Positions 1 through 31,675 of a DNA stretch of 31,675 nt are shown here, piece after piece. The number at the start of each line of letters is the position of its first letter. Within the stretch, counting starts at the first letter, position 1. The stretch comes from a virus: the IMG/VR virus record IMGVR_UViG_3300008952_000188, positions 1 through 31,675 of that record; one strand, 5' to 3'. A program made the translations under genes and the position numbers. The notes under the pieces are model-generated. The model worked only from the letters and a program-made list of their open reading frames with translations. It did no database searches and was not told where the DNA came from.

Positions 1-971
1 ACAACACCTTTATCACCGATAGGGGCTCCACCTTCACCTTTATCACCAACAGTACCTTTTTCGCCAGGTTCGTTAGAAGATCCTTTATCTCCTTGTGCAC
101 CTCTTAAATCCCCAGTATCAAAATTATATTCTGATTCATCAAAAGTAAATGAAGTTATACCATTAGCAGGATTATAAGTTCCACCCGTTGCTGATGTTCC
201 TCGTTGACCCTTTTGTCCTTTGGGTCCTATTGGACCCTTAGAACCTTGATCACCTTGTGGTCCTATATTTCCAATAGGTCCAATAGGACCCTTAGGACCT
301 TGTAAACCAATCTCGCCTTGTGGTCCCTGAAGTCCAATAATACCTTGTAAACCAATCTCGCCTTGTGGTCCCTGAAGACCTATTGCACCTTTTTCTCCTT
401 GTTCTCCTTGTTCTCCTTGCTCCCCTTGTTCTCCTTGTTCTCCTTGTCCACCTTTTTGTCCTTTATCACCTATATTACCTTGAGGGCCCTCAATTCCTTG
501 TTCACCCTGTGGTCCTATATTACCTTGTAAACCAATAGGACCTTCTTCACCCTTTTCACCTTTAGGACCTTGAGGGCCACTTCCCATTTCCAAAGTAACT
601 TGTCCACCACCATCATCAGTTAATTTTCCATCAGGAACAACTATAGTATCAACAGGATCAACATTAGGATCACTATCACTTTCCCTAACCCTTACTCCAA
701 AAGATAAAGTAACTTGTCCACCACCATCATCAGTTAATCTATTGTCGGGAATGACAATTGTATCAACATCTGCAACAGAAGGAGATCCGTCACTTTCCTT
801 GATAGTTAATGCAGTTCCACCACCCGAACCTAATATATGACCGCCAGCAGTAATCCCATCATGTACTCTTACCTGATTAACTTCTGTATCAAAAGTTAAT
901 TCACCTACTGATCCCGTATAGGCTGCATTTTTTGCAGTATTTCCTCTTTTAATCTGTAAGGTAATCGACAT
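1..971 (-). CDS. Collagen-like tail fibre/adhesin, 3' end outside window
   Basis: Reading leftwards from an ATG at 971 the frame stays open to the window edge (323 codons seen), so the C-terminal tip is missing. A GGAAG ribosome site lies just upstream. The N-terminus ([20 protein letters not shown], then [15 protein letters not shown]) resembles the N-terminal attachment domain shared by many phage fibres and the major tropism determinant (Mtd_N). A twice-repeated segment ending [11 protein letters not shown] follows, then about 125 residues of Gly-X-Y collagen repeat rich in GPQG, GEQ and GPKG, a short non-collagen spacer, and a second Gly-X-Y stretch. Family knowledge: such trimeric collagen rods extend a receptor-binding tip from the baseplate or tail. 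Role in host binding is inferred. It lies downstream of the baseplate genes and two sugar-enzyme genes. Confidence 0.85.
297..377 (-). repeat. 36-nt direct repeat in the collagen region (297-332, 342-377)
   Basis: Two copies of a 36-nt sequence, beginning ACCTTGTAAACC on the plus strand and ending CCCTGAAG, are identical base for base and offset by 45 nt (15 residues). They encode the repeated block around [13 protein letters not shown]. Perfect nucleotide identity points to recent duplication or recombination inside the fibre gene. Confidence 0.85.
394..447 (-). repeat. Six 9-nt tandem units coding Gly-Glu-Gln
   Basis: Plus-strand unit TCTCCTTGT is repeated six times with only two single-base differences (third unit ends TTGC, fourth begins TCCCC). 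On the coding strand each unit is one Gly-Glu-Gln triplet of the collagen rod. Near-identity at the nucleotide level suggests recent unit-number change by slippage rather than selection on protein alone. Confidence 0.85.
592..738 (-). repeat. 33-nt direct repeat in the pre-collagen region (592-624, 706-738)
   Basis: Two identical 33-nt copies, AAAGTAACTTGTCC... to ...CATCAGTTAAT on the plus strand, are offset by 114 nt (38 residues). They encode the [11 protein letters not shown] core of a duplicated segment whose flanks (VDTIVIPD / VDTIVVPD) are also similar. This is a short tandem domain duplication between the attachment domain and the collagen rod. Confidence 0.8.
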
Positions 972-989
972 ATTTCTTCCAACTAAGTT

Positions 990-1691
990 CTAAATATAAT
1001 TCCTATTAAGTATATCATAAGTTTCAGTCCAATCAGAAACTTCATGAACTAATCCACCATGACTTTTAATTATTTCTGATATTTTATTATCATTGCCGCC
1101 TGCAAAACACCTATCCCCAAAAAACACAAATTGAAAATCCCCTATCATTTTATAAAATGATAAATGTTTCCCAGCACCTTTTGGTACTATATCAACCGAT
1201 AAGGTTCCACCCAAATAAACATCCACATCAAAACGTTTTTCTAAATCAACTTTGATTTTAATTCTTTCACCAGTATGGTAATCGTAATTAATGTATTTTT
1301 CTCTCATATTATAAGGACAATTTCGACCAGGAATTGAAAAATTGATCATAGTATCTCTATCAACTATATGTTTTCCATATTTATATGGATACTCTGAATT
1401 ATCTATATAGTCTTGTAAGTATTTATAAATTTCCTTTCCAGGTTTCACACCTAATGACCACACTTCATTCCCCCCTTCATACATTTTTGTTCCGCAACAG
1501 TGAAATGAGGCTTCTGCTATATCCATAACTTCCTTTCCAACCTGATCTAAAGATTTTCCATAACAAGAACCTGTTACTAAATAAAATCTTTTATTAAACA
1601 TATTTCTCAAGAAAAAATTTTTCATTCCATATTCAATAGGTAATCCTACTGGAGTAATTGTTCCATCAATATCAAAAATAAATGTATACAT
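990..1691 (-). CDS. Phosphomannomutase-like HAD-superfamily protein
   Basis: 233 residues, in line with the eukaryotic-type phosphomannomutase (PMM) family. Seen: HAD motif I FIFDIDGT (nucleophile D7, acid D9), INFSIPGRNC (about 116-125) matching the PMM substrate-binding NVSPIGRSC-type segment, GGTLSVDIVPKGAGK (161-175), FFGDR (190-194) and GGND (198-201). Known family reaction: interconversion of mannose-6-phosphate and mannose-1-phosphate, the entry to GDP-mannose/GDP-heptose-type sugars; many HAD relatives are phosphatases instead. Its ATG overlaps the stop of the GT9-like gene (TAATG at 1689-1693), indicating translational coupling. Mutase versus phosphatase activity cannot be decided from sequence alone. 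Confidence 0.75.
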   Translation of the reverse strand: MYTFIFDIDGTITPVGLPIEYGMKNFFLRNMFNKRFYLVTGSCYGKSLDQVGKEVMDIAEASFHCCGTKMYEGGNEVWSLGVKPGKEIYKYLQDYIDNSEYPYKYGKHIVDRDTMINFSIPGRNCPYNMREKYINYDYHTGERIKIKVDLEKRFDVDVYLGGTLSVDIVPKGAGKHLSFYKMIGDFQFVFFGDRCFAGGNDNKISEIIKSHGGLVHEVSDWTETYDILNRNYI

Positions 1692-2782
1692 TATTCACAA
1701 TTCCTATGCATAGTTTCATAAACCATTTCAGGTGTCACTGATTTAGTACAAATTCTATTAAAGGAAGAATTTTCCCTATAACATTTTGTCATCCATTCAC
1801 CAATACTCCAATAACAAGGACGACACCTATTAGTCCATATAGGAATATCCCCAGGCAATCCAAATATATCAGGATGGGTTGAACCATATATCACCAAACT
1901 TTTTGCACTAAATCCACCCACCAATTTTCTCATCCTAACTGTACCATTTTCTACTGATATATGAAATTTAGAATTTTTAAGAAATTCCAAAGTTTTATAT
2001 AATGGTTTGTCCCAAAATAAATTATTTCCAAATTTAGGTTCACCCTTAATGCCAATTTGATATAATGGATAATCTAAATCATAAAGTTCTAAAAATTTAA
2101 CCCAATTTTCATAATCCCATTGTTTAGTTTGAAAAATTCCCTTCATTGTTCCAGCAGCAGAAACACTGAAAGTACAATATTCTTCCTGACAATTTGTATT
2201 TTCGAAACCTAAATTTAAATTATCCCAGTTAGGTTCGGGTAAGTCACAACTCATACAAGTTATTTTTAAGTGATCAGTTTTAGGAAAATTATCTATCAAA
2301 CTATTTTGATATTGCGAAAGAGGATTATCATAATAGTCAGACCATTTTATATTCCAATCTACATCTATATCCGGTTTATACAAAACAGGCAATTTATCCA
2401 AAATAACTTCATCTCCCCTATAACATTTTCCAACATAGGGCATAAAATTATAAAATAAATCAAACTTAGAAATGAGTGATCTAAAAATATCTTCATTAAC
2501 AAATTTAGTTTTATTTTGTGGTGGAATAATCTTATGTTTATATATCCAATCAATTTTTTCAAAAATTGGATAAAACAATTTACAATCATAATAAACTATC
2601 AATTTTGAATTTGGGTGTTTTTCCTTTACAGATCTCAATAAAACAACATAATCACACATATCCCCTATTCCACCAGATTTATAACTGCCAATTAATAATT
2701 TATTTTCATCAGGAATTGAATTTTGTGGGAGGATATTTTGGGGAGATGGGTCATTTTCTATAGTCAACTCACTTCTATTCAT
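1691..2782 (-). CDS. GT9-like (heptosyltransferase-family) glycosyltransferase
   Basis: 363 residues. The N-terminal 27 residues are Asn/Pro-rich and probably disordered. A Rossmann start follows: KLLIGSYKSGGIGD (GGIGD at 37-41), then YVVLLRSVKEKHPNSKLIVY, typical of family 9. The C-terminal half contains SAAGTMKGIFQTKQW, FHISVENGTVRMRKLVG, LVIYGSTHPDIFG, a Cys-Pro-Cys-Tyr-Trp cluster, and an ending CTKSVTPEMVYETM like the C-M-x-I-x-x-E-x-V tail of ADP-heptose transferases. Known role of the family: transfer of heptose from ADP-heptose to LPS inner core; donor and acceptor here are unknown. SD TTGGAGG precedes the ATG. The gene follows a small coiled-coil gene and is coupled to the phosphomannomutase-like gene. 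Confidence 0.7.
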   Translation of the reverse strand: MNRSELTIENDPSPQNILPQNSIPDENKLLIGSYKSGGIGDMCDYVVLLRSVKEKHPNSKLIVYYDCKLFYPIFEKIDWIYKHKIIPPQNKTKFVNEDIFRSLISKFDLFYNFMPYVGKCYRGDEVILDKLPVLYKPDIDVDWNIKWSDYYDNPLSQYQNSLIDNFPKTDHLKITCMSCDLPEPNWDNLNLGFENTNCQEEYCTFSVSAAGTMKGIFQTKQWDYENWVKFLELYDLDYPLYQIGIKGEPKFGNNLFWDKPLYKTLEFLKNSKFHISVENGTVRMRKLVGGFSAKSLVIYGSTHPDIFGLPGDIPIWTNRCRPCYWSIGEWMTKCYRENSSFNRICTKSVTPEMVYETMHRNCE

Positions 2783-2793
2783 GAAGCCTCCAA

Positions 2794-3006
2794 TTATAAA
2801 CGTTCTAATAATATATCAAACAATGCCTTGAGTTCTCTCACCTGTTCCTGCAAAACCTTTTGGTTTTTTTGGATAGAACTCAAGGCATCAGACAAACTTT
2901 TCTCTTTTTCCTTTTCCCTTTTTCCTTCAGTTATCTGTCTATTTACATTTGTATTTATAATGACTCCAGAAGAATTTCTTTGGAAGGGAGAATCATTATA
3001 TGACAT
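2794..3006 (-). CDS. Small coiled-coil protein, function unknown
   Basis: 70 residues from the ATG at 3006 (MSYNDSPF). A frame extension to a TTG at 3015 is less likely. Residues about 25-70 are highly charged with a heptad-like pattern (KREKEKEKSLSDALSSI, then VLQEQVRELKALFDILLERL), predicting a parallel coiled coil at the C-terminus. The start overlaps the last 11 bp of the DUF4815 gene, so it is in the same operon. A trimerising or chaperone role for fibre or baseplate proteins would fit the position, but I do not recognise a family. Confidence 0.6.
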   Translation of the reverse strand: MSYNDSPFQRNSSGVIINTNVNRQITEGKREKEKEKSLSDALSSIQKNQKVLQEQVRELKALFDILLERL

Positions 3007-6000
3007 ATGTAGCAATTACTTTCAAATTTTTAACAACAGGAACTTTATAAGAATCTGTGCCATTAAAAACTATCTTAACAGCAAATTTGGAAAAAGGAGT
3101 CTTACTATAGTAACCCCAATCAACTTCTGTATATTCATCATCGTCACTATCTAACATATAACCATCCAACGATTTATAGGAATAAACATTAGCTTGATCA
3201 TATGAAGTTAACTCAAACGATTCTGTATTATCTGTATCCAATTTTGCATATACTTTAATATCTGATCCAATGGGCATTTTAACATCTGCAACAACACGAA
3301 CTTCATTAGCACCATCAGGCAATTGAATTGGCTTTGTAACATAAGCAGAAGTAGAACTTCCAGCATCAGGGGAAATTTCATCAACATAATAATTAAGAAC
3401 GTCAACTGATTTACTCCAACTACCACTCAAACCAGTAAAATCCTGGCTATATGCAGGATCATAATAAGTGAAATCAACTGTAATCGTACAAACACTAGCT
3501 GAATCATTCGATTTATCAATAACTAATCCATATTTACCATTAGTAGCATCAATTCTTAAATATTGTCCAACCCGACAATTTCTCCATAAGTCTTTATTGG
3601 AATCAGTAATAATAACATTATCATATTGGGTATTATTCGCTACATAAGTTAATGCAGTATGACTACCACCTTCCAGATATATAGAATTAATATCAACAGT
3701 TTGATTTCCAGAACCCACCTGATATTTAGGATTATTAATTAAATTCTGAATCATAACAGACGTTAATGTATTTTTATCAATAATTGGACTAACCCTACTA
3801 TTCGTAGAATTATATACTGCTTTCAAATAAACTTTAGTAGTAGAATCATCGATATATTTTGACGAAGTTGTTCTAACATTTTCATTCAATTGGCAATTTG
3901 TATAAGAAGAATTATTTGTCGGAGAAGAATTTGCATAACTCCATGTTATACTAGTTCCAGTTGGAGTTATATCATTCCCTAAGAAATAGAAAACATCTGA
4001 CTTAATATGAGAATTTGCAACAGTTATAGTATTCGCGGTTTCTTCCGCCCATCCAGTAGCATAAGCAACAATATCTCTAGGAGTAGTTCCATCTTCCGCA
4101 GTAACTCCCTTAACTGTATAACTATCATTTTCCACACTCTGTACTTTAAACCATTGTGAATTTAAGTCAGATATTGGAATACCATTTAACCCATATTCGG
4201 CAGTATTCACTGAAGTAATTGCATGACTCGTACTACCATCTAAATACACCGTATCAGAAGATGTAAAAGTCCCAACCTGCATCCAAACTTTTATAATTTG
4301 AGCAGCACTAGAAATAACAATTCCATGGGTTTTATCCTTATCAGCAACAGTTGACTCAAGTTGTTCACCAACTAAATCACCAGCAGAAAATTTAGCAGCT
4401 CCTGCATTCGATCCCATATCCAATACTTGAATAGTCGTACCTGTAACACCTGATAATTGTAGAGTATCATTAACATTAAACCCATGACCATAATGCATAA
4501 TTCTCAAATAATTTTTACCAACACTATCAGTAGAAGTCCATATAGGATTTTTGCCCAATTTTTCAGAAGGCAATGATTGATTATCAAAAACAATTTCATT
4601 ATATGGAGGAGACGTATTAAACGTGGCCCTATATAGATTAAACTTGATCATCCTATTAGGAATACGTTTAGTTCCTCTATACATATTACCAACATAAATC
4701 CCCTTAGAACCCCCCTGAGAATCAGTATCTAACGAATGTAAAATGTATTCAGTAGAAGAAGTTAAGAATGAAATACAATACTTTCCCTTAGACAAATATA
4801 TCGGAGAATCAAAAGTGACTGTCGTAACAGCAGTTGTACTCACATCTGTGGGAGTAACTACGACTGTACTATAAGGAATCACAATATTAGAAGGTTTTCC
4901 ATCTACCATTTTTCTAATCTGCACCATAACAGGTAAATTCTCATTATCCGAATCAGGTTCAGCAGAAAAATACAAATCAACCTTAGTGGCAAACATATCA
5001 TCCTTAACAGTAAACCCCTGAGATAATGTTTCCTTCAAATAACTATCATTGGAATATTCATGAATATCAGTTGCATAGATATCTTTAGTATCTACAACAC
5101 CCGATACGTTATAATATGATTTAGCTTCTGAATCATCAGCAGTAACTTTAACCACTCGCGGGCCCGCAGGAAACTTTGAAATTAAAGTATAGTTTGAACT
5201 AGTAACACCCTCTTCTTCATTCGGAATAATATAACTAGCTTGAAAAGTCCCATCAGTATAAGTTGCTAGAGTAGATGCGCCCTGAGTTCCAAAATCTGAG
5301 CTATCAGGAACAACATCAGCAGTCACTTCAACATCATCAATATAAACTTTAACACCAGTCGTATTTGGTTTTAACCCATAAGAGTCTATATTTATAGTTT
5401 TACTCCGAATATATGGATTATAATTAGTACCCAAATATTTTTCACCATATGAAGAAGTTGTTAAACCATGTTCCTTATTTCTAACCATTTGTGAACTAAC
5501 TTGATGTCTTCTGGCAATTTCATCTCTATTATCAAATTCAACTTCACTTTTATATACTCCACCCCAATGAGTTTTCCAATCATTCCATATAGTGCCTTGA
5601 GTTTTTTCTGCATCACTCAAGTCCTTTATAGTATCATAAATCCCACCCTTATTACTCACCAAAAATTCCCTAGACTTAGTTGATTTCCATCTATCAAACT
5701 TAGGACTTAATGAAGTATAACCATAAAAAGTCGTGGTATCAGAACTTCTAATTTTATCAGTGGCGTTAGATTGTAAGTTGAAAATTTCGGAAGTGTGACT
5801 AGAAATAGGTAAATGGACTAATGCACCAGTCGTAGTATATCCAGTCGCAACAGAACCTTCGGTATCAAACCCCAAAGATTTCATACTATGAGCAGGGCGT
5901 ACTAATCCAATTTTACCATCGACAGCTGCATTATAATCACTGTTTAAAGTATCACCTCTATCATGACCTATAAATGGATCAGTAATAAAACCTCTAACAT

Positions 6001-9000
6001 ACCTATCATCACCCAAAGGATAACTAGCCGCTTCCTTTTCTAATGGTGATAAAATATTAAATGTTTCCAAATTTTCTATTCGTTGTTCCAATAAAGAAAT
6101 TTCTTGATTTTCATATTTGTTATTATTAACCTTTTCTACTGAAACATCTTTAGTAGAATGGACATAAGGATCCATTTTAATATTATATAACACAACAGCA
6201 TTTGAAGGATCAGCTGGATATTGTGGATCTATAGAAGCAGTCCCTTTAGCAACACCCAAATTTCCTTCTTCATCCAAATACACCTTATCAATTCTAGAAT
6301 TATAATAACTAACTTTATCAGTTCCACCACTTGCACCAACCTTCACAGTTCCATTAGGTATTGAGTAAATTGTTGAACCACTATTAAAAACTCTATAATT
6401 TTTACCAGAAAATCTTATATCACTGGTGACAGGTCTAAAATCTACACTATCACTAAGTCTATAAATTTTTCCGTTACTTGCAGTATAGGTTGGAATATCA
6501 GAATATGTAAACGTACCCCAATCAGCATTAGAGGTAGATCCATCTGATGGGTAAGAATCTCTAACAAAATAGTCTCCTGATCCATGAGCAAAATAGAAAT
6601 ATTCTACTTGAATTGCTCCCGTTGGAAACTGTTCACCAGATTTCAAAACCAGTTTTGAATTTGTAATAAAATTATCTCGTTGTCCACCATCAAAAGTATA
6701 TCTCGAGGTAATATCGACAGTATAAGAAGTAGAATCATAATCAGAAGACATTTTAACAGACCATTTTTTATCTATACCATCACTATTAATTAATAAAATT
6801 TCGCCGCTTCTAACAAATTCCTTAGTAGCAAAAGTTTCAGTCGCTTTTGTCAAAGTTTTTGAAGCTCTACCAGAATCACTACCTTGAACCCCACGTTTAA
6901 CTGGACCAATGACTGTATATTTTGCGCCATTGGGCAAACCAGTAGTCGAAACTGCTGGTTCTAATGAATATTGACTAGCATTAAAATCAGTAGCAGAACT
7001 ATGTACAATTTCAAGTTGATAATTTTGTGCAGCATTGGTATCATTTCCATTAATAGCAGTTCCGCCAGAACTATACCCATATCCGGTATCCATTACCTGA
7101 TAAGCATGACCAGAGTCGGGGTGATAACCAATAACCTTAATATAAGATTCGACCATATCATCGGGATCATCAGCAATCGCAGTAACTCTGACTACTGCAT
7201 TTTCTGATGCAGTACCATCTTTTCTAAGTACTATTCTGTCACCCACTTTATAATCCCATCCACCTGACCAAATATAATCTGTCCCACTAATAGTACAAGC
7301 ATTTGTAGAAACGGTTAATTTTACAATTAACCCATCTCCATGACCATCACTATCACCCTTTAACCATGCTTCCCCATCAGTATATGCAGTTCCACCACCT
7401 TCTAAAGCTAAAGTAGTGACAACACCTTTTCGTTTTTTCAATTTTAAAATGGTTCCGTTAGGAAAAACTCTATTTTTAAGGGCAAGTCCTGCTGTAAAAT
7501 CATAAGTAATATCATTCCCAAAATATTGCAATTGGCCAGCACCAATGACTGAACCTTTTGTTGTATCACGTTCAAACCTAGCTGTATTAGCATCAACAAA
7601 CGATACCTTTAAACCCGATATATCATTATCAGATCCATATTGCATAAAACTTGTGGAAACTAAAGTCACGGTTGAAGAATCTGAATGACTATCGATTTCC
7701 GAACCAAAAAGTCCCCTAACACAACCTTGAAATATAGATCCTGCTGTATTTCTCTGATTCACATAAATATATTCACTAGCCATTTTTACTATAAATCCTC
7801 TTGTAGGGAAAGAAGTATTTCCTTCAGTAAGTTGAAAACTACTAGCTCCAACAGGCATTCCAGTACCATTCAAAGTACCTGTAGTGGATGAAATCAATGG
7901 ACCATATAAAGAATATTTTCCTTTAGCCGAACTATATCCATCAGGCAACATTTGTACCCAAGTTTCGTATGAGGTATCTGCTACATCTAAATCTATCTGA
8001 CCAGACACATTAGCCGAAGCACTATCAAATGTCTGCATTGTTTCTGAAATTTCAATCTCGGACACAGAAGAAATATTCTTTTTCGGAAACTCATATATCA
8101 TTGTATTATTATCAGTTCCGTGTAACGTAGGAGAATCAAAAGAACATATTTTAAAACTTCCATCTTGCCCATTCACAGTATAACCACTAGCCGAATCTGC
8201 AGACCACAAAGCAGTAGCATCTACCAATTTATAACCAGACTTGATTTCTATATCAAATATATAAAATCTCCATTCACCCTCTCCATCATATTGTATATTT
8301 CTTATTTTACAATACCCTATAATTGAATGACCAGTAGATACTAAAGGATCATTTTCCTTTACTATTGCTACTTTAGGGAATGGGTATTCATTAGTATTAA
8401 CAGCAGAAGCAAAATCTAACCAATCATTTCCTATAGCACCCCAAAATGTACCTGCACCTGAAGCAACATTATAATCAGTACCTGAAACCGTTCCAGTATT
8501 AAAATAATTTATCCCACCCTTAGTAACCAAATATTGACCAAAAACGGCAGCTGCTCCAGTAGAATTCTCGGATACAGAATCTCTAGCTTTATCAACTGCC
8601 AAATATGTTTTATCATTAATGGAAATATCTGAACCTTTAATGGATGCTTTTCCAGGATAAATTCCCACAGCAAGTTTAGTTGAAACTCCGCCATTGCCTG
8701 ATGAATAAACCCCAGGAATTCCATTTGCATCTTCAACACTATCTAAATGTTCTCTAACTTCTATTTCAAAATCATCCTTAACATAATTCCCACTTTCCTC
8801 ATAATCCCTTTCTGATAATATTTCTTTATTTACACTATTAGAAATAAAATCCGTTTCTTCTTTTAATACACCACTAACAACTCTACAAATTTCTACAAAT
8901 TTTTGATTAACTACATCCGTGGTATCGGTCGTAGATACTTTACCCAAACTTAATGCAATTTTATACCTATCAGCTCCAGGAGCCAAATAGTTGGGTGATC

Positions 9001-9706
9001 CATTAGCATTATCATACAGTGTACTATCACTATCAACATTCACTGCTGTTTCAGCAACTGAAAATCCGACTCTATATGTCGGGGATGTCGTATATTTATC
9101 TAATAATAAAATATCATCACCACTATAAACAAAATGTCCATTGACATAATAAATACCATTCTTAACTTGAACAGCGGACCCTTTTCCTGTTACACCCGAA
9201 GAAGGAGCAGTTAATCCTGAATATGTACCAACAGTTCCAACTTGAGTAGAAGTTTGATTTCCATCATCACCAACTTCATAAATGATATCACCACTAGAAT
9301 AAACTAAATCAGTGCCACCAGATTTAATGTGAGTAACAAACAATGTCGCTGAATCTGTTCCAGTCCGTTTAGTAGCAGTTATAACTTTACATTTAATCTG
9401 ACGCTGAAGAGACGTTCTCCCAATGATAGATCCAGGCAAAGATATTATCTGTGCATCAGTGAGATCGGTACTCAATGTAATATAACTGATATTATTTGTG
9501 TAGACTAGTTCCCCAGGACGGACATAATCACCGTTTTGATAAAATTGACCTGACAATTTTGTAATCTGATCCTGCAAAATTGTTTGCAGTTGATTTAATT
9601 CTCTCGCCTGGATAGAGAAATTGGGCCTAAATAGTATTCTCTGAAAACTACTAGACTCCGCAAAATCGTCAAAATATGGACTTATATTAAACTTTAATTT
9701 TGACAT
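2996..9706 (-). CDS. Giant DUF4815 structural protein, baseplate-proximal
   Basis: 2236 residues. The first about 70 residues (NISPYFDDF, ILFRPNFSIQARELNQLQTI, then LQDQITKLSG) match the DUF4815 start found in marine T4-like phage virion proteins. Later landmarks are FQGCVRGLFGSEIDSHS (about 675-690), a coiled-coil-like LEQRIENLETFNILSPLEKE (about 1195-1220), SYGLKPNTTGVKVYIDDVEV (about 1435-1460) as in related phage proteins, many beta-rich Ser/Thr/Tyr segments, and a beta-sandwich-like C-terminus (about 2150-2236). It lies directly after gp8, where T4 has gp9-gp10-gp11-gp12; none of those is recognisable here, so it may replace them at the baseplate periphery (inference). SD AGGAAAGG precedes ATG at 9706. 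Low cysteine content and no membrane segment. Confidence 0.85.
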   Translation of the reverse strand: MSKLKFNISPYFDDFAESSSFQRILFRPNFSIQARELNQLQTILQDQITKLSGQFYQNGDYVRPGELVYTNNISYITLSTDLTDAQIISLPGSIIGRTSLQRQIKCKVITATKRTGTDSATLFVTHIKSGGTDLVYSSGDIIYEVGDDGNQTSTQVGTVGTYSGLTAPSSGVTGKGSAVQVKNGIYYVNGHFVYSGDDILLLDKYTTSPTYRVGFSVAETAVNVDSDSTLYDNANGSPNYLAPGADRYKIALSLGKVSTTDTTDVVNQKFVEICRVVSGVLKEETDFISNSVNKEILSERDYEESGNYVKDDFEIEVREHLDSVEDANGIPGVYSSGNGGVSTKLAVGIYPGKASIKGSDISINDKTYLAVDKARDSVSENSTGAAAVFGQYLVTKGGINYFNTGTVSGTDYNVASGAGTFWGAIGNDWLDFASAVNTNEYPFPKVAIVKENDPLVSTGHSIIGYCKIRNIQYDGEGEWRFYIFDIEIKSGYKLVDATALWSADSASGYTVNGQDGSFKICSFDSPTLHGTDNNTMIYEFPKKNISSVSEIEISETMQTFDSASANVSGQIDLDVADTSYETWVQMLPDGYSSAKGKYSLYGPLISSTTGTLNGTGMPVGASSFQLTEGNTSFPTRGFIVKMASEYIYVNQRNTAGSIFQGCVRGLFGSEIDSHSDSSTVTLVSTSFMQYGSDNDISGLKVSFVDANTARFERDTTKGSVIGAGQLQYFGNDITYDFTAGLALKNRVFPNGTILKLKKRKGVVTTLALEGGGTAYTDGEAWLKGDSDGHGDGLIVKLTVSTNACTISGTDYIWSGGWDYKVGDRIVLRKDGTASENAVVRVTAIADDPDDMVESYIKVIGYHPDSGHAYQVMDTGYGYSSGGTAINGNDTNAAQNYQLEIVHSSATDFNASQYSLEPAVSTTGLPNGAKYTVIGPVKRGVQGSDSGRASKTLTKATETFATKEFVRSGEILLINSDGIDKKWSVKMSSDYDSTSYTVDITSRYTFDGGQRDNFITNSKLVLKSGEQFPTGAIQVEYFYFAHGSGDYFVRDSYPSDGSTSNADWGTFTYSDIPTYTASNGKIYRLSDSVDFRPVTSDIRFSGKNYRVFNSGSTIYSIPNGTVKVGASGGTDKVSYYNSRIDKVYLDEEGNLGVAKGTASIDPQYPADPSNAVVLYNIKMDPYVHSTKDVSVEKVNNNKYENQEISLLEQRIENLETFNILSPLEKEAASYPLGDDRYVRGFITDPFIGHDRGDTLNSDYNAAVDGKIGLVRPAHSMKSLGFDTEGSVATGYTTTGALVHLPISSHTSEIFNLQSNATDKIRSSDTTTFYGYTSLSPKFDRWKSTKSREFLVSNKGGIYDTIKDLSDAEKTQGTIWNDWKTHWGGVYKSEVEFDNRDEIARRHQVSSQMVRNKEHGLTTSSYGEKYLGTNYNPYIRSKTINIDSYGLKPNTTGVKVYIDDVEVTADVVPDSSDFGTQGASTLATYTDGTFQASYIIPNEEEGVTSSNYTLISKFPAGPRVVKVTADDSEAKSYYNVSGVVDTKDIYATDIHEYSNDSYLKETLSQGFTVKDDMFATKVDLYFSAEPDSDNENLPVMVQIRKMVDGKPSNIVIPYSTVVVTPTDVSTTAVTTVTFDSPIYLSKGKYCISFLTSSTEYILHSLDTDSQGGSKGIYVGNMYRGTKRIPNRMIKFNLYRATFNTSPPYNEIVFDNQSLPSEKLGKNPIWTSTDSVGKNYLRIMHYGHGFNVNDTLQLSGVTGTTIQVLDMGSNAGAAKFSAGDLVGEQLESTVADKDKTHGIVISSAAQIIKVWMQVGTFTSSDTVYLDGSTSHAITSVNTAEYGLNGIPISDLNSQWFKVQSVENDSYTVKGVTAEDGTTPRDIVAYATGWAEETANTITVANSHIKSDVFYFLGNDITPTGTSITWSYANSSPTNNSSYTNCQLNENVRTTSSKYIDDSTTKVYLKAVYNSTNSRVSPIIDKNTLTSVMIQNLINNPKYQVGSGNQTVDINSIYLEGGSHTALTYVANNTQYDNVIITDSNKDLWRNCRVGQYLRIDATNGKYGLVIDKSNDSASVCTITVDFTYYDPAYSQDFTGLSGSWSKSVDVLNYYVDEISPDAGSSTSAYVTKPIQLPDGANEVRVVADVKMPIGSDIKVYAKLDTDNTESFELTSYDQANVYSYKSLDGYMLDSDDDEYTEVDWGYYSKTPFSKFAVKIVFNGTDSYKVPVVKNLKVIATYVI

Positions 9707-9715
9707 AAACCTTTC

Positions 9716-11155
9716 CTAAAATTTCAGTACGATTCTCACCGTCTCTGATTGATTATTTGCCCTTTGGGGATATCCCGTTGTGGGATGTGTAGAAGTATTA
9801 TATGGAAGATATTCAGTATATAAAATATCACCAGAATACCTTAAACTATCGTAATCATCATCGTCTGTTTTTACTATTGTATAATCTGTTCCACCAGCAC
9901 TACAAGTCAAATTATTTGCGCTGATAAATGTATCGTTTGTAGATGTTGGAATAATATAAACATAATTGTTATCCGTATCCACGTGCACAACTTTTCCAGT
10001 ATGTCCACTTGTAGCTTGAGTTACAATTTTATCCTTTCCTGAAGCCGAAAATGATAATTCTGTTCCGCCTGTTATACTAGAATAAGTAATCCTAAGTCTC
10101 TGATCTATACAAGTTGCAGTAGATCTTGTTCCATATGTTATAGTAGAAGAGGGAGAAATTATATCATCATAACTTCCTGATGTAGTTCCATCAGACAAAA
10201 TTTTTCTATGTGGATTTAATATAAGTCCAACCGTTCTAAAATCATTATCATAAAATATTCCACCGTTTGCGACTTCATCATTTGTAAATGTGACTGAAAC
10301 CATAACATTATGTGCACCAAGTTCATGTACAGGATCAAAACCATGTCCACCTAAAGGTGATAATATTGCAGTTAAATTAGTATCAGTAGTTCCCGCAACC
10401 TTTACTGCACTAACATATTTATATCCAGTTCCTGGATTTGTTATGCTGACATATTTATTAGTATAATAACCATTATCAGTATCAATAATTCCAGCAAAAC
10501 CAGTTCCATCACCTTCTAAAGTAACTGCTTGTCCATCAGTATAACTACTCCAGTTTTCAGTAGACCTTTTTATTCTATACACAGCACCATCTATAGCAGA
10601 TTCCTGCACATCCCATTGAGAAGTGGTATCATCAGTCGATAAATCATATACAGGCATCCAATCAGATGTTTGAAACTTAGTCCAATCAGAAGCGGAAATC
10701 GTGTAAAGATATTTCCAAATATACCCATCCGCATTGATCCCAGTATGGTAAATAATACCCGATACTCCAGTACCAGTTGGTTCATCAGTTGAAACCGAAC
10801 CAGAATTATTATTAATACACTTATAAACATTTCTACTAGAATTTACGACATAAAATTGCTTATCTGTCCATAATCCCGAATCTGTACTATCATATGGAAC
10901 ATAAACATTAGTAGTTGTCCATGTATATTTAGGTACAACATATGAAAGATCAGCAGCAGTAACCTTTTTCATACATAAAATATCATCCCAATCCCTATAT
11001 TCATCGTCGACAGAATATACTGGATTAGGAGGACTACTATCAGTAGACCAAGGATAATGTCTACCTAAAAAGGTATAAACATTATCAGTAGAAACAAGAT
11101 TTTTAATCTGTTCCGCCATTATTTGTTTATATTTATTCGTTAATACAATTGCCAT
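9716..11155 (-). CDS. 8: Baseplate wedge subunit gp8
   Basis: 479 residues, longer than T4 gp8 (334). The N-terminal half carries the gp8 pattern: YTFLGRHYPW, DDILCMKKVTAADLSYVVP (about 60-78), FYVVNSSRNVYKCINNN, a TDEPTGTG segment and DGYIWKYLYTIS (about 145-157). The extra length sits in the beta-rich C-terminal half (SITNPGTGYKYVSAVKVAG). Known role: gp8 dimerises and joins gp7, gp10 and gp6 in each of six wedges. The gene sits 12 bp after the gp7-like gene and 9 bp before the DUF4815 gene in the same late operon. Confidence 0.85.
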   Translation of the reverse strand: MAIVLTNKYKQIMAEQIKNLVSTDNVYTFLGRHYPWSTDSSPPNPVYSVDDEYRDWDDILCMKKVTAADLSYVVPKYTWTTTNVYVPYDSTDSGLWTDKQFYVVNSSRNVYKCINNNSGSVSTDEPTGTGVSGIIYHTGINADGYIWKYLYTISASDWTKFQTSDWMPVYDLSTDDTTSQWDVQESAIDGAVYRIKRSTENWSSYTDGQAVTLEGDGTGFAGIIDTDNGYYTNKYVSITNPGTGYKYVSAVKVAGTTDTNLTAILSPLGGHGFDPVHELGAHNVMVSVTFTNDEVANGGIFYDNDFRTVGLILNPHRKILSDGTTSGSYDDIISPSSTITYGTRSTATCIDQRLRITYSSITGGTELSFSASGKDKIVTQATSGHTGKVVHVDTDNNYVYIIPTSTNDTFISANNLTCSAGGTDYTIVKTDDDDYDSLRYSGDILYTEYLPYNTSTHPTTGYPQRANNQSETVRIVLKF

Positions 11156-11167
11156 CTATTTTTCCTC

Positions 11168-12937
11168 TTACGGTACACTTGCAGTTATCCCAGAGTTTGT
11201 TGCCGATGCAGATAACATAGCAGTCGATAATGAATTAATATTACCAAAATATTTCATTCCTGCGGGATGAGCTAATTTTTCAAGAATTCCTGACCATTCA
11301 GAAATTAGTAAATCCATATCAACAACATAAGAATATTCACTATGGTACATACTATCCCTGATATTTGATTCCCATCCAACTATATTAGTTGTATCCTTAT
11401 ACTTATTCCTAGAACACAATGCTCCAACTGAAAGACTAACTGAAGCAGTATCATATGGACTAGATTGACTACTAACATTAATAGAACTAGAAGTAGAATA
11501 ATCCATACCATTATCTAATACTTCAATTTTACTTATTCCTCCGGATTCTAAACCATAAGGATATAATGTTAATGTTCCACCACCATTAGGAGAATATATT
11601 TTAGGCGGAAAAGTATAATCTGATCCAGAATTAATTAAAGTTAAACCATCAATAACTCCAGTACTCTCACTCGCAACTTCTGCATAAGCAGATACTGATC
11701 CAGTAGTCCACAGTTTAATTGACTTAAACTTCCCACCATTTCCCAAATTTATAGTTTCGCCACCATATCCAACTTGGGAACTATCATCAGTAATAAAATC
11801 TCCAACTATATCCCTAACCCAAATTCTAGTTATGGGAGTCGATCCATCTACAGAATCAATAACTCCAGTAGCACCACTAGTAGCTCCAGTTATAACCTGA
11901 CCAGCAGCCATAGTTCCTTCTATCTGGTATGGTTGAAAATAACTATTCACAAAATATAATGGATTTCCTACAACATGACCAGTTCCGCCAGAATATATAC
12001 TTACATCGAACAATTCTCCAGATTTTAAATGAACTTTTACCTTTGCACCAACACCATCACCCACAGAAGATAAAGTAGGAGTTTCATCTGGATAATAACC
12101 AGTCCCAGAAATCGCAACATTAACTTCTTCAATAGCAGTTTTTAATTGAGCCCTAATTTTTCCACCACCTGAAAGAACCAAATCCACCCCTAAAGAATTT
12201 TGACCATATACTACCTCACCCGAAAAAGTTCCCGTAATATTTTCCAATACAAACTCATAGACCTCGTTACCATCATACCATTGATTAATAACATCAGAAA
12301 CAACAGCTTTTGCTCCACTAGATTCTCCAACAATATAATTTCCTTTCAACGTATCAAAATCGTTAACAGTAGTTGAATCCCCAGAAACAGTAATTACCCT
12401 AACAAACTTTTCCTTTACCCATTTTGCATTTGAAACCCCAACAACCTTTTCTATAGGCAATATAGTTTCAACTGCTTTATTATAAAACATTTTAAATAAA
12501 ATTTTCACAGAATCTAAAGAACCCTTAGTTTGATAAAAATCCTTAATCAATTTTAAAGTATGTCTTTGTTCACTGGAAGTTTCATACTTAACATTATCAA
12601 ACAATTCATTTCTAATATATTTTAGAGTTTGATGTATAGTATCATCTATATCTCTAAAATCTTTAAGAAGAGCTAATCTATTATAAACATTTCCAGTATT
12701 AGCAGTGAGATTTCCAATCTTACTAGTTTTTAAAGATTCTATACTATCATTAGCATAATCGGAAATCGTAGCTTCAGACTTATCTTCTAACCACTCGTAA
12801 TATTTTTCAATAAAATTAGCAAACCTCGATACTCCAGACCCAGATTCCTTAGCAAAATCCGTGACCATATGTGCAGGTAATTGGGAACGAATAAAAGAAG
12901 AAAGTTTTTTATTAATACTATCAAACGGAGAAGGCAT
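11168..12937 (-). CDS. Baseplate wedge protein, gp7-like by position
   Basis: 589 residues. The N-terminus (FIEKYYEWLED about 42-52, LLKDFRDIDDT, LKLIKDFYQTKGSLDSVKIL about 127-146, LFKMFYNKAVETILP) is the helical domain typical of the protein between gp6 and gp8 in marine T4-like phages, usually called gp7-like. The rest is beta-rich with several SGGTG / GSDYTFPP repeats (ISGTGYYPDETP, IYSGGTGHV, LINSGSDYTFPP) suggesting repeated small beta units. T4 gp7 is 1032 residues, so homology to gp7 proper is uncertain; gene order supports the role. Its ATG overlaps the gp6 stop (TAATG). Confidence 0.65.
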   Translation of the reverse strand: MPSPFDSINKKLSSFIRSQLPAHMVTDFAKESGSGVSRFANFIEKYYEWLEDKSEATISDYANDSIESLKTSKIGNLTANTGNVYNRLALLKDFRDIDDTIHQTLKYIRNELFDNVKYETSSEQRHTLKLIKDFYQTKGSLDSVKILFKMFYNKAVETILPIEKVVGVSNAKWVKEKFVRVITVSGDSTTVNDFDTLKGNYIVGESSGAKAVVSDVINQWYDGNEVYEFVLENITGTFSGEVVYGQNSLGVDLVLSGGGKIRAQLKTAIEEVNVAISGTGYYPDETPTLSSVGDGVGAKVKVHLKSGELFDVSIYSGGTGHVVGNPLYFVNSYFQPYQIEGTMAAGQVITGATSGATGVIDSVDGSTPITRIWVRDIVGDFITDDSSQVGYGGETINLGNGGKFKSIKLWTTGSVSAYAEVASESTGVIDGLTLINSGSDYTFPPKIYSPNGGGTLTLYPYGLESGGISKIEVLDNGMDYSTSSSINVSSQSSPYDTASVSLSVGALCSRNKYKDTTNIVGWESNIRDSMYHSEYSYVVDMDLLISEWSGILEKLAHPAGMKYFGNINSLSTAMLSASATNSGITASVP

Positions 12938-14754
12938 TAAACGGTTTCCTTATTCAACGTAACTGATATATCAGTAGATTCTATTTTTAAAATTTGTCCC
13001 TTTGTAGGTTTAACATCTATTTCATCAATTTCAGCATATACATCAATATAAGTATTTCCAGAAATTATAGTTTGTACATTTATAGATGCCAAAATAATTT
13101 TTCCAGTAATATAATCTATAGTACCTGCATTAGAAACGACTGGACTAGTTTTTCCTACAGAAGTATCATATAAGAAAACAGTACCAAGAGAATCATCTCC
13201 AAAAGCTAAAGTTGAAGAATTGTCATAGATTTTAAATGTATCAGAAGTCAGTCCACCTTCAACTAAAACAGAAGAATATTTTAAATCAAACGTATCTGAT
13301 AAAGCTGAATCTGTGTTAGGAGTTACTTGTTTTCGCAATTTTATCTTAGTAGTATTACTCAAAATTGCAGTATCTGTTTTATCTATATCTGAAGTTAAAT
13401 TTGAATATCTAAAGGAATTATCAAAAGAAGATAATGACCCACTACTATAATCGGATATAGATGAAGTCACCATATTTTTAATAGTACCTTCTGGATTAGT
13501 CGAAATATTTGGATTATAATTTACCGTAGAAGTCACATTAATATAAGTATAATCTGGATCAAGTACTTCTGGAGTTATAGAAGCTACCTTTTTAGATTTT
13601 AAAATAGTATCAACAATATTAGATTTATCTGCACTAGTTAAAGTCAATCCACTTTTAGGTTTAACTACGATAAAAACCTTTCCATATTGAGGCGGATCTG
13701 CTACTTCACCACCATAAGATATTACGGAATCTGCATTAGAAAAATCAGCAAGAACGATCGACTTATAATCGTCCGCAGTGACTGCTCTTCCTTGTGTCTG
13801 AAACCATTTCGGGGCATTAAATTTTATATTTGAAATGGATTGAATATCAGCGCCCCCAGATGCAACTGAGGTAACTGCGACATCGATAGAAGTTACGCCA
13901 CTAACAGACGAAGCAGAAAAAGTTCTAGCTGTAGTGGAATCATCTTTTCCCAACTTATTAGCAGAAGAACCATTCGTAGTCAAATATTCTATATCAATAA
14001 CATTTCCATCCTGTGCAGATTTACCCATAACATCATCACCAAAATAGATTTCATACTTTTGATCATATGCTTCTTGAATAAAATACGTTGTAGAAGTAGA
14101 ATTTAAAGACTGTATATTATCATATTTCGTATAAACAGTTGAAGTAACTGAACCAGGATTATCTTTAACTTTAACAATCAAAGTGGATGTATCAACCTTT
14201 GTATTTGGAATAACAAACTTTTGTTCCAAATTATTAGTATTAGCAATCCACTGATGAGTATATTTTTTTCCTTCAGTAATAGAAACTCCAGTTATAGTTC
14301 GGCTAGTCGAAGCTGCTGTAACCGTAGGAGTAACATAAGATTCAAGAGTGTAAAAGGTATAAACAGTTCCGTCACTAATATCAGTAGTAGTGAATGTAGT
14401 ATATTGTGGAATTGTTACTGGATTTGTATCGGAAACAGATTTCGTAATATTTAAAGTGACAATTGCAGAAGCACCTGTCTGAGATTTAGGAATATACCCT
14501 AAAGATTTTGCTAAAGAAACAACTGAATCCCTATTAGCAGCACTATCTAAAAACATTTCATTAGCCACCATATTCAAGTAATATGCTAGATAATGAGTAT
14601 TATATGACAACACATCCACTAAAACAGACAAAGCAGATCCTTCAAAATCGTAATCTGTTAATTCATTTTGGGATCTCAGAAATGTTTTCAGATTAGATTT
14701 AATATCATCAAAATCTAATTCCGTTATATTTAATTTTGAAGTAGTTATCGGCAT
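12937..14754 (-). CDS. 6: Baseplate wedge subunit gp6
   Basis: 605 residues against 660 in T4. The N-terminal signature is clear: FDDIKSNLKTFLRSQNE, DYDFEGSALSVLVDVLSYNT (about 39-58) and ANEMFLDSAANRDSVVSLAK, then SLGYIPKS, which parallel T4 gp6 DYDFEGSRLNVLCDLLAYNT. A J-like segment follows (VTADDYKSIV around 325). Known role: gp6 forms the inner ring that holds the wedges together around the hub and is related to phage P2 gpJ. It starts 1 bp after gp25 and overlaps the gp7-like gene by TAATG, as expected for stoichiometric co-expression. Confidence 0.92.
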   Translation of the reverse strand: MPITTSKLNITELDFDDIKSNLKTFLRSQNELTDYDFEGSALSVLVDVLSYNTHYLAYYLNMVANEMFLDSAANRDSVVSLAKSLGYIPKSQTGASAIVTLNITKSVSDTNPVTIPQYTTFTTTDISDGTVYTFYTLESYVTPTVTAASTSRTITGVSITEGKKYTHQWIANTNNLEQKFVIPNTKVDTSTLIVKVKDNPGSVTSTVYTKYDNIQSLNSTSTTYFIQEAYDQKYEIYFGDDVMGKSAQDGNVIDIEYLTTNGSSANKLGKDDSTTARTFSASSVSGVTSIDVAVTSVASGGADIQSISNIKFNAPKWFQTQGRAVTADDYKSIVLADFSNADSVISYGGEVADPPQYGKVFIVVKPKSGLTLTSADKSNIVDTILKSKKVASITPEVLDPDYTYINVTSTVNYNPNISTNPEGTIKNMVTSSISDYSSGSLSSFDNSFRYSNLTSDIDKTDTAILSNTTKIKLRKQVTPNTDSALSDTFDLKYSSVLVEGGLTSDTFKIYDNSSTLAFGDDSLGTVFLYDTSVGKTSPVVSNAGTIDYITGKIILASINVQTIISGNTYIDVYAEIDEIDVKPTKGQILKIESTDISVTLNKETV

Positions 14755-14755
14755 T

Positions 14756-15151
14756 TTATTTTACTCTTTCTATAAGAAAATCTATTTCTATTGGTTCCGT
14801 TTCATTAACAAAAGAAAACACAATTCTCACTTCATAACTATTAGAATCCTCATCCCCATCAACACTAATATCTTCCAAAACAATTCTAGGTTCATAATTA
14901 TTTATAACATCAGTTATCGTAGTCTTCAAAAGCCCAGAAACTATTTTATCCATCGGTTCAAACAATAGATCTGTAATTCCTCCAAATATTTCTGGATGAA
15001 AAGGTTTATCATATCTTTTATACAAAACCAAATTTCTGATACTCTGTTTAAGTGCATTAACAGAAATTTTCCTTTGTATATCTTTAGTCTTAGGATGAAT
15101 TAAAAAATCTAAATCCAAATCCTTAAAAGACCTAACTTCTAATTGAGCCAT
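14756..15151 (-). CDS. 25: Baseplate wedge subunit gp25
   Basis: 131 residues, essentially the T4 size (132). Seen: LDLDFLIHPKTKDIQRK (about 12-28), ALKQSIRNLVLYKRYDKPFHPEIFGG, and the conserved core NNYEPRI (about 85-91) followed by a beta strand with acidic residues. Known role: gp25 is a sheath-initiator-like protein (counterpart of P2 gpW and type VI secretion TssE) that binds gp53/gp6 and starts sheath assembly. It lies between gp5 and gp6 with 1-6 bp spacing. Confidence 0.93.
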   Translation of the reverse strand: MAQLEVRSFKDLDLDFLIHPKTKDIQRKISVNALKQSIRNLVLYKRYDKPFHPEIFGGITDLLFEPMDKIVSGLLKTTITDVINNYEPRIVLEDISVDGDEDSNSYEVRIVFSFVNETEPIEIDFLIERVK

Positions 15152-15157
15152 TTAATT

Positions 15158-16333
15158 TTACCCCATTGACATAATGTCAACATCTACTGGAATTACTGCA
15201 CCTAAAATTTCTTTAACCTTTCCAAGTTTAGCAGGATCCCCAATAGATCTTAATATTATGGAATTAGTCATAGAAGGTTCCATTATTTCTAAAGCTGCAA
15301 TTGCAGCTGCTTTAGAAATTGGGTCTGGATTAAGGGAACCTGCAGCAGTCTTTAATGCTGCATAAGCCGCCATCATCTCATCAGAAGGCCCAGCTGTCAC
15401 AGCAGTTGCATTTAACCCTATTGATTCTCCACCCTCCACGTCAAAAGATGTACAATCTATAGAAATTTTTTCTGTGTCTAAAGTTATAGTATTATCACCA
15501 ACTTTAAATTGAATTTTGGTTTCACTTTCTACATTAATATCAGAATCAGCCTTTAATGTAAATCCCCCGTCAATATCAACATCATAATTACCATCAGTAT
15601 GTAAATTAATATCTCCTGCAACGTAAACATTCTTACCTTTGAGAATAAGTTCATATCCATTCCCTATTATTTTTGTAACTTTACTTCCGTCAGGATGGTA
15701 TTCATCGAAGGTGCCTGACCTGTGATTTATATTTATTCTTTCAATACCTTTAGTATCATCAATTTCTAAGACATGACCAGACTCACTTTCTATCACATTA
15801 TTATATGGATATGTAGGAGAATATTTAGTCTTGGGTTCGTCCCAAGTTCCAGAAGTAGAATTTACTCCAGTCCTCTCTTCTCTATTTCCAACTAAAGTTC
15901 CGTCTGATTCTCCCAATGCGAGTTTATTAGTATTTATATCAGTTGGAATAGTTACTCCATCTGGTTTTTCCGGTTTATCAGTATTAGTTTCTGGATCATT
16001 AAACCCTTTACTAGCATCATTATCAGTAACATACCCATAATCTATCATATCAGTCATCACAGGTTCTTGTGCATTTTCCCCATCCCTAAAAAATCCTAAT
16101 ACCCATGTCCCCTCTCTCGGGCCCGTAGGCGTACTTCCAGGATCCATATTTAAAGGCATTGCTGGATATGCCCAAGGCAAATCCTTGGTTGGAATATTTT
16201 TTTTATCTTCAGAATGAAATCCAAGAATTCTAACTCTACATCTCCCAAGTTTTAATGGATCCTTTCTATCTTCGACGACTCCTTGCCACCATACAAATCC
16301 AGAGCGTCCCATGTAATTTTTAATTTCTTGCAT
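15158..16333 (-). CDS. 5: Baseplate hub spike gp5, without lysozyme domain
   Basis: 391 residues against 575 in T4. Residues about 12-110 form the OB-fold: FVWWQGVVEDRKDPLKLGRC, VRILGFHS, LPWAYPAMPL, GPREGTWVLGFFRDGE. In T4 a lysozyme domain of about 170 residues comes next; here only a short Asp/Asn/Pro-rich linker (about 118-170) leads directly to the VgrG-like beta-helix (VIESESGHVLEIDDTKG, HRSGTFDEYHPDGS, then DI/DV/KADSDI repeats to about 290). The tail about 300-391 has an Ala-rich helical segment. Known role: trimeric central spike that pierces the outer membrane. Peptidoglycan digestion must come from elsewhere or not be needed. Confidence 0.88.
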   Translation of the reverse strand: MQEIKNYMGRSGFVWWQGVVEDRKDPLKLGRCRVRILGFHSEDKKNIPTKDLPWAYPAMPLNMDPGSTPTGPREGTWVLGFFRDGENAQEPVMTDMIDYGYVTDNDASKGFNDPETNTDKPEKPDGVTIPTDINTNKLALGESDGTLVGNREERTGVNSTSGTWDEPKTKYSPTYPYNNVIESESGHVLEIDDTKGIERININHRSGTFDEYHPDGSKVTKIIGNGYELILKGKNVYVAGDINLHTDGNYDVDIDGGFTLKADSDINVESETKIQFKVGDNTITLDTEKISIDCTSFDVEGGESIGLNATAVTAGPSDEMMAAYAALKTAAGSLNPDPISKAAAIAALEIMEPSMTNSIILRSIGDPAKLGKVKEILGAVIPVDVDIMSMG

Positions 16334-16335
16334 AA

Positions 16336-17583
16336 TTATTCAGGTAAAGTGTTATCAAAAGAATCTTTAATTAATTCTAATATCATTTCGTGAGTTTCTC
16401 CATTTATAAAATGCCTAAGAGAAGAAATTAAAAACTTGCCAGAATACAACCAATCTGTAGGACTTCTCCCAGCAGGAGTCATTGATAAGGAGGGTAATTC
16501 TAATTCTACCGTAGAACCAACCCGAACTCCAGTATTTCCTGGAACAGTCATATTAATCTTAAAATTATTTAATTGTTGCATCTGACTAACTCTCGAAAGT
16601 ATAGTATTCTCAACTCTATTAGAATTTTCATTAGAATGAATAGGAATAAATTTTATATAACTATTTTCTATACCAGTGAATTCGTTAGCTTTTTTTGATA
16701 TTGTTGCATTATTAGTAACGTGAATTTGATTATCCCATGTATCTAAATAATCAAAAGTGTATTCTTTATAAGTTCTTTTAACAATATCATGAGTTAATAA
16801 TTTGTTAGCATACATTCCAGTTGCAATATTTCTTATAATATCAAAATGATTGTCAACTGTATAATCTATTGGAACTAAATAATCATCTTCAGGCATTACG
16901 CCTTCCTTACCAACTTGTTCCAAGTTTCTTGGTCTCCACACATATTTATCTATAGGATCTTCACTCATAAGAGATTCTATAGATTTAAATTTATATCCAT
17001 CTATATCTTCATAGAATACATAATTAGAACCATCAGTAGTAGGATTTTGGGCTCTAGTGGCCAACCAATTCAAAGTTTTAAATGGTCCCCAATTAGGAAT
17101 TATAATACTATGATCCCCTTTTGTAGTTTCTATATCAGCATTAACACCCAAATATTCTCTAGAAATGGTAGTGGCAATATCAGATATTTTAGAACTAGAA
17201 AAGGATCTACTTATTTTTTCCGTTAAATTAATATAATATTCTGGAGATATAAACTGTAACGTATACTCGGAACTTCTTTCCCCACTTCTAGAATATGGAG
17301 AAATTTTATAAACCCTAAATGATACTTCTATATCATCCACACTGTCATCGGTAGGATTTCCAAAAATTATTACAACCGATTCATGACCAACTATAGGAAA
17401 AGCAGATATCAAATTTTCTGTATCAGTAACAGTCAAATTTCCAGATAAAGTATTTTTAAAAATACTTTCATAAATATTCAATTCAGAAAGAATCATTTTC
17501 AGTGAAGTAGTTTCTGTATGTAACAAAGAAGTCAGAGCTATATCTTTAACTACAAAATCACCAGGAATTATTCTACTAGCCAT
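16336..17583 (-). CDS. 27: Baseplate hub subunit, gp27-type
   Basis: 415 residues (T4 gp27: 391). Beta-rich N-terminus (LKMILSELNIYESIFKNTLS, LTVTDTENLISAFPIVG, ESVVIIF) followed by FRVYKISPYS, YTLQFISPEYYINLTEKISR and TLNWLATRAQN, which match the gp27/gpD hub fold in marine T4-like phages. The C-terminal part has VPGNTGVRVGSTVELELPSL and FLISSLRHFINGETHEMILE, the domain that caps the spike. Located directly upstream of gp5, its partner in the hub (gp5-gp27)3. The start overlaps the gp53 stop by 8 bp. Sequence similarity to T4 itself is weak, so the assignment rests on pattern plus position. Confidence 0.75.
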   Translation of the reverse strand: MASRIIPGDFVVKDIALTSLLHTETTSLKMILSELNIYESIFKNTLSGNLTVTDTENLISAFPIVGHESVVIIFGNPTDDSVDDIEVSFRVYKISPYSRSGERSSEYTLQFISPEYYINLTEKISRSFSSSKISDIATTISREYLGVNADIETTKGDHSIIIPNWGPFKTLNWLATRAQNPTTDGSNYVFYEDIDGYKFKSIESLMSEDPIDKYVWRPRNLEQVGKEGVMPEDDYLVPIDYTVDNHFDIIRNIATGMYANKLLTHDIVKRTYKEYTFDYLDTWDNQIHVTNNATISKKANEFTGIENSYIKFIPIHSNENSNRVENTILSRVSQMQQLNNFKINMTVPGNTGVRVGSTVELELPSLSMTPAGRSPTDWLYSGKFLISSLRHFINGETHEMILELIKDSFDNTLPE

Positions 17584-18409
17584 TTATTTTTTCCAAAAAT
17601 TCTTTTTCCAATTGATCAACTAATGAAGGATCTAAAACATTAATCTCTCGTCTAGCATCATTTAAAGCAATTTCATATTCAGCATTCGTAATCTTAACAT
17701 GACCCACTCTAAGTTCTACCGCTTTTGCTTGATCTATCTCATAATCCCCACGACTAATTATATTTCCACCAGAATCCTCATAATGATGTACTGCATTTCT
17801 CCCAGTAGTATCTCCACCCTCATCTACAATACCATAATTTCCTTCACCAGCGGGTCTAATATCCCCACCCTGAATAATAGCTACCCCAGAAGGTGTATCA
17901 TCAAAACCTCCACCAACCTGATCACTCCCAACAATATTTTTATATGTTACTTGGAGTAAATCTGTATCAAAATTGACACAAGTTGCATAAGGTTTAGGGC
18001 TTGCGGATGAATTTACATCAGTTATTCTTTCTCCTGAATAAAAAAACCAATATTGAGCTTTATTATCTTTTGAAAAATGGTCCTTTTCTAACCTATACAC
18101 CCTATTAACGTATTTTTTATCAATGTATCTTTGTAGACTTTGTTCGTCCATACACCATTCAAAATACGGATCTTCTATAGAATTCAAATGTAATAAAATC
18201 CAATGGGATCTAACATCATTATATTCTTCATGAGACATAACTTCAGGTCTCTGACCATTAGAACTTCTCTGATAATATGTAGACACAAATTCACCCAACG
18301 TATCCCTTATCTTAGTTCTTCTTGTGATATCAGTTATATTATTAAAAACATTATCGCCTTTGATATCATAATCGACTTTAGGGAAAGAATGAAAATATTT
18401 TAAACTCAT
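17576..18409 (-). CDS. 53: Baseplate wedge subunit gp53
   Basis: 277 residues (T4: 196). The conserved gp53 core is present: YYQRSSNGQRPEVMSHEEY (about 45-63), then WILLHLNSIEDPYFEWCMDE (about 71-90), like the T4 ...RPEELANTIYGN..YWVLLMCNDNYDPYYGW region. After about residue 165 there is a Gly/Asp-rich low-complexity insert (QVGGGFDDTPSGVAIIQGGD) and a helical tail with EIALNDARREINVLDPSL. Known role: connects wedges and contacts gp25 and gp6. Its ATG overlaps the gp48 stop (TAATG at 18407-18411). Confidence 0.88.
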   Translation of the reverse strand: MSLKYFHSFPKVDYDIKGDNVFNNITDITRRTKIRDTLGEFVSTYYQRSSNGQRPEVMSHEEYNDVRSHWILLHLNSIEDPYFEWCMDEQSLQRYIDKKYVNRVYRLEKDHFSKDNKAQYWFFYSGERITDVNSSASPKPYATCVNFDTDLLQVTYKNIVGSDQVGGGFDDTPSGVAIIQGGDIRPAGEGNYGIVDEGGDTTGRNAVHHYEDSGGNIISRGDYEIDQAKAVELRVGHVKITNAEYEIALNDARREINVLDPSLVDQLEKEFLEKING

Positions 18410-19107
18410 TACTTAATCCTCGTAGGCATAGTCTGTTCCTTAAACCCTAAAGTTATTTCATACCCAACTGAGGCTCCGTCGGGAAGAGCTTGAAATCCAT
18501 CATTAGGAGTATAATTAACTTCAACCTTTTCTATTATACATCTAGCAATAGTAGGCAATCCAGTGGTCCCTTGAAATATTATTCCAACAGAATCAGGATA
18601 TCCAAAATACCTACTATTCCCTGGATCTAATGTAGGAGACCCAGCAGACTTAAATGCTTTTATTATACTTTGAACATCAGATGATTCATCCGAATTTCTC
18701 GGATACATTTTATGGGTAAATTCCCAAGTTTTAAATTCCATACTCTTAAAATAATGTTCTTCATGAGTATTTAGAGCCTGACCCTTCCCCTTTTGAATAT
18801 CTGCTCTATACCTTTCTGGAACTGCACGCTCTCTAACCTGATTTGTTAATCCTCTCCAGGCTTTCTTATACCATGGAGTTCTACCATCCTTATCCCCAAC
18901 TCCAAAATCAGTTGCTAAGGACTTATCCTTTGACAGTCCAGATTCTTCTGTCTCCCAAGAAGCTTCCAGACCATCACTAATTTCTGGCGGGAGAGGTAAG
19001 CAAACGTGCTGGGTATCACCCCCAGCTCCAGAAGGATGTGGATATAAACTATATTGAATCCAATAAGGACCAGATACCAAATCCCTAGGATAACGTAAAG
19101 ATGCCAT
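18409..19107 (-). CDS. 48: Baseplate tail-tube cap protein gp48
   Basis: 232 residues (T4: 364). First gene of the leftward late operon, with SD AGGAGG before ATG 19107. The C-terminal half fits gp48: EFKTWEFTHKMYPRNSDES (about 123-141), VQSIIKAFKSAG, then IIEKVEVNYTPNDGFQALPD and YEITLGFKEQT, paralleling T4 FTWDLTPRSTEDL, IRFDKTPNGNFNGLAIAP and FTLEITMREI. The N-terminal region is shorter than in T4 and mostly polar. Known role: gp48 caps the hub and starts the tail tube together with gp54. Confidence 0.75.
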   Translation of the reverse strand: MASLRYPRDLVSGPYWIQYSLYPHPSGAGGDTQHVCLPLPPEISDGLEASWETEESGLSKDKSLATDFGVGDKDGRTPWYKKAWRGLTNQVRERAVPERYRADIQKGKGQALNTHEEHYFKSMEFKTWEFTHKMYPRNSDESSDVQSIIKAFKSAGSPTLDPGNSRYFGYPDSVGIIFQGTTGLPTIARCIIEKVEVNYTPNDGFQALPDGASVGYEITLGFKEQTMPTRIK

Positions 19108-19134
19108 AACATCCTCCTATTATTATATTTACTT

Positions 19135-19148
19135 ATATTTATAAATAT
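19135..19148. promoter_or_regulatory. Palindromic divergent T4-type late promoter
   Basis: The perfect 14-bp palindrome ATATTTATAAATAT sits in the only divergent gap (19108-19152). It contains the T4 late -10 element TATAAATA on both strands (plus 19140-19147, minus 19143-19136). With the usual spacing the leftward transcript would start near 19130, leaving about 23 nt of leader with an AGGAGG site before gp48. The rightward transcript would start near 19153, at the gp4 ATG itself. TATAAATA also occurs inside genes here (for example minus strand near 2952-2959), so position rather than motif alone supports the call. Confidence 0.6.
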
Positions 19149-19152
19149 CTAT

Positions 19153-19584
19153 ATGGCATATAGAGGAATTTTTAAACCTTCAAACAGAAAAAAATATATA
19201 GGAAATATCAATAGAGTCATATTCCGTTCATTATGGGAAAGAAGATTTATGATACACTGTGACAATAACGAAAATATTCTATATTGGTCTAGTGAAGAAT
19301 TTAAGATAAAATATATAAGTCCAATAGATAAAAAATGGCATACATATTACCCAGACTTCTATGTGAAACTAAAAAATAAATTTAATCAAATACAAGAACT
19401 AATTATCGAAGTTAAACCAAAACATCAATGTTATCCACCTAAAGAAAGAAAAAATAAAAAAACATTTTTATACGAGTCTAAGAACTTTATTATAAATACA
19501 GCAAAGTGGAAAGCTGCAAGGGAATTTTGCAACTCTAAAGGCTGGGAATTTAAACTCTTAACAGAAGATCATCTCTTACCATAA
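19153..19584 (+). CDS. 4: Head completion nuclease-like protein gp4
   Basis: 143 residues (T4 gp4: 150). Clear family features: RGIFKPSNRKKYIGN (4-18), VIFRSLWERRFMIHCD (22-37), ILYWSSEEFKIKYISP (42-57), YYPDFYVKLKNK (about 65-76), ELIIEVKPKHQ and an AKWKAAREFCNSKGWEFKLL end. The PDFYVK...IIEVKP pattern is the PD-(D/E)XK-like core seen in this family (D in YYPDF, E and K in EVKP). Known role in T4: head completion before tail joining. No SD is visible before the ATG; the late promoter lies only 5 bp upstream. The stop overlaps the next ATG (TAATG). Confidence 0.88.
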   Translation: MAYRGIFKPSNRKKYIGNINRVIFRSLWERRFMIHCDNNENILYWSSEEFKIKYISPIDKKWHTYYPDFYVKLKNKFNQIQELIIEVKPKHQCYPPKERKNKKTFLYESKNFIINTAKWKAAREFCNSKGWEFKLLTEDHLLP

Positions 19585-20114
19585 TGTTATACGAAGGAAT
19601 TTTCGACAAACTAAAAAAGACTGCTAAATCGGCAGGAAAAGCATCAGTAAAATGGATGCGACAACAAGCCGCAAAACTGGACTCAACTTCCCCTCTACAA
19701 ATGTTAAAGGATCGAAATAGACTAGTTTCAAATCCTCAAGTTGGTGGAATGTATATGTATTTATACGATCCGAGAGACAAGAAAAAATTACCATATTATG
19801 ATAGATTTCCTTTGTGTGTGATAGTCGATAAGTATAGTGGCGGATTCATGGGAATAAATTTACATTATGTTCCCCCTAGAGATCGTGCCAAATTTATGGA
19901 TAGTTATGTATCAAAAAATGGACAATCTTTAAATGTCCCCTCTAAACTAATAAAATCTAAACCTTGGAATAACACTGTCAAAAGATATTTAACAAAACAA
20001 GTAAGAAGTAGATTTTTAACCGTACCTTCATCAGACTGGGACATGGCTATTTTCTTACCAGTAGAAAGATTTGAAAAGAAATCTAAATCAAGTGTCTGGT
20101 CTGCAGGGAGATAA
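19584..20114 (+). CDS. Conserved T4-like phage morphogenesis protein, unnamed
   Basis: 176 residues. The N-terminus is basic and helical (FDKLKKTAKSAGKASVKWMR). A conserved-looking core follows: GGMYMYLYDPRDKKKLPYYD (about 54-73), FPLCVIVDKYSGGFMGINLHYVPP (about 75-98), RAKFMDSYV, then YLTKQVRSRFLTVPSSDWDM and AIFLPVERFEKKSKSSVW. I recognise this pattern from marine T4-like phages, where it sits next to gp4, but I cannot give a certain name; the gp2 DNA-end protector neighbours gp4 in T4 and is one possibility. It is coupled to gp4 by TAATG and lies 2 bp before the gp54-like gene, so a late structural or assembly role is likely. Confidence 0.75.
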   Translation: MLYEGIFDKLKKTAKSAGKASVKWMRQQAAKLDSTSPLQMLKDRNRLVSNPQVGGMYMYLYDPRDKKKLPYYDRFPLCVIVDKYSGGFMGINLHYVPPRDRAKFMDSYVSKNGQSLNVPSKLIKSKPWNNTVKRYLTKQVRSRFLTVPSSDWDMAIFLPVERFEKKSKSSVWSAGR

Positions 20115-20116
20115 TA

Positions 20117-20677
20117 ATGAACGAAAGTTTTTCAGCAGCAACTATTTTAGGATATATAAGTAGAAATAAAGGATATGCTCCTAAGTCTAGGTATAAAATA
20201 ACCATAGGCGGAAGTAGATCAGGATCCACTGTTAGTCAATCAATAAATGATATGTTAGGTCATACCTGTCATAGTGTTTCTCTTCCCGGAATATCATTTG
20301 AAGTAGAAGACTATTTTCAAGGTTTTGGATCTACCTACCCATTTCCAATTCAACAATCCTATGAAAATGTAGAAATGACATTTAGGTGTACTAATGGTGA
20401 AGGAGATAATGGATTACCTGAACTCAGATTTTTCCAAAACTGGATAGGTAACGTTTGTGACAGAAACACAGCTGTAATAGGATATAAAGACGAATATGCT
20501 TATGACTTAGATATAGAGTATTTAAACAGTGATTTAAAACCCACTCACAAAATAAGATTACTATCAGCATACCCTACCAACGTAGGAGCAGCAGAACTCA
20601 CCTATGAAGGAATGGATCAAATTGAATTTACCGTAGAAATAGCCTACGATATATGGTTGGCTAATAACGAAATATAA
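20117..20677 (+). CDS. 54: Tail-tube-fold protein, probable tube initiator gp54
   Basis: 186 residues. Pattern: HSVSLPGISFEVEDYFQGFG (about 53-72), YPFPIQQSYENVEMTFRC, RFFQNWIGNV, and near the C-terminus SAYPTNVGAAELTYEGMDQI then EFTVEIAYDIW. This matches the shared fold of T4 gp19 (ends PTNVGELQLDW...EVTLALDYW) and gp54 (ELSYDGDNQITTFDVTFAY). Being in the baseplate/tape-measure operon and away from a sheath gene favours gp54, the initiator of tube polymerisation, over the major tube protein gp19. T4 gp54 is 320 residues, so this copy is short. Known partners are gp48 and gp19. Confidence 0.7.
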   Translation: MNESFSAATILGYISRNKGYAPKSRYKITIGGSRSGSTVSQSINDMLGHTCHSVSLPGISFEVEDYFQGFGSTYPFPIQQSYENVEMTFRCTNGEGDNGLPELRFFQNWIGNVCDRNTAVIGYKDEYAYDLDIEYLNSDLKPTHKIRLLSAYPTNVGAAELTYEGMDQIEFTVEIAYDIWLANNEI

Positions 20678-20696
20678 ATTTAGGAGTGAATAAATT

Positions 20697-21398
20697 ATGG
20701 CATTACCAAAATTAGATATTCCAACTTATGAATTGGATCTTATATCAATTGATAAAAAAATTACTTATCGACCATTCTTAGTTAAAGAAGAAAAAATCTT
20801 AATGATAGCAATGGAAGGGGAAGATCAAAAAGAATTAATAAATGCAATGAAACAAATCATAAGTAATTGTATAATTGAAGACTTAGATATAAATGACTTA
20901 CCCCTATTCGAACTCGAACATATTCTATTAAACCTACGTTCTAAATCAGTAGGTGAAAAAACAACAGTTTCTATAACTTGTCAAGAATGCGAAAACCCTA
21001 TTCCACTAAACGTGGATCTAAATAAAGTAAAAATTAAACAGGATAAAAAACATACCAAAGAAATTAACCTAACTGAAAACATCGGTATTATGATGAAATA
21101 CCCAAAATTAGATATGATGTTGGATGAAGAATTACTGGCAGACAGTAATAAAATATTTGAAGTCATTGAAGATTGTGTGGAATATATATGGGATAATGCC
21201 GAAACATACAAAATGGATGATTATTCTAACGAAGAAAAAACCGAATTCTTTGAATCATTATCCCAACTACAATTTGAAGATATTAGATCATTTTTTGATA
21301 CTATACCAAAACTTTCATTAGATGTAAATTATACTTGTCGATCATGTAAACATCAATCCAAAACAACGTTGGAAGGTATGGCAAATTTTTTCGGCTAA
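20697..21398 (+). CDS. 26: Baseplate hub assembly protein gp26 (T4 base plate family)
   Basis: 233 residues (T4 gp26: 208). Starts LPKLDIPTYELDLISIDKKI then TYRPFLVKEEKILMIAMEGE, the hallmark of the T4 base plate protein family (PF12322). A zinc-ribbon-like pair of CxxC motifs is visible: CQEC (about 98-101) and CRSC (about 216-219). Known role: hub assembly, and by analogy chaperoning of the tape measure. SD AGGAG lies upstream. The 3' end carries a U-rich heptamer TTTTTTC three codons before the stop, and the stop overlaps the next ATG, so some ribosomes may shift into the following frame (see regulatory entry). Confidence 0.82.
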   Translation: MALPKLDIPTYELDLISIDKKITYRPFLVKEEKILMIAMEGEDQKELINAMKQIISNCIIEDLDINDLPLFELEHILLNLRSKSVGEKTTVSITCQECENPIPLNVDLNKVKIKQDKKHTKEINLTENIGIMMKYPKLDMMLDEELLADSNKIFEVIEDCVEYIWDNAETYKMDDYSNEEKTEFFESLSQLQFEDIRSFFDTIPKLSLDVNYTCRSCKHQSKTTLEGMANFFG

Positions 21399-21400
21399 TG
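21371..21400 (+). promoter_or_regulatory. Candidate -1 ribosomal frameshift cassette
   Basis: In the gp26 reading frame the codons run AAT TTT TTC GGC TAA, giving the slippery pattern T TTT TTC at 21386-21392. An SD-like GGAAGG (21371-21376) lies 9 nt upstream, close to the spacing that stimulates -1 shifting in E. coli dnaX. The ATG of the next ORF (21398) is in the -1 frame, so a shift would make a 300-residue fusion (232 + 2 + 66). No clear downstream hairpin is seen. TAATG overlaps are common in this genome, so coupling alone is an alternative. Confidence 0.35.
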
Positions 21401-21598
21401 TTGAGTCATGATAATCTACAAAATATGTATATGACAAATTTTGCAATGATTCAACATCACAAATATAGTTTATCAGAATTAGAAAACATGATGCCTTGGG
21501 AAAGAGAAATTTATGTTTCACTTCTTGCGGAGCATGTGGAAAAAGAAAACGAACGAATTAAAAAAGAAAATCAAAAAATGTCAATGAAAAAAAGGTAA
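21398..21598 (+). CDS. Small protein before tape measure (gp51-position chaperone candidate)
   Basis: 66 residues: MIQHHKYSLSELENMMPWER (about 12-31), then EIYVSLLAEHVEKENERIKK and a Lys-rich end. The short HKYSL..LE.M.PWER..Y..LL pattern is typical of the small ORF between gp26 and the tape measure in marine T4-like phages. Its position and its -1 frame relation to gp26 resemble the G/GT tape-measure chaperones of other tailed phages. T4 gp51, in the same functional place, is much longer (249 residues), so I do not assign that name. It ends 6 bp before the tape measure ATG. Confidence 0.65.
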   Translation: MLSHDNLQNMYMTNFAMIQHHKYSLSELENMMPWEREIYVSLLAEHVEKENERIKKENQKMSMKKR

Positions 21599-21604
21599 GA
21601 GGTT

Positions 21605-24058
21605 ATGGCAGAAGAAACTAGAAAGGAAGAACTTAAACGACTATCTGGCGAAGTTAAAGAATATAACAAAGCTTTGCAGGAAGCTAGTGGATTCATGGAA
21701 GGACTAAATCAATCCATGGAAAAGTTCTCTGATAGTGGTCAAGCTACAGCAGGTGATTTAGATGCACTTTCAGACCAAATGAAAGACTATGCCGCATCTG
21801 CCGAAGAAGCTAAAAATAAAGGTTCCCTTACCGAAAAACAATATAATGATATTTCCAAAGCGATGGATAAATCCAACTCCCAAATGGAAAAATATAAATC
21901 AACATTAACAGATGTTGAAAACGGAGTTGATGGTGCTGAAGGGAAATTAGATGCTTTAATGACTTCCATCAGAGGTGGACTACAAGGAATGGAATCCACC
22001 CAAACAGCAATCGGTGAAGGTATAGGAGATTCTGTCGATGAACATCAAAAACAAATGGCAGAATTGGGTGGAGTATTCGCAGGCATAACAGTAGGATTAA
22101 GTGGTTCGTTCGACACATTTATAGAAAACATAGAAAAATCTAGCAAAGAAAAACAAGAAAAAACTGGAAATATCATAACCAAAACATTAGGTAAAGGTCT
22201 AGGGAAAATAGGAGAAAATATATTTGGTGATGACATCATGGGAACATTGGGTGGATGGAGTGAAGGTATAAAAGAAAATGCCTACTTCCAAGCATTTATG
22301 GGCCCACGAATGAGAATAAAGGAAGAAAAAGCCAGAGTAAAACGAGAAAAGAAAGCAGAAAAATTAAGACAAAAAATTCTCGCTAAACGTGAAAGACAAA
22401 GACAATTAGAATCTGGTGAAGCACAAGAAAATGCCTTTGAAAAAATGATGAGTAAAAACCCATTCGCAGAAGGATGGGAACAAGTACAAGAAGCTAGACT
22501 TGCTGGAATGAATGAAGAATTCGGTATACTTGGAGATGCTATTGGTGATTCTGTAGTAGACACCAGAGGTGGGGAAAATGTAGGTGAAATAATAGCTGCT
22601 TCAAACGAACAAATAAAAATTGAAAAAGAAAAAGCTCAATCTGCAGTAGATGAAATGACTAGAATTCGGGCAGAAGAAAAGGGAATGAAAGTACCCGAAT
22701 TAATCCGTGATCAAATGGTACTACAAAAAGCTGCAGAAGAAAGACTTGCTCAATTACAGTCTTATGTAGAAAGAGATGATTCAGGTGACGTACCAGGAAT
22801 AACGGAAGACAATGCATCTGCAATTGCCAAAGACTTAGGTCTTAGAGGAAGTCCACCGTATTTAAAAGAGCTGGTCGACTTAATGGGGGACATGTTGAAG
22901 TTGGAAGAAAAGCAACTAGACATGGCTAAAGACCAGTCGGGAGGAAAGTCTGAAGAACTTTCTTTATCCAAACCTATTGATGATATAAAAGGATTTGATC
23001 CTGGAGGGGCTATCAAATCTATTGGCGATGGAATAATTAAATCTATAAAAGGAGTTATAGACGGAATAACTAGTATACTCGATTCTGTAATTACCCTATT
23101 CAAAACATTGGTGAAAGGTATTGCTGATATAATAGGGAAAATTGCAAAAGTATTAACTAAAACGTTTATCACCTTGATGAAAGGACTAGGTGAAGGAATC
23201 GCATTTCTATTCCAAGCATTGGGTAAAATAGATCCCTATTCTCTAGCTATTGGAGCAGCTGCACTGGGAGTTGTAACCTTAGCGATAATGGGAATGGCGA
23301 CTGCACTTAGAATAGCTGCTCCATTCTTCCAAGTAGTGTTAGGAGGTCTCGTAAAAATAATCGGGGCAATCGGTAAAGTAATAAAAACTATTGGTCAAGT
23401 GATAGTAAATATTATGGGTGCAATCGTACAAGGTATACAATCATTAGCAGAAATACCGTTTAGAAACTTTATAGGACTAGCAGGAGGGTTTCTTGCACTT
23501 GGAGCTAGTTTAGTATATTTTGGAATGGGATCATTAATGGCAATCCCAGGATTATTGGCCTTAGGAGTAGCCGCAATTGGACTATCTAAACTATTTGAGG
23601 TATGGCCAGGAGGTGATCAAATCTTCCTGATGGCACAAGGATTTCTTGCGTTAGCAGGAGCAATCGCAGCGTTTTCACTATCTGCTTTATCTTTAATACC
23701 CGTGATACCATTGTTAGGAGCGTTATCTCTAATTCCATTTGCGAACAAACTTATAAAATCGCAGACAGCAGCACCAGCAGGTCAAGCAGAACCTACTCGG
23801 TCTTCTGAAACAATGGAAGTTCAAACTCTTTTAGTAGGGAAATTCTCAGAGTTCACACCTGAAACCAGAACAATGGTAGGAACACAGGAGGAGAATTTGG
23901 ATATGAGATCAGAATTATCTGGGGAAGGTGCAATAGTACAAATGATATCGAATAATACTACATCGGTATCTAGTACAAACAAACAAACCATTGGACTAAA
24001 AAGAACTGCTACCGACAACAGTCTTGTCCAATCAACTTACCATCTAGCAACAGTCTAA
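21605..24058 (+). CDS. 29: Tape measure protein (gp29 counterpart)
   Basis: 817 residues (T4 gp29: 590). Overall architecture is that of a tape measure: long Glu/Lys/Gln-rich helical N-terminal two thirds (for example RVKREKKAEKLRQKILAKRE around 245-265), then amphipathic helices with ILDSVITLFKTLVKGIADII, strongly hydrophobic Gly/Ala-rich stretches (LAIGAAALGVVTLAIMGMAT around 545-565; FIGLAGGFLALGASLVYFGM, LMAIPGLLALGVAAIGLSKL, FLALAGAIAAFSLSALSLIP around 620-700) and a polar C-terminal tail. Known role: sets tail length and is ejected into the cell envelope. SD AAGAGG precedes the ATG. It is the last gene of the rightward operon, ending just before a strong terminator. Confidence 0.85.
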   Translation: MAEETRKEELKRLSGEVKEYNKALQEASGFMEGLNQSMEKFSDSGQATAGDLDALSDQMKDYAASAEEAKNKGSLTEKQYNDISKAMDKSNSQMEKYKSTLTDVENGVDGAEGKLDALMTSIRGGLQGMESTQTAIGEGIGDSVDEHQKQMAELGGVFAGITVGLSGSFDTFIENIEKSSKEKQEKTGNIITKTLGKGLGKIGENIFGDDIMGTLGGWSEGIKENAYFQAFMGPRMRIKEEKARVKREKKAEKLRQKILAKRERQRQLESGEAQENAFEKMMSKNPFAEGWEQVQEARLAGMNEEFGILGDAIGDSVVDTRGGENVGEIIAASNEQIKIEKEKAQSAVDEMTRIRAEEKGMKVPELIRDQMVLQKAAEERLAQLQSYVERDDSGDVPGITEDNASAIAKDLGLRGSPPYLKELVDLMGDMLKLEEKQLDMAKDQSGGKSEELSLSKPIDDIKGFDPGGAIKSIGDGIIKSIKGVIDGITSILDSVITLFKTLVKGIADIIGKIAKVLTKTFITLMKGLGEGIAFLFQALGKIDPYSLAIGAAALGVVTLAIMGMATALRIAAPFFQVVLGGLVKIIGAIGKVIKTIGQVIVNIMGAIVQGIQSLAEIPFRNFIGLAGGFLALGASLVYFGMGSLMAIPGLLALGVAAIGLSKLFEVWPGGDQIFLMAQGFLALAGAIAAFSLSALSLIPVIPLLGALSLIPFANKLIKSQTAAPAGQAEPTRSSETMEVQTLLVGKFSEFTPETRTMVGTQEENLDMRSELSGEGAIVQMISNNTTSVSSTNKQTIGLKRTATDNSLVQSTYHLATV

Positions 24059-24061
24059 AAA

Positions 24062-24086
24062 AAAGGGGACCAAATTGGTCCCCTTT
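24062..24086. terminator. Bidirectional intrinsic terminator between convergent genes
   Basis: AAAGGGGACC / GGTCCCCTTT form a 10-bp perfect stem around the loop AAATT. On the minus strand the stem is followed by a run of U from the A-tract 24057-24064. On the plus strand the tail is weaker (UUUCAAUUUU). It separates the tape measure stop (24058) from the stop of the leftward gene (24092) and can serve both. Confidence 0.9.
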
Positions 24087-24091
24087 CAATT

Positions 24092-24619
24092 TTATAATTC
24101 TTCTGGTTTTTTCTTAGGTTTAACTTTCTTATTTGGATGTCTGCGTTTACCATCCCTACCAAATTCCATCCGACCTCTTCGCGGCCTTCGTTGACCACCA
24201 GACCTATTATTAGACATCTTAATTAATTTATCAAATTTTTCCTGTCCTATAACTCGTGTAAGATCTTTAGAAAGTTTTTCAAAAATTTCTTTGTATTCCC
24301 CCTTCGGAATATGTTCCTCTTTAAATGTTAAACCAACCTTTGATATAGATTGTGCAAATATTCTTCTAGCTGCCGTAAAATCTTGTTCATCCAAATCCAA
24401 ACTAAAGGATAATACAAACCACATATTCACATATCGTTGTGCAATTCCTCGTTCTGATCTTAACTGACCAATCCTTTCTCGAAAATTTTCTCTCAACCTA
24501 TTACTATCATCAGTCCATACAGGAGCAGACTTTACAGTAGTTGCTAAAAAAGAAACTAAAATAAGTCCTAATAGTAACCCTGTAATTATACTCACGGATC
24601 TTTTTATACGATTCATCAT
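24092..24619 (-). CDS. Signal-anchored basic protein, function unknown
   Basis: 175 residues. N-terminus MMNRIKRSVS is basic, followed by a hydrophobic segment about 9-30 (IITGLLLGLILVSFLATTV), a signal peptide or membrane anchor. The middle is helical (RERIGQLRSERGIAQRYVNM; LDLDEQDFTAARRIFAQS; EIFEKLSKDLTRVIGQEKFD), loosely like periplasmic Spy/CpxP-type helical proteins, a weak resemblance only. From about 140 it is Arg/Lys/Gly-rich (GGQRRPRRGRMEFGRDGKRR). SD AAGGAG sits before ATG-ATG. The gene is enclosed by the gp32 terminator upstream and the bidirectional terminator downstream, so it must rely on read-through or an unseen promoter. An export-dependent job at the host envelope is inferred. 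Confidence 0.7.
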   Translation of the reverse strand: MMNRIKRSVSIITGLLLGLILVSFLATTVKSAPVWTDDSNRLRENFRERIGQLRSERGIAQRYVNMWFVLSFSLDLDEQDFTAARRIFAQSISKVGLTFKEEHIPKGEYKEIFEKLSKDLTRVIGQEKFDKLIKMSNNRSGGQRRPRRGRMEFGRDGKRRHPNKKVKPKKKPEEL

Positions 24620-24630
24620 TTCTCCTTAAT

Positions 24631-24657
24631 AAAAAAAGGGAGGACTAAGCCTCCCTT
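24631..24657 (-). terminator. Intrinsic terminator after gp32
   Basis: On the minus strand AAGGGAGG and CCTCCCTT make an 8-bp stem with a 6-nt loop (CTTAGT), followed directly by seven U residues (A-tract 24631-24637 on the plus strand). It lies 21 bp beyond the gp32 stop and immediately before the ribosome site of the next gene. Confidence 0.88.
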
Positions 24658-24678
24658 ATCGTTGTGATTAATTATAAC

Positions 24679-25575
24679 CTAAGCTTCCTCAGCTAATTTT
24701 TGGAAATATGATATATTATCATCATCCTGTAACTCAGGGGCCTTTGAGAATTGAACGTCAGAACTAACTTCTTCTTTAGAAGTAACAGGATCAACTGTAT
24801 CTTCTACAGCTTCGAATTGAACTCGATCAGTACCAGACTGAAGTCCCATAATACGTTCAAATTTTTCTTTCAATTCATCATAGGTTTTAAATTTATCCTC
24901 AGCAATCAAATCAGTAAGACTATATTGCTGATTATAAATCTCCTCTAGTTTAGAATCATCTCCACCTAAAAACTCTGAAGTAGGATCAAATTCACTACGA
25001 TCATAATTTACAAATCCGTCTAATGTACGGATCTTTATTTTGAAATCGGCACCTTGCCAGAAATCAAATGGGTTGAGGGGAGTTTCATCTTCAAATTCAG
25101 GATTCATAGATTCTTGAATTTTATCAAAGATTTTCTTCCCATATTTATATAGAAAAACTTTACCGTCATTATCAGGATTAGCTGGATCAGTTATTACATA
25201 AATGTTAGAAACAAATTGTAACTTTCGTTTCTGTTTCCTTGCTTGCTCCTTACCTTGTTCGGTTCCATTATTCCATAAAGAAGTATTAAATTCACTAACA
25301 GGATCTGGAACATTAAGAGTTGTTAAAGAATTCTCAATATACCAACCACCTGGACCTTGAAACCCATGAGAAAAAATTCTAACCCAAGGAATATCTTCAC
25401 CTTCTGGTTGTGGCAAAAATCTAATAACTGCATAACCATTACCTGATTTATCTCTTTCTGGTTTCCATATTCGATCATCATCATATGACTGTCGAGTAGT
25501 TTGAGTTTTCTGAAGCTCACTAGTGAGCTTATCCAAATCTGTTTGACGATTCCGTTTTAAATTCTTAAAAGACAT
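24679..25575 (-). CDS. 32: Single-stranded DNA-binding protein gp32
   Basis: 298 residues (T4: 301). The basic N-terminus (MSFKNLKRNRQTDLDKLTSE) corresponds to the cooperativity domain. The core has NGYAVIRFLPQPEGEDIPWV, FSHGFQGPGGWYIENS, SNIYVITDPANPDNDGKVFL, YKYGKKIFDKIQE, FDFWQGADFKIKI and DGFVNYDRSEFD, closely following T4 gp32. The tail is acidic (PELQDDDNISYF). There is no cysteine in the protein, so the T4 zinc site (three Cys and one His) is absent, as I recall for cyanophage gp32. Role: coats ssDNA in replication, recombination and repair; partner gp59 is the adjacent gene, as in T4. It has its own promoter and terminator; SD AGAGGA. Confidence 0.95.
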   Translation of the reverse strand: MSFKNLKRNRQTDLDKLTSELQKTQTTRQSYDDDRIWKPERDKSGNGYAVIRFLPQPEGEDIPWVRIFSHGFQGPGGWYIENSLTTLNVPDPVSEFNTSLWNNGTEQGKEQARKQKRKLQFVSNIYVITDPANPDNDGKVFLYKYGKKIFDKIQESMNPEFEDETPLNPFDFWQGADFKIKIRTLDGFVNYDRSEFDPTSEFLGGDDSKLEEIYNQQYSLTDLIAEDKFKTYDELKEKFERIMGLQSGTDRVQFEAVEDTVDPVTSKEEVSSDVQFSKAPELQDDDNISYFQKLAEEA

Positions 25576-25655
25576 ATTAATTGTATCCTCTTATATTAAT
25601 TGTATTAGTTGTATACGAAATATCCACATAATAGCAAAACGCTACTATGACATAT

Positions 25656-25684
25656 AGTATAACATATTATTCACAGAATGGCAA
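25656..25684 (-). promoter_or_regulatory. Sigma70-type promoter for gp32
   Basis: Minus strand: -35 TTGCCA (25684-25679), 17-bp spacer, -10 TATACT (25661-25656) with an extended-10 TGT directly before it. The -35 overlaps the last codons of gp59. Transcription would start near 25650, leaving about 75 nt of A+T-rich leader with a small hairpin (TAGC/GCTA around 25632-25644) before gp32. The match to the promoter at 28444-28472 supports it. Confidence 0.65.
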
Positions 25685-26261
25685 GTTCTTTTTTTAAAAT
25701 ACCTTTAAATTTTTCGATATCTAAATTAAGAAACTTACCATACTTAGTAATCCTCATTCTCCATTCAGGCCAAATGAGATCATCGTCCAACTGACGATCT
25801 ATTGCTTGGACAAAACCAAGAATTTTATCCAGTATAACAAAAGTTTCAAGACTAATATCTTCCTGATATAAAGCAATTAAAATTATTGCATTATCATCAA
25901 CAACTTTAAACAACTCATCAAAACACTCAACTTTACCAAGCAAAGTATTTATATCAGCCCGAAACACATAAGACAACGACTGAATTCGTTTTTTCCATTC
26001 AGAATAAACTCCTTCAGCATTTTTAATATTGTCTATTCCACCATAGGAATCACCTATTGCAAAATTCGCAATAAGCAATTTCCTAATATCTTCATCCTTC
26101 ATACTCCATGACAAACGATTGAAAAAATGTTTATCCTTTCTTTTTTCAAAGGATTTAACATTTGCTTTCACACCACCGTTGTATTTCACAAAGTCATAAT
26201 TTTCATTAACGAAATGAAGTCTTAATCCCAAATATAATTTGTAGACTTCATACGGTGACAT
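25671..26261 (-). CDS. 59: Helicase loader gp59
   Basis: 196 residues from the ATG at 26261 (T4: 217). Signature: SPYEVYKLYLGLRLHFVNEN, YDFVKYNGGVKANVKSFEKR, KDKHFFNRLSWSM, LLIANFAIGD, then EDISLETFVILDKILGFVQ and ILKKEL at the end, matching T4 gp59 (VYKLYLMIKQHM, YDVIKYN, RDKYFFQKLS, ISFETFILLD). Role: loads the replicative helicase gp41 onto gp32-coated DNA. An upstream in-frame ATG at 26273 exists, but the bases after it spell AGGAG (26270-26266), an ideal SD for the 26261 ATG, so the shorter start is preferred. The gene follows gp33 closely; order 33-59-32 is as in T4. Confidence 0.9.
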   Translation of the reverse strand: MSPYEVYKLYLGLRLHFVNENYDFVKYNGGVKANVKSFEKRKDKHFFNRLSWSMKDEDIRKLLIANFAIGDSYGGIDNIKNAEGVYSEWKKRIQSLSYVFRADINTLLGKVECFDELFKVVDDNAIILIALYQEDISLETFVILDKILGFVQAIDRQLDDDLIWPEWRMRITKYGKFLNLDIEKFKGILKKELAIL

Positions 26262-26265
26262 TTTT

Positions 26266-26270
26266 CTCCT
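26266..26270 (-). promoter_or_regulatory. Ribosome binding site deciding the gp59 start
   Basis: AGGAG on the minus strand, 4 nt before ATG 26261. A longer frame from ATG 26273 would translate this site as Arg-Arg, which argues that the 12-nt extension is not coding. Confidence 0.75.
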
Positions 26271-26530
26271 CATATAGGCAACGTTCCTGTTTTTGGTAGA
26301 AAGTTTAGTTTAATAGCTTCTGCTTCCAATTTTTCCTTTAATGGATTTCCAACCAACTTAGGAACAGATTCTATTTCCAAATTATTATCTTCACAATATT
26401 GCATAATGGCTTCAAGGTATGATATATCATACCTTTTCACATAAATTTCAATATCCTTCATAAACTTCTTGGGATTTGCAATTATACTAGAAACCATTTC
26501 ATATTCTTCATCAGAAATATTAAGTGACAT
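26270..26530 (-). CDS. 33: Late promoter transcription co-activator gp33
   Basis: 86 residues (T4: 112). The middle and C-terminus fit gp33: YDISYLEAIMQYCEDNNLEI (about 34-53), VPKLVGNPLKEKLEAEAIKL (about 56-75), NFLPKTG, comparable with T4 MSYLEATTAFLEENSI and IIEKIQSEAIDENLL. Role: bridges host RNA polymerase (beta flap) and the sliding clamp so that gp55-type late promoters fire in replication-dependent fashion; this fits the late promoter seen at 19135-19148. Its SD appears to be the GGAGG formed by the last two Gly codons of the upstream flagellin homologue, so the two are translationally linked. Confidence 0.85.
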   Translation of the reverse strand: MSLNISDEEYEMVSSIIANPKKFMKDIEIYVKRYDISYLEAIMQYCEDNNLEIESVPKLVGNPLKEKLEAEAIKLNFLPKTGTLPI

Positions 26531-26535
26531 TAAAA

Positions 26536-27429
26536 TTAACCACCTAATAACTGTAGAATACTTCCAGACAATTGTTGTGCTTGAGCCATCAACGCCATCG
26601 TAGTCTGTTGTTGAATTTGCAATTGAGCAAGATTAGCCATTTCTGCAACTTCATCTAAATCTGTAAGTGTAGAAACGGATTCTTCATTCAACTCAACCAT
26701 TGTAGTAAGATGAGAAATTGTAAAATTAAATCTTTCAATTTCTGCAGTCGTACTTGAACGTTCTGTTTCTAACGTAGCAAGGGCCGCATCCAATCTCACA
26801 ATTGCATCTTCTGCAGCACCCTCAGAATCTACATTAGAACTGGCTATAGTAACTGTATCCCCAACAGACCATATTCCACCATTTCCGTTATCCGCACCGA
26901 CTAATGAATGATTTGCATCCAAAACAACATCATGAGTACCAATACCCAATCCTTCTAGAGTTAAATCCCCCAAAGAAATATCAACATTCTGGTCCTCCTT
27001 AGGACCACCAATCGTAACTTCTCTTGTACCAAAAGTTCCATCAAGTAATGAAGTTCCATCATATTCAGTATTAAGAGCTGTCCAATCAATTTCAGATGCT
27101 AGGTTATTATATTCATCAACTAGAGCTGCCCGAGCTACAGATGTTAACTGATCATCTTGAGCTTCATATGCAACCTCTCGCATTTTAACTACAATCGATT
27201 CAACTGAATTGGTTCCTGCAAGCGCAGATTCTAGCAAATCCTGATTTTGCTTAACAATACTATTAGCAGCTTTTAAACTACTAATTCGATTATTAGTCCG
27301 ACTAACTCTAACTTCATCATGTGAACTCAGTTCAGGTTTTCCTGATGCCAATCTCTGCATAGATTCTTCAATTTGTCTAGTCGCTTCCTGATATCTACTT
27401 AACGCTGTTGCAGTAATTCCACTTAACAT
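26536..27429 (-). CDS. Flagellin homologue encoded by the phage
   Basis: 297 residues from ATG 27429, which has GGAG 6 nt upstream; an in-frame ATG at 27447 is possible. Both conserved flagellin ends are present. N-terminal D0/D1: ALSRYQEATRQIEESMQRLA-SGK, RISSLKAANSIVKQNQDLLE, VVKMREVAYEAQDDQLTSVA, DEYNNLASEIDWTALNTEYD, GTSLLDGTF. C-terminal D1/D0: RLDAALATLETERSSTTAEI, RFNFTISHLTTMVELNEESV, AEMANLAQLQIQQQTTMALM, AQAQQLSGSILQLLGG. The central part (about 125-205) is short and beta-rich, like small flagellins with no large outer domains. Known role of flagellin: helical filament subunit secreted by the type III flagellar apparatus. In a phage it could be a virion filament, a decoy or a filament modifier; none is proven. 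It sits between a 70-residue ORF and gp33. Confidence 0.9.
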   Translation of the reverse strand: MLSGITATALSRYQEATRQIEESMQRLASGKPELSSHDEVRVSRTNNRISSLKAANSIVKQNQDLLESALAGTNSVESIVVKMREVAYEAQDDQLTSVARAALVDEYNNLASEIDWTALNTEYDGTSLLDGTFGTREVTIGGPKEDQNVDISLGDLTLEGLGIGTHDVVLDANHSLVGADNGNGGIWSVGDTVTIASSNVDSEGAAEDAIVRLDAALATLETERSSTTAEIERFNFTISHLTTMVELNEESVSTLTDLDEVAEMANLAQLQIQQQTTMALMAQAQQLSGSILQLLGG

Positions 27430-27470
27430 ACAATTCTCCGTTTTCATCTTTCATACACTTTATAAGGTTT

Positions 27471-27683
27471 TTAAACTGTTACATCTAAAATAGAACCCAT
27501 ATTTTTGGGTCCAGTCATCATACTAACATTTTCGTTAGTAGAAATATGTTTCTTCTCTCTTTCGTGAATAGACAACTGAGTTGCCAATTCTGCTCTTGAA
27601 GCCGCCTTTATTGATTGCACCTCCTGAAATACTCGATAATAGTCCATACTGGACATCTTTTGTAATCCGTAAGTATTAATCAT
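27471..27683 (-). CDS. Small protein between tmRNA and flagellin homologue
   Basis: 70 residues with a strong SD (AAGGAGGG, then TAAAAA before ATG 27683), so it is very probably translated. It is helical and polar (YYRVFQEVQSIKAASRAELA, TQLSIHEREKKHI), then Asn/Ser/Met-rich, ending MGSILDVTV. No membrane segment and no cysteine. I recognise no family. Its place immediately upstream of the flagellin homologue suggests a dedicated partner, for example a chaperone, export or assembly factor, or second filament component; this is inference only. Confidence 0.7.
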   Translation of the reverse strand: MINTYGLQKMSSMDYYRVFQEVQSIKAASRAELATQLSIHEREKKHISTNENVSMMTGPKNMGSILDVTV

Positions 27684-27719
27684 TTTTTACCCTCCTTAAA
27701 TCGTGGCGACTCTTATATC

Positions 27720-27952
27720 TCATCGGTGGCCGCCTCACCTTCCTATAATCGCTTGGATCTACTGTAGACACTTGGGATTATAGTAGGGGATTCTGTTGAC
27801 AGGTTCCCCATTGACCCCGGCATCACCTATTAGGCGGCCATGGCGTAATTTATAGTATTGCCTTTTACTTTTGTTATCCTTATTGGCGATAACGACCACA
27901 GGTAATCTCCCCACAACCATTGTCCCATCGGTCGAAATCCATGTACACCCCC
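27720..27952 (-). other. tmRNA coding piece with its helices
   Basis: Begins at G1 (27952). Helices seen: GTTATC/GATAAC (27893-27888 with 27878-27873), in the place of the pseudoknot before the tag. A 9-bp perfect helix pairs the end of the tag (27840-27832) with 27735-27727, like P5 of standard tmRNA. Inside it are GGGGA/TCCCC around CTGT..ACAG, and an 8-bp stem CTATAATC/GATTATAG (27783-27776 with 27750-27743). The 3' end is approximate. Confidence 0.75.
27827..27862 (-). other. tmRNA proteolysis tag reading frame
   Basis: Codons GGC AAT ACT ATA AAT TAC GCC ATG GCC GCC then TAA TAG give the candidate tag GNTINYAMAA, ending like the E. coli tag (NYALAA) with a hydrophobic-Ala-Ala end suited to ClpXP-type proteases. 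The resume codon is assumed to be GGC (Gly), preceded by AAAAGTAAAA; a start one or two codons earlier cannot be excluded. Confidence 0.75.
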
Positions 27953-27956
27953 ATAA

Positions 27957-28016
27957 TGGTGGAGGTGAGGGGAATCGAACCCCTGTCCCTAATGTCAACT
28001 GTTTATGGATCAACAA
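27957..28016 (-). other. tmRNA acceptor piece
   Basis: About 60 nt ending in encoded CCA at 27957, with T-stem, canonical T-loop TTCGATT and the 3' strand of the acceptor stem. The 5' boundary is set only by the end of the preceding gene (stop at 28017-28019) and may lie a few bases either way. Confidence 0.75.
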
Positions 28017-28415
28017 TTACAAGTCCTTAATTCTATTTCTAAGTTCTGTGCTAGACCAACCATGATCTCTACTAAAATATTTAATTGGACCAAGTCCAAA
28101 ACCAGTTATTTCCTCAGGAGACTTATTTTCATAATCAGAACCCAAAAATCTTATGTCCCACTTTATCCATTCTAACCAATTATACAATTCTTCTTCTGTT
28201 TGATATACTAAAATATCATTAACATACTTACAACCTTCAAGTTGAATTTTTCTTTCAAATAAAGACTGAATCGGTTTATTTTTCTCTTTACGATCAACAC
28301 TAGGATCTTCCTGTAACATGACAACTAGTGTATCGCAATTATCTCTACAATCCTTTAAAAAAAGGACATGTCCTGCATGAAATAAATCAAACGCTCCGCA
28401 AGTTATACCTTTCAC
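28017..28415 (-). CDS. Cytidylyltransferase-like nucleotidyltransferase
   Basis: 132 residues from a GTG at 28415 with AAGGG about 8 nt upstream. HxGH signature in ITCGAFDLFHAGHVLFLKDC (HAGH at 13-16), central RKIQLEGCKYVNDILVY, DIRFLGSDYENKS, and C-terminal SSTELRNRI (121-129), the ISSTxIR-type motif. This is the glycerol-3-phosphate cytidylyltransferase/HldE adenylyltransferase superfamily (PF01467). Known reaction: transfer of CMP or AMP to a sugar- or polyol-phosphate, producing an activated donor for surface polymers. CTP versus ATP and the substrate cannot be read. It follows a good sigma70 promoter and directly precedes the tmRNA, suggesting cotranscription. Confidence 0.8.
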   Translation of the reverse strand: MKGITCGAFDLFHAGHVLFLKDCRDNCDTLVVMLQEDPSVDRKEKNKPIQSLFERKIQLEGCKYVNDILVYQTEEELYNWLEWIKWDIRFLGSDYENKSPEEITGFGLGPIKYFSRDHGWSSTELRNRIKDL

Positions 28416-28443
28416 AATGTTTACCCTTTTTTATTATAACTAT

Positions 28444-28472
28444 ATTATACCATATAAAACTTGAATTGGCAA
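28444..28472 (-). promoter_or_regulatory. Sigma70-type promoter for cytidylyltransferase and tmRNA
   Basis: Minus strand: -35 TTGCCA (28472-28467), exactly 17 bp, -10 TATAAT (28449-28444) with extended-10 TGG just upstream. It lies in the 71-bp gap after the oxygenase gene. The start would be near 28437, about 22 nt before the GTG. It is the best promoter match in the window and shares its -35 and spacing with the gp32 promoter. Confidence 0.8.
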
Positions 28473-28486
28473 GCTAAAAGAACAAT

Positions 28487-29038
28487 TTATTTTTTCAATT
28501 CCCTATCCCACAAATTCATAACAAAAGTATGACGCTCCCCCGAAAAAATTTCAGAAACTCCATGAAACAAATTTCCTGGATCCAACACTATTAATCTATT
28601 ATGTTTATATGAAATTTTTTCATAACATCTATCATCGAATTTGTGGAAATCATATGGTTTAGTCCCATATTTTTCATCAACAAAATAATGATATCCACCA
28701 TCCACAACAGAATATTTTGGATAAGTAATTATACTACATTTTGGATGAACCATAATATTTTCACTATTCCAAAGATCTTCATCTTTATCTTGGTGCATTT
28801 TCAATTCTCCACCTTTCACTCTAGTAGCCCACCAATACTCAACACCCTTATATTCATCCCGATTAACAATTCCCAATTTATTTAAAGTTATATCAATATA
28901 CTGTTCTTTCAGTGTACAATTTCTAGTATCAAAATCCCACCACATCATATCAGAATGAGAACCACCTTCACTCATGGGATTAGCATCAAAGAAATTTTCA
29001 CCAATATCCATAACCTTAAAATTGTCCATCACTATCAT
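28487..29038 (-). CDS. 2-oxoglutarate/Fe(II)-dependent oxygenase-like protein
   Basis: 183 residues from ATG 29038, chosen because GGAGG (29049-29045) lies 6 nt upstream; a GTG at 29056 would put that site inside the gene. The iron-binding triad is visible: H82 and D84 in LKMHQDKDED, and H159 in NLFHGVSEIFSGERHTFVMN, with R169 ten residues later for 2-oxoglutarate. Family knowledge: hydroxylation or demethylation of nucleic acid, protein or small molecule; such proteins are common in T4-like marine phages with unknown substrates. The start overlaps the 3' end of the upstream membrane-protein gene. Confidence 0.8.
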   Translation of the reverse strand: MIVMDNFKVMDIGENFFDANPMSEGGSHSDMMWWDFDTRNCTLKEQYIDITLNKLGIVNRDEYKGVEYWWATRVKGGELKMHQDKDEDLWNSENIMVHPKCSIITYPKYSVVDGGYHYFVDEKYGTKPYDFHKFDDRCYEKISYKHNRLIVLDPGNLFHGVSEIFSGERHTFVMNLWDRELKK

Positions 29039-29399
29039 AATCTTCCTCCAATTCACTGTTATCCCAACCTATGGGATCATGCATATAATCCGAACATTTC
29101 CTACGTCGACGTTCCTTCTTTATACGTTTACGTTCCGCTTTAGTTTCTTCTTTATGTATTTCATCTTGTTCAACCATAAGGTCTTGCACAACTGCACCCA
29201 CACGACCAAATTTTAATAACAAAGCAAATACTCCAGCTGCACCAGCACCCCCAACACCCATCATAACTTCTTCACCTATTCCCTCAAACTCACTTAATAT
29301 CGGAAGTAATAAAGAGATAGTAGAACTAACTCCAGCATACTTATGCCAATCAGCTTTATGAGTTTCATTAACTCTATCTGCCATATGAGCTTTTGACAT
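29016..29399 (-). CDS. Small membrane protein B, basic C-terminus
   Basis: 127 residues from ATG 29399; an internal ATG at 29384 is possible. Two hydrophobic segments: about 22-38 (YAGVSSTISLLLPILSEF) and 45-64 (VMMGVGGAGAAGVFALLLKF). A cytosolic-type tail follows, rich in Glu/Lys/Arg (EETKAERKRIKKERRRRK), then an acidic end. The segment GIGEEV...VGGAGAAG...LLKF resembles LGENV...VGGGTGFG...VVKF of the upstream gene, suggesting the two are paralogues. Holin-like or envelope roles are possible, but no known family is recognised. It begins 1 bp after the neighbouring stop codon. Confidence 0.65.
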   Translation of the reverse strand: MSKAHMADRVNETHKADWHKYAGVSSTISLLLPILSEFEGIGEEVMMGVGGAGAAGVFALLLKFGRVGAVVQDLMVEQDEIHKEETKAERKRIKKERRRRKCSDYMHDPIGWDNSELEEDYDSDGQF

Positions 29400-29400
29400 G

Positions 29401-29685
29401 TCAATGTTCCAATTCCGCCTCCAATCCGGCTTCTAACTCTACTGCTTCTGCCATAAGAAATTTAACAACAAAAAAGACAACTATTCCAAATCCCGTTCCG
29501 CCACCTACAACTTCCACGACATTCTCGCCCAATAGTTCTAAGGTATCCAAAGCAGCAGTTCCCAACATCCCAGTCACCCCAACCCCAGTGAGTCCAGATA
29601 TCTGAGACTTATCCTTAATAGTTTGCGGATCTTTATTTACCTTATTAACTAATTCCTTATGTGGATCCAACTGTTTCTGGTTCAT
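29401..29685 (-). CDS. Small membrane protein A
   Basis: 94 residues. Polar N-terminus (QLDPHKELVNKVNKDPQTIK), then Gly-rich LTGVGVTGMLGTAALDTLEL (about 30-50) and a strong hydrophobic segment GFGIVVFFVVKFLMAEAV (about 64-81), ending in an acidic amphipathic helix (ELEAGLEAELEH). Its start lies inside the 3' end of the upstream coiled-coil gene (29657-29685 overlap, different frame). Size and topology would fit a holin or antiholin-like protein, without direct evidence. Confidence 0.65.
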   Translation of the reverse strand: MNQKQLDPHKELVNKVNKDPQTIKDKSQISGLTGVGVTGMLGTAALDTLELLGENVVEVVGGGTGFGIVVFFVVKFLMAEAVELEAGLEAELEH

Positions 29686-30091
29686 GTCTAGTTATCATCA
29701 ATATCCTTTTAACTTGTTCCTCTATCACAGCTTTCCTATTAGGCCAATGTATATATGGATTCTCATCCGAATCTCTAGCTAAATTCATTAATAAAGGAAT
29801 TGTCAATTTCTCTAATGATTTAAATTTATTTTCATTTTGTGCCTCTAACTCAGATTCCCTTTCTTCTAGCCTAGAATCAAATTTTTGTTTCGATACTAAC
29901 AGCACTTCTTCAATTTTATTTTCTATATCAACCAACTTTTGTGAAACACCTTCAGAACTAGCAGAAACCTTTTCCAATTTTTCAGTTTGAATTTTAGTTT
30001 GATCTACCTGATCCGTACTTACCGATTGTATTCCAAAATCAAAATTCATATCGAATTCTTCAAAATCGAAATTGAAATCTTTAACGTCCAT
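29657..30091 (-). CDS. Conserved T4-like phage coiled-coil protein
   Basis: 144 residues. The N-terminus is an unusual acidic/aromatic repeat (FNFDFEEFDMNFDFG, about 6-20), possibly a peptide docking motif. Residues about 40-95 are coiled coil (VDIENKIEEVLLVSKQKFDS, RLEERESELEAQNENKFKSL). The C-terminus has IPLLMNLARDSDENPYIHWP-NRKAVIEEQVKRILMITR, a PYI-WPNR signature I recognise from hypothetical proteins of marine T4-like phages. Function unknown. It starts directly at the nuclease stop (1 bp apart), so it probably works in the same operon. Confidence 0.75.
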   Translation of the reverse strand: MDVKDFNFDFEEFDMNFDFGIQSVSTDQVDQTKIQTEKLEKVSASSEGVSQKLVDIENKIEEVLLVSKQKFDSRLEERESELEAQNENKFKSLEKLTIPLLMNLARDSDENPYIHWPNRKAVIEEQVKRILMITRHEPETVGST

Positions 30092-30760
30092 TTATTCTCC
30101 CTCTCTTATGTAGTAGTCGTCTATTACTTTAGACAATGAATCAGCCCATGTATCACGATGTTCAACAAATACTTGAGGCTTTGCACCATCCACTGTGATG
30201 ATAACAACTAACTGTCTTATAGGTATACCTGTCCGTTCTTCCCACATAATTGCATACCCACAACATTGCATAAAATAACCATATATCCATTCCTTTCTTT
30301 TAACTCGATTAGAAGTCTTAAAATCCACTACTGATAATTCCCCATCAAATTGCCCAACCAAATCTACTCTACCAGCAATTTTCAAATGATCAGAATACAT
30401 AGAAACTTCCTGAGCATACACATCACCAATATAAGTATCTAATATATTTTTGATTGAAGAAAAGGATTCAATCACATTAGGCATAACACCTTCAAATATT
30501 CCTTCTTTATTATTTATGTAATTTTCAATTAAGGTGTGGACAGCTGTTCCTCTTCTGGAAGCAATACCAGAAATTTTATTAGCCTCCTTTTCTCCTACCC
30601 GTTTTCTCCAGTCATCAAGACCCTTTTGTTTTTTGGGATCTGACCCTAAAACAGTAGTTATAGAAGGATAAAAATTCTCACCACATTCATAAAACCTTTT
30701 ACCATCAACATTTTTTGTACTCAAATCAGGTATATCATAATTCAAATGTTTAAAGTTCAT
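30092..30760 (-). CDS. PD-(D/E)XK family nuclease
   Basis: 222 residues from ATG 30760 (MNFKHLNYD), preferred over upstream in-frame starts that would overlap the epimerase by over 100 bp. Catalytic pattern: RRGTAVHTLIENY (H75), AQEVSMYSDHLKIAGRVDLV (E118, D133) and LSVVDFKTSNR (D146, K148), then YGYFMQCCGYAIMWEERTG with the conserved Gln-x-x-x-Tyr-type helix of Cas4/RecB-like nucleases. No 4Fe-4S cysteine set is seen. Known roles of relatives: exonuclease in recombination or degradation of host DNA. The 11-bp overlap with the epimerase end implies coupled translation. Confidence 0.82.
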   Translation of the reverse strand: MNFKHLNYDIPDLSTKNVDGKRFYECGENFYPSITTVLGSDPKKQKGLDDWRKRVGEKEANKISGIASRRGTAVHTLIENYINNKEGIFEGVMPNVIESFSSIKNILDTYIGDVYAQEVSMYSDHLKIAGRVDLVGQFDGELSVVDFKTSNRVKRKEWIYGYFMQCCGYAIMWEERTGIPIRQLVVIITVDGAKPQVFVEHRDTWADSLSKVIDDYYIREGE

Positions 30761-31583
30761 ATTCCCACTCACCCCTTCTAATGTATTCACCATATTCTTT
30801 TGCACCCTCTTCCGTTGTATAAGAAGGTTTCCATCCAAACATATAATTGTTCGTGTTTGAACAAGTATACTTTTGTATATTTTCATGTGGGCAATCTATC
30901 ACTGGAATTTTTTCCCAATCAGGATAAGCATAACTTATAAGAGTTCTAGCATCGGTAGCAACTCCAGTACCAACTTCAAAACTTCCACTTGAAGTCATAT
31001 GTTGAAGTGCATAAACATTTGCACCGACAACATCCGTTATATAAATATAATCCCTAGATAAACCTTTAAACAATGAAAAATTCTTATTCATATAAGCCTG
31101 TAATACAACCGAAGCTATATTTTTTTTATGTTTTTCTCCATGACCAAAGACATTAAAATATCTTAATGCTATGAACTTTGTTTTACTATGATTAAAATAA
31201 GAAAGTCCATAATCTTCACTAACCAACTTAGACCATCCATAATGAGTGTGGGGAAAACCATCATTGCCATATATAGACGAAGTAGAAGAAAATATAAATT
31301 TTGGAACTTCATATTCATACGCAAACTGCATTACTTGTTTCGTCAAATAATAATTATCTTCCCAAATATCAGGTTTCATATATTGAACATCAGTATTTGC
31401 CCCGTTATGAAAAACTCCGTCGATATCTCCAGGTCTAACCAAAGGATCCATCCACAAATTACATAAATCCTGTTTCCATGTTTCCTTTTCTATAGTTATT
31501 ATATCATACCCCATTTGAAGTATTCGTCTTTTAAGTTGACCACCGACAAATCCATTAGTCCCAGTCATTATAATTTTTTTCAT
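30750..31583 (-). CDS. HldD-like NAD(P)-dependent sugar epimerase
   Basis: 277 residues (E. coli HldD: 310). Rossmann start IIMTGTNGFVGGQL with GxxGxxG at 8-14; FSSTSSIYG (about 98-106); catalytic YGWSK (Y115, K119). RYFNVFGHGEKHKKNIASVV then FKGLSRDYIYITDVVGANVY and SGSFEVGTG follow HldD (YFNVYGPREGHKGSMASV, RDFVYVGDVADVN, GIFNLGTG) very closely. Known reaction of HldD: ADP-D-glycero- to ADP-L-glycero-D-manno-heptose. Substrate here is inferred. SD AAAGGAG before ATG 31583. The GT9-like, cytidylyltransferase-like and phosphomannomutase-like genes elsewhere in the window could act in the same glycan pathway. Confidence 0.82.
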   Translation of the reverse strand: MKKIIMTGTNGFVGGQLKRRILQMGYDIITIEKETWKQDLCNLWMDPLVRPGDIDGVFHNGANTDVQYMKPDIWEDNYYLTKQVMQFAYEYEVPKFIFSSTSSIYGNDGFPHTHYGWSKLVSEDYGLSYFNHSKTKFIALRYFNVFGHGEKHKKNIASVVLQAYMNKNFSLFKGLSRDYIYITDVVGANVYALQHMTSSGSFEVGTGVATDARTLISYAYPDWEKIPVIDCPHENIQKYTCSNTNNYMFGWKPSYTTEEGAKEYGEYIRRGEWEYEL

Positions 31584-31585
31584 AA

Positions 31586-31675
31586 TTATTCTCCTTTAAT
31601 AATATAAGAATCAGACTTGTCCCATTGAGAAAAAAGCGGGGGCAGATAACCACCACTACAAAAACCATCTCCACG
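31586..31675 (-). CDS. C-terminal fragment of an upstream gene
   Basis: On the minus strand a frame open from the window edge ends at TAA 31588-31586, 2 bp before the epimerase ATG, and its last codons (AAA GGA GAA) hold the epimerase ribosome site. The 29 visible residues (RGDGFCSGGYLPPLFSQWDK, then SDSYIIKGE) are too few to name it. Tight spacing suggests the same sugar operon. Confidence 0.4.
   Translation of the reverse strand, partial: RGDGFCSGGYLPPLFSQWDKSDSYIIKGE

Follow-up and report, generated by a model that had tools for sequence, protein, structure and literature searches.

A predicted flagellin-superfamily protein is encoded in the genome of a T4-type phage, next to a gene for a small helical protein that accompanies it, in the 31,675-nt stretch of viral DNA analysed here (IMG/VR record IMGVR_UViG_3300008952_000188, positions 1 to 31,675; hereafter the window). 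The flagellin gene, FLAG, specifies 297 aa and occupies 26536..27429 on the minus strand; its 70-aa neighbor, SMALL70, lies 5′ of it on the same strand (27471..27683), between the tmRNA and FLAG. We tentatively favor a reading in which FLAG is a virus-specific flagellin paralog with SMALL70 as its dedicated partner, acting early and as a defective or regulatory member of the host flagellar pathway to halt filament synthesis.

The Phage Flagellin Gene and Its Predicted Fold

Stop codons interrupt the plus strand of 26536-27429 throughout, and the FLAG open reading frame runs on the minus strand from an ATG at 27429 to a stop codon ending at 26536. The earlier note had placed a 297-residue flagellin homolog at precisely these positions, and Pfam, phmmer, and Foldseek all agreed with it far above chance. 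The start is preceded by a Shine-Dalgarno GGAG with a 6-nt spacer (GGAGAATTGT; 27430..27439, minus strand), and GGAG or GAGG followed by TTGTATG is kept ahead of it in nearly all relatives. A 303-aa product starting at 27447 is unlikely; the ATG at 27429 is preferred because the GGAG 6 nt before it would sit within the longer gene.

Profile searches with models of both flagellin ends scored above the curated cut-offs, specifically PF00700 (Flagellin_C; 9.9e-13, 48.7 bits, cut-off 23) and PF00669 (Flagellin_N; 4.5e-9, 36.9 bits, cut-off 26.6). A phmmer search of the PDB recovered 66 distinct sequences at E<=0.001, headed by a flagellin (1.2e-20). Structure prediction pointed the same way: AlphaFold2, given 16 relatives, produced a model (pLDDT 72, with moderate confidence in the terminal helices) that matched solved flagellar filaments in Foldseek (top 8jmv, 7.8e-12, prob 1.00), and the best 50 matches were all flagellins. 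Helices were modeled at residues 2-29, 36-90, 97-120, and 203-296, and a small region with strands in between. By model and alignment, residues 1-120 (27070..27429, minus strand) hold the first three of these as N-terminal D0/D1-type helices; residues 161-200 (26830..26949, minus strand) form a middle that is hypervariable and indel-rich by column conservation; and residues 203-296 (26542..26823, minus strand) form the C-terminal D1/D0 helix, which is better conserved than any other part (model, alignment, and column conservation). With both end domains above cut-off and a predicted D0/D1 helical filament-subunit fold, FLAG is assigned to the flagellin superfamily. It scored below the cut-offs of the NCBIfam flagellin subfamilies, the best being PRK12806 (94.3 bits, cut-off 531) and PRK12802 (93.3 bits, cut-off 332). 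Among PHROGs, one unnamed family, phrog_16088, matched its C-terminal part (6.7e-8), and PADLOC assigned no defence family to FLAG or SMALL70.

Genomic Setting

The flagellin gene sits in a putative minus-strand operon that opens with a cytidylyltransferase-like gene (heptose-1-phosphate adenylyltransferase-like; 28017..28415; PF01467 1.3e-12, phrog_7878 4.2e-33) and continues with a permuted, two-piece tmRNA of alphaproteobacterial type (27830..28017; Rfam RF04321 84 bits, RF01849 52 bits), SMALL70, and FLAG. The gene for the late-transcription coactivator gp33 (26270..26530; PF16805 6.1e-23) follows 5 nt past FLAG, and after it come those for the helicase loader gp59 (25671..26273; phrog_269 1.8e-57) and the single-strand DNA-binding protein gp32 (24679..25575; phrog_224 7.4e-114), and then a terminator-like hairpin (24636..24657), the likely operon end, all likewise on the minus strand. 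ARAGORN found no tmRNA in the window, whereas Rfam detects one. The earlier note had set FLAG between the tmRNA and gp33; both do flank it, but the SMALL70 open reading frame, which went unmentioned there, parts the tmRNA from FLAG.

The same note had called the genome T4-type, as borne out by gp33, gp59, gp32, a gp6-type baseplate gene, and T4-type structural genes. By gp6 and gp59, the nearest named phages are T4-type phages of Pelagibacter, Methylophilales, and Synechococcus. In Methylophilales phage Melnitz-3, the tmRNA, gp33, gp59, and gp32 follow one another as in the window but SMALL70-FLAG is missing, and S-CAM9 has an exonuclease gene immediately before gp33; the pair is therefore read as an addition to a conserved neighborhood.

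Several other genes in the window and in the compared loci (designated by L numbers) were recorded. Directly past gp32, at 24092-24619, the window encodes a 175-aa protein whose N-terminus is hydrophobic and signal-like; the protein matched no Pfam or PHROG family and has a relative at 34% in L077. Besides the cytidylyltransferase-like gene, sugar-related genes of the window include a phosphomannomutase-like gene (990-1691) and an NAD-dependent epimerase gene (30750-31583), and the unassigned 363-aa protein encoded at 1691-2782 looks glycosyltransferase-like by eye; the sugar-related genes might serve to modify a surface protein or a flagellar one. A flagellin gene followed by a cytidylyltransferase-family gene, of which the window's flagellin operon also has one, occurs on Octadecabacter plasmid pOA238_118 (L027 5935-7250), and on the 203-kb Bacillus halotolerans plasmid NZ_CP114067.1 (L054 957-2082) a csrA-like gene immediately precedes the hag flagellin gene. 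The first 40 kb of flagellin-phage contig IMG/VR 3300007513_000054 (L036/L037) contain an ammonium transporter gene (Pfam Ammonium_transp 2.2e-119), possibly a nitrogen-acquisition gene of a T4-type phage. Several phages also share a conserved protein encoded upstream of SMALL70 (L005 3398-4231, L006 170-1003, L007 5714-6556), and Trypsin_2 peptidase was matched by members of a scanned set to which the L007 gene belongs.

Distribution

Relatives of FLAG were found in 25 IMG/VR contigs from 22 datasets at 52-100% identity by an alignment-based scan, a first such scan having given 19 contigs. One independent second contig is 99.96% identical to the window over 8054 bp, and 24 further phage contigs are divergent. 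In the contigs examined, FLAG adjoins gp33-gp59-gp32 or sits a few kb away, L026 being too short to show this. The GC3 of FLAG (19.1) falls within that of the other phage genes of the window (15.8-25.4). A scan of genome contigs returned only L026 (NZCQ01000013.1), a SMALL70-FLAG pair filed under a Candidatus Pacearchaeota MAG, which is most likely misbinned phage DNA. In INPHARED, the sole relatives were two unannotated Listeria records of 3.8 and 6.2 kb, at 27.5% identity. The Pfam content of the longer flagellin-phage contigs included no host-specific gene.

The SMALL70 Partner

SMALL70 lies immediately 5′ of FLAG in all contigs with enough upstream sequence to show it (that of L024 begins inside FLAG), and this adjacency holds even where other genes part the pair from gp33 (L008, L011, L020-L022). 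A scan using SMALL70 relatives alone returned 22 contigs, every one already in the FLAG set; thus, SMALL70 was not found without FLAG. The protein is predicted to form one helix (residues 12-55) with a flexible tail whose end reads GSxLDVxA, and includes the motif THEREKH (model, pLDDT 69). It matched no Pfam or PHROG family, its Pfam matches being at chance level and inconsistent between members. Two candidate identities were rejected at E<=1, with matches in 0 of 13 records each: the flagellin chaperone FlaF (PF07309) and, considered for the GSxLDVxA tail, the putative motility protein YjfB (PF14070).

Identities of SMALL70 and FLAG across 18 phages were weakly correlated (r=0.23). L009 and L068, for example, share 97% identity in SMALL70 and 60% in FLAG, and L007 and L020 share 41% in SMALL70 and 87% in FLAG. 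The two genes stay together but reassort between phages, and because their sequences are incongruent, a tight, sequence-specific complex between the two proteins is not indicated.

Promoters and Timing

An extended -10 sigma-70 promoter-like site (TTGCCA-17-TATAAT; 28444..28472, minus strand) precedes the cytidylyltransferase gene, where the putative operon opens. Total promoter-like matches in the window's own upstream region were not above chance, and it is the cross-locus comparison that carries weight. In the 1 kb upstream of SMALL70 at 14 loci, which are related and hence not independent, exact TTGACA-16/18-TATAAT sites numbered four in the sense direction and none antisense (shuffle mean 0.01), and sigma-70 sites with >=11/12 matches numbered seven and none, respectively (shuffle mean 0.19). 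The T4-type late promoter NATAAATA was absent from the 200 nt upstream of SMALL70 (0/13) and FLAG (0/14), vs. four of six for gp53. In Melnitz, the tmRNA and gp33 have been reported to share an operon, with an early promoter a short way upstream of the tmRNA (PMC9004378). SMALL70 and FLAG are therefore likely expressed early, as we infer from the host-type sigma-70 promoters; because such promoters precede the pair and late promoters do not, a part in early host takeover is favored over one in virion structure.

Divergence and Selection

Phylogenetic analysis of 15 phage flagellins and 18 bacterial flagellins from plasmid records placed all the phage sequences on one side of a single branch (support 100/100, length 1.67). 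In this tree, the phage clade is monophyletic, deep, and distant from the sampled bacterial flagellins; the donor lineage is not pinned down because the bacterial sampling is limited. Of 50 columns conserved in >=85% of the bacterial sequences, the phage family retains 20 and alters 30.

The changes are marked at the N-terminus, where, to the earlier note, the end that serves export seemed retained. That claim is not supported: FLAG is 5 residues shorter there than E. coli FliC, and within FliC residues 1-47, 8 of 11 bacterially conserved columns are altered in the phage flagellins. The (V/I)NTN start and RINxAxDDAAG linker, present in some form in 18/18 bacterial sequences, are absent in 15/15 phage sequences, where the linker region is replaced and carries a 4-column alignment gap; because these motifs are absent, FLAG is considered a divergent subfamily and not an ordinary structural flagellin. 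FliC residues 26-47 have been reported as an export signal, with RINxAxDDAAG lying inside that segment, and alone gave poor secretion in the same study (PMC6337784). The replaced residues are often near-fixed across the phage family (e.g., VKQNQDLL), so the changes reflect a new state held under constraint, as opposed to decay.

The C-terminal D0 helix is retained in the phage flagellins, with a conserved LLxG terminus, and the last 37 residues have the highest conservation of the protein within the family (0.85-0.89). In ordinary flagellins, this helix serves chaperone binding and subunit packing. Conservation falls to 0.32-0.37 at residues 161-200, compared with 0.70-0.89 elsewhere, a position that matches the middle of ordinary flagellins, which forms the exposed D2/D3 domains. 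Close FLAG pairs gave dN/dS values of 0.03-0.15, indicative of strong purifying selection.

Possible Roles

The host flagellar pathway is proposed as the target of FLAG because the gene appears to be early, the packing and chaperone end of its product is kept, the export and linker region is altered, and a small helical partner accompanies it. In the proposed mechanism, SMALL70 and FLAG would be co-transcribed early with the tmRNA and gp33-gp59-gp32 from a host-type sigma-70 promoter, and FLAG, which keeps the D0/D1 fold and especially its C-terminal helix, would enter the host flagellar pathway. There it would occupy flagellin chaperones, export, or translational regulators as a decoy or, alternatively, join the host filament as a dead-end subunit; filament synthesis and motility would in either case stop early in infection. 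We infer that FLAG acts on host flagella, that it inhibits them in preference to enhancing them, and that SMALL70 has a role in this. Put slightly more guardedly still, lytic T4-type ocean phages may carry a two-gene anti-motility module, an early flagellin mimic with a dedicated helical partner, that shuts down or hijacks the host flagellum. Several observations count against the favored reading: both D0/D1 halves are conserved, as also fits a filament-forming subunit; the hypervariable middle resembles surface-exposed filament domains; SMALL70 is unlike any flagellar chaperone or regulator tested; and SMALL70 and FLAG sequences are incongruent between phages.

In the first rival, the host filament takes up exported FLAG and is altered in its surface or mechanics, which might, for instance, mask a flagellar phage receptor or change the swimming of the infected cell. 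The complete two-ended fold, conserved C-terminal LLxG, and hypervariable middle suit this, and a phage-encoded flagellin is known to replace the host filament in Enterobacter (PMC13418256); however, the loss of the INTN start and RINxAxDDAAG linker, no TldR-like repressor recognized near FLAG, and a lytic cycle that leaves less time make it rather unlikely. The host-filament suggestion of the earlier note is close to the favored reading; that note missed SMALL70, the sigma-70 promoters, and the non-canonical N-terminus.

The second rival, somewhat less likely again, is that the flagellin fold is reused inside the infected cell for a non-flagellar role, and the host may be one of the streamlined marine bacteria that lack flagella. 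SAR11 and OM43 are hosts of related isolates, the phage flagellins branch at a distance from the sampled bacterial ones, and Melnitz, with its tmRNA-gp33-gp59-gp32 order as in the window and no SMALL70-FLAG, has csgF/csgG curli-pore genes past gp32 (L061 8273-9561) although its own host lacks curli genes (PMC9004378). No CsgG was found in 13 flagellin-phage contigs, which are fragments, and members of one phage group may carry either flagellin or the curli pore as alternative cargo. However, the retained D0/D1 fold and C-terminal D0 residues are most easily explained by contact with flagellar proteins.

A virion component, with the flagellin fold used for a fibre, a whisker, or a decoration of head or tail, much as the earlier note had also suggested, is improbable and the least likely of the biological readings. 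Flagellins do self-assemble, and the family is conserved with a variable middle as for an exposed protein, but this reading is disfavored by early-type promoters without late ones, by the position of FLAG among the replication and transcription genes of the gp33-gp59-gp32 operon, and by the viral structure models of BFVD, among which nothing was similar to FLAG at E<0.001.

Assembly contamination was discounted already in the earlier note. Nothing was found in favor of contamination, of a chimeric assembly, or of a match by chance; such an origin has next to no probability and is already refuted by the spread of FLAG over viral contigs and datasets, the near-identical independent contig, the divergent phage contigs, purifying selection, and phage-like GC3.

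Comparison With Known Systems

Bacterial flagellins (FliC/Hag/Flj; PF00669 and PF00700) resemble FLAG in their end domains, helix order, filament-like fold, and C-terminal D0 residues (QA near the end and a terminal LxLL), but FLAG is phage-encoded, with the shortened N-terminus and lost motifs described above. The hook-associated protein FlgL (HAP3) also shares the flagellin-type ends, and TIGR02550 matched 7 of 16 family members; however, the FlgL model was much weaker on the family than flagellin models (best 2.8e-9 vs. 6e-31). A natural precedent for how FLAG could act is Caulobacter FljJ, a flagellin paralog reported to form no filament by itself and, together with FlbT, to repress the translation of flagellins (PMC7591256). 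Unlike FLAG, FljJ is encoded on the chromosome, and it shares 49% identity with its structural siblings.

By gp6 and gp59, the nearest named phages include Melnitz, the Pelagibacter phages HTVC008M and Mosig (all T4-type, Kyanoviridae-like), and the S-CAM cyanophages. No description of a flagellin in T4-type phages was found in the literature searched, most subscription journals being outside the search. If host motility is blocked or rewired by the pair, it would represent a viral route to control of swimming in ocean bacteria and would affect encounter rates, chemotaxis, and the use of energy while infection lasts. SMALL70 would then represent a new family of viral proteins that target the flagellar pathway; the question is directly testable in laboratory strains.

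The described phage flagellins that were found are confined to temperate enterobacterial phages, namely FliCP of the lambda-like prophage FRphi of Enterobacter, a large protein with D2-D4 domains that forms working filaments and is paired with TldR, an RNA-guided repressor (PMC13418256). Both FliCP and FLAG are phage-encoded, but FLAG is minimal and divergent, belongs to a T4-type phage, and is partnered by the 70-aa helical SMALL70, with no TnpB-like gene recognized among the window genes scanned. The flagellin of these apparently lytic T4-type marine phages, recovered from 22 datasets and kept by purifying selection alongside SMALL70, is a second and separate case, which indicates that viruses have acquired flagellin on more than one occasion.

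Follow-up and report, generated by a model that had tools for sequence, protein, structure and literature searches.

A circularly permuted tmRNA gene with a 4-nt linker and additional 3' elements in a T4-like phage contig

Does a T4-like phage contig carry a working tmRNA gene in circularly permuted, two-piece form, and, if so, where does the gene end and what kind of tmRNA does it encode? The stretch of DNA analysed here (hereafter the window), a virus record, is 31,675 bases long and holds T4-like baseplate, tail, and replication genes. A preliminary description, made from the letters alone, had assigned it to a T4-like phage and placed a permuted tmRNA on its minus strand; both assignments hold.

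The permuted gene and its limits

We find that minus-strand positions 28026-27696 form a circularly permuted (two-piece) tmRNA gene (Table 1). In a cmscan search it scored 84 bits (E 6e-15) against a gathering score of 47 for tmRNA_permuted (RF04321, a model described in PMC11915505), 52 bits for alpha_tmRNA (RF01849; barely above the cut-off of 50), and 67.7 bits for beta_tmRNA (RF01850; below the cut-off of 84). On the minus strand the 3' half of the acceptor ends at 27957 and the 5' half starts at 27952, which is the permuted order. The preliminary description had these core coordinates right (the CCA end, G1, and a 4-nt linker), and its acceptor stem with G3-U70, canonical T-loop, and tag GNTINYAMAA with double stop can likewise be read in the sequence. 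It had found the right locus and drawn the gene too short, since the block conserved between the window and its relative L031 (84% identical), which coincides with the RNA gene, spans 28026-27696. On one side of the gene thus delimited, a cytidylyltransferase-like open reading frame (ORF) has its stop codon at 28017; on the other lies the ribosome-binding site of a 70-aa ORF. Of the programs proposed earlier for checking the gene, Infernal places it above the RF04321 cut-off, whereas ARAGORN, though it recovers 98 of the 122 viral or phage loci on which it was run, misses the window tmRNA along with those of L108 (an identical copy) and L031.

Table 1. Features of the tmRNA gene and of the genes that follow it (window positions)
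Feature	Position	Strand	Sequence or content	Basis or remark
Acceptor piece	27957..28026	-	P2 3'-side strand, T-arm, acceptor 3' strand, discriminator A, encoded CCA	RF04321 alignment; L031 block starts 28026
T-arm	27984-27968	-	AGGGG-TTCGATT-CCCCT	
Acceptor 3' strand and CCA	27967-27957	-	CACCTCC-A-CCA	
Intervening segment, 4 nt	27953..27956	-	UUAU	Predicted in acceptor-hairpin loop before processing; length fixed by pairing of both acceptor strands
Acceptor 5' strand	27952-27946	-	GGGGGTG	G1 = 27952
Coding piece	27696..27952	-	G1, D-like loop, P2 5' strand, PK1, tag, P5, PK2, PK3-position stem-loop, PK4-position pseudoknot	Conserved block ends 27696
PK1	27873..27898	-	S1 UGGU/GCCA, 27898-27895 with 27887-27884; S2 GUUAUC/GAUAAC, 27893-27888 with 27878-27873	
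Tag frame	27862-27833	-	GGC AAT ACT ATA AAT TAC GCC ATG GCC GCC (GNTINYAMAA)	Stops TAA TAG, 27832-27827
P5 local hairpin	27819..27839	-	GGC-CGCC[UAAUA]GGUG-AU-GCC	Contains stop codons; minimum-energy fold
PK2	27784..27818	-	GGU/ACC and GGGGA/UCCCC	With conserved ACCUGUCAACAGAA
PK3-position element	27743..27783	-	8-bp stem CUAUAAUC/GAUUAUAG	With conserved CCAAG loop motifs
PK4-position H-type pseudoknot	27705..27739	-	GGUG/CACC, 27739-27736 with 27728-27725; GGCGGC/GUCGCC, 27734-27729 with 27710-27705	
70-aa ORF	27683-27471	-		Ribosome-binding site 27697-27690
Flagellin-like protein, 303 aa	26536-27447	-		Pfam Flagellin_C 1e-12, Flagellin_N 5e-9
gp33 homologue	26270..26530	-	Late-promoter transcription regulator	PHROG 254
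gp59 homologue	25671..26273	-	Helicase loader	PHROG 269
gp32 homologue	24679..25575	-	Single-strand DNA binding	PHROG 224

The two pieces are linked by P2, which by eye and in the covariance-model alignment pairs as GUUG/CAAU in the window and L031 and as GUCG/CGAU in L007 and L124, with some mismatches in its outer part. The 26-nt acceptor hairpin has a predicted folding energy of -12 kcal/mol (z -2.5), and the D-like loop is two bases longer than the Rfam consensus. The tag of the window ends in MAA, not LAA; among relatives with a readable frame the pattern G-N/E...MAA is retained although the codons differ (GNSINLPMAA, GNDYELQMAA, GNSYELQMAA, and GEYNQLPMAA).

Folded elements of the coding piece

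Comparison with relatives shows pairing that outlasts sequence change. S1 of PK1 is replaced entirely and still paired (UGGU/GCCA, CGUU/AACG, GAGA/UCUC), PK2 contains a double-sided change from A-U to U-A and has a similar motif in the alpha_tmRNA consensus, and four of the eight pairs of the PK3-position stem are altered on both sides among five sequences. At the PK4 position, S2 pairs fully in all seven sequences, as against 6 of 40 combinations in which strands were swapped among them. Taking the P5 base, PK2 stem, and PK3-position stem together, all 80 cells are paired in the five full sequences, and both partners differ in 5 of the 16 pairs; none of 500 shuffles, a control that ignores kinship, matches the paired percentage, and pairing falls to 40-56% when partners are slid by 1-3 columns. 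A held-out relative, L255, which contributed nothing to deriving the structure, forms all eight pairs of the PK3-position stem (CUAUAGUC/GACUAUAG) and, at the PK4 position, GGUAG/CUACC and GCCGCA/UGCGGC, the former a double change in S1 relative to GGUG/CACC of the window. By this comparative evidence PK1, PK2, and the PK4-position element are supported as pseudoknots. The PK3-position element is unproven as one, a second stem having been sought by eye with nothing convincing found; its stem is missing in L055 and L078, where the last pseudoknot is retained.

P5 itself is best placed as the local hairpin of Table 1, whose outer three pairs are present in five of five sequences while its inner pairs vary in position among relatives. 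The 9-bp P5-like helix proposed earlier (27840-27832 with 27735-27727) is a genuine complementarity, reached by only 12 of 2,000 shuffles; as a conserved P5 we rejected it, because no more than 5-7 consecutive pairs, G-U included, survive in six relatives. Its 3' strand is the 5' strand of PK4-position S2, which pairs instead with 27710-27705.

The preliminary description overlooked the two extra elements at the 3' end, which are absent from typical two-piece tmRNAs and, as judged from sequence, are maintained by compensatory change. They might alternatively form a leader of the downstream gene, outside the tmRNA, since the ribosome-binding site of the 70-aa ORF follows closely on them. We consider this rather unlikely: L007 and L030 are nearly identical until 9 nt past PK4, where some 850 additional bases begin in L030, and the block shared by L031 and the window likewise ends just past PK4, with about 870 additional bases following in L031 and a different next gene. 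Because the conserved blocks end just past PK4 while the next gene differs, the extra elements appear to go with the tmRNA. Both inserts (708-1552 in L030) start just past the tmRNA 3' end, as if this were an insertion site.

Relatives, linker length, and genomic place

We scanned viral contigs with a pattern for permuted acceptor stems separated by linkers of at most 25 nt, which returned at least 119 stretches. Requiring a paired acceptor stem gave 120 loci among the matches listed, the window included, 118 of them with the D-loop motif; two viral and six genome matches lacking that motif were left out before counting. Linkers in the viral matches listed range from 1 to 25 nt, with 4 nt in 19 loci and 5 nt in 14, and these matches comprise 83 distinct core sequences, 11 of which have the 4-nt linker. 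The RNA, or part of it, is common to the window and ten further viral contigs, the close relatives being L108 (identical), L031, L007/L030, L043, L124, L055, L078/L086, and L255 (truncated). Relatives are found in phage contigs that carry gp32, gp33, or gp59. L255 came from a 3'-domain pattern search that was unspecific (at least 119 stretches) and otherwise returned known loci, and was identified by its genes; another such search gave two already known loci and no new relative. When isolated phages were searched by blastn for a close relative, only S-CAM1 and S-CAM3 matched, across 76 of 421 bases, and nothing matched for three other short-linker groups.

The same pattern, applied with linkers of at most 12 nt to genome contigs of 84,980 species, yielded 75 stretches, 55 with a paired stem and 49 of these with the D-loop motif. 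The linker is 4 nt in 44 of the 49, mostly from Accumulibacter and other Rhodocyclales. Alphaproteobacterial linkers, measured in 35 of 38 sampled loci (three were left out), span 5-58 nt; these genes escape the pattern because it demands a canonical T-loop. The 4-nt linker is thus short, yet not confined to phages. The preliminary description called it notable; we considered it as a unique trait and rejected this, since many viral contigs have linkers of 1-5 nt and the usual length in Rhodocyclales chromosomes is 4 nt. A single nucleotide separates CCA from G1 in L054, L102, L107, L076, L036, L117, and L162, which derive from viral contigs and one Rickettsiales metagenome-assembled genome. 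The Rhodocyclales-like permuted tmRNA of L191, labelled Mycobacteriaceae, probably reflects a misbinned contig.

Downstream of the window tmRNA, and likewise on the minus strand, come the 70-aa ORF, the flagellin-like ORF, gp33, gp59, and gp32. This setting, also overlooked in the preliminary description, recurs: of 117 viral tmRNA loci, 48 have gp33, gp59, or gp32 no more than 6 kb downstream in the same orientation, and no such marker is placed otherwise in these 117 (among the matches listed, with window proteins as queries), while gp33 is present in 32 of the 64 listed loci that have at least 3 kb downstream. These counts do not represent independent events, since near-duplicate contigs are numerous and the composition of the sample depends on the linker limit. 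Among best-ranked matches, the gp32 of the window has its closest counterparts in marine cyanophages (57%), followed by Melnitz and pelagiphage HTVC008M (55%), and from these neighbours we take the phage to be marine. The flagellin-like ORF between the tmRNA and gp33 has homologues in ten related viral contigs (identical in L108, 65% in L031, about 35% in seven others, and also in L255); against 50,697 phage records it matches only two unannotated Listeria phage records.

A motif that we take to be a T4-type late promoter, NATAAATA, stands upstream of 21 of 78 distinct viral tmRNAs among the matches listed, whereas other stretches of these loci lead one to expect 1.75; some of the 78 are close relatives. 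In 16 of the 21 listed it lies 50-54 nt before the T-loop, so that transcription could start at the 5' end of the acceptor piece. Examples include L004, L018, L053, L059, L083, L106, and L123 (about 1500-1510); no such motif was found upstream of the window tmRNA. The late-promoter core TATAAAT (PMC9004378) also occurs inside the tag frame of the window (27854-27848, minus strand), where it may be chance because that strand of the window holds 21 copies of the motif. Melnitz has TATAAATA near the upstream place as well, yet PMC9004378 calls its promoter early.

Affinities and probable function

Phage two-piece tmRNAs are a kind already known, having been published in 2022 for Methylophilales phage Melnitz (MZ577097, PMC9004378), also near gp33, with 53 two-piece forms among phage genomes (PMC9004378). 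The preliminary description therefore made too much of finding a permuted tmRNA in a T4-like phage; what sets the window apart is the near absence of a spacer and an unusually large folded tail. Melnitz is likewise a marine T4-like phage with the gene upstream of gp33, gp59, and gp32, but its intervening segment is about 140 nt and its T-loop of the alpha type, as against 4 nt and a canonical T-loop here. A glutamine riboswitch is reported 3' of its tmRNA (PMC9004378), whereas a search of window positions 27000-28500 returned none at E values up to 10. Melnitz also lacks the extra 3' domain: R1, our covariance model of the post-tag domain, scores 142-165 bits in full members of the window group and 13.2 bits over 29 positions (E 0.38) in Melnitz. 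The permuted tmRNA of cyanophages S-CAM1 and S-CAM3 is phage-borne too, with a 5-nt spacer after the acceptor strand; it differs in having no encoded CCA, the tag ANTSDSAANNIVAFSRSTVAA, and a 3' domain without an R1 match. These genes (L002 2940-3254 and L003 2940-3254) are not annotated as such in their records.

Relevant passages of PMC3985003 give two-piece tmRNAs as typically having PK1 and PK2 only, and those of PMC3968760 give them fewer pseudoknots than one-piece forms. The window gene shares with one-piece tmRNAs carrying PK1 to PK4 the order PK1, tag, P5, and three 3' elements, and differs in being permuted and in a PK3-position element supported as a stem-loop. With the alphaproteobacterial form (RF01849) it shares gene order and the PK2 motif with CAACAGAA. 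All 35 measured alphaproteobacterial loci have a T-arm of the GC[A/G]GT[A/G]C type and the alpha genes read stop after PK2, whereas the window, while scoring above the alpha cut-off, has a canonical T-loop and further 3' elements. The Rhodocyclales form (RF01850) shares the canonical T-loop and typical 4-nt linker, but the window falls short of its model (67.7 against 84 bits) and R1 has no match in the class to which Accumulibacter belongs (274 genomes). In alphaproteobacteria R1 matches 53 of 385 sampled genomes, at best with 35.8 bits; these two groups made up the R1 genome searches. As to a bacterial source, R1 points weakly, through PK2, to alphaproteobacteria. A tree of 51 rows sets apart an alpha clade of 14 rows (100/99) from every phage row, that of Melnitz included; its deeper order is unsettled, with several long branches and unsettled bootstrap values. 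We raise tentatively, as somewhat less probable than its contrary, that the gene represents a phage-borne permuted lineage apart from the three bacterial ones, which would have kept PK1-PK4 while its gene was permuted and its spacer shrank to 4 nt, so that a single RNase P cut would split it, and which in marine T4-like phages would be an inherited part of the gp33-gp59-gp32 module and not a sporadic host gene.

The gene is a genuine phage two-piece tmRNA, and we think it probable that it works and serves ribosome rescue, a role also raised in the preliminary description. Compensatory changes in the helices and amino-acid-level conservation of the tag argue for selection on the RNA. We infer that this tmRNA would be functional, would become two pieces through a single RNase P cut followed by trimming, and would rescue ribosomes during infection. 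It would be co-transcribed with neighbouring genes, and its acceptor stem would form a hairpin around an 8-nt loop, ACCAUUAU; a cut by host RNase P would then fall before G1, the UUAU remaining on the acceptor piece would be trimmed back to CCA, and the acceptor stem and P2 would hold the two pieces together. After charging with alanine by host alanyl-tRNA synthetase, host SmpB and EF-Tu would bring the tmRNA to ribosomes stalled on broken mRNA, where the nascent chain would receive A-GNTINYAMAA, a target for host proteases. The likely benefit would be a continued supply of free ribosomes during the degradation of host and phage mRNAs. SmpB was found in none of 13 phage records, Melnitz and S-CAM1 included (the window represents 31.7 kb of its own genome), with a search control positive in 10 of 14 genomes, and host SmpB is therefore presumably used.

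The failure to find SmpB in these records, together with a tag terminating in MAA instead of LAA, would also fit an RNA that is expressed mainly for another role, either as a decoy titrating host SmpB or in tagging host proteins for amino-acid recycling, the latter proposed for Melnitz (PMC9004378). This seems unlikely to us; a decoy would need neither a reading frame, a double stop, nor PK1, and the tag is conserved. Still less probable is a host gene that was captured and is now decaying or fails to mature, the 4-nt linker being too tight for processing. ARAGORN's silence on the window and the two surplus bases in the D-like loop would suit such a gene, but compensatory change in several helices and the conserved tag indicate selection, and a 4-nt linker is presumably processable, given its presence in 44 of the 49 bacterial short-linker matches with the D-loop motif, mostly Rhodocyclales. 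Chance resemblance is excluded for the window tmRNA by an E value of 6e-15, and bacterial contamination of the contig is contradicted by its T4-like genes and the ten further viral contigs sharing the RNA or part of it; nothing was found in favour of either.

If the working two-piece tmRNA is as we read it, an RNA that is permuted and yet has extra conserved 3' elements would mean that loss of pseudoknots need not accompany permutation. The 4-nt linker would offer a minimal substrate for studying how a permuted tmRNA gets split. Finally, in many T4-like phage contigs such genes regularly sit beside those for late transcription and replication, a placement suggesting that the rescue of ribosomes is a standing phage function.
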